The translations under genes were made by a program, and so were the position numbers. The notes below the pieces were generated by a model. It ran no database searches. It had not been told where the DNA came from and worked only from the letters and a program-made list of their open reading frames with translations. This document shows, one piece after another, positions 1 to 64,000 of a DNA stretch of 64,000 nt. The stretch comes from Planctomycetaceae bacterium (GTDB taxonomy: Bacteria > Planctomycetota > Planctomycetia > Planctomycetales > Planctomycetaceae). The stretch is taken from positions 1 to 64,000 of the forward strand of contig JANQRQ010000011.1 in the NCBI GenBank assembly GCA_028284485.1. Reading direction: 5' to 3'. How positions within the stretch are numbered: the stretch's first letter is position 1; every line of letters starts with the position of its first letter.

Positions 1-46
1 TTGCGACAACCAGGGCCGCGATGGAAACAATCGTCTTGGGAGACAC
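1..46 (-). CDS. Possible 5' end of a gene running off the window
   Basis: Read on the minus strand, a GTG at 46 opens a frame that stays open to the window edge. It encodes a short hydrophobic start (MSPKTIVSIAALVVA) that looks like a signal peptide or membrane anchor. A weak purine-rich stretch (AAAGGG) lies about 10 bases upstream, and an in-frame TAA lies just above that. Only 15 codons are visible, so nothing can be said about the product, and the call may be chance. Confidence 0.3.
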   Translation of the reverse strand, partial: MSPKTIVSIAALVVA

Positions 47-859
47 CGGGAAATACCCTTTGTAGCCAATCTTGAATTACTGCCGATTCTCGCACTTTCA
101 GGGGCCGCCGGTCCGACCGATTGACTTCGGCGATTCGATTTGCACGGTAAGTCGGCCTACGAAGTTCAGGTGTTGTCCCCGTCAACCACCGGAAAAAGAC
201 CGTTGGGGCGGCGATACGTTTATTATATCACCGGTACGAACTGTCTGCCAAATCGTGAGATTTTCGGCAGGGTCAGGACTCGCTTGTCTTATGGCACGAT
301 ATCGGCGGAGTCGGACTGCCTGGCCTCAATCGGCTCATCCGCCTGCGATGCTAGAGCAAGCCTGCATTATCGGTTCCGGGAGTTGCCGGTCAGTGGCCCA
401 CCCCGTGTTCCAGTTACGACAGTTGGGTAGTCCGGTCCGAGTCGGGCAGTATTCACGATCGGGCCCATATCGTGGCCGAGCTTCCCGCAGAACAAGATGG
501 CTTCGAATACCAACGATCGAGGTCCGGACAAGAATTCGAGCGAGCGAGTTTGCTCCGCCCGCGGGAAGGGGCGATAGGGAGCCAATGCTGCGAACGCTCG
601 GCAAGCCTATGCCGCATCTGTTTGGCGAATGGCCAACCCAGCGATTAGCAGTGCTGATTGGTCTCTACGGCCCCTGCAACGCTCTCGAATATGACGGTTA
701 TGCGGGTTAGGTCCTGCGATTCGCATTGTTAACAAGGGATGGCTTGGTTGTCTGATAGTGTTGGTTCAAGTGAGGAGAATGCGTTGTCGAAGTAAATAAG
801 GGAAACAAGGACGATCTTGTTTACGTTCGAAGGTCTGTTGGAAAACAAGGACTGTACCA
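47..859. other. Long stretch without a recognisable gene
   Basis: About 800 bases hold several overlapping open frames on both strands, but none has a convincing ribosome site, planctomycete-like protein sequence or family motif. The last 100 bases are the leader of the Cys-rich gene. They contain two ACAAGGAC-type purine boxes, the second (AAGGAC) about 9 bases before its ATG. Confidence 0.6.
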
Positions 860-2323
860 ATGAAACACGCCACCTGCATCGCTGTTTTAACTGCGCTGCT
901 GATGCTTGCGGATGCGGGGCGAGAAGCTGAAGCCAGCTATTGTGGAGCCGGCAAATACAATTGCTGCCCCACGACCGCCTGTGCCCCAAGCGGAGACTAC
1001 TGCGCCGCCAAGTGCTGCTGCAAAACCTGTTACAAAACTGTCAAAGAGATTGTTTGGGACAAGTGTGACTACACTTGCTGCAAGACTGTCTACGACACAA
1101 TCTGCGAGCAATGTCCTGTGACTTGCATGAAGAATGTGTACGAGACTCACTACCGCGAAGAGTGCTTCAACGTCTGCCGACCGGTTTACAAGACCTGCTA
1201 CCGGGATGTTTGCTGCAAGATTCGCAAGCCTGTCTACCAAACCTGCTACCGGGATGTTTGCTGCAAGGTTCGTAAACCTTGTTACCAAACCTGCTATCGA
1301 GAAGTTTGCTGCAAGATTCGCAAGCCGGTTTACAAGACCTGCTACCGAGATGTTTGCTACACACGTTGCAAGCCGTGCTACAAAACCTGCTACCGCGAGT
1401 GCTGCTACACGGTCAACCGACCGGTTTACAACACTTGCTACCGCGATGTTTGCTGCACGACCTACAAAACGGTCACCGATACGTGCTACAAAGACGTCTG
1501 CTACACCGTTTGCAAGCCTATCCATTACACGAAATGTGTTGACGTTTGCTGCGGCGAGTGGAAAACCGTTACCGAGCATTGCCCCGGTCCGGTCGTCGAA
1601 AAATGCTGCTGTGACCCCGGAACGTGGGAATGGGATCCCTGCAAATGCTGCTGCGTCTACAAGCCGGGCTGCTGCCGTAAGGTCAAAGTGCAATGCCCCG
1701 GAACGACGATTTGCCGCAAGGTTTGGTGCCCGAAGGTTGTGCAAAAGCAAGTTTGCTGCACACGTTACGAGCAGGAAGTCAAGCATTGCCGAGTTCCTTA
1801 CACTGTTTGCCGCCAGGTGCCCTGCACGGTGACACGTAAGGTTCCCTACACGACGTGCTGCATGGTTCAGGAATGCCGCAAAGTTTGCGTGCCCTACACC
1901 ACCTGCACCTGGACCAAGGAATGCTGCACCAAGCGAGTTCCTTACACGACCTGCTGCTACGTTGAAGAATGTGTGACCCGCAAAGTTCCTTACACGACCT
2001 GCACGTGGAAGGAAGAATGCATCACCCGGAAGGTTCCTTACACGACTTGCTGTTACGTCGAAGAATGTGTGACCAGGAAAGTTCCTTACACTACCTGCTC
2101 GTACGTTCAAGAATGCTGCAAGCGGAAGGTTCCTTACTGCGTGTGTCGCCAAGTGTGCTGCACCAAGATGGTGACCCGCACCCGATGCGTCCCACGTCAA
2201 GTTCAGCAGAGAATGACCCGCTGCGTCCCGCGAGTCGTCTGCCGAAAAGTTCCAGTGAACTGCTGCTGTCCTTCAGACTGCTGCTGTGACGGCGGAAACG
2301 AATGCGGTTCGTGCAGCGGTTAG
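860..2323 (+). CDS. Secreted cysteine-rich 16-residue-repeat protein
   Basis: This 487-residue protein starts with a signal-peptide-like segment (about residues 1-26, ending near AEAS). The rest is extremely rich in Cys, Tyr, Lys and Val, with many CC and CCC clusters. Two blocks of 16-residue repeats are visible: residues 109-220 (core CYRDVCC then a basic run and KPVY) and residues 328-423 (core VPYTTC then EEC and TRK). It ends in a Cys-rich tail. AAGGAC sits about 9 bases before the ATG. Planctomycete cell walls are known to be proteinaceous and rich in cystine, and tandem Cys/Tyr proteins, including ones with YTV-type motifs, are described in the phylum. A role as a disulfide-linked wall or surface protein is inference. 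No enzyme motif is present. A hairpin terminator follows at 2398-2438, so it is probably monocistronic. Confidence 0.9.
   Translation: MKHATCIAVLTALLMLADAGREAEASYCGAGKYNCCPTTACAPSGDYCAAKCCCKTCYKTVKEIVWDKCDYTCCKTVYDTICEQCPVTCMKNVYETHYREECFNVCRPVYKTCYRDVCCKIRKPVYQTCYRDVCCKVRKPCYQTCYREVCCKIRKPVYKTCYRDVCYTRCKPCYKTCYRECCYTVNRPVYNTCYRDVCCTTYKTVTDTCYKDVCYTVCKPIHYTKCVDVCCGEWKTVTEHCPGPVVEKCCCDPGTWEWDPCKCCCVYKPGCCRKVKVQCPGTTICRKVWCPKVVQKQVCCTRYEQEVKHCRVPYTVCRQVPCTVTRKVPYTTCCMVQECRKVCVPYTTCTWTKECCTKRVPYTTCCYVEECVTRKVPYTTCTWKEECITRKVPYTTCCYVEECVTRKVPYTTCSYVQECCKRKVPYCVCRQVCCTKMVTRTRCVPRQVQQRMTRCVPRVVCRKVPVNCCCPSDCCCDGGNECGSCSG
1184..1519 (+). repeat. Seven 48-bp tandem units, CYRDVCC type
   Basis: Seven consecutive 16-codon units cover residues 109-220. 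Each has the frame VYxTCYRDVCCxxxKP with small changes. An eighth, weaker unit (IHYTKCVDVCC) follows. The DNA units have diverged at third positions, so the array is old rather than a fresh slippage product. Confidence 0.9.
1841..2128 (+). repeat. Six 48-bp tandem units, VPYTTC type
   Basis: Six 16-codon units cover residues 328-423, each beginning VPYTTC and carrying an EEC, KEC or QEC core. Degenerate flanking units read VPYTVC before and VPYCVC after. The period equals that of the first block, but the sequence differs. Confidence 0.9.
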
Positions 2324-2397
2324 TCCTGCGGTCCTCAGCCTTTGAGGACAGCAACAATCGCCAACAGACCCGCTGACGACAAGATCGTCTACACAGC

Positions 2398-2438
2398 GAA
2401 GGCCGATTCCAAGACGGAGTCGGCTTTCGTTGTTTCTT
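2398..2438 (+). terminator. Likely terminator of the Cys-rich gene
   Basis: A 13-bp arm at 2398-2410 pairs with 2416-2428 (two wobble pairs, 5-base loop). A T-rich run (CGTTGTTTCTTTG) follows. It lies about 75 bases after the stop codon. Confidence 0.7.
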
Positions 2439-2473
2439 TGGCACGATTATTCGAATGGCATCTGGCGCGCGCC

Positions 2474-3916
2474 CTACAAAACCGGTGCGAACAGGCGACA
2501 GAAATTCTCCGGCAGAACATGATGAATCGGGCGGGCATACCAGTCCGCCAGTTCAATCCGCCGGGCGTGGGCCAGATCTTGCTCGAAATGGCTCTCCAAC
2601 TGCGAGGCGGCTGACTCGTCGTACATGGCTACCGCTACTTCAAAGTTGAGCAACAAGCTGCGAGCATCAAAATTCGGGGAACCGACGAGCGACCAACCGC
2701 CATCAACGGTCAGCGTTTTCGCATGCATAAGTCCGCGGGTGTATTCATAGATTTCGATGCCGGCTTCAAGCAGCGATTGGTAATAGGACCGCCCTGCCAA
2801 AATCGTCCAGAAATGAGCCGAGCGCCCAGAAAGAAGTAGCCGAACTTTGACACCGCGATACGCTGCCGTTTCCAACGCCGTGACGAGCGGTGGAGTCGGA
2901 ACGAAGTACGATGTTGCCAAATGGACCCGGTGTTGTGCGTCGTTGATTGCCGCGAACATTAAGGCATGGCAGCCGGCAATATCCCGATCGGGGCCGGCGG
3001 CAATCGCTTGCCCGATCGTCCTTCCCGTCTGGTTGGGAACGGGAAACAGGTCTGCATCGATCAATTCGTTGCCAGTCGCATGGTACCAGTCTTCCGCGAA
3101 GATTTGCTGCAATTGCAAGACGACCGGCCCCTGCAATTTGAGATGGGTATCTCGCCAATACCCCAAGCTCGGATCCCGGCCGAGGTACTCGTCCCCGATA
3201 TTGACCCCGCCTGTGAAACCGGTTTGACCATCGACAATCACCAGTTTGCGATGGCTGCGCAGGTTGATTGACCAGCGTTCCGCCCAGGAGCGCCCGGGAA
3301 GAAACACGGCAACCTCAATGCCCGCTTGCCGCATGGGGTCCAAGAAACTACGCGTTAGAAAAAGTGATCCGATCGCGTCATACAGGAATCGAATTTTGAC
3401 CCCTTCGCGTGCTTTTTCGATCAACCGGTCGCGTAGGTGCGTTCCCGTAATATCGGGCTGCCAGATGTAATACTCCAAATGCAGCGACTGCTTAGCCGAT
3501 AGAATGGCCTGCTCAATCAGCCCCATCGTGCGGTTGGTATCGTTGAGAATTTCAATGCGGTTACCGACTGTCGGAACAGTTCCCGCAACTCGTGTCGCCA
3601 AGCGCATCAAACGACGCTCAAATGGGTCCTCAGATTCACCAGGTATTAATTGTTGGTCGGACTGTATTGGTAGAAGCGGTGCGATACGGCTCGTGGCGCG
3701 TTGCTTATATGCGGCCCGCCGGCGCACGCGATTGATGCCAAATACGATAAATAACAATCCGCCAAAGATCGGCAACGCGACGATGGCCAGAATCCAAGCA
3801 ATCGTCGAGGCGGGATTATTCTTTTTGGTCAGCAGCACCCAAGGGATGAGAAAGAAGGTAAGCAAATACCCGAGAACGGTGATGACACGCCAGAATTCCA
3901 TAACGGGAATCATCAT
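2474..3916 (-). CDS. cls: Cardiolipin synthase, phospholipase D family
   Basis: The protein has the layout of bacterial Cls, which joins two phosphatidylglycerols into cardiolipin at the inner membrane. Two N-terminal membrane helices (VITVLGYLLTFFLI, then AWILAIVALPIFGGLLFIVF) precede two PLD half-domains. The first HKD motif is HRKLVIVDG with GGVNIGDEY after it. The second is HAKTLTVDG with GSPNFD after it. Length (about 480) fits the family. A further in-frame TTG lies at 3940, but the ATG pair at 3916/3913 is the more likely start. No strong ribosome site is visible. The upstream region is occupied by a 102-bp dispersed repeat, so its promoter may lie in or beside that element. Confidence 0.93.
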   Translation of the reverse strand: MMIPVMEFWRVITVLGYLLTFFLIPWVLLTKKNNPASTIAWILAIVALPIFGGLLFIVFGINRVRRRAAYKQRATSRIAPLLPIQSDQQLIPGESEDPFERRLMRLATRVAGTVPTVGNRIEILNDTNRTMGLIEQAILSAKQSLHLEYYIWQPDITGTHLRDRLIEKAREGVKIRFLYDAIGSLFLTRSFLDPMRQAGIEVAVFLPGRSWAERWSINLRSHRKLVIVDGQTGFTGGVNIGDEYLGRDPSLGYWRDTHLKLQGPVVLQLQQIFAEDWYHATGNELIDADLFPVPNQTGRTIGQAIAAGPDRDIAGCHALMFAAINDAQHRVHLATSYFVPTPPLVTALETAAYRGVKVRLLLSGRSAHFWTILAGRSYYQSLLEAGIEIYEYTRGLMHAKTLTVDGGWSLVGSPNFDARSLLLNFEVAVAMYDESAASQLESHFEQDLAHARRIELADWYARPIHHVLPENFCRLFAPVL

Positions 3917-3957
3917 AGCCCGAACACAAGCGCGGCGCAAAGCGGGCAGAGTTCGCT

Positions 3958-4059
3958 AGGCCGGTTTACAATCTCATATGGGCGTTTCTGGCTCGTGCGT
4001 GCCAGCTCTCACGGAACAAAACGCGATTGTCGCGGCCTCAAGTCAGCGCAATACGCTGT
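3958..4059 (+). repeat. 102-bp dispersed repeat, copy A
   Basis: This segment aligns without gaps to the reverse complement of the copies at 47484-47585 and 47932-48033. Conserved blocks include CGGTTTAC, GGCGTTTCTGGCTCGTG, GCCAGCTCT, ACAAAACGCGATT and CAAGTCAGCG. It can form CGCGA-TTG-TCGCG and CAGCG-CAATA-CGCTG hairpins. The first hairpin seen in the other copies (CTGGCTC/GAGCCAG) is reduced here to five pairs. It lies in the 5' region of cls, in the opposite sense. Confidence 0.85.
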
Positions 4060-4199
4060 ACGACGCCACTTCGTCGGGCAAGCGACTTAGCGCGGTCGGG
4101 GCGGCACTCGAATGACAGAATCATCGAAGTTTCCGGCACACCAGCATTTCGCGACGCAGGAGTATCGAACGACTCTCTCCGCGTCCGGAAGGGCGCTCA

Positions 4200-4892
4200 T
4201 TAGGTCGCTGCGTGAACGTCGTCGCCGTTGTAGTATTCGTAGAACAGGCGCCCGATTTCCTCGCTCAACCGCGAGAGGTACTCTCGCTTGAATCCGTCAT
4301 AGCTGGTGAGTGTTGCATCGCGGGCGATTTGCGTCGGATACACGGAGACAATCTCTTTACTGTAGATCATGTCGCCATTGCCCTGCTCATTCATCTCGAA
4401 GACTTTGACCAATCCTTCGGTACGGCCGCGGCGCAGATTGGCACTGTTCTCTTCGAACAGGCTGAAGCGTTCGACGTCGATATAGATGACATAGTTGACA
4501 CCGAGCGCACGGCCGATTTCCTCCGGTTCGTCCCAATCGGAGTGTTCATCGAGCCACGCTTGGACGGCGTCCGGGGCAACTGTTTTGATTTTCTTCGAAT
4601 GGAGACGGAATGCGACATGCTTTGCGATTTGTTGATCGATTTCGGCGGTGTCCCATTTGACTTCGGTGGGTGCATAACAAACGATGGCCACCGTCACACC
4701 GTGGGATGTCATCGATTTGCGAGTCGTCGCATCAAAATCGGGTTCGATCGAAGGCGGACCGGTCAACAAGTAAGAAAGCAAAATAAACTGGTTGCACCCG
4801 GTCAACGTCAAACAAAAAACGAACAGGGCCAGTCCGCCAAGCTTGGTCCGCAGCAGATGCTGCACGGTTTGGAAGGTCACGCGAGAAGTCAT
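4200..4892 (-). CDS. Lipoprotein of unknown function (paralog A)
   Basis: The frame is open further upstream, but the ATG at 4892 gives a normal lipoprotein leader: basic start, hydrophobic stretch GGLALFVFCLTL and the lipobox LTGC. The mature part (about 200 residues) has no catalytic motif I recognise. It contains VNYVIYIDVERFSLFEENS and ends in RLSEEIGRLFYEYY. The neighbour at 5085-5765 has the same architecture (DYIIYIDINQYSYLEQNS, YLSEEFGRKFYSY), so the two are paralogs, likely co-transcribed. Envelope location is inferred from the lipobox. Function is unknown. Confidence 0.8.
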   Translation of the reverse strand: MTSRVTFQTVQHLLRTKLGGLALFVFCLTLTGCNQFILLSYLLTGPPSIEPDFDATTRKSMTSHGVTVAIVCYAPTEVKWDTAEIDQQIAKHVAFRLHSKKIKTVAPDAVQAWLDEHSDWDEPEEIGRALGVNYVIYIDVERFSLFEENSANLRRGRTEGLVKVFEMNEQGNGDMIYSKEIVSVYPTQIARDATLTSYDGFKREYLSRLSEEIGRLFYEYYNGDDVHAAT

Positions 4893-5084
4893 GACGAGGC
4901 CCTTGTTTTTGTGGCAGTTAGCCCGTTTTAGTTTTGATGAAAGCTTCAAATGTTCAATAACGATTCGGTCGGTGGCGACTTGACGTTTCCATTCGAGCGT
5001 GTGAAGTTTTTGAACTAGCGACGCTCGAACTGTTTTCGACGCAAATCTCAGTACGCCAGCCGCTACAGTAAAACTGGACAAAGT

Positions 5085-5765
5085 CTAGTTGAAGCCATCT
5101 CCCAGTCGGTAGGAGTAAAACTTACGGCCAAATTCTTCACTCAGATAATCAGCGAATCGATGTTGAAAGACGCGGGGAGACCCAAACTGCTCAAACGAAA
5201 CGGGATGATGTTCGGGAAACTCCGCTGCGAAATCGGCAACGAAGATTTCGCTTGCCGTCTCTTGATCACCGATCGTTTGAACTTGATAGGTGTGGATTGA
5301 CCCGCGCGAACGTCCACGGAACATGTCCTGGCTGTTTTGTTCGAGATAGCTGTACTGATTGATGTCGATGTAGATGATGTAGTCGGTCTCGAATTCGCCG
5401 ACAAAGTCATCGACGCTGGTCCAAACACCACCCTGATTGTCGATGAACTTGGCGACTTCGTCCGGGGGAACAACCGCGATGCCTCTGTACTTCATTTTTT
5501 TGACGACTGTTTCGACCAGGTCGTATTCCAACGAAGGAAGTTCACGTTTGATGGCTTGCGGTGCCGTACAAAGCACCAAAACGGTCTTGTCTTCCTTGGA
5601 GAGATCGACGCCGGTCATGTTCGTAAATGCCGACTTGAAGACCGGATCGCCGTAGAACATCTTGCCGGCCATCACGAACAGCGAACATCCGGAAAGGCAG
5701 CCGAGCATGACGGCTAACAACATGCAGGCCGAAACGTGCGCCACCTGATTGGCTGGTCGATGCAT
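5085..5765 (-). CDS. Lipoprotein of unknown function (paralog B)
   Basis: The ATG at 5765 is chosen because AAGGAAG lies about 7 bases upstream and it gives a short leader with the lipobox LSGC. In-frame ATGs further up have no such site. The protein (226 residues) shares its central IYID..YSYLEQNS segment and its C-terminal helix with paralog A downstream. The gap to paralog A is under 200 bases, which suggests an operon. No enzyme motif is visible. Confidence 0.82.
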   Translation of the reverse strand: MHRPANQVAHVSACMLLAVMLGCLSGCSLFVMAGKMFYGDPVFKSAFTNMTGVDLSKEDKTVLVLCTAPQAIKRELPSLEYDLVETVVKKMKYRGIAVVPPDEVAKFIDNQGGVWTSVDDFVGEFETDYIIYIDINQYSYLEQNSQDMFRGRSRGSIHTYQVQTIGDQETASEIFVADFAAEFPEHHPVSFEQFGSPRVFQHRFADYLSEEFGRKFYSYRLGDGFN

Positions 5766-5857
5766 GGGTTTCTTCCTTGATTGCATGATGCGATCCATCG
5801 CGAACTGCAGTAACGGTTATGTTATGTCTTGGAAATGGCGTCGATTCGCGGCAAGCT

Positions 5858-6304
5858 TCAGCGAAGAATCAGGACGCGGAAGCCCCACTGCGTCATTGTG
5901 ACAATAGCCACGACGGCGATTACCGAGAGCAGTAAGACGTCGGGTTGGGAAACTTTCCACATTTCGCCACGAATGCAGCTGATGCAGGCCCAAGGAACCA
6001 AAAGCGCGCAGATCAAGGCCAACAGCAATCCGCCGGGATTGGCGCGGGCCGCCGAGGGGATTTCCCCTCGAACAAAATGCGCGAAACTGGTTGTCATGCC
6101 GCAACTGGGACATGGAAGGGAATAGGCCAATTGAATAGTACATGGTGGGAGGCCAAGATCTTCGTGTGTCCCGAAGCCACGAGGGTCGGGATTCAGGCGA
6201 AAAGCCAGGCCAAAACCCGCTAAAACGGCAATAACAGCAGCGACGAGCAGCAAACGACCTGCTCGTCCCAGCGGATAACCGCTTTGACGGAACTTGATGT
6301 CCAT
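5858..6304 (-). CDS. DUF2752 membrane protein
   Basis: The 148-residue protein has about three membrane segments: near residues 17-35, 90-112 and 122-142. It carries the family signature LPCPSCGMT followed by FVRGEIPSAARANPGG. DUF2752 is a widespread family of small membrane proteins of unknown function. Two conserved Cys in PCPSCGM could bind a metal or be redox active, but this is inference. No clear ribosome site precedes the ATG. Confidence 0.82.
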   Translation of the reverse strand: MDIKFRQSGYPLGRAGRLLLVAAVIAVLAGFGLAFRLNPDPRGFGTHEDLGLPPCTIQLAYSLPCPSCGMTTSFAHFVRGEIPSAARANPGGLLLALICALLVPWACISCIRGEMWKVSQPDVLLLSVIAVVAIVTMTQWGFRVLILR

Positions 6305-6468
6305 GATGGGAATTTAGGAGAGGGCGGGTTAATAACCGTTTTTGGAATCGGCTGCAAGTGAAGTTTTTCAGTCACTTTGGCCGCTTCCCGACTATTGAAG
6401 CCTGACGCGCCAACAAAGGCCAGACCCGAGGAATTTTTCGCAGGTGCTTCAGGCTTGAAACAATCGGG

Positions 6469-7314
6469 CTAAGCATCGTCGGAAACCGGCCAGTCCCCGG
6501 TAAATATCTCCGCAGCCGGACCGGTCATGAAGACTTCGTCGGTATCACTCCACTCTAATCGTAAGTCGCCGCCGGGCAAGTGGATGAGGACGTCGCGTCC
6601 CGATTGACCGGTGAGTGCACCTGCGACAGCCACGGCGCAAGCTCCCGTACCGCAGGCCTGGGTTTCACCGGAACCTCGTTCCCAGACTCGCATCACCAGC
6701 TCTTCCGGCGAGATCACTTGTACGAATTCCGCGTTCACCCGATTCGGAAAGGCCTCGTGGCGTTCAATTTGCGGACCGACGCCGAGGACCCATTCGTCGG
6801 TAATTTCCTCGACAAAGGTGATGCAGTGGGGATTGCCCATCGAAATGCAGGTGACCTTCAGTTCCCGCCCGGCCACTTCAAGTTCAGCATTGAGCGGCGG
6901 ATTACCAGGGAGCTGGGTAGGGATATCGGCGGCATTAAAAATGGGCCGTCCCATGTTGACGCGAACCTGTTCGACTTTGCCTGCCTTCGGAAAAACTTGC
7001 AAAGTCAGCACGCCACATTGGGTTTCGATCGCAATAGTCTCCTTGCGAGCGATGTCGTGGTCGTAGACATACTTGGCTACGCAGCGGATGCCGTTTCCGC
7101 ACATTTCCGCCTCACTACCATCGGCGTTGAACATCCGCATGCGGGCGTCGGCCTTTTCCGAGGGGCATATCAGAATCAACCCGTCAGATCCGACGCCTTT
7201 GTGGCGATCGCTCATGGCGACCGCCAGCGATGGAATATCTGCCGGCAACGTCTCGGCGAATGCGTTGACGTACAAATAATCGTTTCCGGCACCATGCATT
7301 TTCGTGAACTGCAT
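6469..7314 (-). CDS. dapF: Diaminopimelate epimerase
   Basis: DapF converts LL- to meso-diaminopimelate for lysine and peptidoglycan synthesis, in the cytoplasm. The start [16 protein letters not shown] is the canonical N-terminus, so the ATG at 7314 is used although the frame is open upstream. The two catalytic cysteines are visible in EMCGNGIRC and in [10 protein letters not shown]. Length (281) is typical. The ATG lies only 13 bases beyond the stop of the YhaM-like gene on the same strand, so the two are probably co-transcribed. Confidence 0.96.
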
Positions 7315-7327
7315 GTTAATCGGCTTT

Positions 7328-8365
7328 CTACTCTCCGTTTGTCTCAGATTGGTTTCGTGGTAACAGTCCCCGAAAGATGGGACGCCGCAGTCCATTATCG
7401 CGCCCGGTGAATTCTTCGTCTCCTTGGGCTTCTTCCTCGAGAGATGTCGCCATCATATGAAACTTGGCATCGATATCGTCGGCATAATGGACCAGCAGAG
7501 CTTCGGGAGTATGTGGGGCAATTGGCGACCCCCATTCGGGCAAATTCTGATGCGCCACAATGATATGCTCCAAACGGAGCAACGTTTCGGGGTCGAAGTT
7601 GTCAATGGATGCGGCCTTCTCGCGGACCATATCCCGACCGATCAAAATATGTCCGATCAGCCGACCGTGGGCCGTGTAGACTGCTCCTTGTGGTTCATTT
7701 CGCAATTCCACCAACTTACCAATATCGTGCAAAATTGCGCCGGCGACGATAAGCGATTTCGACAATTCCGGCTGCATGTTTGTGTAGTACTGACCGTACT
7801 TATCGGCCAAATAGATGCACGTTTTGGTGACCGATAAGACATGTTCGAGAAGTCCGCTTGCAAATGCGTGGTGGTTTCGCGAAGCCGCCGGGATCGTCTG
7901 AAAGTCTTCCTGGTGGTCGGTTAACACCTCGACGACTAATTGAGTTAGAGACGGATCGTCGATTTGGGTTCGTGCAATGTCGAGTAATTCGTCGAACATC
8001 TCGTCAGTAGGAAAGCGAGACGATTCGAAGAAATCACGGGGATCAAATCCTTGTTCCCGATCGGCCTCTTCAACGGGACGAACCTTGTCCAATTCAACTT
8101 GAGGGCCGTATTTGTTCTCATCGTATCGGCAACGCAATTTGTAGAATTCGCCGACCTGCCAAGTCGAATCGCATGCCTTGAACCAGGCACTATCCTGCCA
8201 AATCATCGCGGTGGCGACCCTGTGAGAGTCGCGAAACTCGCAGCGATAGTACGGTTTGCCGTCGCGGGTTGTTGCGCGGTCCTTCGATGCCAAAAGTGCA
8301 AAACAGTCGCCCTGGTCGCCGGGTGACATTTCTGACAGACTGACCGATTCTGGGGCAGATCCCAT
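7328..8365 (-). CDS. YhaM-like OB-fold/HD 3'-5' exoribonuclease
   Basis: The N-terminal 100 residues look like an OB fold ([19 protein letters not shown]). The rest is an HD domain with [30 protein letters not shown] and a late YADDIDAKF. This combination and the length (345) match the YhaM/CBF1 family of 3'-5' exonucleases, which need a divalent metal. AAGGACA sits about 8 bases before the ATG. It lies directly upstream of dapF. Exact substrate is not predictable. Confidence 0.85.
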
Positions 8366-8662
8366 GGTGATGTCCTTGTTAGTAATCGGCCAATTCTCCG
8401 CAGGCGGTAACGATTTCGCAAACGTGCGACGTCGGTTTTCCCGAGCTGTCCGAATTCATCGGACGGAGGCCGACCCTATAACTGTAATCTTGGAAAAGAG
8501 TTGAGTCGCGGGATCAGAATGTGCCGAAGTCGATTTTGAGGGTGTTTTTTTTCAGCCGACACATGATATAATTCCATGTGGAAGTACGCGATTGGGGTCA
8601 TTTTGCACCCCGACATGATTATTGAACCCGGCATCATTATTGAAATGGGAGTGCCCGAGACG

Positions 8663-8995
8663 ATGTCAGTGAATGTTACCGAAGAAGCCATCAATGAAAT
8701 GAAGCGCGTCATCACCGAGCAAAAGCTTCCGGAAGGGACTGTGCTACGCATCGGCGTTGCCGGTGGCGGGTGCAGCGGCTTTCAGTATAGCTTGGGATTC
8801 GACAACCAGACGGATGAGGCGAAGGACCACATTTACGATCAGCACGGATTAACTGTTGCTGTTGATAAGAAGAGCTATCTGTTCCTCGATGGGACGACCG
8901 TTGGCTTCCACAACGGAATTGAAAAGCGTGGTTTTACGTTCGACAACCCGAATGCGGTCAAAAGCTGCGGATGCGGTAGTAGCTTTTCAGCCTAA
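8663..8995 (+). CDS. IscA/ErpA/HesB-type iron-sulfur carrier
   Basis: A-type carriers bind Fe-S clusters and hand them to target enzymes. The three conserved Cys are present: one in GGGCSGF and two in SCGCGSSF at the C-terminus. The open frame runs 29 codons further up, but the family begins at [13 protein letters not shown], and GGGAG lies 11 bases before the ATG at 8663. Length is then 110. It stands alone, divergent from the YhaM-like gene, with a strong terminator after it. Which A-type subfamily it belongs to cannot be decided by eye. Confidence 0.9.
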
Positions 8996-9016
8996 AACGA
9001 ACGTTTGCAATAGACG

Positions 9017-9050
9017 ATGCCGGTCGGTAATGATCTGACCGGCATTTTTT
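9017..9050 (+). terminator. Intrinsic terminator after the Fe-S carrier gene
   Basis: ATGCCGGTC (9017-9025) pairs perfectly with GACCGGCAT (9037-9045). A run of six T follows. It sits 21 bases after the stop codon. Confidence 0.9.
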
Positions 9051-9108
9051 GTTTCACCAAACCGGCTTTGCGGATCGACATTGTTCGCTTCGCCGACGGA
9101 GTGCGTTG

Positions 9109-9891
9109 ATGAAGCTTGAAGGACGTAATGCGCTGGTCACCGGTGCCTCGCGGGGAATCGGCCGTGGTTGTGCGATTCGGCTGGCCCAAGAGGGGGCCAA
9201 CGTGGCGATTAACTATCGCTCGCATTCCGATGATGCGGCCGAAGTCATCCGCGAAATTGAAGCGTTGGGACGAAAGGCGTTATTGCTGCAGGCCGACGTT
9301 GCTGATCAATCGGCCGTTGAGAACCTCGTGAAGCAAACTGCCGATCAGCTTGGGTCGGTTGATCTATTTGTTTCGAATGCCGCCTACAGCGATCGGGAAT
9401 TGATGATCGACGCCAACATGGAGGGATTCCGCCGTACGATTGATGTCACAATGTGGGGCGCATTTTACGGAGTGCGCGCTGCGGCCCAGGAAATGGTCAA
9501 GCAGGGTCGCGGCGGTTCCATTGCGGTAATCAGCTCTCCGCACGCGGTTCTCGCCATCCCAACATCAATGGCGTATAACATGGCGAAAGCCGCCATCGAC
9601 CATATGACGCGGACTGCGGCCATCGAATTAGCTCCACATCGCATTCGCGTGAACAGCATTCATCCGGGATGGATCGATACTCCGGGCGAGCGCAAGTTTT
9701 TTACCGAAGAGCAAATCGAAAAAGGTGGGCAGAAATTACCTTGGGGACGGCTTGGTCGACCGGAAGAAGTGGCCGGTGCCGTTGCTTTCCTCCTCAGCGA
9801 CGAAGCCGAATACATGACCGGTGGCATACTGTCGATTGACGGTGGTGTCAGCCTCCCTTGGTGGTCGAATCGTGCCGAAGGTGAGATGTAG
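9109..9891 (+). CDS. Short-chain dehydrogenase/reductase
   Basis: A classical SDR of 260 residues. The nucleotide-binding motif is TGASRGIG, the structural motif is SNAAYS, the catalytic Ser lies in VISSPHA and the active-site pair is YNMAK. The C-terminal MTGGILSIDGG is typical of FabG- or glucose-1-dehydrogenase-like members. The start at 9109 is chosen because ACGGAG lies 7 bases upstream and the protein then begins MKLEGRNALVTGAS. The substrate cannot be told from sequence. It converges on murA. Confidence 0.92.
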   Translation: MKLEGRNALVTGASRGIGRGCAIRLAQEGANVAINYRSHSDDAAEVIREIEALGRKALLLQADVADQSAVENLVKQTADQLGSVDLFVSNAAYSDRELMIDANMEGFRRTIDVTMWGAFYGVRAAAQEMVKQGRGGSIAVISSPHAVLAIPTSMAYNMAKAAIDHMTRTAAIELAPHRIRVNSIHPGWIDTPGERKFFTEEQIEKGGQKLPWGRLGRPEEVAGAVAFLLSDEAEYMTGGILSIDGGVSLPWWSNRAEGEM

Positions 9892-9928
9892 CGCGGCCGG
9901 ATAGTCACAGGAGCGCCATGGGCAGCGT

Positions 9929-11326
9929 TTAAGAAAGCTGCCGTGGCGTGCGCGAGGCCGCGCGATGCCAATTTGGGCCGGAGATCGGTTGGACGTCATC
10001 CGTATCGACCAATTGGTCGGACAAGATTTCCGAATGAAGCGTCCCGGGCATGTTCTCGGGGGCATCACGCACGCGACGAATGTCAGCACCGAGCTGTCTT
10101 AATTTGTCGTCCAATCGTTCGTATCCGCGGTCGAGATGATAAATCCGCCGAACGACGGAGTCGCCTTCGGCTGCGAGGGAGGCCAACACCAAAGCGGCGC
10201 TGGCTCGCAGGTCGGATGCCATCACGCAAGCCCCACTTAGTCGGTCGACTCCATTGATAATTGCGCTGGCCGACTCGCGGCGGATGCGGGCCCCCAGTCG
10301 TACCAGTTCCGGAGCATGCATAAACCGATCCGGAAAGACCTTATCAGTGACGATGCTCAGTCCGTCGGCGCAACAAAGCAGCGCCATCAATTGTGCCTGA
10401 ATGTCGGTCGGAATGCCCGGATAGGGAAGCGCAATACAGTCGCTGGCGACGAGCCTGTTTTCTCCCGCGGCGATTGCGCCGTTGTCACACCGCTCCAAGA
10501 CAACACCGATCTCACGTAACTTTTCCACGACGGCCGTCATGTGATGGAGGCAAACACCTTCCAACTCGACCCGGCCTCGAGTCAAGGCAGCAGCAATCAT
10601 CAAAGTGGCTGCTTCGATGCGGTCACGGATGATTGTGTGCTCCACACCGGCTAGCGAAGCCACGCCTTCGATGCGGAGGAACGGCGTGCCCAGTCCCTCG
10701 ATTCTCGCACCCATTTTGATGAGCAGGTTACCAAGATCGACAACTTCTGGTTCACAGGCGGCGGCTTCGATTGTTGTGACCCCGTTTGCCAACACGGCCG
10801 CCGATAAGACATTGCAAGTGCCGGTGACAGTGCTGCCAAACGGTCCTCCGAGGTAAATATCAGCCCCTTGGAGTTGTGTCGCGGTTGCAATGACGTAGCC
10901 GTTTTCGATGCGAATGTCCGCGCCGAGAGCAGCCAGCCCTTTCAGGTGGACATCGATGGGTCGGTGTCCGATATTACACCCGCCCGGCAGGGAAACGCAG
11001 GCTCGACCCCGGCTCGCCAACAGGGGTCCTAAAACACAAACACCGGCACGCATACGGCGAACAAGTTCGTAGTCGGCGACCCACGGCTTCGTGTCGACGA
11101 CGGAAAGCTCCATTCCATCTGCGTTGGTGCGTTCAACATGCACACCCAACGACCGTAGCAATTCTGCCAAGGTTGCGACGTCGACAAGATCGGGCACTCC
11201 CGCAAGCCGCGATGAACCATCAGCCAAAAGAGTTGCCGCCATGATTGGCAGGGCTGCGTTCTTCGCGCCGCTGACCGCCACGCGACCGACAAGGGGCTTA
11301 CCACCCCGTACGACAAACATGTCCAT
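9929..11326 (-). CDS. murA: UDP-N-acetylglucosamine 1-carboxyvinyltransferase
   Basis: MurA makes the first committed step of peptidoglycan synthesis, adding enolpyruvate to UDP-GlcNAc. The N-terminus has [13 protein letters not shown]. The loop [11 protein letters not shown] carries the catalytic Cys that is the target of fosfomycin. GGAGG lies about 7 bases before the ATG. At 465 residues it is some 40 longer than usual, owing to a polar C-terminal tail. It is the last gene of a minus-strand run rpmE, prfA, prmC, murA. An intact murA with dapF nearby agrees with recent evidence that planctomycetes do have peptidoglycan. Confidence 0.96.
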
Positions 11327-11442
11327 CCGTGGACCTCCAGTCCCTCACCAATGAACGACAAGCAGCGCATCGGTTTGTTGTTGTAGACAGTGAAGCATCA
11401 TTGCATCATTTGTCGTTTTGGTCGCAGCAGTCTTCGATTAAG

Positions 11443-12354
11443 TCAGTCGGCTTTTCGGTGTGCATGCACGACACGCGGCCGGCCCGCCAAGTCGGGGATG
11501 ACACGGACGCCTTCGTACGCTCCGTCTGCAGAAATCATTTCACAAAGCGCATCTGATTGCGATGAATCCATTTCGTAGAGTATGTGTCCACCCGGGGTCA
11601 AATATCGCGATGCATGATTGACTAATTGTCGCAGAACATCAAGCCCATCTCCGCCTCCGTCGAGCGCCAATCGCGGTTCATATTTGCAGACGTCGATCTG
11701 AAGTGTGTCGATTTCTGTTTTGACGACATACGGAGGGTTGCTCACGACAAAGTCGTATCGGTCGTCTGCGATTGGTTCGAACAGGCTTCCCGACCGAAAG
11801 TCGATGCGATCGTCGACGCCGTGCCGAGTTGCGTTGGACTTCGCGATTTCTAACGCCCGCTCGCTGATGTCGACTGCGGCGACGGTGCAGTTTGGCAAAT
11901 TAACCGCGGCTGCGATAGCGATGCAACCAGAGCCCGTGCCAATGTCGAGAATGCGCGGCGCTGCCTTTCCGCGTGCGAGTTCGATCAATTCCAACACGAG
12001 TGTTTCAGTGTCCGGCCGAGGTATCAACACATCGGGAGTGACGTGGAATTCAATTCCGTAGAATTCGCGATAACCCACGAGGTAGGCAACCGGTTCGTGG
12101 CTGGCCCGCCGGCGAACCAGGTCGCGCATAACGTTTCGCTGGTCGTCGGATAGGGGTTCGTCGAATTGCGTATAGAGTTGGATTCGTGGACATCCACGCG
12201 CGTGCGCGAGCAAAATCTCTGCTTCCAAACGCGGGGCATCGCTGCCGTTTTCTTGGAGGTAGGGAACCGTCCATTCCAGCACGCGTCTGACGGTCCAGGG
12301 GCCGTCGCTGTTGCCGGCCTGATGCGCCGCTTGGGAGGTCATTGCAGGTTTCAT
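11443..12354 (-). CDS. prmC: Release factor glutamine methyltransferase
   Basis: PrmC methylates the GGQ glutamine of peptide release factors, using S-adenosylmethionine. Visible motifs are the SAM site ILDIGTGSGCIAIA and the substrate motif SNPPYV. An N-terminal helical domain covers about residues 20-90. Length (303) is slightly above average. GGGAAG lies about 8 bases before the ATG. It lies directly downstream of prfA, its substrate gene, the common bacterial arrangement. Confidence 0.95.
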   Translation of the reverse strand: MKPAMTSQAAHQAGNSDGPWTVRRVLEWTVPYLQENGSDAPRLEAEILLAHARGCPRIQLYTQFDEPLSDDQRNVMRDLVRRRASHEPVAYLVGYREFYGIEFHVTPDVLIPRPDTETLVLELIELARGKAAPRILDIGTGSGCIAIAAAVNLPNCTVAAVDISERALEIAKSNATRHGVDDRIDFRSGSLFEPIADDRYDFVVSNPPYVVKTEIDTLQIDVCKYEPRLALDGGGDGLDVLRQLVNHASRYLTPGGHILYEMDSSQSDALCEMISADGAYEGVRVIPDLAGRPRVVHAHRKAD

Positions 12355-12433
12355 CTGAGTGACTTCCCTTTTCCGTTCGACGAAGGATTCACAATCACTT
12401 TTCCATCACAATCTTGTAGATGGTTTCGAGTGG

Positions 12434-13516
12434 CTAATTAGACTCGGCATCGCCACTGCGCCCCAATCGTTCATCGCGATCGAACTTCAGGACTTCGTCG
12501 ATTAATTCATCCAGGTTGCCGAGGATGACTTGATCGAGTTTATAGAGGTTTAATCCGATTCGGTGGTCGGTCACGCGGTTTTGAGGAAAATTGTAAGTGC
12601 GAATACGCTGACTGCGATCGCCCGAGCCGATCAACGTGCGCCGTTGGTCGGCCCGCTCTGCTTGAGCTTTCTGTTCCTTGGCCTCTAGCAAGCGACTTCG
12701 CAGCACTCGCATGGCTTTCGCTTTGTTTTTGTGCTGGCTTTTCTCATCCTGGCACTGCACGACCGTATTGGTCGGCAAGTGAGTGATGCGAATGGCGCTG
12801 GCTGTTTTGTTGACTTTCTGTCCACCTGGGCCGCTGGCATAAAACGTGTCAATGCGCAAGTCGTCCGACTTGATGTCGATTTCGACGTCGGTCGCTTCAG
12901 GGAGAACGGCGACGGTTGCCATGCTCGTATGAATGCGTCCCTGCGTTTCCGTTTCGGGGACTCGCTGGACGCGGTGTCCGCCGCTTTCAAACTGAAGTTG
13001 GTGGAAGGCTCCTTCCCCGGTGATGGAGAAGGTGACTTCCTTGATCCCGCCCAATTCCGTTTGGTTGATTTCCAGGACTTCCGATTTCCAGCCGCGCTTC
13101 TCGACCAAACGTTGATACATATCGAATAAATTACGTGCGAATAGCCCCGCTTCGTCTCCCCCCGTTCCAGCGCGAATTTCCATGATTAAGCCGCCGCGCG
13201 TGATCGAGTCGCCGACAGCGACGAGTTCTTCCAGCTCTTCCTTGATTTTTTCTTGTTGCTGCAGAAGCTCGTCGAGTTCTTGCTCGGCATATTCGCGGGC
13301 TTCGTCGTCCTGTTCTTCCTCGAGCATTGTCCGAGCAGTCTCGATATTTTCTTCGAGATCGTTGAAGCTACGGACCGTTTTGGCGACTTTGGCCAGCCCA
13401 CCCATTTCACGCTGCAAAGCGACCATTTGGCTGACGTCGGCCAATACTTCGGGATCCTGGAGTTTAAGTTCCAGTTCTTGGTAGCGTTGAAGCTTTTCCT
13501 GCAGACTTGGATACAT
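12434..13516 (-). CDS. prfA: Peptide chain release factor 1
   Basis: RF1 ends translation at UAA and UAG. The peptidyl-hydrolysis motif is GPGGQKVNK, and the stop-codon recognition region reads [12 protein letters not shown], which has the PxT type of RF1 rather than the SPF of RF2. The long N-terminal coiled coil (residues 1-100) is present. Length 360 is typical. It is followed by prmC 79 bases downstream. Confidence 0.97.
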
Positions 13517-13871
13517 GATTTTTCTGCCTTACTCTCGCCCCCAGCCAGTTGCTGCAAAATTGCACGGGATGAGATGCTTCCAGACGTGCGCGGGGCTGCA
13601 TGGAGATTGGAACCGGCACACCGTCCGTGGCGTTATCCCGTCATTCGAGGAGAGAATTGGCAGCTAGTGGTGAAACCACTTCGAATTCATTTGAGCATTC
13701 ACGCGCCGTTCCTCGGCTGTGTCTTGTTGACCGAATCAACTCGCATCGAACAGGTTTAAGCTCGTCAGCAAATGCAGCTTCGCAGTCATTTGCGGGCAGA
13801 TATGGCCCCATTCGGTTCTGGCCGTTTGCGGAATTCCGTTTCGCAAAATACACGCCAAACAAGTGGTTTGA
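13517..13871. other. rpmE-prfA spacer
   Basis: No gene is recognised in these 355 bases. They contain small inverted repeats: AGTGGT-GAA-ACCACT near 13667-13681 and TTTGCG/CGCAAA near 13828-13851. On the minus strand this is the prfA leader, so a promoter or attenuator could lie here, but nothing decisive is seen. Confidence 0.5.
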
Positions 13872-14090
13872 CTATTCGGCTTTTTTGCGTTTGCCCCAGT
13901 TGTATTTCTTTTGAAACTTCTCAACCCGCCCTGCGCTGTCGACGTATTTCATTTGCCCCGTGTAAAACGGATGGCAAGCCGAGCAAATGTCGATTGCCAA
14001 CTTGGGGACCGTGCTGCGGGTCGTAAACTTACTGCCGCAACTGCAAACGACTTCCGTTTCCATATAGTCGGGATGGATGTCGCTTTTCAT
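13872..14090 (-). CDS. rpmE: Ribosomal protein bL31
   Basis: A 72-residue protein with the bL31 start MKSDIHPDY. The zinc-binding Cys form is complete: CSC near residue 16 and CSAC near residue 36, then HPFYTGQ. The basic C-terminus ([10 protein letters not shown]) is normal. It leads the minus-strand run towards prfA. Confidence 0.96.
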
Positions 14091-14405
14091 AATTCGCCTG
14101 CCAAAATGATGAATAAACTGGAATCTGGGTGTGGTTTACAACTTCGGACGGTCCATTGTATCGGTCTCTCGTCGGTTGACTAGTCCACCGGAGCAAAATG
14201 TTATGTCCTCTCCGCTCGCCCCGGAACTGGTCTTTGTGAACTGGTGAGGCACCCGGTGCGACCATGGACTGCCTTTGGTACACAAGTCTCGAAGATACAG
14301 CAATTTACGTGCCTAACTGTGGTCGGCAAGTAGGCCAAAAAAATCACCAGAATCTCCGCGCGAGGGCGTGTAGACAGGGAAGTACAAAAACGGATCGGTC
14401 TGCCC
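14091..14405. other. Intergenic spacer before rpmE
   Basis: No convincing gene is present. The stretch should hold the rpmE promoter on the minus strand. A poly-A run near 14336 precedes an unremarkable sequence. No tRNA or structured RNA was recognised. Confidence 0.5.
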
Positions 14406-15416
14406 TTAGGCCCGGATGATTTGTAAGCGGGCGTACCCAGCCACCCCGATATAGCCAGCGTCGCCCCCTAATTCGGCGAACTCAATCTTGGTTTTGGCGG
14501 CTGGGACGGGAAACGCCCGGGCTTTGACTTCGTCGCGAATGCGTTGAATAAACCGGCGGCCCAATTCGGTTTCGTTCCGGCCAAAAGTCATGGCTCCTCC
14601 GATGAGCACTAAGTCGGGATCGACGGTATGCATGACGGTCGTAGTGCCGACACCCATGAACTTTGCCGTATCCATCACCAGTTGGTTGGCGAGGTCGTCT
14701 CCGGCTTCTGCGCATTCGGCGATCAGCAAGGGAGTCAATTCGTCTCCCTGATCGACCCGGCCACGAATTGCCGTTGTCGACGATGTCGTCTCCAAGGCTT
14801 CCTGGCAGCGGCGGACTAAGGACTTCCCACCGGCGTACGCTTCGAGAGTTCCGTACTGGCCAGTATCGCAGAAACGACCATTGTCCATTTCGATAATAAC
14901 GTGTCCGCATTCCGATCCGTGGGAATGCTCTCCGGAAATGATGGAGTCGCCGATGATGATGCCGCCGCCGATCCCCGTTCCCAACGTCCACAAAACGAGC
15001 GAATGAGCGTCTCGGCCGGCACCGACCCACGACTCTCCAAATGCGGCCGAGTTGGCATCGTTCTGCAGAAAGGTCGGCTTCTGGATGGCATGGGCCACTT
15101 GTTGTCTAATGGGCACGTTGTCCCAGCCGGGCAGATTTGGCGGATTCAGCAACATTCCGGCTGGAATATCCATCGTTCCGGGTGTGGCCAGTCCGACGGC
15201 GAGAATTTCATCCCATTCTACGCCAGCCTTTTCGACCGCCTTGTGAACTGCGCGTACAATGTTATTTAACCCGACTTCCGGCCCTTGATCTGCTTGCGTC
15301 GGAATCTTGACGCGCGCGAGTGAGCGACCAGTGTCGTCGACGACTCCGGCTTTAATGTTGGTACCGCCGAGATCGACGCCGACGAAGAAACGGCTGGATT
15401 TGGTTTCAGCCTGCAT
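14406..15416 (-). CDS. ROK-family sugar kinase (glucokinase-like)
   Basis: ROK kinases phosphorylate hexoses with ATP. The phosphate-binding motif GVDLGGTNIKAGVVD is near residue 12, and the sugar-binding core reads LQNDANSAAFGE and GTGIGGGIIIG. The usual ROK zinc motif CxCGxxGCxE is degenerate here: the matching region reads CDTGQYGTLE, keeping the first Cys and the Glu but not the other two Cys. Length (336) is normal. The substrate is probably glucose, but this is inference. The gene appears monocistronic. Confidence 0.88.
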   Translation of the reverse strand: MQAETKSSRFFVGVDLGGTNIKAGVVDDTGRSLARVKIPTQADQGPEVGLNNIVRAVHKAVEKAGVEWDEILAVGLATPGTMDIPAGMLLNPPNLPGWDNVPIRQQVAHAIQKPTFLQNDANSAAFGESWVGAGRDAHSLVLWTLGTGIGGGIIIGDSIISGEHSHGSECGHVIIEMDNGRFCDTGQYGTLEAYAGGKSLVRRCQEALETTSSTTAIRGRVDQGDELTPLLIAECAEAGDDLANQLVMDTAKFMGVGTTTVMHTVDPDLVLIGGAMTFGRNETELGRRFIQRIRDEVKARAFPVPAAKTKIEFAELGGDAGYIGVAGYARLQIIRA

Positions 15417-15635
15417 AAGTGCTAGGTTACCTGGTCTACGAATTGCGGTCGGCCAAGAGGTGGTATTTCAAGTCTTGGTCACCACCGCCATCAGAGCATT
15501 GATAATTATCGCATCGACGAACGCACTCTGGACTTCCGAGCAAGTATAGAGGTGGTGTGTAACGGCTGCAATTCCGCCGCAATTCATACGGATTGGTTGC
15601 GAGCGATCGGTTGGCTCTCGCTGCCGTTCGATTTC

Positions 15636-17417
15636 CTATTTCATTCCGCGGCCAAATTCAGGAACGAAGACCAGCGATCGCCCCTCCTTTAAACTGGCAG
15701 TGCAATCGGTGGTCTCGGCGTCGCTTTGAGGAGCCAACTGTTCTGCAAAGGCTGCCGCCCCGCGAAGGTCGCTAATCATCGAATCGATTTTCGCATTGGT
15801 CACATGTTCCATGATGTAGATATGGGAATAATCGCGTTTTTCGCCATTGACGTACAAAGTTTCATTGGCAAGCGAGTACTTCAGCGTGATGTCGTCACTG
15901 GCCCGTTTGAAACGAATGGTGAGCGCGAGTGGCGTTCGAGCCACCCAGAGATCGCCGTGCTGCCGTTCCAGCGATTTGAGCTGCTCATAGGCATAGTCGG
16001 CGAGTTTTTCCAATCGCAAGGCCCGGTCGATTTGCTGCGCGTAAGAGTGCCGCGACAAAAAGTCCCAAAGAATGATGGCGGAAAAGCCATTGCGTGAACC
16101 GGCCAGTGTGCTGTCGCGAGAGCCGATGTAATTCGGACGGCTCGGTGGCAAAAGCAAGAACTTCGTTTTTGTCATAAAGACGCCACAGGGCCACGGGGCA
16201 CCGATCCATTTGTGACCGCTCATTGTGATGGAATTGACAAAGGGGAGTCGGAAATCAAAGTTTGGCCCTCGCTGAGTCAGCCGCCCGTCGTTATGAGCCA
16301 TTTCGAGGAAGGGCATATACGCTGCACCCAACGCGCCATCGACATGAATCCAGAATCCTTGGCGCGTTTCGTGTCGCCCGTCTTGGTACTCGATGTTCCT
16401 TTGGTCGAGGCCGTGTCGGCGAATGATCGGCATGAGTCTTTTACCGATGGTTTCGACGTCGTCGTAGGCCCCCTTAAATGTCGTCCCATAGTTGAGATTG
16501 ACCAGAATGGGATATCCACGTGCTGCGAAGAACTCGACGAGTTGCGACAACGCGTCGACATCGATCGATCCCGGTCCGGACCCTCCATCTTGAGAGGGAA
16601 CTTCCTTCGGCCATGTTCCGTCGGCGGAAATGGGGCACTGCCCTGGATAGTCGTTCGTCCCGATTTCGTAGAATGTCTGAATCTCGAGCATTCTCAACGC
16701 TTTGATGATCGAGTAGTGGGTATCTTCCGAGTAGAAAGCAACGGGTGAAAAGGCATGTGGCGTATCAGTCGGAGCTTTCGCTTGCTGATAGACAAGACGC
16801 CGGGGAACACAACGGGCGCGTCCATCTCGGCTTGCTTCGCGCGTTTCGGCTTCAGCGTGCGGGTCGTCTAATAAACATTTTCCCGCCAAGTAATCTCGTC
16901 CGTTCCAAAGCCCGTAAAGATTGCCTTCGGTACTTCCCATGGTGAGCACATATCCCCAGTAGGATTCCGGATTTTCGGGGTCATGTGGCCAAACCGCGTT
17001 CCAGAGTCGCGCGTAGTAGTCGAGTACTGCACGCTCCATCCACTTGCTGTTGAGTGTGAAGCTTCCTGTTTGAAACGGGTCACCGACATTGTTGATATGA
17101 AAGTTGAGGAACGGCTGGAGATCTTCCTGGTAGTTGATGTCTTGATTGGCCTGGAATCCAAGCGTGCGCGACTTTTGCAAACTCTGATACGCCTGCAATT
17201 GAGTCAACGCTGCCGAACGGTGCGCGGCCGTCATACCTTCGGGAGGAAGTTGAAAACTATCACAGCTAATCCCGAAGACCTCGGGGTATAGCTCACACGG
17301 CGGTTGTAAGGGGTCGGTTTCCGGTGCCGCATCGGCAACCCAAGGAACGGTCCCTGCCATGACCAGACCGGCGGAAGTTCGAGTAAGCGCTTCCCGACGA
17401 TTGATTCTTTCCGTCAT
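15636..17417 (-). CDS. PLP-dependent decarboxylase, histidine-decarboxylase-like, with Tat-like leader
   Basis: The core matches group II PLP decarboxylases of the histidine-decarboxylase type: MGSTEGNLYGLWNGRD, then THYSIIKALRMLEI, LVNLNYGTTFKGAYDD, HVDGALGAAYMPF and the PLP lysine in TMSGHKWIGAPWPCG. It is much longer (593) than classic Hdc (about 380). The N-terminus reads NRREALTRTSAGLVMAGTVPWVADA, a twin-Arg-like motif, hydrophobic stretch and AxA-type cleavage site. That suggests export, which is unusual for this family. Planctomycetes often carry twin-Arg leaders on secreted enzymes. Substrate could be histidine or another amino acid. Confidence 0.85.
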   Translation of the reverse strand: MTERINRREALTRTSAGLVMAGTVPWVADAAPETDPLQPPCELYPEVFGISCDSFQLPPEGMTAAHRSAALTQLQAYQSLQKSRTLGFQANQDINYQEDLQPFLNFHINNVGDPFQTGSFTLNSKWMERAVLDYYARLWNAVWPHDPENPESYWGYVLTMGSTEGNLYGLWNGRDYLAGKCLLDDPHAEAETREASRDGRARCVPRRLVYQQAKAPTDTPHAFSPVAFYSEDTHYSIIKALRMLEIQTFYEIGTNDYPGQCPISADGTWPKEVPSQDGGSGPGSIDVDALSQLVEFFAARGYPILVNLNYGTTFKGAYDDVETIGKRLMPIIRRHGLDQRNIEYQDGRHETRQGFWIHVDGALGAAYMPFLEMAHNDGRLTQRGPNFDFRLPFVNSITMSGHKWIGAPWPCGVFMTKTKFLLLPPSRPNYIGSRDSTLAGSRNGFSAIILWDFLSRHSYAQQIDRALRLEKLADYAYEQLKSLERQHGDLWVARTPLALTIRFKRASDDITLKYSLANETLYVNGEKRDYSHIYIMEHVTNAKIDSMISDLRGAAAFAEQLAPQSDAETTDCTASLKEGRSLVFVPEFGRGMK

Positions 17418-17893
17418 GTTTCCGTCCTCATTTCATCGACAACAGTTTCGCAGTTGAATTTTTACAGCTCCGATCGACGGTAGACTGCAGAAGTGTCCGG
17501 CGGTCGTAAGTTTCAGAACTCCGGAATGGGGTTGAAGCAAGTCTCGATCAAGCTGTTCTTCGACAGACGAGTCAGCTTCTTGGTCGAACCATTTGGTTGA
17601 GTATTTGCGAGAATCAAATGACCATTTCGTCGAAACCTCACGGATGGTTTATCGCTCGTTGCCAATGCGAGCACCGCGATTGATCATCCTCGGATGGGTG
17701 TGCGGAATCGCGCTATCCTGTGCGAATTGGCGCGCAACAGTCGATGCTGGCCTTTAAACAGTCACGATCCGTTAAGAAGGCAACTCTTGTGCCATCGAAT
17801 GTTTCGCCGGCTCTCGTTTGTGGCGAGTGCGTGCGCGTCGAAGAAGAATCGCATCGTCGGCGCCTGTCAACGCAGGTTACTTCGCGTGACCGT
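17418..17893. other. Intergenic spacer with one possible tiny ORF
   Basis: Most of it shows no gene. On the plus strand an ATG at 17644 (or 17665) opens a 37- or 30-codon frame ending at 17757. It encodes a basic start, RLIILGWVCGIAL and an SCANW lipobox-like site. No ribosome site precedes it, so it may be chance. The promoter of the decarboxylase gene should lie at the left end. Confidence 0.4.
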
Positions 17894-18343
17894 TCAGTCG
17901 CCGGCTCCGACCTCGAGATTAATGGCTGTTTGCAGAAGCCGATTCTCGTGACGGTGATGTGCGATAAGCATCCGCATCCATTCGTGGAGGTCGACGCGCA
18001 GCTCGTCGGCAATCGCAGCAAAACTCGAACGTTGAGAAACTCGTTTGCGAAGATTCTTCAGCTTCGCAAACAGGATATAATGTTCCTCTTGCAACTGTTC
18101 GACTTGCGGCGACCAGTTTGGAAACTCCTCCAACACCACGGAGAGGTAACCGCCCTGCTCTTCGAGGTCGAATTCCCTGGGCAACGTGTCCAACAGAGCG
18201 TCGAGAACGGCCGACAACCATCGGCAGGTCTCCTCGTTGGCAGGCTCCTCCAGCAAATCGCGCAAGTCACCCAACAGAATGTACTCGAGAGTTGCTGACC
18301 TTTGCAGTGGCTGATTGATTCTCGTTCGGCTGTTCGGTTGCAT
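17894..18343 (-). CDS. Hemerythrin-like helical protein
   Basis: The 149-residue protein is predicted to be all helical. It carries EEHYILFAKL near residue 85 and LHEWMRMLIAHHRHENRLL near residues 118-135, like the EH and HxxxE helices of hemerythrin/HHE proteins. The first iron-binding helix is poorly conserved (LPREFDLEEQGGYL has no His), so oxygen or iron binding is uncertain. GAAGGAG lies 6 bases before the ATG, a strong site. Function is not predictable; regulatory or stress roles are known for the family. Confidence 0.6.
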   Translation of the reverse strand: MQPNSRTRINQPLQRSATLEYILLGDLRDLLEEPANEETCRWLSAVLDALLDTLPREFDLEEQGGYLSVVLEEFPNWSPQVEQLQEEHYILFAKLKNLRKRVSQRSSFAAIADELRVDLHEWMRMLIAHHRHENRLLQTAINLEVGAGD

Positions 18344-18819
18344 GGTTCACTCCTTCGGGAACCTCAGGACAACTGAGCAAAGCCGCCTGCCACTTGAATG
18401 AAATGGATTGGGATGATGCGACAGGTAGCACAGATGGATATCAGGTTGGCGGCCTTATTGTACTTGGAATAGATCTGGCGGTCAAAAAATTTCCCGCTCA
18501 TTTCGTGAGATCACAACCTGTAACTCCTTTGAGCAAAGGTAGGTTCGGGAAATTCTGAACCGTTAGAATCTGGTAAGGTGCCTTGCGTTGTGGAGCTGAT
18601 TCGGATGTAAGTCCAATCAACGAATTCAGATGTTATCGGTTGAGAGCCATTGTCCTGCAGCGAATCATCGGCTGGGAATTGCGAATTCGCGGAAGCTGCT
18701 CTCTGGAGAAACCCAATCATGGCTTCCTGCAAGAATTGTGATATGACTGCTGTTAGATTGGGCCAAGCTGGTGCGTCTTGATAAATGAACCGGGCCGTCC
18801 CCGGCGAAAGCAATCACAT
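18344..18819. other. Divergent intergenic region before the ECF gene
   Basis: No gene is recognised. This 476-base gap separates the hemerythrin-like gene (minus) from the ECF sigma gene (plus), so both promoters should be here. ECF genes often drive themselves, but I could not pick a certain -35/-10 pair. Confidence 0.5.
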
Positions 18820-19344
18820 ATGCCTGATGTGCAGCCGAATGAGCGATCGGATTGGATCGAATCGCTCTATCGACTTTACAGCCGTGAATTATGGGCGATT
18901 TTTTATGCTCATTGTTCTGATCGGGAACGCGCGCTCGACGCTGTGCAAGAGGCGTTCTTGCGATTGCAAAAACACCAAGGTCCCGCAATTCAAGATCCAA
19001 GGGCTTGGATTCTGCGTGTGGGGCACAACTGGTTGCGAGATGTTGCACGCCGACAACGTCGCGCCGCAGTTGGTACTGACCAACTCGATCAGGTTCGCGA
19101 AGACCGTTTGAACGAACCTGAAGAGGTCCTTAATCAACAAGAACTTCACGAACAGGTTCGGCAATCATTGAAAGGAATGTCGTTGGAAGACCGGCAGGTG
19201 CTCGTCCTGCGTTACGCACTGGATTGGTCATCGAATCGCATCGCACAAGCTCTCGATACGACACCTGCTGCGGTTGATATGCGTCTGTCTCGGGCTCGGC
19301 GAAAGATCGCGGGGTTTCTTACAAGCTGTACCAAAACTTTCTGA
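18820..19344 (+). CDS. ECF RNA polymerase sigma factor
   Basis: A 174-residue sigma-70 family factor with only regions 2 and 4. Region 2 includes DRERALDAVQEAFLRLQKH and WILRVGHNWLRD. Region 4 includes LEDRQVLVLRYALDW and a helix-turn-helix ALDTTPAAVDMRLSRARRKI. The ATG at 18820 is preferred over one 14 codons upstream because homologous factors start close to region 2. A membrane protein gene follows after 85 bases, a usual place for an anti-sigma factor. Its target genes are unknown. Confidence 0.9.
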   Translation: MPDVQPNERSDWIESLYRLYSRELWAIFYAHCSDRERALDAVQEAFLRLQKHQGPAIQDPRAWILRVGHNWLRDVARRQRRAAVGTDQLDQVREDRLNEPEEVLNQQELHEQVRQSLKGMSLEDRQVLVLRYALDWSSNRIAQALDTTPAAVDMRLSRARRKIAGFLTSCTKTF

Positions 19345-19429
19345 TGTCTGACGCCGAGTCAAAAAATACTATCTCGAATACAAACACAGCCGGTTCTGGG
19401 AACGGGTCTTCATCGATTGGAAATTCGCT

Positions 19430-19921
19430 ATGAACACTTTTGACTCCTCGCAAGAGCCGATGAGTGACGACGAGGTGTCGTCGCTGCTGCGTGACTTTTA
19501 CGCTTCAGAGATGCCTGCCGATCGGTTGCAGCCGCCGACGTTGGGCACGCGCCTTGCGGTGGAACGCACAGCCACCCGGCGAGCGAAACCGAACGCGGCG
19601 GTCATGGCTTGTATTTCCATGAGTTTGGCGCTGACTGCGATGGTTGTTTTATTTCCTCGATCCCAAACTCGTGTCACAGATAGTGAAGACGGCGGCGCGA
19701 TTTCGGCGGCACAGGGAGTGCCTGAATCGTCGATGATCGACAGCAGCGTGCCAGTCGAGCGCTCCACGCCGACTCTTCGGACCGACGCTGCCGGTGAACA
19801 CCCGAATTCAGATACGGCCATTCATATTGGTGTTCCTGAGTTGACCATCGAATTGCTACCTTCGGATGACCGAGAACGATCCGACACGGCTGATAAGCCA
19901 TCGGACTCGCCCGCTCCCTAA
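19430..19921 (+). CDS. Single-pass membrane protein, putative anti-sigma factor
   Basis: 163 residues: an acidic cytoplasmic part (DDEVSSLLRDFYASEMPADRL), one membrane helix near residues 60-76 (VMACISMSLALTAMVVLF) and a Ser/Thr/Pro-rich, low-complexity exterior. No zinc-binding HxxxCxxC motif is seen. Its place directly after an ECF sigma gene and its topology suggest an anti-sigma factor, but this is inference only. Confidence 0.6.
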   Translation: MNTFDSSQEPMSDDEVSSLLRDFYASEMPADRLQPPTLGTRLAVERTATRRAKPNAAVMACISMSLALTAMVVLFPRSQTRVTDSEDGGAISAAQGVPESSMIDSSVPVERSTPTLRTDAAGEHPNSDTAIHIGVPELTIELLPSDDRERSDTADKPSDSPAP

Positions 19922-20193
19922 AAGCCGGTTGAAGCCCTTCTGCGACTGTGTGCCACCTCTGAGAAAGTGGCTTGTTAAACAAGCACGACCGAGTGTTGGA
20001 AACCGTCGCTGCTTATAAACGCCACTATTCTCGCAGTTTGGCCGGCTCGCTGATCCATCCGGCGGGCAGCAACCGGGCGATTCCGGCAGCGTCGTCAGAA
20101 TCATTCTATTGCAATTCCGGCTCGAACTGTGCCTGATAGTGTCAGTGTCAGAACTGCGAACTCGGAATACTACAGTCGGTCGGGAGGCAACGA

Positions 20194-20766
20194 GTGAGTC
20201 GCGAAGATGATTGGAAGTTGCTACGTGAGTACACGCAAAGCGACAGCTTGATCAAACATATGCTGGCCGTCGAAGCGGCAGTCCGTGCGTATGCACGCAA
20301 ATTTGGCGAGGATGAGGAGAAATGGGGGACAGTCGGGCTTTTGCACGATTTCGACTATGAAAAATGGCCTGATCCGCCGAATCACCCGCTGAAGGGCGCG
20401 GAGATCCTCGAGCAACACGGATATCCCGGCGAGATCATTTATGCCATCAAATCGCATGCGGACTATTTGGAAGATTGTCCGCGCGTGTCGCGACTGGACA
20501 AGACGTTATACGCATGTGACGAACTTTGCGGATTCATTACCGCGTGCGCCCTGGTGCGCCCCACTCGACTGGAGGGGCTTACTGCCAAAAGCGTTCGTAA
20601 GAAAATGAAGCAAGTTTCGTTTGCGGCGGCTGTTAACCGCGATGACATCGTGCGTGGGGCAGAAGACCTCGATGTGGACTTGAACGAACACATCACATTT
20701 TGCATCACCGCCATGCAGTCGATCGCCGGAGAACTTGGTCTGACAACTGAAGGCGAGGCGAAATGA
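20194..20766 (+). CDS. HD-domain phosphohydrolase
   Basis: A 190-residue protein with HD-type motifs: KHMLAVEAAVRAYARKFG, GLLHDFDYEKWP (the HD pair), HPLKGAEIL and IKSHADY. This is the HDIG-like hydrolase family, whose members cleave nucleotides or other phosphates with a bound metal. The GTG start at 20194 has GGGAGG six bases upstream, a strong site that decides the start. It stands apart from the upstream sigma operon and converges on the FG-GAP/hydrolase gene. Confidence 0.82.
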   Translation: MSREDDWKLLREYTQSDSLIKHMLAVEAAVRAYARKFGEDEEKWGTVGLLHDFDYEKWPDPPNHPLKGAEILEQHGYPGEIIYAIKSHADYLEDCPRVSRLDKTLYACDELCGFITACALVRPTRLEGLTAKSVRKKMKQVSFAAAVNRDDIVRGAEDLDVDLNEHITFCITAMQSIAGELGLTTEGEAK

Positions 20767-20788
20767 GCCGATGCGGAATGGCGCTGAC

Positions 20789-22975
20789 TTAATACTTCAT
20801 CCGACCGCTCAGCCATTTGTATGCTGACTCACGGATGTCTTCGGGAAAATCGTGTTTCGATTCGGGATGGACGACTGTCAGTTCGTCTGAAGTCTCGAGG
20901 AGTTGAAAGACCTGGCGCGCCGATTCGACCGATCTGCGGACGCCGCCAACCTCGAAATTACTGTCACCGGTCGGCGCGTTAATAAATACCGCCCGAGGTG
21001 CAATAGCCGCCAGAATCTCGGGGAAATCAAAGGGGACTTCATCGGGGTTGCTGCGATACTGGTCGCGAATTCGCGGCATATAGCGATCGCTGGTCCATCC
21101 CTTGAGATTTCCGTTGTAATAGTCATGAAAAGCGGTAAACCCGCAACTTGTAATGACGGCTTTGATTCGCAAATCAAAGACCGCCGTGAACAAGGCATTA
21201 TGGCCTCCGAGGGAATGGCCGATGACTCCAATGGCGTCACGGTCAACGAAGGGAAGCGATTCCAAAAGGTCCACCCCGCGCAGGTTATTCCAGATCGCCT
21301 TCATGCTGCCGCTGGTGTATCCCGCCGAAGCGGAAAAGTCGTAGTCATAATCGCCGAACGATGGATAATCGGGGACGAGGCAGGCATATCCTCGATTGGC
21401 CAATTCGTGTGCGTAATGCAGCGACGGTTTGCCGCCCAAACCGGCCGGTTCGTCCTTCCCGATCTTTGTCGTTTGGTGCAAACAGAGCATCGCCTCGGCT
21501 GGTTGCTCGAGGTTGTGCGGAATCAGCAGATAGGCCGGCACGCGGTCGCCTGGTTCCACAGCAAATGTAATTCTCTGGCGCGTGTAGTGTTCGGTTTCTG
21601 ACTCTTCGATGAGCCGCAAGTCGACTGGGACGCGTTTCGATGAATCGGGCAGCGGGCCCATCACTTTTTCCATGCTCGCTAAGATATGCGCGCGTCGCAC
21701 TGCCCAATCGGCCTGCCCGGTTACGGTGTGTTCTTGCCCCGAGGCGTCGTGGTAGGACATCAGCTGTGTGTGGTCCGGGTAATCGGGGGCAGTATGTAAG
21801 AGGTTGGGGGCCGCCTCGATGGTTCCAGCTTGTCCGAGAAGGTTTTCGAACAAGAACAGTCCGCTGCGATCAGGTGCGAGCAAATCGAGGTCGCCATCCT
21901 TGTCGATATCGACCAGCTTGGGATCCAGGCCGAGGCACGGTTTCCAGTCGGCGGAGATGACGCTTCGATGCCAGGCACGCGTTTCGTCGTCGAACGAGTA
22001 AGCGGCAATCAGCATGAGGTCGTACTCTCCGCGATCTTTGCCGTCGTGACCCATGTATCGTTTACCGGTAACGATTTCATCGCGACCGTCGTTGTTCAGG
22101 TCGCCGACGAGAAGAGAATGTGCTTGTGACCACGATGTATCGATGGCATGCAGTTTCCATTCGCGGCCGCCGTCGGCTCCTGGGGATTGCTCCATCCAAT
22201 ACAAACCAGACCGGTGACCACGTCCCCAGACAATGTCGTTGTCGCCGTCGCCATCCGCATCGAAAGCCAATATGGGAATTCCCGCGTCTCGGTGGAGCCG
22301 AAATTCGGGTTGCAAGTACCACCGTCCGTTCTGCAAGTCATCGGGCGCTTTGAGCCATCCTTTGGCTGTCAGGATATCGGCACGGCCGTCGCCGTCGATA
22401 TCGCCGATGCCGATGCCATGGCCAATGGCTTCTTCCGGGAATTCGTGTCGGACCCATTTGAAGGACGGGCTCGACGTGGTTTCCAATGGTTTAATCTCCC
22501 ACCACGCGGCGAACGACTTGGTTCCGTTTGGCAACAAGTCGATTTGCCCATCGCCGTTTACATCGGCGAGTCGCGCTGTTTCCATTGGTCCTGGCTTGGC
22601 GGCGACATGTGTCGTCCATGGCCCCAATTTGGGTCCGGGATGTTCGATCCAGTAGATCGTCTCGCTGCGATAATTGCCGCTGACGATGTCAGTCCAACCG
22701 TCACCGTTGACGTCGATTGGAAGGTTCGAATAGTCGTCGAAACGGCCTCGTATGAATTCGACATCCCTGACGAAGTGCTGCTTCCAGCTGGGGGCTTCAT
22801 ACCAGTAGCCGCCGCAGTAGATATCGAGGTGTCCATCATGATTCACATCGATGACCGCGCATGCGGGATACCGCGATTCCGGATTGATATCGTGTCTCTT
22901 GAACAAAAGGCTTTGCGCGTAAAGGTTGCCAACAGCGATGTGTGCGATGACAGCGATCCCCAGAGCAATCTGCAT
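20789..22975 (-). CDS. Secreted FG-GAP repeat / alpha-beta hydrolase fusion
   Basis: From the ATG at 22975 the protein has a signal peptide (MQIALGIAVIAHIAVGNLYAQ). The frame is also open to 23074. The first half holds seven Ca-binding FG-GAP/VCBS-type motifs such as DVNHDGHLDIY, DVNGDGWTDIV, DIDGDGRADIL and DIDKDGDLDLL, which usually build a beta-propeller. The second half is a dienelactone-hydrolase/acetyl-xylan-esterase-like alpha/beta hydrolase with the nucleophile elbow GVIGHSLGG and a late SKHDFP His. Fusion of a propeller with a hydrolase suggests an exported esterase on polymer or surface substrates. Which ester it cleaves is unknown. Confidence 0.85.
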   Translation of the reverse strand: MQIALGIAVIAHIAVGNLYAQSLLFKRHDINPESRYPACAVIDVNHDGHLDIYCGGYWYEAPSWKQHFVRDVEFIRGRFDDYSNLPIDVNGDGWTDIVSGNYRSETIYWIEHPGPKLGPWTTHVAAKPGPMETARLADVNGDGQIDLLPNGTKSFAAWWEIKPLETTSSPSFKWVRHEFPEEAIGHGIGIGDIDGDGRADILTAKGWLKAPDDLQNGRWYLQPEFRLHRDAGIPILAFDADGDGDNDIVWGRGHRSGLYWMEQSPGADGGREWKLHAIDTSWSQAHSLLVGDLNNDGRDEIVTGKRYMGHDGKDRGEYDLMLIAAYSFDDETRAWHRSVISADWKPCLGLDPKLVDIDKDGDLDLLAPDRSGLFLFENLLGQAGTIEAAPNLLHTAPDYPDHTQLMSYHDASGQEHTVTGQADWAVRRAHILASMEKVMGPLPDSSKRVPVDLRLIEESETEHYTRQRITFAVEPGDRVPAYLLIPHNLEQPAEAMLCLHQTTKIGKDEPAGLGGKPSLHYAHELANRGYACLVPDYPSFGDYDYDFSASAGYTSGSMKAIWNNLRGVDLLESLPFVDRDAIGVIGHSLGGHNALFTAVFDLRIKAVITSCGFTAFHDYYNGNLKGWTSDRYMPRIRDQYRSNPDEVPFDFPEILAAIAPRAVFINAPTGDSNFEVGGVRRSVESARQVFQLLETSDELTVVHPESKHDFPEDIRESAYKWLSGRMKY

Positions 22976-23370
22976 TTGATTTCTCAAGAATCGCTTGGGA
23001 GCGTGATCTGCGAACGTCGTGGCGAATTCACAGAATCTTCGTGTCCGACTCTTCTGGGATTGCGGTGCATTCACGAGTTTGGGACTCCAGCAACACGATA
23101 TTGATGAACGTCATGCCGACCCGGCAAAAGGAAGCCGCCGGTCGATTCTCCGTTTCAATATCGTATCCCTGTTGCCGTCCCGATAGCCACTGCGGAATGG
23201 ATTCTTGCTGGTGGAATGGCCCGATTCTTAGTCTTGAAACGACAATGCCTATCCGCGGTATCACGGTCGTTGGCGGTACAACTTCGGCAGATTGATTGTG
23301 TCCGTCAGTATTGCCCGGTAAATTGTCTGAAGTGATGATGATTTTCTTCTACTGATAGGAATAAGACCCC
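22976..23370. other. Divergent intergenic region
   Basis: No separate gene is seen. The left 99 bases may still be coding if the upstream in-frame start (23074) of the FG-GAP gene is used. The right end carries the STAS gene leader, with AGGAATAAGA before its ATG. Confidence 0.45.
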
Positions 23371-23739
23371 ATGTCCGATCCTGCCCCACCCGAGGTCAGA
23401 CAACAAGACGGAGTGACAATCGTCGAATTTGGACCTGATTGGGACAACCTTTACGAAAATATGCTCGACGTTGTGACGGATTCTTTGTTGAAGATCGGGG
23501 ACGAAGCCGAGCCTCCTCGGGTGATTATTGATATGCCCCATACGAAGTTCTTTGGATCTGCGTATTTGGGCCTGCTGTTGCGTGTTTCGAATCGGTTGAA
23601 AATGCGCGGGGCGGGGTGTTTCGGCCTGAGCCGGCTGACCCCCTATTGCAAAGCTATCATCGAGAAAACCCAACTCGACGAAATCTGGCAGACCTTTGAA
23701 ACCGTTGACGAAGCGGTCGCCGCATTGAACGCAAACTAG
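23371..23739 (+). CDS. STAS-domain protein (anti-sigma antagonist type)
   Basis: A 122-residue single STAS domain: VTIVEFGPDWDNLYENM, then PRVIIDMPHTKFFGSAYLGLLLRVSNRL and a C-terminal helix. Such proteins act in partner-switching control by binding anti-sigma kinases. The usual phosphorylatable Ser of SpoIIAA is not obvious: the site reads HTKFFGSAYLG, with Ser after FG. No kinase gene lies next to it, so its partner is unknown. Confidence 0.85.
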   Translation: MSDPAPPEVRQQDGVTIVEFGPDWDNLYENMLDVVTDSLLKIGDEAEPPRVIIDMPHTKFFGSAYLGLLLRVSNRLKMRGAGCFGLSRLTPYCKAIIEKTQLDEIWQTFETVDEAVAALNAN

Positions 23740-23929
23740 CGCTGCCAACCGGGCCGATTGCGAATGGGAACGATCCCGGCGAGGCGCCGCAGGCCTGAGA
23801 CGTCGGCAATTCGTCGGGAATTTCGACAGGTGGGGTATGCACCCTCCCGGCTCGCTGCGGCATCTGTTATTTTGTGCCGGTGTCGAAGTGTTCTGTCGTA
23901 TTGATTTCGGTTGGAAGTGAATTTTCGAC

Positions 23930-25741
23930 GTGTCCATTATTGTCCAAAAATTCGGCGGGACGAGCGTTGCTGACGCTGCCAAAGTGATGAATGCCGCTCG
24001 CCGCGCGGTGGCTGCCAAGCAAAACGGTCACCAAGTTGTGATGGTGGTCAGCGCTCGTGGAAAGAAGACCGACGAGTTGGTGTCGCTGGCAGCGCAGATT
24101 ACTGAGCATCCGCCGGCTCGTGAAATGGACATGTTACTATCGACCGGCGAGCAAGAGTCGGTGGCGCTCATGGCGATGGCTGTGCGGGAATTGGGCGAAC
24201 AGGCAATTAGTTTGACTGGTGCCCAAATCGGTATCATCACGGATTCGTCGCATACAAAAGCCCGCATACGCAGTATCTCGACCGAGCGGATGCGTAACGC
24301 ATTGGAAGGCGGGAAGATTGTCATTGCAGCCGGCTTTCAAGGTGTCGACGACCAGTTCGAAATTACCACCTTGGGTCGAGGGGGGAGCGACACTACGGCG
24401 ACGGCTTTGGCTGCTGTTTTGCAGGCGGATCTTTGCGAGATCTATACCGACGTCGAGGGAGTCTTTACGACCGATCCGAGAATTGTCACCGATGCTCGTA
24501 AGATCCCGCGCATCTCGTATGACGAAATGCTTGAACTGGCCAGTTTAGGCGCAGGCGTCATGCATTCGCGGTCGATCGAGTTCGCGAAGAAATATCTCGT
24601 GCCGCTGCGAGTGCGGCCGGCCTTTTGCGATGGAGATGGCACGTTGATCGCGCCTCAAGTCGATACGCATGAGGCTGTCGTGACCGGCGTTGCATTAGTC
24701 CGAAATGAATCCCGGGTGAGCTTGGTGGAAATTCCCGATCGCCCCGGTGTGATGAGCCAAATCTTCATGCGAATGGCTGATCGCAAGATTCCCATCGACA
24801 TGGTCGTGCAGAACGTTGGAACCGGCGGATTGGCCGAAGTTTCGTTTACTGTGCCGGAATCGGAACTCGCGGAAACGTTGACTGCCGCTGATGAGTCGAT
24901 CAAGGAACTTGGGGCCGGGCGTGTGGAGCACGGGACCAATGTTGCCAAGGTCTCTGTTGTGGGCAACGGCATGCGCACGCATACCGGCGTCGCAGCACAA
25001 ATGTTTCAGTCGCTGGCTGCTTCCCAAATCAGTATCGGCATGATTACCACCGGCGATATCAAGATTTCGGTGCTTGTGGATCGTGACCAGTGCGATGCCG
25101 CGGTCGTGGCGGTGCATGGTGGTTTCGGACTGCAAAAGGGAAAAGCAGACTCACCATCAGTCGGCTGGGGGCAACAGTCGAGCAGCACCATTACCGACGA
25201 TGCGCGAGGTGATCTCGAACGGGATGTCGTCGCGCAACTGGTCAGCATGGAAGACATCGTTGTAAGTGAAGTGCAACTCGATTCTGAGCAATCACGCGTC
25301 ACCATTCGAAACCTTCCGGACGAATCAGGCGTTGCGAGTCAAATTTTTGCGGCGGTGGCTGAAGGGGCCGTGATGGTCGACATGATCGTGCAAAATATCG
25401 GTCACAGCGGCACGGCCCACCTTTCGTTTACTGTACCGCGTGACGATTTGGACCAGTGCCTGCTGTTGTGCCGCGAAGTCACCGAGCCATGGCCGGATGT
25501 GGAGATCAGCCACGAGCGCCGAATTGCAAAGCTTTCGGTCATGGGAATCGGATTGCGCAGCCACACAGGTGTTGGTGAGAGAATGTTCCGCGCATTGGCG
25601 GAATCAGGTATCAACATTCAGATGGTTAATACCAGCGAAGTTCGGATGAGCGCCGTCATCGACGAGGCCGCGGGGCAGCAGGCGCTGCAAATGCTGTTAG
25701 AGACTTTTCAACTTGAGAAGTCGGCCTCGCCATCCCGTTGA
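23930..25741 (+). CDS. lysC: Aspartate kinase with two ACT-domain pairs
   Basis: Aspartokinase phosphorylates aspartate, the entry to lysine, methionine, threonine and diaminopimelate. The kinase part (about residues 1-245) has [30 protein letters not shown] and [15 protein letters not shown]. The second half holds four ACT domains as two similar pairs: [25 protein letters not shown] with [15 protein letters not shown], then [24 protein letters not shown] with [15 protein letters not shown]. Length 603 exceeds the usual 400-460. The extra pair suggests changed feedback control. The GTG start has GGAAG 10 or more bases upstream. The 3' end overlaps the convergent protease gene by 34 bases. Confidence 0.94.
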
Positions 25742-27213
25742 TGATCGGGGTGCCAGATAACGAGCCGACTGTGCAGCATTCCGTTTTCGGGTCGGCCGAT
25801 TTTCAGCATGACGGAATTGTGAGTGGCGAACTTTTGAAGCTGCTCATTAAGCTCCGCGCGAGTTTGGACCACGCTTCCGGCGATTTCTTGGATGATATCC
25901 GAAGGTTTTAGCGTATCACCGAACACGCCATGCGGATCGACCGCCACAACGAGCAGCCCGGATTCGGAATCGCGGACACCCAGTTGGTTGGCCAAATCGT
26001 TATCGATGGTGTGCAGCGTCAATCCCATGGGGACGACCGGGAATTCTCGCTCGGGTAGGTACGCCGGCACTTCGGAACGACGCTCGAGAGTGGCACGATT
26101 TCCCAACACGACATCGATGTTAATTCGCTTCCCATTACGAAAAACGACAAGCCGCACGGTGTTACCGATCGGAGTCAGGCTGACGAGGTTGATCAAGTGG
26201 TTTTCGTCAAAGATTTCGACGCCGTCGAAACTGAGGACGACGTCATTGTGCTTGAGCAATGCTCGTGATGCGGGCGTGTTGTCGTACACTTCGACAATAT
26301 GTGCGCCTCGGACGCGGCCTAGTTGCAACGTCGAAGCGGTTTCTGCATCGAATTCGGGGTTTAACTTAACCCCCAAGTAAGCGCGCTCCACTCGGCCGTT
26401 TTCCAATAACTGGTCGACGATTTGCCGCACGAGATTGATGGGAATACTAAAACCGATGCCCTCGTTTCCGCCGCTATTGGAAGCGATCGCCGTGTTGATG
26501 CCGATAATTCGCCCTTGCATATCAATGAGCGGGCCGCCGCTGTTTCCGGGGTTGATGGCGGCATCGGTTTGCAAGAAATCTTGATTAAGGACGCTGCGGC
26601 TACTGTCCCCAAGCCTTAACGAACTTCGCCCTTTGGCGCTGATGATTCCCAATGTCATCGAGCTGGATAAGCCGAATGGGCTACCCATCGCGAGGACCAA
26701 ATGTCCGATTTCAACATCGTCGCTATTTCCCCAACGCGCTGGCTGCAAGTCGGAAGCCGAAACGCGGAGAATTGCGACATCGGAACTTTCGTCGGCCAAG
26801 ATTTTGTTTGGTTGGATAACACGCCCGTCATTCAAATGAATCGAAACGTCGGCGGGACGTGCATAAGCGACAACATGCCGATTCGTAAGAATGAACGAAC
26901 CGCCCGAATTCGGACTGGACATAATGACGCCGGAGCCGGTTTCTTCGACGACGCGTCGGTTGGTCCGCCTTTCACTTTGGATGTGAACCACACTTGGCGT
27001 CGTGAGGCTGGCGATTTTCGAAAGCGTGTGCCCGCTTTCAACAAGAGCCGACCGGCCCGAGCCGAGTTCATCGTAAAGCCGCTGGACGGTATGGACATCC
27101 AAGGCATCGGCTTCAACACGGTTCGATAACCACCAAACGTCAACCGTGACTCCGATGGCGATTCCCAGAAGCAGTGAGCAGCCGCAAATAACGCGAAGGG
27201 ATTGGCGTTTCAT
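25708..27213 (-). CDS. HtrA/DegP-type serine protease with two PDZ domains
   Basis: A 501-residue periplasmic or membrane-anchored protease. An N-terminal helix ([22 protein letters not shown]) is followed by the trypsin-like domain. The triad is visible: His in LTNRHVV, Asp in SSDVAILRV, Ser in NPGNSGGPL. Two PDZ-like domains follow at about residues 290-370 and 400-480. It is distinct from the Do-family gene at 44698. HtrA proteins handle misfolded envelope proteins. The gene converges on lysC and shares 34 bases with it. Confidence 0.9.
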
Positions 27214-27451
27214 AGCTAGTCGTCCAACTCAAAAAATTGATAACGCAGTCGCGAGCAATCGTTATCGGACGAGGATGGCAAAGGCCATGCTGAGTAGAAC
27301 GCCAAAAGGACTTAATGGGCTACCACGACGATAACGGTGCACTCGACAGTTTCAAAAGTTCAATACGTAAACCCATATTCTGACAGGAATTCGCCAAGAT
27401 GGTAGCGAATATCCTGCGGATATGAAGCCACAACGCACGAATTGAGGATTC

Positions 27452-27904
27452 TTAGTAGTCGAGGTCGAGGTCGCCCAGAGAGATTTCCGAATCGGACATT
27501 CGGCCTTCATACTCGTATGCAGTTTCCCAGTCGGCATCGAATTCTTCAGAGCCTTCTCCGAATTCTTCGAGCTTGCGCTGGCATTCCACGCACAAGGGGG
27601 TAAAAGGCACGGCTTTTAAGCGAGCAATCGGAATCGAATGTTCACAATTCTCGCAGATTCCGTATCGGCCCTCGCGGATCATCGAGATGGCTCGATCGAT
27701 TTGTCGCAATTCTCGGCTTTCGAGGGCCGCCAATTGCGAGTCCAATTCGTTCGACGCACCATCGGCTGCGGCGTCGCCGACGTCCCCCACGCTATTCTTA
27801 GCGGCTTTCGAAATCTGCCGTTCTTCGAACAATTTCTTACGAAGGGCGTCTCGTTTGGCAACCAAGCGTTGATGTAGTCTCAGCAGTGAATCTTTTCGGG
27901 CCAT
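27452..27904 (-). CDS. DksA/TraR-family zinc finger protein
   Basis: A 150-residue protein with a long N-terminal coiled coil (LRLHQRLVAKRDALRKKLFEE and ESRELRQIDRAISMIREG) and a C4 zinc finger CENC...CVEC with the family core IPIARLKAVPFTPLC. The acidic tail is unusual. DksA-type proteins bind RNA polymerase in the secondary channel; the coiled-coil tip DxxDxA is not clearly seen, so a strict DksA function is uncertain. AAGG lies 8 bases before the ATG. Confidence 0.85.
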   Translation of the reverse strand: MARKDSLLRLHQRLVAKRDALRKKLFEERQISKAAKNSVGDVGDAAADGASNELDSQLAALESRELRQIDRAISMIREGRYGICENCEHSIPIARLKAVPFTPLCVECQRKLEEFGEGSEEFDADWETAYEYEGRMSDSEISLGDLDLDY

Positions 27905-28782
27905 GGACTGCCTTCTTTCAATTCGGCGAGGACCGCTGTTTGGGCAGAATTGGGATCGTTGGAAGCGAATGAATTATCGTTCTTCGCAGTGTTAAGCCAA
28001 CTATAGCCCGCAAAACTAGGGGTGAGAAACAACATGTCTGAGATTTCCGAGTGGAATTCGACAAATCGCAACCACCGACCTAAAACCAAACAGGGCAACC
28101 GCTTTTAAGTGACTTTCATTAAATATGTTACGTCATATGAATCGGGCTAAAAGGCCTCCCGGTCTTCGGTTTGCCGAATCGCTGGATTTGACTTCTCACC
28201 GACGAAAAGTCGACTCGCCAACGATCCTTTTCCCTCCACCAAGACACTTACGCCCGCTTCTGCCGGCCCGTTGAGTCTAAGTGGCCTTATCCATGTTACC
28301 AAACTGATCGATATGTCGTAACGTACTGAAATTTATGAAGTTAACTCCTTTTCTACGCCGTTGTTACGCCTTTGGGCATACGGCGACTCCATTCGTGATT
28401 TCGACCTCGACCTTTCCAGCGGGAATTCGCTGGCAACCTGTCGCAACAAGGTGTCGCTGCAGCACGCGCCATCATCGTCGGATGAGATGAGCGGATCAAT
28501 CCCCTGAACGCGTTCCTGGCCGTATTCGCAGGATTTGGCCGACGGTTGTGCCGAGATACCGATTCTCAACGGTTAGGCCTGCGGCACCGAATTGCCGGTT
28601 CGCGCTTGACCTTGACCGTTTTTCGCACATTGCCTGTAATTCCGGCCCCGCATGGCATGGGGATGCGTTGGGCGTTTGGGCCGAATCCGCGACCAGCCGG
28701 AAAACGGAAGCCAAGCCCCACGACATATCGAAAATTTGCGTGTTCGCACACCTTGTCGGCTGAAATCTCACAGGCGGTATTT
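27905..28782. other. Long divergent intergenic region
   Basis: 878 bases separate the DksA-like gene (minus) from the LptF/G-like gene (plus). Open frames here lack ribosome sites and family motifs. A relatively AT-rich part near 28100-28350 could hold promoters. No structured RNA was recognised by eye. Confidence 0.5.
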
Positions 28783-29904
28783 GTGACAACCTTCGACCGG
28801 TACATACTTCACCGTTTCTTGCATGTCTATTCGATTGGGTTCATCGCCCTGTATGGCTTGTTCGTCGTCATCGACGGCTTTTCGAATGTGGACAGTTTTC
28901 AAGAGAACGGCGAAGTGTCCGACAATGTGGCGATTATCGTCAACATGGCCGTACACTACGTTTACCAGGCCACTTTGTTCTTCAATATGATCGGCCTTCA
29001 ATTGGGAGTCGTCGCCGTGATGGTGGTCTTCTCCCAGATTCTGAAGAACAGCGAACTCTACCCGATCCTATCGGCTGGCGTCCCAACGTACCGGCTCATT
29101 GTCCCCTGCATCTACGGCGCGCTGATCATTAATGCGATGATGATCGTCAACCAAGAAATTGTTATCCCGCGAATTGCCGGCAAACTGCAGGCTCCGCGCG
29201 GCGAGGACGAGAGTTTCGTACAAGAGGTCAAGCCTGTCTACGATCGCAAAACGCGCATCTATATTACTGGTCAGGAATTGTACCTTTCCGATCAGAAAAT
29301 CCAGGGTGCCGTCTTCGGACTTCCTGTACCGAATATCACCAACACGTTTACGACGCTCAGTGCCGACGAGGCTGTCTTCGTTGCTGAAAGCGCGCAACAG
29401 TCGTCCGGCTGGCTGTTGAAGAATCCGACTCCGAGTTTCGACGAACTAGAATTAACGGAAACAGGTCGGACGATCGTCTTGCCAAGGAATGACGCTCAGG
29501 ATGTCTTTGTCGTGACCGGTGTCTCGTTCGATGAGTTGGATTCGCAGGCGACGAACTATCGACTGCTGTCGACAGCACGGCTGACGCGCCGCATAAAGAA
29601 TCCCTCAACGGGTCTGGTCACAATTCGAGGCCAAATGCTTCACTTGCACGACCGGATGACGCAGCCGCTTATGAATTTGGCAGCCATACTTGTCGCACTT
29701 CCGTTGGTTGTCCGTAAGGAAGGCAGCGGAATCGTCATGAATTTTGCCATTTGTACCGGAGTGATGGCGTTGTATCTCGGGGTGCAGCTGGCAACATTTT
29801 ATTTGGGCAAGGTTAATGTGGTCTCGGCCGACCTGGCGGCGTGGCTCCCCGTAATCATTTGTGGGACAGCCACTGCGTGGCTGTCCGGCTCGGTACAAAC
29901 GTAA
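28783..29904 (+). CDS. LptF/LptG-family permease (YjgP/YjgQ)
   Basis: LptF and LptG form the inner-membrane channel that takes lipopolysaccharide to the Lpt bridge. The protein begins TTFDRYILHRFL, as the family does, and has about six membrane helices: near residues 12-32, 50-75 and 95-125 at the N-terminal side and three more after residue 280. A periplasmic jelly-roll-like domain lies between. The frame is open upstream to 28546, but the GTG at 28783, with AGGCGG five bases before it, gives a normal family start and 373 residues. LptF versus LptG cannot be decided by eye. Confidence 0.88.
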   Translation: MTTFDRYILHRFLHVYSIGFIALYGLFVVIDGFSNVDSFQENGEVSDNVAIIVNMAVHYVYQATLFFNMIGLQLGVVAVMVVFSQILKNSELYPILSAGVPTYRLIVPCIYGALIINAMMIVNQEIVIPRIAGKLQAPRGEDESFVQEVKPVYDRKTRIYITGQELYLSDQKIQGAVFGLPVPNITNTFTTLSADEAVFVAESAQQSSGWLLKNPTPSFDELELTETGRTIVLPRNDAQDVFVVTGVSFDELDSQATNYRLLSTARLTRRIKNPSTGLVTIRGQMLHLHDRMTQPLMNLAAILVALPLVVRKEGSGIVMNFAICTGVMALYLGVQLATFYLGKVNVVSADLAAWLPVIICGTATAWLSGSVQT

Positions 29905-29931
29905 CAGTCGTACGGGGAGCCCTTTGCCGCC

Positions 29932-30483
29932 TTAAGCCGGTTGCATATCAACAAGCTCGTCGCGCAATCGATTTCGAGCGGTGTGCAAACGCCGCTTGAT
30001 CGTTCCGATCGGTCGATCGAACTCGTCGCTCATTTGCTTCAAGGACTGTCCCTCGAAGTAAAAGGCAATCAACGTCTTTCGATCGAGATCGCGCAGTCGC
30101 GATAGTCCCCCCCAAACTTCGCCGGCTTGTTCCGATCGAACAAGGTTATCCAACGGGTTTGTTGGCTCGAAACGAAGGCTGTTGAATGTCTCGGGGCTGC
30201 GAGGCGTTTCGTTCGGACGCCGCACGGCCCGATTGATCGACATGCGAACGGCAATCCGCCGCAACCAACCGATGAAGCGCTCGGCTTCACGGAGCTGTGG
30301 AAGCTTGCGCATCGCCTGCATGAAGACGTCCTGAGTGACCTCTCGCGCTTCGGAATGATTCCGCAAACGCCGCAGTACGATGCTAAAAACCGTTGTTTCG
30401 AATTCGCGGACCAATTCACCGAACGCTTCACGATCGCCTGTTTGAGCTTGCTCTACGAGATTGAGAATTCGATTGCTTTCCAT
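29932..30483 (-). CDS. ECF RNA polymerase sigma factor
   Basis: A 183-residue ECF factor. Region 2: EREVTQDVFMQAMRKLPQLR-like helix and FIGWLRRIAVRMSINRAVRR. Region 4: LRDLDRKTLIAFYFEGQSLKQMSDEFDRPIGTIKRRLHTARNRLRDE in three helices. The ATG at 30483 has GGGGGGAG about 9 bases upstream, which decides the start over an ATG 16 codons before. No anti-sigma gene follows: the next gene downstream (28783-29904) is on the other strand and converges. Targets unknown. Confidence 0.9.
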   Translation of the reverse strand: MESNRILNLVEQAQTGDREAFGELVREFETTVFSIVLRRLRNHSEAREVTQDVFMQAMRKLPQLREAERFIGWLRRIAVRMSINRAVRRPNETPRSPETFNSLRFEPTNPLDNLVRSEQAGEVWGGLSRLRDLDRKTLIAFYFEGQSLKQMSDEFDRPIGTIKRRLHTARNRLRDELVDMQPA

Positions 30484-30716
30484 TTTGATCAGCTCCCCCC
30501 TGTTTCCCAGGGGACGGATGGCCAAGGCCATACTTTTGAATCTTCCATCGCCTTCGTTGCCGATGTTGTGCTGAAAAAAACACGGTCTCGGGCTTGTTGG
30601 CGAACCTGTCGGGGAATGCGAGGCGATCTACGAATGACGTATGACCGAGCCGCTGGGAAGAACGAACAAAGCCTTCCCGGCCCCAACCTGCGAATGAACT
30701 GCCGCGACTTTTCGCT

Positions 30717-31037
30717 TTAGGCCGATTGCGCCCATGTTGGGGTCGCAAAAGGTCCGGCAGCCGCCAGCCGTTCCGCCGCAGGTCGCCAGCCCATCATGGT
30801 GGAGATTGCCATCTCCCCTAATGGTGCTGGCCGGCTAGCCGTCGGTCGCAGGTCATATAGATGACTCGTGCGACATCGATCGGCAAAACCATGCCGGCGG
30901 GTATCCGACAAGCGTTTCGCGCACGCGGGATGTTTCGGGAGGTCCACGTGTTTGGCGCAAACGATTCGCGACTGGACGCCGACAATAATGCCATGGCGAA
31001 CGTTCGAGACCGAATCTTGAATTTGGATGTTGCGCAT
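30717..31037 (-). CDS. Possible small protein, unknown function
   Basis: The ATG at 31037 has GGAGG eight bases upstream, one of the strongest ribosome sites in the window, and opens a 106-residue frame. The protein starts MRNIQIQDSVSNV and is rich in Arg, His and Ala. No family is recognised. Codon use resembles neighbouring genes more than a random frame would. A perfect hairpin (31051-31066) abuts the ribosome site. It could be a real regulated small gene, or a chance frame in a gene-poor region. Confidence 0.45.
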   Translation of the reverse strand: MRNIQIQDSVSNVRHGIIVGVQSRIVCAKHVDLPKHPACAKRLSDTRRHGFADRCRTSHLYDLRPTASRPAPLGEMAISTMMGWRPAAERLAAAGPFATPTWAQSA

Positions 31038-31050
31038 CACACCAAACCTC

Positions 31051-31066
31051 CTGCGGAATCCCGCAG
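31051..31066 (-). promoter_or_regulatory. Hairpin abutting a strong ribosome site
   Basis: On the minus strand CTGCGG-GATT-CCGCAG forms a perfect six-pair hairpin. Its 3' arm ends at the AG of the AGGAGG ribosome site of the small gene at 31037. Such a stem could limit ribosome access. Whether it is used is unknown. Confidence 0.4.
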
Positions 31067-31657
31067 ATTCAAAAGAAACTGAACAAACAGGTTTTGTCCC
31101 GGAAAGCGATCCGGGAGCGAGAAAATTTATTGTAACGAAGAAACCATACGCTGCAAATTGCGTTGTCTGTAGGTTCCCTCGCCCGGTAGACGCATCAGCC
31201 GGGAGAAAGGTTCGTGCATTTTCCAAAGTTTCTGAAAGTTTTTTGCGGAGAGGCACCCAATCGAAACTGATTTCAGAACACGCATTGGCGGCAATCGATT
31301 TGGCTTTCGATATACGGACCATTTCTAAGGTGATAAATAACAGACGGTTACGTCCAATGGGATGGCTTGCCCCGGCCAGGACGACCAGCCGCAGAATAGG
31401 CAAGATCGTTGGAATCGGTAAAGTCACTTCCACAGGAAGTCCGATATCTACGATAGATCCAGGTCGTTGCCTGCCCAGATCAACCGAAGTCCAAAGCCGA
31501 GTAGGCGATTCAAGGCCCGCTTTACGACTCGCAGACGGGAAACAACGACAGCGACTTCTCCAGAAGGTGGATTCGCTACCTCAATGCCGAATCTCGATTC
31601 GGCGATTGGAACCTTCAACCAAAGAGTCGACAGGTAAGGCCTTCAAGAGTTTTGAAG
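31067..31657. other. Intergenic spacer
   Basis: About 590 bases with no recognised gene. Frames on either strand carry no ribosome site and read as low-quality protein. The right end is the leader of the lipoprotein gene at 31658. Confidence 0.5.
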
Positions 31658-32242
31658 ATGAAGCTCCTCCCGCAAATCACCCTGCTATCGGCCGTGCTGT
31701 TTGGGCTGGCTGGTTGCACCACTCATCACTTCGGTTATTACGACCCCAATATGGGAGTTGTCTGCGGTGCAGGGTACGATGCCTATGGTTGCGGGACGAG
31801 TAACTGGTTTCCCGACGGGCAGTGCTGTGGTTGCGGCTATTATAAGCCAGGTTTTTGGGGTTGGTTCAAGGACCAATGCCGCCGGTACCGCTTGAAGAAC
31901 TATCAGCATAGCCAATATCTGCTGGGCCGGAATCCCTGTGGTGGATGTGGCACCTGCCCGAATTGCGGGATGTATCCGCCACAAATGGTGCCGCCTCAGT
32001 CGGTCATGCCCTACGAAGTACACGGAAGCGTGATGGGGACCGTACCGGAAGGTCAAAGGATCGAATCGATTCCGGGTGATGCAGCGCCTCCATCCCAGCC
32101 GGCGCCGCAACTGAGCGACCCACAGGACATGATGCCCGCGCCTCCGCCACTCAATGAACCTCCCGTTCAGCCGGGGCCCAGTGCTGGAGCCTTTCCGATG
32201 TATCGTCCGGCAAATGGGTACTCCGTTCCATCTCATTGGTAA
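31658..32242 (+). CDS. Gly/Cys-rich, Pro-tailed lipoprotein
   Basis: 194 residues. The leader KLLPQITLLSAVLFG ends in the lipobox LAGC. The mature N-half is rich in Gly, Cys, Tyr (CGAGYDAYGC, CCGCGYY, CGGCGTCPNCGMYPP) and the C-half is Pro-rich and polar. AAGAG lies about 9 bases before the ATG. An in-frame TTG two codons upstream is a less likely start. The Cys motifs could form disulfides in the envelope. Small Gly/Tyr/Cys lipoproteins are common in planctomycetes; function unknown. Confidence 0.75.
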   Translation: MKLLPQITLLSAVLFGLAGCTTHHFGYYDPNMGVVCGAGYDAYGCGTSNWFPDGQCCGCGYYKPGFWGWFKDQCRRYRLKNYQHSQYLLGRNPCGGCGTCPNCGMYPPQMVPPQSVMPYEVHGSVMGTVPEGQRIESIPGDAAPPSQPAPQLSDPQDMMPAPPPLNEPPVQPGPSAGAFPMYRPANGYSVPSHW

Positions 32243-32470
32243 GCGGTAACGCAGAGGTTCGTTTGCAAAGCCGCTGGGCGGCGAGACCTCACCTGGCGGA
32301 GAAAGAGCCTCTTTGCCCCTCTCGCTGCAAGCCGTGTTAATGCTCCGAAATTCTTACGGTTCATTCCTCGCGGTTCACGGCGTTCGCGCGAGAGAGTATT
32401 CTCTACCGTACGCTGCGATTGAATGCATGGTGCTTGGTGTTTGCATTCCAATAACGGAGAGGTCGATTAA

Positions 32471-33271
32471 GTGGATACCATCGATTCGGCGTCGCAGCCG
32501 CTTGAAACGAGCTGTCGCCCACAGACTTCAATCCCACACCCCGAGGGTCGCCCCGCCGGTTACCAGACCTGGTCGGATTTATTGTTTCTTCATTGGCGCG
32601 TACCAGCAGATGAGTTGCGGCCGCTCATTCCCCGGGAACTGGCAATCGACACGTATGATGGATCGGCCTGGGTCGGAATTGTCGCATTTGATATGTCAAA
32701 CATTCGGCCTTGGTGGTTTCCGCCAGTGCCCGGCGTTTCTTACTTTCGCGAAACGAATGTTCGCACGTATGTGCGAAGCGCAAACGGCACTCCTGGCGTT
32801 TGGTTCTTCAGTTTGGATGCATCAAATGCCTTAGCGGTCTTCATCGCGCGGTGGAAATGGAATCTGCCGTATTTTCGAGCCAACATGCAAATCGTGCGCA
32901 ACGGGAATTCAATCGGATATCGCAGCTATCGACCGAGTCGAGATGATGGCCTCGGTCGTTTGAATGTCCAAGCGGAAATCGGCGATCTGTGGAACTCCGC
33001 AGATGATTCGTCACTTGTCGGACTCGCCCAGCCCGAATCCTTAGAGTACTTTCTTGTGGAACGATATTCGCTTTTCTGTGAGTCTCCCAACGGCACGTTG
33101 TACGAGGGTCGGGTCTATCATCGGCCCTATCCGATCAAACAAGCGACGGTGACCGGTCTTGAGGAGAGCTTACTCGAACCTTCCCAAATACAGGCAGGTT
33201 CCGATCTGGCTCATGCCGCGTTCAGCGATGGGGTCGATGTGGAAGTCTTCCCACTGCGTTCGTTGTCCTGA
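32471..33271 (+). CDS. DUF2071 (YqjF-like) protein
   Basis: The 266-residue protein has the DUF2071 pattern: TWSDLLFLHWRVPADELRPLIP at the start, then WVGIVAFDMSNIRP, FRETNVRTYVR, GVWFFSLDASN and FLVERYSLF. The family, seen in YqjF of Bacillus, has no settled biochemical role and an acetoacetate-decarboxylase-like fold. GGAGAGG lies about 8 bases before the GTG start. Confidence 0.88.
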   Translation: MDTIDSASQPLETSCRPQTSIPHPEGRPAGYQTWSDLLFLHWRVPADELRPLIPRELAIDTYDGSAWVGIVAFDMSNIRPWWFPPVPGVSYFRETNVRTYVRSANGTPGVWFFSLDASNALAVFIARWKWNLPYFRANMQIVRNGNSIGYRSYRPSRDDGLGRLNVQAEIGDLWNSADDSSLVGLAQPESLEYFLVERYSLFCESPNGTLYEGRVYHRPYPIKQATVTGLEESLLEPSQIQAGSDLAHAAFSDGVDVEVFPLRSLS

Positions 33272-33307
33272 ATTGATTCGGATGCGACAGCCAACGGAGT
33301 GCGGGAC

Positions 33308-34270
33308 TCAAATCTGTTCAATCGCGAGTGAATGTGATTCAACGAACTCTCGGAGTTCGCCCGCATTGAAGACTCCAGTGGTCGCGCCGGTTCGACGCAC
33401 GCAGCTTGCCCCCAGTGCCGTTCCCATGCGCAGGCATTGTTCCGGTGGTTCCTGCGCAAGCAATCCGTAGATGTATCCCGCGAGAAATGCATCACCGCTA
33501 CCAGTACCGTCGACAAAATCGACCTTGTAAACTCCGGCCTTCATTCGGACATTGTCATTTTGCAGGATGGCGCCGTCGCCGCCGCAAGTAATCACGACAT
33601 TCTTTGCTCCGGCGTCGCGAAAGAACTGTGCCTGGTCCAGCGGGTCGACCAGGCCGGTAATCATTTGGGCCTCGTCCGAATTCGGCATAAAGACGTCGGT
33701 GAGCGGCAGCACCGGCTCTATTCGAGACCAGTACTCTTCGTCGTCTGGGATGACAACATCCAAAACAGTCGTCGTGCCCGCGTCCTGAGCTGCTGCAAAA
33801 CATTTTGCCACGGAGTCGGATGACGGCTGATTGGAAAGACAGTACCCACCCAGGTTGAGGACTCGGCATTTTGCGAGCAACGACGCCGGTGTTCGATCAG
33901 TCGTAAACTCGGCATTGGCACCGATGGCATGAAAAAATCGGCGGTCCTCGTTTTGTACGTTGATAATCAGAGTGCCGCTTGTCTGCAGCGTTGGCGATTC
34001 CTGCAAATGCTCGCAGTCGACACCGGCCTCTTCGAGAAACTCTTGAGCAAAACGGCCGAAGATATCCTTGCCGACGATACCGGCAATGGAAACTTGCAAT
34101 CCAAGACGCGCCAAATCGACCGCAGCGTTGGCCGCACAACCGCCGATCGTGAGCCTGAGCGAATCTGTCGTGACCAGCTCGCCTGGTTTGGGCATATGAT
34201 GAACGGGATCGCAGACATGGTCGGCGACAACAATGCCAATGCACAAACAATCGATCGAACGAGAATTCAT
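33308..34270 (-). CDS. PfkB-family carbohydrate or nucleoside kinase
   Basis: A 320-residue ribokinase-like enzyme. The N-terminal signature is GGCAANAAVDLARLG, the substrate part includes GIVGKDIFGRF, and the C-terminal signature DGTGSGDAFLAGYIYG holds the catalytic Asp and anion hole. PNSDEAQMITG is the usual NxxE region. The substrate (ribose, adenosine, fructose or other) cannot be set by eye. It converges on DUF2071. Confidence 0.9.
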   Translation of the reverse strand: MNSRSIDCLCIGIVVADHVCDPVHHMPKPGELVTTDSLRLTIGGCAANAAVDLARLGLQVSIAGIVGKDIFGRFAQEFLEEAGVDCEHLQESPTLQTSGTLIINVQNEDRRFFHAIGANAEFTTDRTPASLLAKCRVLNLGGYCLSNQPSSDSVAKCFAAAQDAGTTTVLDVVIPDDEEYWSRIEPVLPLTDVFMPNSDEAQMITGLVDPLDQAQFFRDAGAKNVVITCGGDGAILQNDNVRMKAGVYKVDFVDGTGSGDAFLAGYIYGLLAQEPPEQCLRMGTALGASCVRRTGATTGVFNAGELREFVESHSLAIEQI

Positions 34271-34442
34271 CGCACCACATTCATGAGATGATTTGCTGTC
34301 GCCATCGCAATGAGTCCGAATTTCAATCCACTATTCAGACCATGCTGGCTTTGAACATCGCGACCAGGTCCAAACCGATAGCAGACGTTCGGAATATACG
34401 ATACTGCCCAAACGGAACGTCAGGCAAACCCGAATCGAAAGT

Positions 34443-34988
34443 CTACTCGCCGGACGGCGCAGCAACTCGCTCCCCGTGCGAGTGCCGCTTCTTCGAGTAG
34501 CCCCTGCGCATGGTGCTTAGCAAATACCAAATGATGGGATAAGTAATCGCAGAAGCGATCGATGCGACAATGAGCGAGCCGATAACGAGTGGCACTCCGA
34601 TTTCGACAAAAAGTGCCACGATTGTGGCCCACCATTCGCGAATAGAATTGTATTCGAGAATTCCTGCGAGCGTTTCGTACGACAGAGTGCCGCCGACAAT
34701 CATGGAACCAATTTGGTAATCCAACCAATAGATCGGTAGGACTGTTATCGGATTGGAGATATAGACGGTGATCAATGCCGCCATGCGATTGAAGTGCAGG
34801 AACCTGCTGGTGACGAAAGCAAACGCCATCACCAATAGCATTTGAATGCCCACGGTCGGTGTCATGCCGATGAACATTCCGATGGCTGTGCCAAGAGCGA
34901 TGGAATGTGGCGTGTCGTCCAGCATTAAGACAGTGCGCAAAATCGCCCGTGGACCGCTCCACCATCTCATGGGCCGCGATTTCGCCAT
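34443..34988 (-). CDS. DUF2062 membrane protein
   Basis: The protein has the DUF2062 core: TPHSIALGTAIGMFIGMTPTVGIQMLLVMA, then NPITVLPIYWLDYQIGS, with a third and fourth membrane helix after it. The family consists of small membrane proteins of unknown role, sometimes fused to glycosyltransferases. The ATG at 34988 has AAGGG upstream; a GTG 17 codons earlier is also possible. The C-terminus is basic and cytoplasmic. Confidence 0.85.
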   Translation of the reverse strand: MAKSRPMRWWSGPRAILRTVLMLDDTPHSIALGTAIGMFIGMTPTVGIQMLLVMAFAFVTSRFLHFNRMAALITVYISNPITVLPIYWLDYQIGSMIVGGTLSYETLAGILEYNSIREWWATIVALFVEIGVPLVIGSLIVASIASAITYPIIWYLLSTMRRGYSKKRHSHGERVAAPSGE

Positions 34989-35240
34989 TGCTGCACGATA
35001 CCCTTGTCTGCATCCCGGTGGTATTGACACCTTCGACACGGGATTGAAACGAAACTCGTCCTCAGGCGCTGCCTGAACGTGTTGGGGGGCCTCAAAACGA
35101 GGCAGCCGCGCTTGGCGCGGTCGCCAAACTAACGTTTCAACCTAATTATAGGCCGAATTCTTGGATGATGAAACGTGGATTCGATTTGCGGTTATCGCTC
35201 GAAATTCGTTACGAGAATCGAACGTTTTGGCCTATGTCAA

Positions 35241-35960
35241 TTATCGGCCATTCTGCGGATGTTCATCGAGCAATCGCTCGACAAATGGGATGATATGGGC
35301 TTCGTAGGTAAATCCTTCGCCGGAATATTCGCCAAAATCGTTGTCGAATCGTTTGGCGACTTTGCCATCGCTATCGTAAACGTAAACCGCCGGGATCGAA
35401 GCCAAATCGATCGCCTTCCAAAACTCGTCGCTGGCCACGTTAAGCAGTATGTTCTCGAACGTCGCTTGCTGCTTGGTGAGGAATGCCAGAACCGATTCCC
35501 GATATGATTCCGCAGGGCGGCTTTGTATCCCTTCGTAATCGCAACTGACCGAAATGCAGGCCACTCTATCATTGCCATACTTTCGATGCAGAGCAACAAG
35601 ATTCGGGAATTCTTGAAGACAGGGCAAGCACGACGTCGACCACAGATCGACGACGACGATTTTTCCGCGGTGTTGTGCGATAGCCGCTTGTGCTTGCTCC
35701 CAATCGAGGATTTTCAAATCGACATCATTCTCGCCATTTGCCGAAGATGGTTGCGGCGATTCGTTGGATGACGATTGGTCTTCAAGATCATTTGATGAAG
35801 TACCGGTAGCGGGATCGGCATCAACCGTCGACGCCGGCTCACTCGATTGTTTCGATTGGTTCTGTGTTGATTCGGTGTCGTCTTCCGACGCACAGCCGAT
35901 CAGAAAACAACAGGCGAGTCCGACTAAGATTATGGCGCTTGGTTTCATCGGGAATGACAT
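35241..35960 (-). CDS. TlpA-like thioredoxin-fold lipoprotein
   Basis: The leader has a lipobox (FLIGC). A Ser/Asp/Gln-rich linker of about 60 residues follows, then a thioredoxin domain with WSTSCLPCLQEFP as the CxxC active site and a cis-Pro region IPAVYVYD. This is the TlpA/ResA family of envelope thiol-disulfide reductases. A strong redox role fits the many Cys-rich envelope proteins in this window. The start between 35948 and 35966 is uncertain. Confidence 0.85.
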   Translation of the reverse strand: MSFPMKPSAIILVGLACCFLIGCASEDDTESTQNQSKQSSEPASTVDADPATGTSSNDLEDQSSSNESPQPSSANGENDVDLKILDWEQAQAAIAQHRGKIVVVDLWSTSCLPCLQEFPNLVALHRKYGNDRVACISVSCDYEGIQSRPAESYRESVLAFLTKQQATFENILLNVASDEFWKAIDLASIPAVYVYDSDGKVAKRFDNDFGEYSGEGFTYEAHIIPFVERLLDEHPQNGR

Positions 35961-35990
35961 TCGCAAGTAAGGGAGAAGCTTAGGAGAAGC

Positions 35991-37847
35991 TTAACGGTCG
36001 ACTTTGACCAATCCGGAAGCCTTCGCGTCGACTTCCGGATCTTCGAACGGCAACGCGTTCAAGAACTCAACCAGGTCGTCGATTTGTTTTGCATTCAGAT
36101 GGCTGGTTGTTCCATGACGATCGTCAGTGTTGAATGTGGTGAGAACATCATGTAATGTCTCCGCCCTTCCGTGATGCAAATACGGCGCGCTGCGGTAAAT
36201 GCCCAATAGTGTCGGAGTATCGTAGGCAGGCCCCATAATCTCGCTCGGGTCGTCGTTGCCCGTGCCGACATCGTGCAGCAAACGCTCGGTTGCCGGGTTC
36301 GAGTCGGAGTAGAATGGCCCGGTATGACATTCGGCACACTTGGTTTCCTTCGAGAAGAACAGTGCTTGCCCACGGCGCGCCGCTTCACTGAGACCTCCCT
36401 TGGCATGTGGACTCAGCGAGAACTTGTGCGAATTGGTATACGCCGCCAACGCGTCGAGTTCACGCGACAATCCCTTGTTCGGTTCTTCGAGTGAGTCATT
36501 GATTCTGCCACGAACCAATCCTCGCCCCTGCATCAACGGGCCACGAATCGTATGTTCAAAATCTTGGGATTCGTCACGGTCTGCCGACCAATGCAAGGGA
36601 TGTGTCCACGCCAGACCGAAGATCGGCGGCGTCGCGCGCAGCCCTTCGGGGTTGTGCCATGTCCGGCCGTCGGAATCGCCATCGGGATGACAACTCGAGC
36701 AGGAAATCCAACGGCGACCGACCATCGGTTGCTGTGCCGAATAAAACAAGATTTTGCCGCGACGAACTTCGTCGCTTATTGGATTACCAGTGACTGGAAT
36801 CGTGGCGACGGGTTCTAAGTTCGACGTGTCGTAGGCGACCACGTTAAAGTCGAGCGCATTGTAGATATAGAATCGCGTTCCATCGGGTGACACTCGCACG
36901 GCCCGAGGGTTATGCCCCAGTTTGATGTATTCGCGCAGTTCGAATTCGCGGTAATCATCATCCAGTGTGTCGCAAGCAAACATGTCATCGGTTCCGCTAA
37001 AGATTGCGTACAACTGCCGACCGTCCGGCGACAAGGCAATCTCCCACGGATTGGCGACCACCAAAGTTCGCAAAAACGAATCCATCGGAAACCTTTTGCG
37101 ACGGCGACTCTTGTCCGAGTTGGTGTCGAGCACCGTGAGATACGGAAATATCGAGCCGGCACCATGCACCGCGCGAACCTGCGATCGAATATGGGGCACA
37201 TAAGCTTTTTCGCGAACGGGATGCACCGCAATTTGTCGGCATAAGTTATCGGTGCTGGCGGCGTCCCAACGCTCAACCTCAGAACCGGTCGCCACATCGA
37301 TGCCAAGCACATTCGATGTGTAGTACTCGGTGACCAACAGTTGCTGTTCATCGGTGGTCAAGGCAATCCCGCGGGGGAACTTCCCGGCCGACATCGACCG
37401 AATCGTTTGTAATGTGTTCGCGTCAATTTCCAGAACCTGCCCAGGGTATTCCAACGTGACGTACAATTTCGATCCCGATTTGTTCGACACAATTCCGTAC
37501 GGCTCGTCGAACACATCGACCGAGCCCATTTGCTCACCTGCTTCGGCGTCAAGCACGACGACTCGGTCATCGCCATAGACGGCCACGGCAAGCAAAGCGC
37601 CGGAACCAATGAATGTTACACCTTCCGGTTTCTTGCCGACTTCGGTTTCAAAAACTTTCTTGTGAGAGCGCAAGTCGACAATCGAGACCGTGCCGCTATC
37701 TCGATTCGAACAGGCCAGGTAGCGGCCATCGGCTGAAATGTCCATCAAGCTGTTGGAGTTGCCGGCATCGACGTTGCAATGCAAAAGCAACAGCAGCGCG
37801 GCGGCGAACAAACAGAATCGAGAGACTGCAGAATCGATTGGATGCAT
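35991..37847 (-). CDS. Beta-propeller protein with cytochrome c domain(s)
   Basis: The ATG at 37847 gives a signal peptide (SRFCLFAAALLLLLHCNVDAG). The first 370 residues are a YncE-like beta-propeller with blade motifs such as MDISADGRYLACSNRDSGTVSIVDL and DGRQLYAIFSGTD. The last 250 carry two heme c sites: CSSCHPDGDSDGRTW and CAECHTGPFYS, like MauG/cytochrome c peroxidase-type proteins. Such multi-domain proteins are typical of planctomycetes and are probably periplasmic electron carriers. The physiological partner is unknown. The protein ends next to the TlpA-like gene, on the same strand. Confidence 0.88.
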   Translation of the reverse strand: MHPIDSAVSRFCLFAAALLLLLHCNVDAGNSNSLMDISADGRYLACSNRDSGTVSIVDLRSHKKVFETEVGKKPEGVTFIGSGALLAVAVYGDDRVVVLDAEAGEQMGSVDVFDEPYGIVSNKSGSKLYVTLEYPGQVLEIDANTLQTIRSMSAGKFPRGIALTTDEQQLLVTEYYTSNVLGIDVATGSEVERWDAASTDNLCRQIAVHPVREKAYVPHIRSQVRAVHGAGSIFPYLTVLDTNSDKSRRRKRFPMDSFLRTLVVANPWEIALSPDGRQLYAIFSGTDDMFACDTLDDDYREFELREYIKLGHNPRAVRVSPDGTRFYIYNALDFNVVAYDTSNLEPVATIPVTGNPISDEVRRGKILFYSAQQPMVGRRWISCSSCHPDGDSDGRTWHNPEGLRATPPIFGLAWTHPLHWSADRDESQDFEHTIRGPLMQGRGLVRGRINDSLEEPNKGLSRELDALAAYTNSHKFSLSPHAKGGLSEAARRGQALFFSKETKCAECHTGPFYSDSNPATERLLHDVGTGNDDPSEIMGPAYDTPTLLGIYRSAPYLHHGRAETLHDVLTTFNTDDRHGTTSHLNAKQIDDLVEFLNALPFEDPEVDAKASGLVKVDR

Positions 37848-38214
37848 GAAATAGGGAAGTGATTTCACACGCTCGTCAATCCAACGGTTTACCGATGCGG
37901 ACGATGTCGGTTCAGCGTGATGCAATGCTTGGTCAATTCGATTACGGTCTGACTCGGCTTGTAAGAACATACTTGCCTCGATGCGGTGGTTGTTCTGTGT
38001 TGAAGTCGCTGTTTCACTTTAGCAAATGTCCCGTCGAACAACAGCAAACTGCGGTGGCTTGCCAGCAAGCGTCGGGTCGGTCCAACGATTTCTCAGCCGG
38101 CTGCCCCTCGATGGACCAGCCTCGCAATGGTATTCTGGCAAACTCGATCGTTGGAATTGAAATGTCCAAGACCTGTTTGCAATCGAAATTCACATTTTCT
38201 GAAAGAGCGATCTT
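37848..38214. other. Divergent intergenic region
   Basis: No gene recognised. It lies between the propeller/cytochrome gene (minus) and the isomerase (plus) and should carry both promoters. The in-frame extension of the cytochrome gene towards 37970 is unlikely to be translated, as it would place charged residues before the signal peptide. Confidence 0.5.
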
Positions 38215-39042
38215 ATGAAATTCGCCATCTGCCAGGAGTTGTTTGAGGACTGGGACTGGGAACGGCAGTGCAGCTTTATTTCCGAGGTGGGATACACCGG
38301 CATCGAGGTCGCTCCGTTTACATTGGCGCCTCGAATTACCGATGTATCGGCCGAGGCTCGCCAAACGATGCGTAAGCAGGCAGAGGATCACGGTTTACGC
38401 ATTATCGGGCTGCACTGGCTTTTGGCAAAAACCGAAGGGTTGCATCTGACGTCACCCGATTCGTCGGTCCGTAAAGCGACTGCCGAATACCTGGTCGAAC
38501 TGGGGAATGCGTGTGCCGATTTTGGTGGCGATTTAATGGTTTTCGGGTCGCCGCCTCAACGAAATTTGATTGCCCCCACGACTTCAGAAGAGGCATATGA
38601 AAATGCGGCCGAAATCTTTCGGCATTGCATGCCCCCATTGGCCGAACGGGGCGTGCGAATTTGTATGGAGCCGCTCACCACCAAGGAAACGGACTTCGTC
38701 AACACCTGTGACGATGCGCTGCGGCTGATCGAGATGGTGGATGAGCCGAATTTTTGTCTCCACCAGGATGTCAAAGCGATGTTAGGCGCCGAGTCGACCG
38801 GCATTCCCGAATTGATTCGCGCACACAAAGGAAGAGTCGGCCACTTTCATGTGAACGATACCAACTTACTTGGTCCCGGAATGGGTGAGACCGACTTCGC
38901 ACCGATCTTTTCTGCGCTGTTGGAAGTTGGTTACGACGGTTGGGTATCGGTTGAAGTTTTTGATTACAGTCCGGGTTGTGAAACGATCGCGCGCAAAAGT
39001 TTTGAGTACATGCAAGAGGTCCTTTCTCGCGTTGCAAAGTAA
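38215..39042 (+). CDS. Sugar phosphate isomerase/epimerase (TIM barrel)
   Basis: A 275-residue protein of the AP-endonuclease-2/xylose-isomerase-like TIM-barrel family. Visible landmarks are MKFAICQELFEDWDWERQ, GYTGIEVAPFT, LGNACADFGGDLMVFGSP, CMEPLTTKE (metal-binding Glu), LHQDVKAM and GHFHVNDTN. These suggest a metal-dependent isomerase of a sugar or keto-acid. The substrate is unknown; family members are many in planctomycetes. Confidence 0.87.
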   Translation: MKFAICQELFEDWDWERQCSFISEVGYTGIEVAPFTLAPRITDVSAEARQTMRKQAEDHGLRIIGLHWLLAKTEGLHLTSPDSSVRKATAEYLVELGNACADFGGDLMVFGSPPQRNLIAPTTSEEAYENAAEIFRHCMPPLAERGVRICMEPLTTKETDFVNTCDDALRLIEMVDEPNFCLHQDVKAMLGAESTGIPELIRAHKGRVGHFHVNDTNLLGPGMGETDFAPIFSALLEVGYDGWVSVEVFDYSPGCETIARKSFEYMQEVLSRVAK

Positions 39043-39345
39043 CGTTCAAAGGCAAATAGAAGCCTGTTTATAAAAATTTTAGAAAAAACTTTTTTCGATG
39101 GTGATACGGTTTTCACGGCGAAGCGCGACGCGAAAAGTTTTTCATTTCATAAAGCGCGTTGCAAAACGTTTTTTGGCGCGTGTGCTGAAAACACTATTAT
39201 TTCAGCGTGAAATGAACATGCGTTGTTGGTTGTCGAGCAACATTGTTTGGCGCTACGAAAATGCGTTGTCGTTGGTGTGTTAACATCGCGGTTTAGCGAA
39301 GTTCAAAAGAAGATGCGTGAGTCGGCTTTTCCAAACAGAATTGGG
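39043..39345. other. AT-rich intergenic stretch
   Basis: 303 bases after the isomerase, locally AT-rich with A/T runs (AAATTTTAGAAAAAACTTTTTT near 39075) and short inverted repeats such as TGAAAACACTATTATTTCA near 39184-39202. No gene is seen. It separates the isomerase from the RNA element and H1-like gene. Confidence 0.45.
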
Positions 39346-39373
39346 TTGCAGAATTTTCGGAAAACCTTAGTAT
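39346..39373 (+). promoter_or_regulatory. Possible sigma-70-type promoter
   Basis: TTGCAG at 39346-39351 and TAGTAT at 39368-39373 are 16 bases apart. Each matches four of six consensus positions. The predicted RNA would start near 39380 and run into the structured region below. Confidence 0.35.
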
Positions 39374-39381
39374 GATTCGCA

Positions 39382-39522
39382 ATTGAGTGTAAGTCCTTGT
39401 TGTGAAAGAGATGTCGGTTCTCAAGTTTGTGTTGTGGCAACTTCAACGTGTCACTTTGATCGACACTCAATCCCGTCGGGACAAGCACACGGCTCATCAC
39501 GGTTGATGAGTCCGGATTTTTT
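39382..39522 (+). ncRNA. Candidate structured small RNA or leader element
   Basis: ATTGAGTGT (39382-39390) pairs perfectly with ACACTCAAT (39463-39471), closing a roughly 90-base domain. Inside, AAGTT/AACTT forms a further small hairpin near 39424-39444. Immediately after lies an intrinsic terminator (39490-39522). No protein frame explains the region. It could be a free small RNA of about 140 bases or a regulated leader of the H1-like gene 90 bases downstream. It matches no riboswitch or 6S RNA I can recognise. Confidence 0.4.
39490..39522 (+). terminator. Intrinsic terminator upstream of the H1-like gene
   Basis: CTCATCA-CGGT-TGATGAG is a perfect seven-pair stem, extended by CGG/CCG around one bulged T. 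Six T follow at 39517-39522. It lies 90 bases before the GTG of the H1-like gene, so it either ends the small RNA or acts as an attenuator. Confidence 0.7.
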
Positions 39523-39612
39523 CGGTCTGGCGTGACTCGTCTTATCGGCAATCAACAGCCCGGTGCCAGCGGTAAGGCAGTCACTCAGTTGGCTCTGTAA
39601 GGAGGATTTACG

Positions 39613-39831
39613 GTGGCCAAAAAGAAAGCTGCAAAGAAGAAGGCTACGAAGAAGAAGGCAGCCAAGAAGCGGACTGCCAAGAAGAAGGCAACGAAGAAGA
39701 AGGCAGCCAAAAAGAAGACTGCCAAGAAGAAGAAGAAGGCAGCCAAGAAAAAGACTGCCAAGAAGAAGAAGACTGTGAAGAAGAAGGCCGCCAAGAAGAA
39801 GAAGAAGGCCGCCAAAAAGAAGAAGAAGTAG
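39613..39831 (+). CDS. Lysine-rich histone H1-like DNA-binding protein
   Basis: A 72-residue protein built almost only from Lys, Ala and Thr, in repeats of KKKAAKKKAT type, with one Arg and one Val. Such chains resemble the C-terminal tail of histone H1 and of bacterial H1-like proteins that bind and compact DNA. TAAGGAGG lies about 8 bases before the GTG start, an excellent site that decides the start. A stable hairpin follows the gene. It has no aromatic or hydrophobic core, so it should be disordered. Nucleoid binding is inference from composition. Confidence 0.85.
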   Translation: MAKKKAAKKKATKKKAAKKRTAKKKATKKKAAKKKTAKKKKKAAKKKTAKKKKTVKKKAAKKKKKAAKKKKK

Positions 39832-39879
39832 TCTTCTGCAGGCCGACATCGACGTCGGTCCTGACCAGCCAAAACAAGT

Positions 39880-39916
39880 AAGAAGCGATCGACACATTTG
39901 CTGTTGATCGCTTCTT
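39880..39916 (+). terminator. Long hairpin after the H1-like gene
   Basis: AAGAAGCGATCGACA (39880-39894) pairs with TGTTGATCGCTTCTT (39902-39916): 15 pairs, one a G-U wobble, loop of seven. The T content is within the stem end (CTTCTTCTATTT). It is a likely transcript end 49 bases after the stop codon. Confidence 0.7.
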
Positions 39917-40306
39917 CTATTTGGGGTTTGCGAAATCGATCGAACTGCAGCGGCCGGCATGAGTTGCGGATGGGGAATAAGACGTAACACGAATCGCCGG
40001 CCCCGAGTCCCGCACCGCCGTTCGAGAAACATCCGCGCTCGTTTATTCCGCATGCGTGATTGCACGCGGCTTCGAGCACGGTGGATTTGGTCCAGGTTGG
40101 CAGGCCCATGATGCGGAATGACCGCCTGTGATTTCTATGCAAAAGTTGTAACCACGAAAAACACGTATCGAGCGAAACAAACGCAGCGTTCACACGCCGT
40201 GCATTCCTATCCATCCTGATTCGATTTCGCAGCAATCTTCCTCTGGCGGCATTCAGCGCCTCGAGCGCTGTCACGATCGACATGCAAACGCGGAAACGGA
40301 TTCGCT

Positions 40307-40347
40307 TTGTGTCTCTCTCTATGTGCTCTGTGCCTCAGTGGTGGATT
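40307..40347 (+). repeat. Dispersed CTCTGTG-type repeat, copy 1
   Basis: TTGTGTCTCTCTCTATGTGC then TCTGTGCCTCAGTGGTG resembles the two copies at 41394-41428 and 41702-41736 (CTTCTCTCTCAGTGTGCTC, CGTGACTCTGTGGTG). Its reverse complement reads CACCACTGAGGCACAGAG, a motif found repeatedly in intergenic DNA of many environmental bacteria. Confidence 0.6.
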
Positions 40348-40486
40348 GAACTCCAAGGGAGAATTTTCAAACGGGTGGTGTCTCGCAAAACATTGTTAAG
40401 ACGCACATATGAAAGTACGATTCCGTTGAGACAGCGACGTCTCCGTTCCTCAGTTTCTGAATCGAAATCACTAAGTCGAGTTCGCG

Positions 40487-41320
40487 ATGAAAGCTATCAG
40501 TTTGTTGCCGATGGTCTTGTTCTCGACATTCGTGATTCAAGCGATCGCCGGTGAAGAGAAAGATTTCGAAGTCCATTCGTTGGACTCTCCCTTCCAAGCG
40601 AAGGCAACTTCTTTGCGAATTCTGTTGCCCGATGAGTTGGAGAAGGGCAAGCGCTATCGCGTTCTGTACGTGTTGCCGGTTCACGAAGATGGGCTGCATA
40701 CACACGGCGATGGTCTGGTCGAACTGCAAAAGTTGAACGTGCATAACGAACACCAGCTCATTTGTGTGGCACCAGCCTTTACGTCGAAGCCGTGGTTTGC
40801 GGACCACGATCAGAATCCCGAAAAGCTTGACGAAAGTCACCTGTTGAAGACCGTAATTCCATTCGTCGAAAAACACTATCCGGTGCGCACCGATCGGGAA
40901 GGACGGTTGTTGATCGGATTCAGCAAGTCAGGTTGGGGTGCGATGACGTTGCTTTTGCGACATCCAGACGTCTTCGACAAAGCGGTCGGATGGGATCCCG
41001 GCATTCGCGTCGACACGGGGCCGTTCGATGAGAAGTTTGATCGCGATATGCGCGTGGCCCGAGATTTTGGTAGCTACGAAAACTTCGAGCGATATCGCAT
41101 TTCGAAATTGGTGAAAACCAAAGGGAAAACTCTCGGCAACGAGGTGCGATTGTTTTATTTCAATCGTGACGGAAACGCCCGAGCCTTGGGCGGAGCAAGG
41201 ATTCACAATTTGTTGATTGAAAACGGCGTACCTCACCGATACGTGATGGAACCGTATCGGGAGCATCGCTGGGACAGCGGTTGGATTCCGGAAGCCATCG
41301 AGTTTCTTATCGCCGATTGA
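40487..41320 (+). CDS. Secreted esterase-D-like alpha/beta hydrolase
   Basis: 277 residues. A signal peptide (LLPMVLFSTFVIQAIAG) precedes a putative esterase domain with LPVHEDG, VAPAFTSKPWFADH, VEKHYPVRTDREG and the nucleophile elbow GFSKSGWGAM. The late His is in EHRWDSGWIP. The family includes esterase D and feruloyl/acetyl esterases; the substrate is unknown. The last 84 bases are duplicated 309 bases further on as a fragment. Confidence 0.85.
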   Translation: MKAISLLPMVLFSTFVIQAIAGEEKDFEVHSLDSPFQAKATSLRILLPDELEKGKRYRVLYVLPVHEDGLHTHGDGLVELQKLNVHNEHQLICVAPAFTSKPWFADHDQNPEKLDESHLLKTVIPFVEKHYPVRTDREGRLLIGFSKSGWGAMTLLLRHPDVFDKAVGWDPGIRVDTGPFDEKFDRDMRVARDFGSYENFERYRISKLVKTKGKTLGNEVRLFYFNRDGNARALGGARIHNLLIENGVPHRYVMEPYREHRWDSGWIPEAIEFLIAD

Positions 41321-41849
41321 TGGACGTTGCGGGTCGGGGCAGTCGACAGGATCTGGCATTCTCTGTGCATTTGGTGCAGTTGATCTGAACTTCTCTCTCA
41401 GTGTGCTCCGTGACTCTGTGGTGAATCTCTTTCTTGATGTTCACGATACTGTGGCTGTTGCGCTTGCTCTCATTCCAGTGCGGAAGTTGCAAATGAATTT
41501 GTTCAACAGTTTGACATCCAAGAACGCCCCAGCCACCCGCCGCATCGATACGTGATGGAACCGTATCGGGAGCATCGCTGGGACAGCGGTTGGATTCCGG
41601 ATGCCATCGATTTTCTTGTCGCCGATTTATGGATGTTGCGGGCCGGGCAGTCGGCAAGAGGTGGCAATCTCGGTGCATTTGGTGCAGTTGAGTTGAACTT
41701 CTCTCTCAGTGTGCTCCGTGGCTCTGTGGTGAATCTCTTTCTTGATGTTCACGATACTGGGGCTGTTGCGCTTGCTCTCATTCCAGTGCGGAAGTTGCAA
41801 ATGAATTTGTTCAACAGTTTGACATCCAAGAAAGCCCCATCCACCCGCC
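41237..41849 (+). repeat. Tandem duplication, about 309 bp per unit
   Basis: The segment beginning CGATACGTGATGGAACCG at 41237 recurs at 41546, and the two units stay alignable to CACCCGCC at their ends (41541 and 41849). They differ by scattered substitutions and one-base indels, so the event is not recent. Each unit holds the esterase tail and a copy of the CTCTGTGGTG dispersed repeat. Confidence 0.85.
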
Positions 41850-42080
41850 TATTCAGAACGCCCCAGTCATCCGCCGAGTTCACGAATTGATCGCAATTGA
41901 TGAGAAACGGAAGTTGTTCTGGTACGATCGTTCTGAACCGTTGTGTGGAAAGCTCGATTCAGCACCAGCCGTGTGCGGGGTCAGGATGTGAGAACGTCGC
42001 TGACCGCTTAGGACAGAAATGCATTCCGGGCCAAGAACGATTCAACAACCCGCGTGAGTGAGACAACACGAGGAATAAGC
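41321..42080. other. Gene-free stretch built mainly of the duplication
   Basis: Apart from the duplication there is no supported gene. The last 200 bases before the sulfatase form its leader, with GAGGAATA before the start. Confidence 0.6.
41546..41629 (+). pseudogene. Duplicated fragment of the esterase C-terminus
   Basis: This copies the last 28 codons of the esterase (YVMEPYREHRWDSGWIPD and on). The original TGA stop is changed to TTA here, and there is no start codon or upstream domain. It is a dead fragment left by the tandem duplication. Confidence 0.8.
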
Positions 42081-43529
42081 ATGTATCGAATCCTTCGAAT
42101 CGCGATCGTAATCGGGTGCATGATGACTTCGAAGTCAGCCGAAGTACATGCAGCGAGCAAGCCGAACATTCTGCTGATATTGTCGGACGACCACAGCTAT
42201 CCGCATTTGGGGTGTTATGGCAACAGCAACATTCAGAAGTTCAACATCACGCCGAATTTCGATAATTTCGCCAAACAAGGGATGCGCTTCGACCGAGCCT
42301 ATACGACAGCACCCCAATGTGCTCCTTCGCGAACTTCGATCTTTACGGGGCGTTCGGCAGTTGGGGTCGGTGCCACGCGGTTTTCTCAGCCGCCACGTAG
42401 TCATGTTCGGTTCTTTACCGACTACCTCAGAGAGAACGGTTACTGGACCGGCATGGACGGCCGAAACCAGCATTTGCAAGGCCGAGTTTCTGAACCGGAA
42501 TACCTCCAAAAGGAACTGCAGAAACTGGGCATGCGACCGTTGGACGATCGATTCGACCATTTCGTCGGCAGTGCCAGCACCGGCAATGTGAAGAAGATCC
42601 CGGCTTGGATTCATTCCATTTTGGACAAGGTTCCTGAGGACAAACCGTTCTTTCTCTATTTCGGATTCAACCAGACGCACCGCGGATTCGGAGAGTCGCA
42701 TGCAGGGATTGAACCCGATCAGTTGGAGCTTGCCGGGGATTGGCCCGATCTGCCCGAAGTTCGTCTCGATTACGCCCGCTTCTTCAACAAGCTACGGCAG
42801 CTCGATGAGGGATTCGGCTACATCATGGAGGTTCTAAAGGAGCGCGACCTCGAGAAGGACACAATGGTCGTATTTATGGGAGACAACGGCGAAGCGATTC
42901 TGCGTGGCAAGGGAACACTGCATCAGCGGGGGATCCACGTGCCGATGGTGATTCGTTGGCCCGGCGTGACCGAAGCCGGCTCTGCATGCGATGCGCTGAT
43001 CAGTGGTGAAGATTTGGGTCCGACATTTCTCGAAGCTGCCGGACTTGCCGCACCTGACGATATGACCGGGGTGAGTTTTCTCTCGGCCCTTCAAGGAGAT
43101 GATTTCGCCGGCCGAAAGTATGTGTTCGCCGAGCGTGGTTGGCATTGGGGACCGATCACCAATACCGACGGATTCGACTTGTGCAGGTCGATCACGTCGG
43201 AGCGATATCATTTTATTTACAACGCGCTCCCCAACCAAACCTATTGGCCGGTCGATCAGGTTCGCAAGAATGCGTATGCATGGCTGGCGATTCAGAAAGC
43301 ACATAAACAAAAAACACTTGCGCCGCTGTTTAGCCGATTGTATTTTCAAAAACCGCGCCCGGTGTTTGAATTGTATGACTTGAAGAAAGACCCGTTTGAA
43401 CTGCACAACCTGGCCGGCCAAGCGGAGTACAAATCGTTGGAGACGGAGATGCGCCAGGAATTGGATAAATGGATGGTTCGGGAACAGGATTACCTGCCGC
43501 TTCCCAGTCACGCGACCTGGCAATGGTAG
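42081..43529 (+). CDS. Secreted sulfatase (type I, formylglycine)
   Basis: The ATG at 42081 has GAGGAATA about 6 bases upstream and gives a signal peptide (ILRIAIVIGCMMTSKSAEVHA). The alkaline-phosphatase-like core begins PNILLILSDDHSYPHLGCYG. The modification site is CAPSRTSIFTGR: the CxPxR motif whose Cys becomes formylglycine. Metal-binding FMGDNGE follows. Length (482) is normal. Planctomycetes are known for large numbers of sulfatases that desulfate algal polysaccharides. No maturase gene (FGE) is in the window. The specific polymer is unknown. Confidence 0.94.
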   Translation: MYRILRIAIVIGCMMTSKSAEVHAASKPNILLILSDDHSYPHLGCYGNSNIQKFNITPNFDNFAKQGMRFDRAYTTAPQCAPSRTSIFTGRSAVGVGATRFSQPPRSHVRFFTDYLRENGYWTGMDGRNQHLQGRVSEPEYLQKELQKLGMRPLDDRFDHFVGSASTGNVKKIPAWIHSILDKVPEDKPFFLYFGFNQTHRGFGESHAGIEPDQLELAGDWPDLPEVRLDYARFFNKLRQLDEGFGYIMEVLKERDLEKDTMVVFMGDNGEAILRGKGTLHQRGIHVPMVIRWPGVTEAGSACDALISGEDLGPTFLEAAGLAAPDDMTGVSFLSALQGDDFAGRKYVFAERGWHWGPITNTDGFDLCRSITSERYHFIYNALPNQTYWPVDQVRKNAYAWLAIQKAHKQKTLAPLFSRLYFQKPRPVFELYDLKKDPFELHNLAGQAEYKSLETEMRQELDKWMVREQDYLPLPSHATWQW

Positions 43530-43637
43530 GTTGAAGTCAGCAGCTGCCCCGGCGGTCAAAGAACGTCGGCGATCGGAGTCATCGGGAAACAGAGCCGACT
43601 GCGATGTTGCCGCGCCATTGAAGAGATGCTGTTACAG

Positions 43638-44378
43638 TTAAGCGCCTGCGGTGTCGCCGCCGTCGTTCTCGATTTCGGCGATCGCGTTTTGGGCTGCTGC
43701 CTGCTCGGCTTCCTTTTTGGTGGGGCCCCATGCAGCTTCGAATGTGCGTTGACCGATGATGGCGGCAACGTTAAAGCACTTCAAATGGTCCGGACCCTTC
43801 TCGTCGAGCAATCGGTACGAGGGAGTTTCGCCATAAGATTTCTGCGCCAACTGTTGCAGAATGCTTTTGAAGTTGCGGCCATGCCCGGAATTCGCAGCGG
43901 CTTCGACCTCGGGTTCCATCCAGCGTTCGATGAGTGATTTCGCCGCCGCGAAGCCACCATCGAGATAGACTCCGGCGATCAACGATTCGGTGACGGCTGC
44001 CAGAATCGAAGATGGCACTGTGTTATGTGTGGTCAATCCTTTGCCGAGCAGCAGAAATCGTTCGAGGCCCAACCGACGACAAACTTGGGCGCAGGTATTT
44101 CTGCTCACAACAACCGACTTAACGCGTGTGAGCTCCCCTTCCGGTTTTTGGGGGAAGCGGTGGTACAACATTTCGCAGACGACGGCGCCCAAAACGGCGT
44201 CACCCAAAAACTCTAACCGTTCGTTGGATGTCAATCGCGATTTGGCGATCGACGCGTGCGTCAAACAGGTCTCCAGCAGCGATGGATCGTTGAACTTGTA
44301 CCCGATCGCCTGTTCGCATTCTGTGAACAGCAAGTCGCGTGGCGGCTCGGTCGTATTTTCAGACATCGATCTTTCCAT
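43638..44378 (-). CDS. rnc: Ribonuclease III
   Basis: RNase III cuts double-stranded RNA in rRNA and mRNA processing. The signature NERLEFLGDAVL carries the first catalytic acids. A dsRNA-binding domain fills residues 160-235 (FKSILQQLAQKSYG, FNVAAIIGQRTFEAAWGPTKKEAEQAAAQNA). In the second metal-binding site the motif ILADxxEA reads ILAAVTES: the Asp equivalent to E. coli Asp114 is Ala, while the catalytic Glu is kept. A second ATG four codons on, with GGAAAG before it, may be the true start. It is divergent from the protease gene. Confidence 0.92.
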   Translation of the reverse strand: MERSMSENTTEPPRDLLFTECEQAIGYKFNDPSLLETCLTHASIAKSRLTSNERLEFLGDAVLGAVVCEMLYHRFPQKPEGELTRVKSVVVSRNTCAQVCRRLGLERFLLLGKGLTTHNTVPSSILAAVTESLIAGVYLDGGFAAAKSLIERWMEPEVEAAANSGHGRNFKSILQQLAQKSYGETPSYRLLDEKGPDHLKCFNVAAIIGQRTFEAAWGPTKKEAEQAAAQNAIAEIENDGGDTAGA

Positions 44379-44697
44379 CGCGGCGTCGTGCGCGGCAGTG
44401 TCGACAACCGGCGTTGTGGTCTTGGCGCAATTACTACCGAAGAAGTGAGCCTATTGGCGATGCGGAATCTTGTCAACACGGCTCGGTAAAGTGTCTCAAT
44501 TCCAAACTGTCGAGTTCAATTGCCCGCAGACATTTCTCAGGATTGGCGGGAATCGATACAATTCTACCGGACCACTGGAAAATTATTGCCAGCGATCCAA
44601 CGCGATCGGAATGGGGAGACGTACTATTAATCGCTACTAGGGCGTGTGCCGGTACCAAAGCAAACAACTCTCCGGACGAACAAAGGAGGAGGAATAA
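44379..44697. other. Divergent promoter region
   Basis: About 320 bases between rnc (minus) and the Do protease (plus). No gene is seen. The right end carries AGGAGGAGGAATAA, an exceptionally strong ribosome site before the protease ATG. Confidence 0.5.
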
Positions 44698-46200
44698 ATG
44701 AAACTAATTCGTAGAAGCACACAATGGATCGCCGCGGCCGTCATCGGGGTTTGTCTGGTGGCTGGGGCCGTGGCCGTGGCTCAGCGGCAGGCACAATCCA
44801 CGCTGCCGACAGCGAATAATGCGTACGAGCTTTCATCGATTTTCCGGGAAGTGTCGAAGAATGCCATTCCCAGTATCGTGTCGATCGAGACGTTGGGGAC
44901 GGTCAGAACCGGGCAAGGCGATTTGCAGCCTCCGTTCGACGAGAATTCGCCGTTTGGAGACTTGTTCCGGGACGATCCACGGTTGAGAGAGTTTTTCCGG
45001 AATCGACCGCAACCGCAGCCCCGCCGTACCCAGGGGATGGGATCCGGTTTTATTATCGATCCCTCGGGGATCATTCTGACGAATAACCATGTCGTGCAGA
45101 ATGCCGACCGGGTCACCGTGCGACTGCATGACGGTCGGGAGTTTATCGCGACCGATATCAAAACCGATCCTCAGACCGATGTGGCGATCATTCGCATCGA
45201 GTCTGACGAGCCGCTACAGGCGATTCCGCTGGGCAACAGCGACAACATCGAGATTGGCGATTGGGTGTTGGCCGTGGGAACCCCATTTGGTCTCGACTTA
45301 ACCGTGACTGCGGGCATTATCTCCGCCAAGGCTCGTGGACCGCTGATGGCCGAGCGCGGCGACTTTTTGCAGACCGACGCCGCGATCAACCCGGGTAACA
45401 GCGGGGGCCCGTTGTTGAATCTGCGTGGCGAAGTCATCGGAATCAACACTGCGATTTCGACGCGGACTGGCACATCTTCGGGTGTCGGCTTCGCGATTCC
45501 GATCAATATCGCCGACTGGGTCAGCGATCAGCTGGTTGAGAGCGGCCGTGTGCAGCGCGCCTATCTTGGTGTAAAGATTCAGCCGGTCGATTTCGATCAA
45601 GCACAACGATTCGAAACGAACGTGGGCGAGGGTGTGCTCGTTCGGGAAGTTCTGGCCGATTCGCCGGCGGAGAAGGCCGGTTTGCAACCGGGCGACGTCA
45701 TTTTGGAGTTCAACGGCCAAAGTGTCCGTGGGACCGCCATGCTGCAGAGAATCGTCGAACGTTTGGATCTCGACAAATCGTACAAGATGTTGATTCTCCG
45801 CGATGGCGAGCAGAAGACTCTTTCCGTTTCGGTCGAGCAACTTCCGGAAGAAGACACGCTTGCCGATGCAAACGAATCTGATGAGGATCGCGGCGTCGAT
45901 CCCGAAAATGTGATCGACGATTTGGGAATCGAAATCAAGCCGTTGACGCCGCAAGTCGCCCGCCAGCTGGGGTTGCCCGATGCGACCGGCGTATTGGTGG
46001 CTTCGGTCAGGCCTTCGGGATTGGCATGGAGAGCCGGGCTGCGGTCTGGCAATGTGATCCAAAAAATCGGATCGACACGCGTGAATTCTCCGGACGAGCT
46101 TCGCGAAGCTCTGAAGGACATGTCATTGGAAGAAGGAATTTTAATAGTCGTGCAGGACAAACAGGGAACGCGTTTCCTAATTGTTCAGCAATCGGAATAG
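44698..46200 (+). CDS. Do-family serine endoprotease (DegP/DegQ type)
   Basis: 500 residues. An N-terminal membrane or signal helix (WIAAAVIGVCLVAGAVAVA), a protease domain with His in LTNNHVV, Asp in QTDVAIIRI and Ser in [10 protein letters not shown], then two PDZ domains near residues 280-375 and 400-490. The layout matches the periplasmic DegP/DegQ quality-control proteases. It has the strongest ribosome site in this region. It is a second HtrA-type protease besides the one at 25708. Confidence 0.94.
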   Translation: MKLIRRSTQWIAAAVIGVCLVAGAVAVAQRQAQSTLPTANNAYELSSIFREVSKNAIPSIVSIETLGTVRTGQGDLQPPFDENSPFGDLFRDDPRLREFFRNRPQPQPRRTQGMGSGFIIDPSGIILTNNHVVQNADRVTVRLHDGREFIATDIKTDPQTDVAIIRIESDEPLQAIPLGNSDNIEIGDWVLAVGTPFGLDLTVTAGIISAKARGPLMAERGDFLQTDAAINPGNSGGPLLNLRGEVIGINTAISTRTGTSSGVGFAIPINIADWVSDQLVESGRVQRAYLGVKIQPVDFDQAQRFETNVGEGVLVREVLADSPAEKAGLQPGDVILEFNGQSVRGTAMLQRIVERLDLDKSYKMLILRDGEQKTLSVSVEQLPEEDTLADANESDEDRGVDPENVIDDLGIEIKPLTPQVARQLGLPDATGVLVASVRPSGLAWRAGLRSGNVIQKIGSTRVNSPDELREALKDMSLEEGILIVVQDKQGTRFLIVQQSE

Positions 46201-46218
46201 AAGTCGTATGGCCTCCGC

Positions 46219-46252
46219 AGCGACCGTGTTTTCGTGTTGGAGCACGGTCGCT
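46219..46252 (+). terminator. Hairpin after the Do protease
   Basis: AGCGACCGTG (46219-46228) pairs perfectly with CACGGTCGCT (46243-46252), 18 bases after the stop. No T-run follows, so it may stabilise the mRNA end or terminate with help. Confidence 0.45.
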
Positions 46253-46423
46253 GTTCGGTGCTGAAGATTTCGAACGCTTGTCGGTGCGCAGAATCGGGAT
46301 GCCGCGTCGCAAAAACACAAAGCAGCGCGACCTCAGCCAATAAGCGAATTGAGAAACGATCGATCCTCGCATTCCCCGTTAAGAATGGCCGATTTTCGTG
46401 CCGGCCTTTCGGGGAGTGCTTTT

Positions 46424-47305
46424 TTATTGGCTTGCGAAGTCATCGCTAGCCGTCGCGACTGCTGGCATGATATCCAGGGCCGTCAGGTAGCCCAGGAAGC
46501 GTTCGTCGTAAAGCGGCAGCTCACCTGCGAGTCGAACGCTTAGCGGTCCAGGATCGGGATCGGCTCGCAAATCCTGAACATAGTCAAGCAACAATTGCCG
46601 CGAGTCGGGTGAACTATTCAACATGAAGTGAACCCAGCCCCATGACTCCTGGTAATCGGTTCGCTGCATATGGGCGACTTCGACGAGCTGCTCAAGCCGT
46701 TGCATATCGGGGCGCCAACCATTGGAAACCGCCTGCGTCAAATCGCTCGCGTAGCCCGAATTGACTCCACCAGCCACCGGTCCGATCACTTCGAAGTATT
46801 CGGCGATTCCTTCGTCGAGCCAAAGTGGTACGGACTTCAACGAGGCATGCAGTAGACCGTGTGTGAATTCGTGGCGTAAGTCTTCTTGAATTCTTTCTCC
46901 CCAAAACGTGTAAACGGCCAATCGCTCTGGTGTTCCGACGAAGTAGGCTCGTCGATGCGGAAGCTCTGGATATGCCGCGGAAATATATTGTCGATATTGC
47001 GTCTCGTTTCCAAACAGGTACACAACAACCTGGCGTCCATTGAGTGGCAGGTTCAACGTGTCTGCGACTTGCTTTCTCAACGAAATCAGGTCAGTAACCA
47101 ACGGATGGTCGCGCCCGAGTCGCATGTCACTCATGATGAGCAGCTGATCCGATTCGATTGAATGACTGACAGGAAGCTTGATCGTTTTTTGGGGCGAAAC
47201 GGTCCTACAGCCAAACAACGCGCTGGCGACGCCGAAGATTAACAGCGTGGCGACTCGATGATGTCGGATTCTCGACCTGCTGGATTCGGCCGAATACCGT
47301 TCCAT
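46424..47305 (-). CDS. HEFTH gluzincin-like metallopeptidase, lipoprotein
   Basis: The ATG at 47305 gives a leader with a lipobox-like end (ASALFGC). The catalytic motif HEFTHGLLH, followed by LWLDEGIAEYFE with the third zinc ligand Glu, places it among gluzincins, close to DUF1570-type planctomycete proteins. AYFVGTPERLAVYTFWG precedes it. Length is 293. Substrate and role are unknown. The usual envelope location is inferred from the leader. Confidence 0.8.
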   Translation of the reverse strand: MERYSAESSRSRIRHHRVATLLIFGVASALFGCRTVSPQKTIKLPVSHSIESDQLLIMSDMRLGRDHPLVTDLISLRKQVADTLNLPLNGRQVVVYLFGNETQYRQYISAAYPELPHRRAYFVGTPERLAVYTFWGERIQEDLRHEFTHGLLHASLKSVPLWLDEGIAEYFEVIGPVAGGVNSGYASDLTQAVSNGWRPDMQRLEQLVEVAHMQRTDYQESWGWVHFMLNSSPDSRQLLLDYVQDLRADPDPGPLSVRLAGELPLYDERFLGYLTALDIMPAVATASDDFASQ

Positions 47306-47483
47306 CTGACGATCTGCAGACTGGTCGATTTTCCGGTGGGAACAAATACCACCGATTGACCGCATCATATGTTGGGTCGCTTTTCTGGACAGCAAGAGCA
47401 GAGGCGGGACAGTTTCACGTTTTTTAAAACGCTATTCGGGTGGGCAGTTGTATGGGGCAAGGACGGCTAACATTTGAACTGCT

Positions 47484-47585
47484 ACAGCGTATTAGGCTGA
47501 CTTGTGGCCGTGACAATCGCGTTTCGTGCTATGAATGCTGGCTCACACGAGCCGGAAACGTCCACAAGAGAAAGCAAACCGCTCT
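47484..47585 (-). repeat. 102-bp dispersed repeat, copy B
   Basis: Ungapped alignment with copy C (47932-48033) shows roughly 83 percent identity and the same orientation. On the minus strand it begins AGAGCGGTTTGC. The hairpin CTGGCTC/GAGCCGG is kept with one wobble. Its first base pair of the consensus TAGAGCGG supplies the TAG stop of the small membrane protein gene that it overlaps. Confidence 0.9.
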
Positions 47586-47910
47586 AGAGTTGCTGACTCT
47601 CGAGATCTGTGTCGCTGGACGCCCGATTTTCAATTCGTTGAAAAAGATTATGCAACAGTCCGTTCGAGACCGATTGGCGGACCAAATCGGCATGGCCGTT
47701 TTCAATGAGGGCCATTGCAAGGTTCGGATGGCTGTTCCAGTCGGTTACCGTCCATTCCCTGACATCGACGATGACATCATTAAGGGCCGCTTGCGTCTTC
47801 GGCACAACCACCAGCCCGTCCGACGATTGAACGACGTGGTACTCAAAGGCGGCGAACATTGCGACGGCACCAATAGTCGCGCCGATTCCAAAAATGACTA
47901 TGTAACGCAT
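47584..47910 (-). CDS. Small conserved-looking membrane protein
   Basis: 108 residues. An N-terminal membrane helix (YIVIFGIGATIGAVAMFAAF) is followed by a short hydrophilic domain (EYHVVQSSDGLVVVPKTQAALNDVIVDVREW) and a polar tail. It resembles hypothetical membrane proteins I associate with planctomycetes; no function is known. AAAGGCAGGG lies upstream of the ATG. The gene is bracketed by two 102-bp direct repeats, and its stop codon TAG is the first triplet of the downstream repeat, so its C-terminus may have been altered by the insertion. Confidence 0.75.
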   Translation of the reverse strand: MRYIVIFGIGATIGAVAMFAAFEYHVVQSSDGLVVVPKTQAALNDVIVDVREWTVTDWNSHPNLAMALIENGHADLVRQSVSNGLLHNLFQRIENRASSDTDLESQQL

Positions 47911-47931
47911 GTTGAATGCATCCCTGCCTTT

Positions 47932-48033
47932 ACAGCATATTACGCTGACTTGTGGCCGCGAAAATCGCGTTTTGTCCTACTAGAGCTGGCTCCCACGAGC
48001 CAGAAACGCCCCCGAGAAAAAGTAAACCGCTCT
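47932..48033 (-). repeat. 102-bp dispersed repeat, copy C
   Basis: The cleanest copy. On the minus strand it carries three hairpins: CTGGCTC-GTGG-GAGCCAG (seven perfect pairs), CGCGA-TTT-TCGCG (five perfect pairs) and CAGCG-TAATA-TGCTG (one G-U). It ends 21 bases before the ATG of the small membrane protein gene, so it forms that gene's leader. Confidence 0.9.
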
Positions 48034-48169
48034 ATCGCGTCAATGAGGAGACTCAGAATTGCCGCGGATGTTCCCAAATTCGCGAAAACGGAGCAAGACC
48101 GAATAATGGCCTATATCCTTGCCAGGGAATGATTTTGGGGTCGTTTTTCGCGCGAATTCGCCCGCGGTC

Positions 48170-49129
48170 CTATTCCGCCGCCACAAATCGCGCGTCACTG
48201 CCGATAGGATGCCCCCGTAGGAATTCGGCGGCGGTCATGGCACGCTTTCCTTCAGGCTGAAGTCGCTTAATTTCCAAGCACCCCTGCCCTGTGTTCACGA
48301 TCAGCTGCTGAGGACTGGCAACGACTGTTGAGCCAGGTGGGCCCGCTGAGGCAGATTCTTCGGCCGAAGCCACCTCCAAGATGATGAGGCGTGAGGGGCG
48401 GCGGTCCGGCATTTGCAACATTGTGAATGGTTTCGGCCAGGGCTGCATCGCGCGAACGTGCCAGCCGATTTCTTCAGCGGTTTTTGACCAATCAATCTGA
48501 CCGTCCGATTTCTGCAAACGGGGCGCCAAAGTCGCCTCGGCATCCTGCTGCGCGATCGGTTTGGCCGATGACGTTTCCAAAAGGTCGATCGTTTTAAGCA
48601 TCGGTTGAACCGCGAACTGTGCGAGTCGCGTTTCAAGTTCGCCGGCAGTCTCGTTTGGGGCGATCTCGAGAGAATGCATCGCGAGAATCGGGCCGGCATC
48701 GAGTTTGGGAATGATCTGGAAAATGGTAATGCCCGATTCGGATTCACCATGCCAAATCGCATGTTGAATGGGTGCTGCCCCTCGAAATTTGGGCAGCAAT
48801 GATGCATGCAAGTTGATGGCGCCCAGCCGGGGGATCTTTAAGAGCTCTTCCGAAAGGATTTGGCCGTACGCGGCCACAACGCACAAATCAGGCTGTAATT
48901 GCTGCAGTTCTTCCAACGATTCCGGTGCATTCGCTCTTATCGGCTGAAAGACAGGTGTTCCCTGCTCGATGGCCAGTTCTTTCAACGGATTACGATGGCG
49001 ATGATGTCCTCGACCGGTTCGGTCCGGCTGTGTGTACAGACCGACAACTTCGTGCGAGGAATCATAAAGACTTTGAAAGGTCGGCAACGCGAATGTTCCG
49101 GTCCCCATCATCACCAGCCGTAACGACAC
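48170..49129 (-). CDS. fmt: Methionyl-tRNA formyltransferase
   Basis: Fmt formylates initiator Met-tRNA. The active site is visible: GAINLHASLLPKFRGAAPIQ and later KLDAGPILA. A C-terminal OB-like domain binds the tRNA. GGGGAG lies 7 bases before the GTG at 49129, which decides the start. The length (319) is typical. def lies upstream on the same strand with a 143-base gap. Confidence 0.96.
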   Translation of the reverse strand: MSLRLVMMGTGTFALPTFQSLYDSSHEVVGLYTQPDRTGRGHHRHRNPLKELAIEQGTPVFQPIRANAPESLEELQQLQPDLCVVAAYGQILSEELLKIPRLGAINLHASLLPKFRGAAPIQHAIWHGESESGITIFQIIPKLDAGPILAMHSLEIAPNETAGELETRLAQFAVQPMLKTIDLLETSSAKPIAQQDAEATLAPRLQKSDGQIDWSKTAEEIGWHVRAMQPWPKPFTMLQMPDRRPSRLIILEVASAEESASAGPPGSTVVASPQQLIVNTGQGCLEIKRLQPEGKRAMTAAEFLRGHPIGSDARFVAAE

Positions 49130-49272
49130 GCTTTTTCTCCCCTGGTCGAATTTGTTGCAATCGAGGTTTAACGCTGGTCGTCAAGTGCGGTTGGCCGAGG
49201 AACATTCGAATGGTCCACCAGCCGATTCTATCTGGAATGCAGGCCATTCTGTCGGCTGGGGGAAGCGATCCG

Positions 49273-49854
49273 TTACAGTCCGTTGGCCTGCAGTTCTCGA
49301 AGGTTCTGCTTGAGTCGTTCGTCTGAGGGATACTCGCCCGATTCTTGCTGGCGTTGAAACATCGCTTCGAAGTCGGTGATTTGATCGCTGAGTTCGCGCC
49401 GGGCAACATCGCTCATCCGGTCGAGGAACAGGACGCCGTCGAGATGGTCGGTTTCATGTTGAATGACGCGCGCGGGTAGGCCGGACAGAGTCATTTCAAA
49501 CTGACGTCCGTCGAGGTCAAATGCGTCGACGACGATTTCTTCGGCCCTTCGAACCTGACCGTAGACTTCCGGCAGGCTGAGGCAGCCCTCTTCGCCTTCT
49601 TCGTTCCCCTTGCGGCGAGTAATTTCGGGGTTAATGAAGACGTGCTCTTCGTCTTTGAGTTCAGGATCGGACGTGACGTTGACCACAAAGAAACGAAACG
49701 GAATGGCCACCTGATTGGCAGCCAGTCCGATTCCACGTGATTCATACATCAAATCGAACATTTGGCGAACCGTGGTTCGCAATGTCGAATTGATCTCCGT
49801 CAACGGTTGAGATTTCCAGCGTAGCGCAGGATGCGGATAACGTACGATTTCCAT
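49273..49854 (-). CDS. def: Peptide deformylase
   Basis: Def removes the formyl group from new proteins. The three family motifs are present: GIGLAANQV, EGCLSLPE (metal Cys) and QHETDHLDG (metal His and catalytic Glu). The 193 residues include a longer, charged C-terminus. fmt follows on the same strand, the common def-fmt pairing. Confidence 0.96.
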   Translation of the reverse strand: MEIVRYPHPALRWKSQPLTEINSTLRTTVRQMFDLMYESRGIGLAANQVAIPFRFFVVNVTSDPELKDEEHVFINPEITRRKGNEEGEEGCLSLPEVYGQVRRAEEIVVDAFDLDGRQFEMTLSGLPARVIQHETDHLDGVLFLDRMSDVARRELSDQITDFEAMFQRQQESGEYPSDERLKQNLRELQANGL

Positions 49855-50012
49855 AGGGCCTAAATTCGAAACACGTTCTTACAGGATAGTGGATCGAATT
49901 ATAGGCCCCCGTACTCGCGGGGTCGAGGTTCCGTCCGCATCGCAACGGACCTTCCGACAGAGATTTGCGAACAAATCGACTGTCCGATGCGATGAGCCGC
50001 CCGGATGCCCGA

Positions 50013-50309
50013 CTAGTAGGTGGGAAATGTCTGCAGCGGAACCGCCGCGGTCGCTGTCGGGTAGGCCGGGTAGGTCGGCTGAGTGGCTAGCACCTGACCC
50101 GAAGTGGGGATGCCGGCGGAAATTGAATTGTAAGAACCGTAGTAGGCTCCCTGCGGTGCATAGCCTCCTGGAGGTGCGTAGGCGCCCGGGCCATATCCAC
50201 AGGCTCCGCCAGGACAACCGCCGCCGTAGCCACCGTACCATGGCTTGCAGCAACCGCTGAAAACGGAAAGCGACACAACGGCCAGCATGACAACTGCGAA
50301 TCTTTTCAT
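50013..50309 (-). CDS. Gly/Tyr/Pro-rich small lipoprotein
   Basis: 98 residues. Leader KRFAVVMLAVVSLSVF with the lipobox FSGC, then a short Cys/Gly segment (GGYGGGCPGGACGYGPG) and a Tyr/Pro/Ala-rich tail. AAGGA lies about 7 bases before the ATG at 50309, and that start gives the cleanest leader even though the frame is open for another 160 codons upstream. Similar in style to the lipoprotein at 31658. Function unknown. Confidence 0.75.
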   Translation of the reverse strand: MKRFAVVMLAVVSLSVFSGCCKPWYGGYGGGCPGGACGYGPGAYAPPGGYAPQGAYYGSYNSISAGIPTSGQVLATQPTYPAYPTATAAVPLQTFPTY

Positions 50310-50779
50310 GAGGGATTCCTTCTCGAAACTTTTCCGAATACCGCTGACGGGTGGGTGAAATCGTCGGCCGTGGCTTCCTGAATAGGAAATTGACCGTTGA
50401 GATTTGTCTGGCGCTGATTCGGACAGATGGGTGACGTGATCGCGAAAGGAGAGTTGGAACAAGTGCGGAACCATACGTAGCCAAACCAAACTCGTCAACA
50501 CGAGTTTTTGCTCGAAGGCGGCGAATCGGTTCGAACCGGCAATTTCTGCCGATTCTTGAAATTGGGGTTGGTGAAAAAGGTGGTTCGCCGATATACTCCG
50601 CCTCCCCGGAATTGCCGGGTTAGCGGTCCCGCAGTCGGCCGGCACTCGGAGGATTCCAAACCCGGCCGAATGACAGGAACTCCTGCGGGGCAAAGTCGCT
50701 CGAAAACTTAGTAGTTCGATCAGCGCGAAATACGTTCGCGTTGCCTGACGACACACACGCATACGCAGGGAGGCACGGC
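50310..50779. other. Divergent intergenic region
   Basis: 470 bases between the small lipoprotein (minus) and the RmlD-like gene (plus). A short GGTTCGAACC palindrome near 50529 looks like a tRNA T-loop, but no acceptor or anticodon arm can be fitted. No gene is supported. Confidence 0.5.
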
Positions 50780-51712
50780 GTGGACACCGCAATTATTGTC
50801 GGCATCGATACGCTCGTCGGAGCAAACATTGCCGCGACGCTCGCAGACCGGTTTCAAGTCATTGGTATATCGCCCCGGTCCGCAATCACGATCGAAGGCT
50901 GCCGGACTGTTGTCGATTCCGGTGGAACGGCCCGGACACTGGCTAATCAATGGGCTGCCGAAGAGCCCGCCTGGATCATCTACTGCGGTTTATCGAATTC
51001 CAGTTGGGATGACCAACCGTCCCGCCCATTGACGAAAGTGGCGCACACCGCCGTCGAATGGGCGCGAACGGCCGAAAAACTCAATACGCGGTTTACGTTG
51101 ATATCAACCGACGCCGTCTTCACTGGGCCGTGGATCTTCCACCGGGAAGACTGCGATACATTCTGCGATTCTTCCGAAGCGACAATCGTTCGAGAAGCGG
51201 AAAGTCGTTGTGTCCAGGCTTGCCAACAGACGTTAGTCGTGCGAACGAACGCATTCGGTTGGAGTCCCGAGGGAACTGGCGAAGGGTTCATCGAGCGAAC
51301 GTTAAGTGCTTTGGAAACCGGATCGGCCGACCACTTCGATTCCGTCCGCCATGCCACACCGATGTTGGCCAGCGATTTGGCAGAAGTCATCGTGCAGGCG
51401 TATCACGATCAATTGTCCGGTGTCTGCCATATCTCAGGCGGTGAGCGTATTAATCCGTCTCAGTTCGCATCTCGGTTGGCTGCACAGTTCGAAGTTCCCG
51501 CGCCGCTACCCAGGGTGGTCGGAATACTATCGGATCGTCCGATCGGCTTCGGTTGTGGAGAAACATCGCTGCTGTCCGGCAAGGCGCGTTCCGCATTGGG
51601 CTTCACCCCGCCGCTGCTGGAGGAAAGCCTGCAGCGACTGGCCGACCAATCGGAGAACGGCTACCGCGACCGGTTACGTGGCGGAGCGCATACCCACGGC
51701 AAGGTTGCCTAG
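50780..51712 (+). CDS. RmlD-like extended SDR protein lacking the catalytic pair
   Basis: 310 residues. The fold follows dTDP-4-dehydrorhamnose reductase: N-terminal IIVGIDTLVGANIAATLAD, the STDAVFTGPWIFHREDC segment, VRTNAFGW and a C-terminal substrate domain with HISGGERINPSQFASRLA. The glycine-rich nucleotide motif is degenerate, and the YxxxK active-site pair after the STD motif is missing (the region reads ATIVREAESRC). GGGAGG lies 6 bases before the GTG, which decides the start. It may be a binding protein rather than a reductase. Confidence 0.75.
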   Translation: MDTAIIVGIDTLVGANIAATLADRFQVIGISPRSAITIEGCRTVVDSGGTARTLANQWAAEEPAWIIYCGLSNSSWDDQPSRPLTKVAHTAVEWARTAEKLNTRFTLISTDAVFTGPWIFHREDCDTFCDSSEATIVREAESRCVQACQQTLVVRTNAFGWSPEGTGEGFIERTLSALETGSADHFDSVRHATPMLASDLAEVIVQAYHDQLSGVCHISGGERINPSQFASRLAAQFEVPAPLPRVVGILSDRPIGFGCGETSLLSGKARSALGFTPPLLEESLQRLADQSENGYRDRLRGGAHTHGKVA

Positions 51713-51841
51713 AGCAAGTCGCTCTTGCTGAGCCCGCGAGTTTCCATTCAGACAACACTGAGTTTGTGTGACCGCGGGGCTGGACCGCTTTACGTGCATT
51801 GACGTTGCTGCAGCCAACGACTCGTTTTGCGCTGATTGTCC

Positions 51842-52759
51842 CTATTCGGCTCCTGTTTCCACGCTGGTTTGTTCCGGTGTGGGGAAGTTGTCGGGAACGG
51901 GGAACGTCACTTCACCGGTAGCGACCCATTCGCAACCGCGTGCCACGATTGTGCGAAAGCCGACGCACTGCATGGCGGTCAAATCGTCGGATCGGCCGCC
52001 GACATGTCCGAGCAGACACGTAAAGACGACGCCGTCGCCGTAAGGGATCCACCAGACCATCGGTTCATGGGCGCCGGTCCCCCGTTGATCGGGCGAAGAA
52101 TAGGCGGTTGCCAGCAGATTCATGTTCATCGCTGGTCCACGCTGGCCGTGGTACAACTCGTCTTTGGGATGCATCCATTCGGCGGGCATCCCTTTCATCA
52201 CCGGGTGCGCACGATCGCGAATAACGACCGGGTAAGGATGCTGTGGCCCGTGTCCGGCACCGGGGCCGTCCTTAGCGGCTGTGCGCACGGTTTCTCCGTC
52301 ATCGTTAACGGCGATCCGATCGCCATAATTCGCCTTCCGCCAGCCGAGCCCGATCATTTTGTTCCATTCGGCCCAGTTCGGGAACGGATTGTTGGCGGCA
52401 TGCACCACGACCACTCCGCCGCCGCCCGCCACGTAAGCTTCGAAGTTTTCTTCGACCGATCGCGGCCAAGGCTCGCCGTTATAGTTACTCAAAACGAGGT
52501 CGTAGTTTTGGAACTGGGGATCGAAATCGCTCCAGGCCTGCTCGGCTGCTCCCTTTTCGGGTGTTGTGACGACGTCGACGGTAAACCGCTCGGTCCCTTC
52601 TAAAAACGATTCCAGGTAGGGCGTGGTTTGTTTCCAATTGTGATTGTTCTGACCGTCGACAATCAGGACACTGAGCTTTTCGGCAGATTGTGCGGAATTC
52701 GTGCTCAGAAAAACTACGGCGCCAATGATTAACGCCGACCAGCCGTTCAAGTTTGTCAT
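51842..52759 (-). CDS. ThuA-like (trehalose utilisation family) secreted protein
   Basis: A signal peptide (WSALIIGAVVFLSTNSAQSA) precedes a ThuA domain, a glutamine-amidotransferase-like fold: LSVLIVDGQNNHNW, YDLVLSNYNGEPWP, GGGGVVVVHAANNPF and MVWWIPYGDGVVF. The catalytic triad of true amidotransferases is not seen. ThuA is linked to keto-trehalose use, but planctomycete members are of unsettled function and often sit near secreted sugar enzymes. AAGAGAAGAG lies before the ATG at 52759. Confidence 0.85.
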   Translation of the reverse strand: MTNLNGWSALIIGAVVFLSTNSAQSAEKLSVLIVDGQNNHNWKQTTPYLESFLEGTERFTVDVVTTPEKGAAEQAWSDFDPQFQNYDLVLSNYNGEPWPRSVEENFEAYVAGGGGVVVVHAANNPFPNWAEWNKMIGLGWRKANYGDRIAVNDDGETVRTAAKDGPGAGHGPQHPYPVVIRDRAHPVMKGMPAEWMHPKDELYHGQRGPAMNMNLLATAYSSPDQRGTGAHEPMVWWIPYGDGVVFTCLLGHVGGRSDDLTAMQCVGFRTIVARGCEWVATGEVTFPVPDNFPTPEQTSVETGAE

Positions 52760-52833
52760 TACTCTTCTCTTTCGTTGTTTGGTCACGGTCTCGTGATGTG
52801 CGAAAGACAATGATCTATTTCGTATTGACTGGT

Positions 52834-52851
52834 TTCCCGCCTTCGCGGGAA
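52834..52851. repeat. Short palindrome of the CCCGCCTTCGCGGG type
   Basis: TTCCCGC-CTTC-GCGGGAA is a perfect seven-pair hairpin between the ThuA-like and CstA genes. Similar palindromes occur as dispersed elements in many bacteria. It may also act as a terminator for cstA. Confidence 0.6.
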
Positions 52852-52903
52852 TGACTTTGGACGGAGCTAGGAAGCTTCGATTGTTGCACTGTCATGCTGC
52901 GCA

Positions 52904-54820
52904 TTAGCAATTCGGACCCCCGGCTGCCGTCGCCGCCGAAGTTGTCGCCATCGATGTTTGCGAACCGACCCGTTCCAATGGCGGCAAGGCTTCCTCCAGC
53001 ACACCGCGCGCCTTGGGCCATAACAGAAATGCCTCAATCACCATCCAAAACTGTAGACCGGTGATCGCCAGGCCGAATCCCAACAGCAAATAGTCCCGCT
53101 GAAACCACCAGCCGGTTTCGGGATTGAACATTTGCCACAACATGGCCCAGGCCGGCATGATCAACATGATGATCATCGGCACGACTGCGAATGCAATCGG
53201 CTTGTCGCGGCGCAGCAGATAGAACACCACCACCATGAACGCCAATCCGGCCAGCAACTGATTGGTTGCGCCGAACAACGGCCACAACAAGAGTCCGCCA
53301 CTGCCCGGTCCGGCTGCTTCGGTTGCCGGAACAAGCGCCAACAAAGCTGCCATGGTCACCGCCAAAGCTGTCGCAAAATACTTGTTGGTTGCCGGCTTAA
53401 AGTTGATCGTCGTTGCCAATTCCTGAATGACGTATCGCTGCAGACGAGTCGCGGTGTCGAGCGTCGTTGCTGCGAAGCTGGCCACCAGAACGGCGACCAT
53501 GGCGATGCCGAACTTCAATGGTATGCCCAGCGTCGTCAGAAAGTTCGCGCCTCCTTCGACGAAGGCACCGACTTTGTCTCCCAATCGAAAGGCGTTCCAT
53601 CCGCGGGCTGTGTCGTAGCGTGTGTTCCACGCTGCGACGCCGGCGAGTTGCTCGCCGGTCGCTTCATTCGCGACATGGGGTTCGTACTGAAACGCGGCCC
53701 CCGTACCGACACGGTCAAATTTTCCCATGCCCACGCCGGCGCAACAGGCCAGAATCACGATGACCGCCAAACCGCCTTCCAACAGCATGGCCCCGTAGCC
53801 GACGTATTTGGCATCGACTTCGGTTTCGACCTGTTTGCTGCTCGTACCGCTGCTGACGAGACAATGAAAGCCACTGCAAGCGCCGCACGCGATGGTAATA
53901 AACAAAAAGGGCCAAATCGGTGGGGCATCCGCCGGAATATCACTCGCCACCATCGGTGCACTGCCCGACAAATCGGCCTGACCGGTGGCACCGGCGACGA
54001 TCACTCCCAAAAGCAGTAATCCCAACGCCAACACCAATTGGTGGCTGTTGATGTAGTCCCTTGGCTGCAAAAGCACCCACACGGGCAGAACCGATGCGAC
54101 GGCACAGTACACCAGCAAAATGAACGTCCAAATGATGACCGCGTTGGGAAACGCACCCATCGTCTCGATGCCGAATAGTTCCGAGAAGTCGATCGGAAAG
54201 TAATAGGCACCCAAATAAATGGCGATGTACATGATTCCCAACGCGAGTAGCGATGGAATCAGCAAGCCGCCGTTTTTGCGGTAGACCCAAATACCGATCG
54301 CGACCGCGAGCGGGATTTCAATCCACACGGAGAGGACCGTTTCGGGATAAATGGCAAACACGCTGGCAATGACCAATCCAAAAATGGCCAGCACGATGGT
54401 GAGCGCCAGCAATAGAATCAACAGGAACAAAATGCGGGCGCGGGGGGTGATCAACCGCCCAGCCACTTCGCCGACCGTTTGGCCCCGATTGCGCATCGAT
54501 ACGACGAGCGCACCAAAATCATGGACGGCCCCGATGAAGATCGAGCCCAACAGCACCCACAATAGCGCCGGCAACCAGCCCCAAAAGACGGCAATCGCCG
54601 GCCCCACGATCGGACCGGTCCCGGCAATGCTGGTGAAGTGATGCCCAAAGATCACCTCTTTTTTCGTAGGGACAAAGTCGACATTGTCCTGCAGTTGCCG
54701 GCTCGGCACATCGGCTTCGCTGTCGAGATTAAAGATCTTTTTGGAAAGCCAGTGGCCGTAAGTGTGGTAGGCCACGATGTAGCCGACAAAGGCGCCGACG
54801 GCGATCAGCAACGTCAACAT
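52904..54820 (-). CDS. cstA: CstA-family transporter
   Basis: CstA proteins import peptides or pyruvate. 638 residues with about 16 membrane helices. The family start MLTLLIAVGAFVGYIVAYHTYG, the conserved KKEVIFGHHFTSIAGTGPIVGPAIAV and the CHCLVSSGTSSKQ-like segment (GACSGFHCLVSSGTSSKQ) are present. AGGGAA lies about 8 bases before the ATG at 54820. In E. coli cstA is controlled by CsrA; here csrA is only 1.4 kb away, but a link is inference. It may use different carbon sources than the E. coli protein. Confidence 0.93.
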   Translation of the reverse strand: MLTLLIAVGAFVGYIVAYHTYGHWLSKKIFNLDSEADVPSRQLQDNVDFVPTKKEVIFGHHFTSIAGTGPIVGPAIAVFWGWLPALLWVLLGSIFIGAVHDFGALVVSMRNRGQTVGEVAGRLITPRARILFLLILLLALTIVLAIFGLVIASVFAIYPETVLSVWIEIPLAVAIGIWVYRKNGGLLIPSLLALGIMYIAIYLGAYYFPIDFSELFGIETMGAFPNAVIIWTFILLVYCAVASVLPVWVLLQPRDYINSHQLVLALGLLLLGVIVAGATGQADLSGSAPMVASDIPADAPPIWPFLFITIACGACSGFHCLVSSGTSSKQVETEVDAKYVGYGAMLLEGGLAVIVILACCAGVGMGKFDRVGTGAAFQYEPHVANEATGEQLAGVAAWNTRYDTARGWNAFRLGDKVGAFVEGGANFLTTLGIPLKFGIAMVAVLVASFAATTLDTATRLQRYVIQELATTINFKPATNKYFATALAVTMAALLALVPATEAAGPGSGGLLLWPLFGATNQLLAGLAFMVVVFYLLRRDKPIAFAVVPMIIMLIMPAWAMLWQMFNPETGWWFQRDYLLLGFGLAITGLQFWMVIEAFLLWPKARGVLEEALPPLERVGSQTSMATTSAATAAGGPNC

Positions 54821-54971
54821 TGCGGAATTCCCTGCCAGAATTGAGAGACCTTGATGTGTGGGGCGATCCACTCCCTACGAGTATCAAGGTATCCAACCGG
54901 AATCATTCACGCAACAAGGCGGGGCGACGCGCGAAAACGCGGGCATTTGGCAGGTTGGCAGCGCGAGGTCC

Positions 54972-54996
54972 GTAGGGCGCGTGCTTGCTCGTACCC
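54972..54996. repeat. GTGCGTGC-type palindrome, diverged copy
   Basis: GTAGGGCGCGTGCTTGCTCG then TACCC: a weaker, inverted copy of the element seen three more times downstream. Confidence 0.55.
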
Positions 54997-55019
54997 TCTT
55001 AACGCGATGAGTAGTTATC

Positions 55020-55043
55020 GGTGGGTGCCAGCACGCGCCCTAC
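55020..55043. repeat. GTGCGTGC-type palindrome
   Basis: GGTGGGTGCCAGCACGCGCC then CTAC. GATGAGT precedes it and TTTCTG follows, both shared with other copies. Confidence 0.7.
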
Positions 55044-55180
55044 TTTCTGCATCGTTAGTTGCTGTATGCCGTTTTGAATAACACAAATCGGCACGTTTCA
55101 TGTCGGGAGGGCGAGGCTCCCGCCGAGCCGATTGCGTTTGATAACAGTTGCCGCCATTTTTTCCCAGATGAGTCGATAAC

Positions 55181-55204
55181 GGTGCGTGCCAGCACGCACC
55201 CTAC
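55181..55204. repeat. GTGCGTGC-type palindrome, best copy
   Basis: GGTGCGTGC-CA-GCACGCACC is a perfect palindrome followed by CTAC. It sits directly at the 3' end of the gene at 55208-55669. Confidence 0.75.
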
Positions 55205-55207
55205 GAT

Positions 55208-55669
55208 CTAGTCAAGCCCGAATGTTCGAATGTATTCTAAAGCCGTAGGGTCGCGTTCGCCGCCGATAAAAGACTCATAGATCGATTCCAGAAACATCAC
55301 CTTGGTTGCGTGTGCCGCAAATACGAGAGCCGTCAAAAGCCGTGCCTTGCGGAACTCTGCCTCTGCCCGATGCATATCTTCGGGACTCCGATTGTCGTTG
55401 CCATTTTCGTCGTCCCAGATATCGAGGTAGTTTTCATCGGCCTCATCAGCAGCTGTTTGCAACCGTTCCCGCAAGTCCTTTGGCACTTTTTCTCTTCGGC
55501 GTAACAACGAAATCGTCTCGTCTGCGATTGCGTTATCGAATGAAGCGAATTCTTTGCCCCGTTCGTAAATCCAAATAGCAAGTTCATGTAGTTGAGAAGT
55601 GTTCAATACACGTAGGTGCTTGGCTACTTTCTTCAGGTCGGCGTCCCAAGATACTCGTGTCTCTTCCAT
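55208..55669 (-). CDS. Hypothetical protein, helical
   Basis: The ATG at 55669 is chosen because the frame upstream reads through a palindromic repeat (55693-55716). The 153-residue protein is mainly helical, with paired charges (LRRREKVPKDLRERLQTAADE). No family is recognised. It lies between two copies of the GTGCGTGC palindrome. Could be a remnant or mobile-element cargo; no evidence decides. Confidence 0.55.
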   Translation of the reverse strand: MEETRVSWDADLKKVAKHLRVLNTSQLHELAIWIYERGKEFASFDNAIADETISLLRRREKVPKDLRERLQTAADEADENYLDIWDDENGNDNRSPEDMHRAEAEFRKARLLTALVFAAHATKVMFLESIYESFIGGERDPTALEYIRTFGLD

Positions 55670-56243
55670 TGCGCATTGCCTTGAACACGATTGGTACGTG
55701 CAAGCACGCACCCTACTTTCTGATGCGTGCAATCATGCACGCGACATTCCGCTTCAACAGCTCCGATTCGACAAACTTGCGCAACACGCCATCGCGTTTG
55801 AACTTGCACATCAGAATGGGGACGTCCGGAATGATCGGAAGACGCGGCGCATTCGAATCGATTGTAACAAGCGGCAGGTCTGTTTCGCGCTAAGGGCAGC
55901 GAAATCGGTACGGCCGTTACAATCGAAAGAGTCTTCCAGCGGTTTCGGGGGCACATCGCAAGTTCGTTCATCGAAACTCTTTTGTCGCCTGAGGATGGAC
56001 GATTACCCTAAACACCGGCCAACAGTGGACGACTCGCTGCAAACTAAGGAAGGGCTGCATTTTTTGCTTCGCAGGCGATTTTGTTGCGACAGGGGAATTC
56101 AACTGCCGACCTGCTGCCGCGAATGTTTGCGGGAATGCCAAATTGAAGATATCGGCGGCGAACAGCCACGCTACCCAGTTGGACGATTACCCGTTCTGAG
56201 CGGATCGCCCTCCGGTTGATCCGAAGGAGAAGGAGTTCATCAG
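55670..56243. other. Intergenic stretch before csrA
   Basis: No gene is supported on either strand. It holds the palindrome at 55693 and GGAGAAGGAG before csrA. Confidence 0.5.
55693..55716. repeat. GTGCGTGC-type palindrome
   Basis: GGTACGTGCAAGCACGCACC then CTACTTTCTG; the flank TTTCTG matches the copy at 55020. Confidence 0.65.
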
Positions 56244-56495
56244 ATGCTTGTATTGTCGAGACAACGCGACGAGAGCATCATCATCGGAGACAACATCGTC
56301 CTGACGGTCGTTGATATCCGTGGCGACAAAGTTCGCCTGGGCATCGACGCTCCCAAGGAAGTACCCGTTCATAGGCAGGAAGTCTACGAAGCCATCCAGC
56401 GTGAGAACATGAGGGAAGCGGAAGCCAACTCGAATAACGCTCCCGCAGTCTCCAACGATCCTCAAACGTCGCCTGGCACCAACCCTTCCGTCTGA
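56244..56495 (+). CDS. csrA: Carbon storage regulator CsrA
   Basis: CsrA is a small RNA-binding regulator that blocks or protects mRNAs at GGA sites. The start MLVLSRQRDESIIIGDNIVLTV and the RNA-binding end GIDAPKEVPVHRQEVYEAIQRE are canonical. The 83 residues include a polar tail. AGGAG lies about 8 bases before the ATG. In many bacteria it controls flagellin and carbon metabolism. It is followed by a clear terminator, so it is transcribed alone. It sits beside a glycan cluster on the other strand. Confidence 0.95.
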   Translation: MLVLSRQRDESIIIGDNIVLTVVDIRGDKVRLGIDAPKEVPVHRQEVYEAIQRENMREAEANSNNAPAVSNDPQTSPGTNPSV

Positions 56496-56531
56496 TTCAA
56501 CAAGATGGAATGGTTTATAATAGATGAGTCA

Positions 56532-56562
56532 ACCGGCTCGAACTTCGGGCCGGTTTTTCTTT
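56532..56562 (+). terminator. Intrinsic terminator of csrA
   Basis: AACCGGC (56532-56538) pairs with GCCGGTT (56550-56556), followed by TTTTCTTTTC. About 36 bases after the stop. Confidence 0.85.
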
Positions 56563-56683
56563 TCTTTGGAGCCGGCGAGTTGCGGGGCCGCTGGTTCTGC
56601 TGGGCCGTCCTTTTGGTCCCTTACTTACGATTCGGGTTTCCAGCGGGCGTATCGAGTTCCCAAAACTCTGCGAGAACGCGGGA

Positions 56684-57394
56684 TCAGAATCCAAATCCCA
56701 ATAGCGAGATGACTGGTTCGAACCGTTCGCTAAGACCGATCTGCTGAGAAATCGAAAGCTCTTCGCTCCAGCTACCAACTGTTGGCCGCAGCAATTCTCC
56801 ATCAGCAAGATGGCCGCCATCAATCCGGCCCTGTGCTCCATCGGTCACCGCCGCACCAAAACCGTCTGGTGAACACGAGGTCGACTGCACGTCGAGACTG
56901 TCATCGTTTGCGACCGCTTGCGCGATCTCCTCGGCCCGCTCCAGGTTCAGAAGGCGACCCAATCGGGATGCCATTTGAAACACAATTGCCTCAGCATGTT
57001 GTTCGAGGTGGGCATGCGGAATCAACATGATACCCGGCATTTGCACAACGTGCGGCAAGAATTGATAGGCCGAAATAGCGGTCTGTTGGGCTTGTTGAAA
57101 CGTCAAATTGCGGTTGCGCATCAAGCGGACCACAACGTCGCGTGGATCGCGATAATGGAAGAACGGCCTGACGTATCCCTGTTTCGCTAATTCGCAAGCC
57201 GCGGGAGTCACGTTGTGGAACTGAACCAGAACGTTTTCGTTCGCGTCGAGCGACTGCAGGCAACTGTCGACTTCGGAAGCGCCAGCCGGCGAAACAGTTC
57301 GCAGTGGAAATTGTTCCCGGTCGGCAATCTTTTCGAATACTTGCGCACACCAGTCCGTACCTGACTCGGGAATTCCCATCGCGAAAATAATCAT
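56684..57394 (-). CDS. Sulfotransferase-like protein
   Basis: 236 residues with the start MIIFAMGIPESGTDWCAQVFEKIA, where GIPESGTDW matches the 5'-phosphosulfate loop of PAPS-dependent sulfotransferases. The second PAPS motif is YRDPRDVVVRLM. Both suggest transfer of sulfate to a sugar or peptide. AAGGAC lies about 9 bases before the ATG. It is the last gene of a glycan cluster, 153 bases after the preceding gene. The acceptor is unknown. Confidence 0.8.
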   Translation of the reverse strand: MIIFAMGIPESGTDWCAQVFEKIADREQFPLRTVSPAGASEVDSCLQSLDANENVLVQFHNVTPAACELAKQGYVRPFFHYRDPRDVVVRLMRNRNLTFQQAQQTAISAYQFLPHVVQMPGIMLIPHAHLEQHAEAIVFQMASRLGRLLNLERAEEIAQAVANDDSLDVQSTSCSPDGFGAAVTDGAQGRIDGGHLADGELLRPTVGSWSEELSISQQIGLSERFEPVISLLGFGF

Positions 57395-57547
57395 GCCGAT
57401 TGTGTCCTTGCGCAGTGTCTCTGACGTCGGAATATCCGACTTCCTATTGTCTGTATCGGCTCTCGCACCACACCGATATGAACCGCAGAACCGGTTCGCT
57501 CGAAAAAATCGTCAATTTCGAACCTTGGAGACCGGCGGGCGACGCTT

Positions 57548-59074
57548 TTACACGCTGGGTATGACCGCACCGTTCTTCTGGTCGCAGTGGTGTGCAAACG
57601 AGAGCCGATGCAACGCGTCGGCAACTCGGTTGAGAACCGGTCGCCAGTCGCCGAATGCGTCTTGGCGGTACGTTGTAACGCTGCGATACCATTGGCACGA
57701 TTTGGCTGCCAATCCCCAGCGCCAATCGGGGACTGCCGGCAGGATCGCCCAGACCGGGATTCCCAATGCCCCGGCCAGGTGGACCGTCGAATTGTCCACG
57801 GAAATGATGACGTCGAGTGCAGCAATTTGAGCGGCAAAACCATCGAGGTCTTCCAGCGGGTTCGAATCATCCCAGTGGTGAATGACAACACCTTGTTGCT
57901 GGAATAGTTTCGAGATCTCCTCACGAGTCTCGCCATACTGCAGATTGATGAAACTCAATCCCGGCACTGAGAAGACCGGTGTCCATTGATCGAGTGAGAT
58001 CGTGCGCCGCGCATGAACGATGCGAGATTTGCCACCACGCCACGATATGCCGACTTTCAATCCATGCCCCAGCGAATCGAAGCGTCGCCGCCACTGCAGA
58101 TGCTTTCGAGGGTCGACTTGCAGAAACTGTTCTCGACGCGGAAACGAATCGATAGTGGGGCGGAAGATGCCGGGCAAGCTTCCGACAGCAATTTGAAAAT
58201 CAAAGTCCGTCGATTGCAGTTGGGCTTGATCGAGCGACGTCCCGTTCGGAAGAAACCTGGCTTTAGGGAATGAACGGACAAACAGAGGACAAAGCCGGGA
58301 ATCGCTGATAACAACACAGCTGCCGGCAGAGCGGATCAGGTCGGGCAAGCACGAAGCGAACATGATTTCATCGCCGATGCCCTGTTCGGGATAGACAAAG
58401 ACACGCTTGCCGACGAGTTGCTGGCCGTCCCATTCCGCGATTCCAGCGACTGGTTGGCCGCCGAAGGATTGCTTGCGCCATTCGTATTCGGGCCATCCCT
58501 GCCCGTAGTCACTAAGTAGTAACCGGGCTGTGGCCCGATTGTAGTGTGCGTCGGCGTATCCGGGATCGATTTCGAGAGCACGGTCGAAGCTGCCGAGGGC
58601 CGCGTCGAATTGCCGCAAGTACTTCTGCGTGATTCCGAGGTTGTTGTGTGCTTGCGCGAAGTCACTGCGAATGTTAATCGCACATTGAAACTGCTCAGCA
58701 GCCCGTTCGTACAGGCCCTTGTCCTTCAACAGCGTTCCCAGGTTAAAGGCGCCTTCGGCGTAGCCCGGGTCGATTGCGAGCGCCGTTTCAAAACAATGGA
58801 CCGATTCGTCCAGATTCCCCAGAGATTTGTGAGCCGCCGCCAGGTTGTTGTGGTACTCGGCGACACGAGGATTCCTCTGGATGGCGGCTTCGATGTGTTC
58901 GACGGCTGCTGTATATTTCCGCTGCTGTAGGGCGGCGACACCCAGAAGATGACAGGCATCGGAGTTTGCCGAATCGATGCGCAGGACGCGACGATAAATC
59001 GCTTCGGCATCTTTGACCTCTCCGCGTTGTTGATGTTGAAGTCCCTGCTTCAACAGATCGGATACGTTGCTCAT
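57548..59074 (-). CDS. TPR-glycosyltransferase paralog 1
   Basis: 508 residues. About five TPR units fill residues 1-205 (for example CHLLGVAALQQRKYTAAVEHIEAAIQRNP). A C-terminal domain of the GT9/GT41-like type follows, with YPEQGIGDEIMFASCLPDL, GISWRGGKSR and SVDNSTVHLAGALGIPVW. The same three landmarks are in the two paralogs at 60229 and 62091. TPR parts usually hold the protein acceptor or partners. AAGGACTC lies about 9 bases before the ATG. Predicted to transfer a sugar to a glycan or protein; substrates unknown. Confidence 0.87.
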   Translation of the reverse strand: MSNVSDLLKQGLQHQQRGEVKDAEAIYRRVLRIDSANSDACHLLGVAALQQRKYTAAVEHIEAAIQRNPRVAEYHNNLAAAHKSLGNLDESVHCFETALAIDPGYAEGAFNLGTLLKDKGLYERAAEQFQCAINIRSDFAQAHNNLGITQKYLRQFDAALGSFDRALEIDPGYADAHYNRATARLLLSDYGQGWPEYEWRKQSFGGQPVAGIAEWDGQQLVGKRVFVYPEQGIGDEIMFASCLPDLIRSAGSCVVISDSRLCPLFVRSFPKARFLPNGTSLDQAQLQSTDFDFQIAVGSLPGIFRPTIDSFPRREQFLQVDPRKHLQWRRRFDSLGHGLKVGISWRGGKSRIVHARRTISLDQWTPVFSVPGLSFINLQYGETREEISKLFQQQGVVIHHWDDSNPLEDLDGFAAQIAALDVIISVDNSTVHLAGALGIPVWAILPAVPDWRWGLAAKSCQWYRSVTTYRQDAFGDWRPVLNRVADALHRLSFAHHCDQKNGAVIPSV

Positions 59075-59130
59075 CGTCAGAGAGTCCTTTCACTGACTAT
59101 TTGCGTGAAGTCGTTTTTGTGAAACAGTCA

Positions 59131-60222
59131 TCAGGCGGCGTGGCGAATTCCCTCGAAGTTGAGTTCGGCTCGCTGTCGCAACTCGCCGATGATGGCGTCA
59201 TCGACCGGCCCCTGTCGTAGTACTTCGGCGGTCCGCTGCAAAAGTGTTTCGAGAAAACGATCGTCGCCGTAGTGAATGGGGGATGCCAGTTGCAGGCTTT
59301 CGGTAAGCGCCCGGATCTTCGGCGTATTGCTTTCCATGATGACGCACGGTGTCCCCAACGACGCGGATGCAATCGTATGGTGAAATCGACCCGACACAAA
59401 TAAATCGGCCGATGCGATGCAGTCGAACCATTCGGACAGTGTTAGGGCTTCGATGTGTTGCCATTGTTGGAATCGCTGAGCACGTAAGTTTTCGATGAAA
59501 TGGCAATCATCAGCAGACGGATTGGCCAAAGCGCCGCTGAGGACAGCAACCTCGAAGCCTTGGGCCGCCATCTGTTCCATATAGTTGGCGAGGTCGGGCA
59601 TACGTTTGTGGTCAAATGCGACAGAACCGGCGATGACCAACTTTTTTCCGCCCGCTCGCGGGCTGGGTTGATAATCTTCGTGGGCTGTTAGCGGAAGACA
59701 ATCGAAACTCAATTCAGCCTGCACGCCCAACTGGCGCATCAGTTTATGACTGACGTGCTCGCGAATTGCGACGTAGTCGAGCTTTTGATAAACGCCGCGG
59801 TATATCTGAAACGCCAGGCTATGTCGCGGCTTAACGACGTTTTCGGGATAGGCGGAGTGGTTAATCATATGCACCGATTTGTTGAGGTGGACCTTGGCGG
59901 CATAGGCCAAATACAACAATGAGAGCGAGGCGGGTCGCACGTGGTGCATGGTCCCTTCGCCGTTAATCACGACAACATCCGCCGCGTCGATGGCCGCGAT
60001 GATCTCCGGATGCTGACGACTGGCCTTTTGAAAGAACTGGGGGTCGTCGAATTCGTGGATCTTTTCCGGCAGCGTGTCGAAACCGTATACTTGGTTGATT
60101 GGTACCAGATCCAACGAGTATCCGATTTCGCGAATTCTTTTATGAATGGCTGAACTTGTGGCCGTACAGCCCCAGTGATACCAGGCATACGTATCGTTCA
60201 ACAGGACGGCGCGTCGGGACAT
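59131..60222 (-). CDS. Polysaccharide pyruvyl transferase family protein
   Basis: 363 residues. The N-terminus NDTYAWYHWGCTATSSAIHKRI, VVINGEGTMHH and the late SGRFHHTIASASLGTPCVIMESN follow the PF04230-type family (WcaK/CsaB). These enzymes add ketal pyruvate to sugars of exopolysaccharide or cell wall. AAGGGTAA, shared with the upstream gene's stop codon region, lies about 9 bases before the ATG, only 6 bases after the paralog-2 stop. Confidence 0.87.
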   Translation of the reverse strand: MSRRAVLLNDTYAWYHWGCTATSSAIHKRIREIGYSLDLVPINQVYGFDTLPEKIHEFDDPQFFQKASRQHPEIIAAIDAADVVVINGEGTMHHVRPASLSLLYLAYAAKVHLNKSVHMINHSAYPENVVKPRHSLAFQIYRGVYQKLDYVAIREHVSHKLMRQLGVQAELSFDCLPLTAHEDYQPSPRAGGKKLVIAGSVAFDHKRMPDLANYMEQMAAQGFEVAVLSGALANPSADDCHFIENLRAQRFQQWQHIEALTLSEWFDCIASADLFVSGRFHHTIASASLGTPCVIMESNTPKIRALTESLQLASPIHYGDDRFLETLLQRTAEVLRQGPVDDAIIGELRQRAELNFEGIRHAA

Positions 60223-60228
60223 AATCGT

Positions 60229-62094
60229 TTACCCTTCGGGATATTGCGTGGGTGTTTGTATCTGTTTCGATACCTTCGAGTGTGCGGTTGGTTGCGCATT
60301 TACTTCCGAAACAAGCTTTGGAAGTTGGTCGTGCACTTCATTGAACAGGGATTGCCAGTCTCCGAAAACCGGTTGACGAAATAGTCGCAAGCTCGGATAC
60401 CAAACCGAGTCATTGCGATCGAGCATCCAACGCCAGTCGGGAGAGAGCGGCAGTAAGACCCAAGTGGGTGTCCCCAGCGCGCCTGCCATGTGCACCGTCG
60501 AATTGTCGATCGAAATTACCAGGTCAAGCGCAGCGACTTGGGCGCAGAAACCGTCGAGATCCGTCAGTGGGTCAGCATCGGTCCAGTCATGGATGTCGAT
60601 GCCGTGTTGTTGGCGGAGTCGAAGTAGTTCCGCTTCGCATTCGCCGTACTGCAAATTGACAAATGCAGCGTCGGGGAACTTCAGCACGGGAATCCATTGG
60701 TTTAGTTCCGTCGACCGTAATCGCCGGGCGTCGCGGTCGTGACCGCCGCGCCAGGAAATGCCGATGACGATCGGTTTGCCCAAATTCTGAAATCGTTTTC
60801 GCCATGCTTCAACACGGACCGGGTCCGGGATGAGATAGGAAGTTTGCTTCGGGAAGGACTCGATGTTGTGTCGCGTAATATGCGGCAAGCTACCGATCGG
60901 AATCTGGGCGTCGACGGATGGCTCGACTTTCCCCGTGCTTGGATTTCGGGAGATCGGTCGCGACACGATTTGTACGTTGGGAAAGGAGCGAGCAAACAGC
61001 GCTCGAAGTCGGGGATCGCATTCGAGGACGCATTCGCCCACTAGCGGCAATACATCGGGAATGCACGAGGCAAACATGACTTCATCGCCGATACCTTGTT
61101 CGGCGTAGACGAGCAAACGGCACTTCTCGTCTGGCCGACCGTCCCACTTCGGTTCAGAAAGGTTTCGCGGTGTTGCTTGCGACTGCCAGCGCCAGTCGTG
61201 GTTCGCCCAACCGTGGCCAAGATCGCCCAGCAACAGCAGCCCCAATGCGTGCTTTAAGTTTGCTTCAGCGTGATTAGGGGCAATTTCCAGTGCCTGGCGG
61301 TAACACTCCATGGCCGATTTAATGTCGCCAGTTTCCTGGTAGGCCGTTCCCAAGTTGTTCCAGGCAGTGACGTAATCGGACTTTAGCGAGAGAGCACGGC
61401 GGTAGGCGGCGAATGCTTCGGTATATTGCCCGGAGTGTTTCAAGGAGTTTCCGAGATTGTTATGTGTTTCCGCACAGTTTGGATCAAGCTGGATCGACCG
61501 CTGAAATGCATCAATGGCCGATTCTGTTTGTTCCAGTTCGTCCAACGCGTTTCCCAAATTGTTAAGAATGTCGGCGGAATTGGGGTCGAGTTGCATTGCC
61601 TGTTCATAGGCGGCGATTGCTTCCTGTAGACGGCCCTGTTTCTTGAACGCAATCCCCAAGTTGTTAAGAGCGTCGCGATAGTCGGGCCGCGCTTGAATAG
61701 CCTGCTGATAGCTTTCAATTGCAGAGTCCAGCAATCCTTGTTGCCCCCACACGACTCCCAGGTTGAAGTGTGCTTCGGCATAGGATGCATCGAGACGAAC
61801 CGCATCTTGGAAGCTCTGTGTGGTCGCGTTGAGCTCACCCAGCGTCCAATAGGCGGCGGCCAGATTGTTATGAAAGTCCGCCACAGCGGGATTCTGTGAA
61901 ATCGCCTGGCGGATGTATTCGACGGCTGATTTCGCGTCGCCACTTTGATGCCTTGCCACGCCGAGCAAGTGCAATGCGTCGGCATTGCCGGGATCGATGC
62001 GCAGGATCTGACGATAGAGTCTTGTGGATTCCTCCAGCCGCCCGGCTTGGTGGTGGGCCAACGCCATATGGAGTTGCTTAGCGACCACGGTCAT
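60229..62094 (-). CDS. TPR-glycosyltransferase paralog 2
   Basis: 621 residues. About eight TPR units fill the first half (ALHLLGVARHQSGDAKSAVEYIRQAISQNP and similar). The C-terminal domain carries YAEQGIGDEVMFASCIPDVL, GISWRGGHDRDAR and SIDNSTVHMAGALGTPTWVLLP. The ATG at 62094 overlaps the TGA of the upstream paralog by four bases (ATGA), a sign of coupled translation, which decides this start over the longer frame. Confidence 0.88.
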   Translation of the reverse strand: MTVVAKQLHMALAHHQAGRLEESTRLYRQILRIDPGNADALHLLGVARHQSGDAKSAVEYIRQAISQNPAVADFHNNLAAAYWTLGELNATTQSFQDAVRLDASYAEAHFNLGVVWGQQGLLDSAIESYQQAIQARPDYRDALNNLGIAFKKQGRLQEAIAAYEQAMQLDPNSADILNNLGNALDELEQTESAIDAFQRSIQLDPNCAETHNNLGNSLKHSGQYTEAFAAYRRALSLKSDYVTAWNNLGTAYQETGDIKSAMECYRQALEIAPNHAEANLKHALGLLLLGDLGHGWANHDWRWQSQATPRNLSEPKWDGRPDEKCRLLVYAEQGIGDEVMFASCIPDVLPLVGECVLECDPRLRALFARSFPNVQIVSRPISRNPSTGKVEPSVDAQIPIGSLPHITRHNIESFPKQTSYLIPDPVRVEAWRKRFQNLGKPIVIGISWRGGHDRDARRLRSTELNQWIPVLKFPDAAFVNLQYGECEAELLRLRQQHGIDIHDWTDADPLTDLDGFCAQVAALDLVISIDNSTVHMAGALGTPTWVLLPLSPDWRWMLDRNDSVWYPSLRLFRQPVFGDWQSLFNEVHDQLPKLVSEVNAQPTAHSKVSKQIQTPTQYPEG

Positions 62095-64000
62095 GAGCAC
62101 CCTCCATGTTGACTTCCGAAAGCGGGCCCAGTGCTGGTTCTGCGCGAATCGTGAATTAACGTCGAGAGCTCTGCTGCGACCTGTTCGATAACCGCAGGCC
62201 AATCACCGGCGCTTGGTTGTCGAAAGAGCCGCATGCCGGGGTACCAGGGCGAATCACTGCGCTCTAATTGCCAACGCCAGTCGGGCACGAACGGTAGCAA
62301 TGTCCAAACCGGTGTTCCCAGCGCGCCCGCCATATGAACCGTTGTGTTATCAATGGAGATCACCAGGTCGAGCGCGGCGATCAATGCGGCGAAGTCATCG
62401 AGGTTGGCGAGCGGATCGCAGTCGGGAAGGCTCTGAATCGTGGCAAAATCGTTCTCATGCATCTTTGACAATTCGGATTGGCAGTCGCCGTACTGCAAAT
62501 TGACGAACGAGGCGCCCGGTACGTTGAAGATGGGCATCCATTGCTCGAGTGTAATGGATCGCTTTCGCTTCGCATTGCGATTCTTGCCGCCCCTCCACGA
62601 GATGCCGATGCGAAGCTGTGGTTTGCGTTGCAGTTGATTCTTGAAGTGGGCAATGCGCTGTTGATCGGGCTGCAGAAACCTGAAAGGAACGTCCTCATCG
62701 TCGGCATTGGGGAGCACCAGCCCCGGCAGACTACCCATGGCCACCTGCAGATCGACGTTTGGAATGACCTTTCGAGAGTGGGAGTCGCGTGGGATCGGCC
62801 TCGCAACAACTTGGGAATCAGGAAACGATCGTTTGAACAATGGAACCAGTCGCGTGTCGCACTCGATCACGCAGGCAGCGGTTTGCTGTAGAACCTTTGG
62901 GATGCAAGCAGAGAACATGATTTCGTCGCCGACGCCTTGTTCGCCGTAAACAAGTAATTTCTGTCCGGCAAGTGTCGAACCATCCCAAGCCGGTTCCACA
63001 AAACTGCGGGGCTCGAATTCGCTCAACCAACGCGATTCGTATTCCGGCCATCCTTGTTTGAAGTTGCCCGCCAATAGCCAAGCCAACGAACGATTGAATC
63101 GAGTTTCTGCAATCCCGTCTGGATGCGACCCAGCGGCATTGCCGGCAGGTGCATTGGAACGGATGTCGTTTCCAGATTCGTCTCGTGTTGCAGTACGAGT
63201 TGCGTGTTCGATGACACGCCCATAACAATCGACGGCTCGTCCGATGTGTCCTTGCTGCTCCAATGCGACGCCAAGATTCGTACACGCTTCAATATTTTGC
63301 GGCTCGGTCGCGAGAACTCGTTCATAGCAATCGATGGCTTCGTCCAGCCGGCCGTCATCTTTGAGAGCAACACCAAGATTCGTCATTGCCCGCAAATGAT
63401 GGGGATCGAGGTTTAGGGCCTGCTTGAAATGCGAGATGGCGGATTCACATTCCCCTTGTTCGTGGAGGAGATTGGCTAAGTTGTAGTGCGCTTCCACGAA
63501 TTGCGGGTTCAGCTGCAACGCGCGATCATAACAAAGCCGAGCTTCGGCGATTCGATCTTGATCCTTGTAGGTGACTCCCAGGTTGTTGTGCGCCTCAACA
63601 TATGCCGCATCGATTTGCAGAGCTTGTTGGTAGCAATCGACAGCCAGACGCAAGTCGCCTTGGTCAGCCCGCAGATTCCCGAATGCAAACCAAGCCTTAG
63701 CGTATTGCGGCTGCATGCGAAGGGCCGACTCATAGCTGGCAATCGCGTCCCCCAGGCGTCCCAGTTTCTGCAGAGCGTCTCCACGTCGCAAATGGGCCTC
63801 GGGATTTGTATCGGTTTTGGCAATGATGCCGTCATAGCATGCCAGTGCCCGGTCATGACTGCCCGACCCCTGCAAGACGTCGCCCATTCCGAGCAACGAC
63901 TGTTCGTGATTGGGATTGTATTTGAGGACCTGCTCGTATGCGGCGATTGCGTCTTCCATTCGTCCGGCATCCCGCAAGACGGATGCCAGATTACAACCGT
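62091..64000 (-). CDS. TPR-glycosyltransferase paralog 3, cut by the window edge
   Basis: Only the C-terminal 636 residues are inside the window. The frame continues open to 64000 and reads through TPR helix sequence (NLASVLRDAGRMEDAI), so the true start lies beyond. At least seven TPRs are visible, then YGEQGVGDEIMFSACIPKVL, GISWRGGKNRNAKRKR and SIDNTTVHMAGALGTPVWTLLP. Its stop overlaps the start of paralog 2. Part of the same predicted operon. Confidence 0.88.
   Translation of the reverse strand, partial: GCNLASVLRDAGRMEDAIAAYEQVLKYNPNHEQSLLGMGDVLQGSGSHDRALACYDGIIAKTDTNPEAHLRRGDALQKLGRLGDAIASYESALRMQPQYAKAWFAFGNLRADQGDLRLAVDCYQQALQIDAAYVEAHNNLGVTYKDQDRIAEARLCYDRALQLNPQFVEAHYNLANLLHEQGECESAISHFKQALNLDPHHLRAMTNLGVALKDDGRLDEAIDCYERVLATEPQNIEACTNLGVALEQQGHIGRAVDCYGRVIEHATRTATRDESGNDIRSNAPAGNAAGSHPDGIAETRFNRSLAWLLAGNFKQGWPEYESRWLSEFEPRSFVEPAWDGSTLAGQKLLVYGEQGVGDEIMFSACIPKVLQQTAACVIECDTRLVPLFKRSFPDSQVVARPIPRDSHSRKVIPNVDLQVAMGSLPGLVLPNADDEDVPFRFLQPDQQRIAHFKNQLQRKPQLRIGISWRGGKNRNAKRKRSITLEQWMPIFNVPGASFVNLQYGDCQSELSKMHENDFATIQSLPDCDPLANLDDFAALIAALDLVISIDNTTVHMAGALGTPVWTLLPFVPDWRWQLERSDSPWYPGMRLFRQPSAGDWPAVIEQVAAELSTLIHDSRRTSTGPAFGSQHGGCS

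Follow-up and report, generated by a model that had tools for sequence, protein, structure and literature searches.

A run of TPR glycosyltransferase genes with pyruvyl- and sulfotransferase genes beside flagellin in a Planctomycetaceae bacterium points to flagellin glycosylation

We describe a run of genes for four TPR glycosyltransferases (TPR-GTs, here T1 to T4), a pyruvyltransferase, a sulfotransferase and a GT29-like protein, which is likely to be a cytoplasmic flagellin-glycosylation island acting much as FlmG does, with a GT9-like catalytic domain and acidic decoration of the glycan. The run crosses the end of the window (the whole 64,000-nucleotide stretch of DNA that was analyzed) and lies on a 150-kb contig of a 7.7-Mb genome that is 91% complete in 363 contigs. 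Flagellin glycosylation had been offered as a testable idea by an earlier, sequence-only reading of the window, and it gains support from adjacency to fliC, fliD and fliS, recurrence of the arrangement across phyla and GT-B structure models.

The seven genes all lie on the minus strand and span 11.5 kb, with spacing from overlap to 153 bp. The last of them encodes the sulfotransferase-like protein (56684..57394, 236 aa) and is preceded by T1 (57548..59074, 508 aa), the polysaccharide pyruvyltransferase (59131..60222, 363 aa), T2 (60229..62094, 621 aa) and T3 (62091-64730, 879 aa), which the window end cuts at position 64000. Beyond the window, the same contig carries the fourth paralogue, T4 (64816-67605, 929 aa), and the small open reading frame of the GT29-like protein (67595-68173). 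The open frame of T2 extends over 60229-62202, and its length of 621 aa is counted from an ATG at 62094 that is preceded by GGAGG and overlaps the stop of T3 (ATGA). The sequence-only reading had described tight spacing with a pyruvyltransferase, followed by a sulfotransferase, just as found here; its count of three TPR-GTs is right for the window, but becomes four for the run. It had also proposed looking past 64000 for flagellin, and this revealed plus-strand fliC (68778-70583, divergent from the run), fliD (70895-73987) and fliS (74146-74607). Only 604 bp separate fliC from the run, and the glycosyltransferase genes are thus contiguous with fliC, fliD and fliS, with two sugar-modifying enzymes, the pyruvyltransferase and the sulfotransferase, inside the same run. 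The 604-bp region contains only weak matches to sigma-28 promoter and CsrA sites. By GC content (55.1% for the run versus 53.5-54.3%), the run does not stand out as foreign.

All TPR-GTs of the run combine N-terminal TPRs with a C-terminal GT-B domain, and the motifs shared by T1 to T4 sit in the C-terminal domain. The motif GISWRGG, previously noted in three paralogues, is common to all four, while the other two motifs broaden to [PAG]EQG[IV]GDE, which comes first, and DN[ST]TVH[LM]AGA[LV]G. Motif residues that do not vary within this protein family are kept in every copy, and none looks dead. Numbers of TPR units do differ, as had been claimed, but rather than about 5, 8 and at least 7 they rise from T1 to T4 (2, 6, 10 and 14 by a simple signature scan, which undercounts). 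The glycosyltransferase domains share 43-47% mutual identity, far above chance, and each is about as close to proteins from other phyla as to its paralogues. Recent tandem duplication is unsupported, given this level of identity and the lack of a common grouping in a tree that is poorly resolved at that point. At another locus, a single 1,827-aa open frame (L129:3-5486) carries three glycosyltransferase domains of this type.

Structure models, suggested earlier as a check for sugar-nucleotide pockets, predict for the C-terminal domain the GT-B fold of sugar-nucleotide enzymes. An AlphaFold2 model of the T2 domain, built with 34 sequences, reached a pLDDT of 92 and a pTM of 0.89, and its first PDB matches were 3tov, 1psw and 2h1h (E values of 9e-9 to 5e-7). 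In order, the matches were a Veillonella GT9 enzyme, WaaF, WaaC with an ADP-heptose analogue and then TibC, with O-GlcNAc transferase a weaker match than GT9. TibC is from a family of heptosyltransferases whose substrates are autotransporter proteins. WaaC, WaaF and TibC, all GT9, are the best fold matches, but at a TM-score of about 0.5 the relation is one of fold and not a close one; identity is 9-13%, the matched chains lack a TPR array and their gene context is different. Among profile and sequence searches, Pfam Glyco_transf_9 scored 16.4 bits for T1 and 17.6 bits for T4, both under the cut-off of 22, and a PDB sequence search with the glycosyltransferase domain or the pyruvyltransferase returned no convincing relative. 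Run genome-wide, Pfam Glyco_transf_41 (PF13844) had no match on the contig of the run, while it did find the GT41 TPR-GTs of relatives. On the strength of the model, we are confident that the C-terminal domain is predicted to be a GT-B enzyme of the sugar-nucleotide type, with GT9 heptosyltransferases nearest to it in fold.

The pyruvyltransferase is a clear member of PF04230 (E = 4.5e-20), nearest to CsaB. Pfam alone gave no significant match for the sulfotransferase (E = 0.17), which does carry the 5'- and 3'-phosphate binding motifs PESGTDW and RDPRDVV, and a homologue 38% identical to it passes Pfam with 28.0 bits against a cut-off of 22. Its AlphaFold2 model is of moderate confidence (mean pLDDT 67 in the best of five), and the PDB matches listed for it are PAPS-dependent sulfotransferases or relatives in fold (best E = 1e-6). 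Because motifs, Pfam-passing homologue and predicted fold agree, identification of the 236-aa protein as a divergent sulfotransferase is supported. Genes for the pyruvyltransferase, the sulfotransferase and the GT29-like protein are rare in the family: among the other 60 family genomes, two have a homologue of the sulfotransferase, in each case adjoining TPR-GTs, and the sole homologue of the pyruvyltransferase adjoins two TPR-GTs and fliD-fliS.

We also surveyed the linkage with flagellin across 61 genomes of the family, 48 of which have flagellin-family matches. The GT9-like domain is present in 21 genomes and GT41 domains in 30, and the former is concentrated among flagellin carriers (20 of 48, versus 1 of 13 non-carriers; Fisher P = 0.024). 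When GT9-like and GT41 loci from the 61 genomes were pooled, seven TPR-GT loci fell within 10 kb of fliC (in G000, the genome of the window, and in G010, G020, G023, G026, G038 and G042) compared with 0.27 expected under random placement (P = 1.7e-8). Most flagellin-bearing genomes of the family have no TPR-GT beside flagellin. Where the genes do meet, arrangements vary: G010 has a GT9-like TPR-GT ahead of flagellin and TPR-GT41s on either side, TPR-GTs adjoin fliD-fliS in G051 and G002, and the order in G038 is fliC, a TPR-GT41-methyltransferase, a homologue of the sulfotransferase, two open reading frames, fliD and fliS. G023 has csrA on one side of fliC and, directly after fliC on the other, a tandem of five TPR-GT41 genes (L204, G023:C46:64001-84000), which repeats the layout with another glycosyltransferase family.

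Across phyla, scanning some 85,000 species genomes yielded 79 homologous loci from other genomes. Genes similar to flagellin C-terminal, fliD or fliS were found in 16 of these, from several phyla and mostly with the TPR-GT less than 600 bp away, and some flagellar gene was found in 25, a count that omits two loci where the sole match was to a sigma-54 regulator. Binomial P values for these counts assumed backgrounds of 1% and 4% and are hence only indicative. Homology to the pyruvyltransferase was more frequent in flagellar loci (9 of 25) than in the others (5 of 54; P = 0.009). In seven cases (L142, L147, L149, L153, L154, L158 and L194), the protein adjoining fliC is a TPR-GT fused to a homologue of the pyruvyltransferase (E values of 1e-82 to 3e-30), and such fusions stand within fliC-fliD-fliS clusters. 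For example, a 1,109-aa protein (L142:6795-10124) next to fliS, fliD and fliC joins TPRs, a GT9-like domain, a pyruvyltransferase and a methyltransferase. The fusions are independent evidence that TPR-GT and pyruvyltransferase serve one pathway.

A competing explanation, which we regard as unlikely, is that the run builds or decorates a surface polysaccharide or several surface proteins, with adjacency to flagellin incidental or a matter of co-regulation. Pyruvyl- and sulfotransferases are indeed typical of exopolysaccharide loci, and TPR-GT homologues also occur away from flagellar genes. Among the stretches examined, no flagellar gene was recognized beside four other TPR-GT copies of the same genome, beside betaproteobacterial runs of four to six TPR-GTs (L155, L163 and L172) or beside two pyruvyltransferase fusions from Zhongshania. 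Against this explanation, we recognized no Wzx, Wzy or Wza-like gene among the open reading frames around the run, two samples each show strong enrichment next to fliC, and the TPR-GT-pyruvyltransferase fusions lie in flagellin clusters. Conservation in the absence of flagellar genes, named in advance as evidence against a flagellin link, is therefore seen in part for the wider family.

The gene csrA (56244..56495, plus strand; PF02599, 91.6 bits) forms the other edge of the locus and faces the 3' end of the run; it is adjoined by a 174-aa protein (55208-55732) without a Pfam match. The sequence-only reading had taken csrA as a hint of flagellin. As the sole evidence for such a link we rejected it, because the genome has 11 CsrA-family matches, 10 of them above the cut-off, which is high by comparison with model bacteria, where CsrA is usually single-copy. 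The adjacency nevertheless counts, because a csrA-fliC neighborhood recurs in relatives: csrA is beside or near fliC in L043, L049, L054, L055, L100 and L108, and in G013 and G020 the order cstA-csrA-fliC is found with no such run. The order cstA-csrA-[run]-fliC at the present locus could thus be derived from cstA-csrA-fliC by insertion.

A different concern is whether the TPR-GTs are simply FlmG orthologues that use CMP-pseudaminic acid, as in the known pathway of Caulobacter. The GT29-like protein would fit this account, since GT29 is named for sialyltransferases. FlmG of Caulobacter crescentus is a cytoplasmic TPR and GT-B flagellin glycosyltransferase; to bind flagellin it requires its TPR domain, which also suffices on its own, and its modification of flagellin depends on pseudaminic acid (PMC7591256). 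T1 to T4 resemble it in having TPRs at the N terminus and GT-B at the C terminus, as compared by domain plan, and in their proposed role (PMC7591256). However, one such enzyme is described in Caulobacter versus four paralogues here, and the glycosyltransferase fold is GT9-like. We also found no nonulosonate synthase, the sole NeuB-family match in the genome (91% complete) being a DAHP synthase, so that pseudaminic acid is an unlikely donor, as is sialic acid. That the TPR-GTs are FlmG orthologues of the known pathway, using CMP-pseudaminic acid, is very improbable. ADP-heptose is one candidate donor, and an HldE-like protein in a 516-aa frame scored 299 bits, under the cut-off of 345. Extra Ser/Thr was not seen in the flagellin (24%, versus 21-29% in relatives without the run).

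Returning to the island interpretation, we infer flagellin as the acceptor, an O-linkage, the order of reactions, the kind of sugar donor, and pyruvylation and sulfation of the glycan. The four TPR-GTs would be cytoplasmic and, by analogy with FlmG, their TPR arrays would capture flagellin ahead of export. The GT9-like domain would then take a sugar from a soluble nucleotide-sugar and transfer it to Ser/Thr of the flagellin variable region, or add the next sugar, after which the pyruvyltransferase and sulfotransferase would add pyruvyl-ketal and sulfate, so that the coat would be acidic but contain no nonulosonic acids. The dissimilarity of the four glycosyltransferase domains in sequence suggests that they may serve different linkages or sites. 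A variant of the island interpretation, and not exclusive of it, is that attachment of sugar to protein falls to just one or two TPR-GTs, with the rest lengthening the glycan or serving as chaperone-like export adaptors. We see this as possible but incline against it: the strong differences in TPR length, mutual identities of 43-47% and comparable closeness to proteins of other phyla would all suit such a division, while retention of the invariant family residues in all four copies speaks against it.

The sequence-only reading knew of no described system with this combination of genes. The general kind is in fact known, both as glycosyltransferase islands at flagellin loci and as TPR and GT-B flagellin enzymes (PMC4875605, PMC7591256). 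Flagellin-glycosylation islands of Enterobacteriaceae combine glycosyltransferases with enzymes that modify sugars, sit as insertions at the flagellin locus and bear hallmarks of horizontal transfer; they include GT41 with methyltransferase domains, like the protein beside fliC in G038, but use GT2, GT25 or GT41 rather than a GT9-like domain, and the words pyruvyl, sulfotransferase and TPR are absent from the text of that study (PMC4875605). Maf glycosyltransferases also modify flagellin in the cytoplasm before export (PMC4065374), but belong to another protein family and use nonulosonic acid donors. What stands of the claim is that the literature searched, which leaves out most subscription papers and so leaves novelty unproved, yielded no GT9-like TPR class, no TPR-GT-pyruvyltransferase fusion, no sulfotransferase at a bacterial flagellin locus and no study of flagellin glycosylation in Planctomycetota.

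More broadly, TPR-GT9-like proteins may constitute a widespread, undescribed group of cytoplasmic flagellin O-glycosyltransferases that differ from Maf and need no nonulosonic acids, with acidity supplied as pyruvyl ketals and sulfate by enzymes that are fused to them or adjacent, and with differences in TPR length selecting different flagellin sites or glycan steps; we hold this generalization tentatively, at somewhat less than even confidence. The findings point to a large group of flagellin-modifying enzymes that have yet to be studied and whose glycosyltransferase domain is not the one described for FlmG or Maf. Modules of TPR and glycosyltransferase, some fused to pyruvyl- or methyltransferases, would be useful for site-specific glycosylation of proteins in the cytoplasm, and the acidic decorations could stand in for sialic-acid-like sugars.
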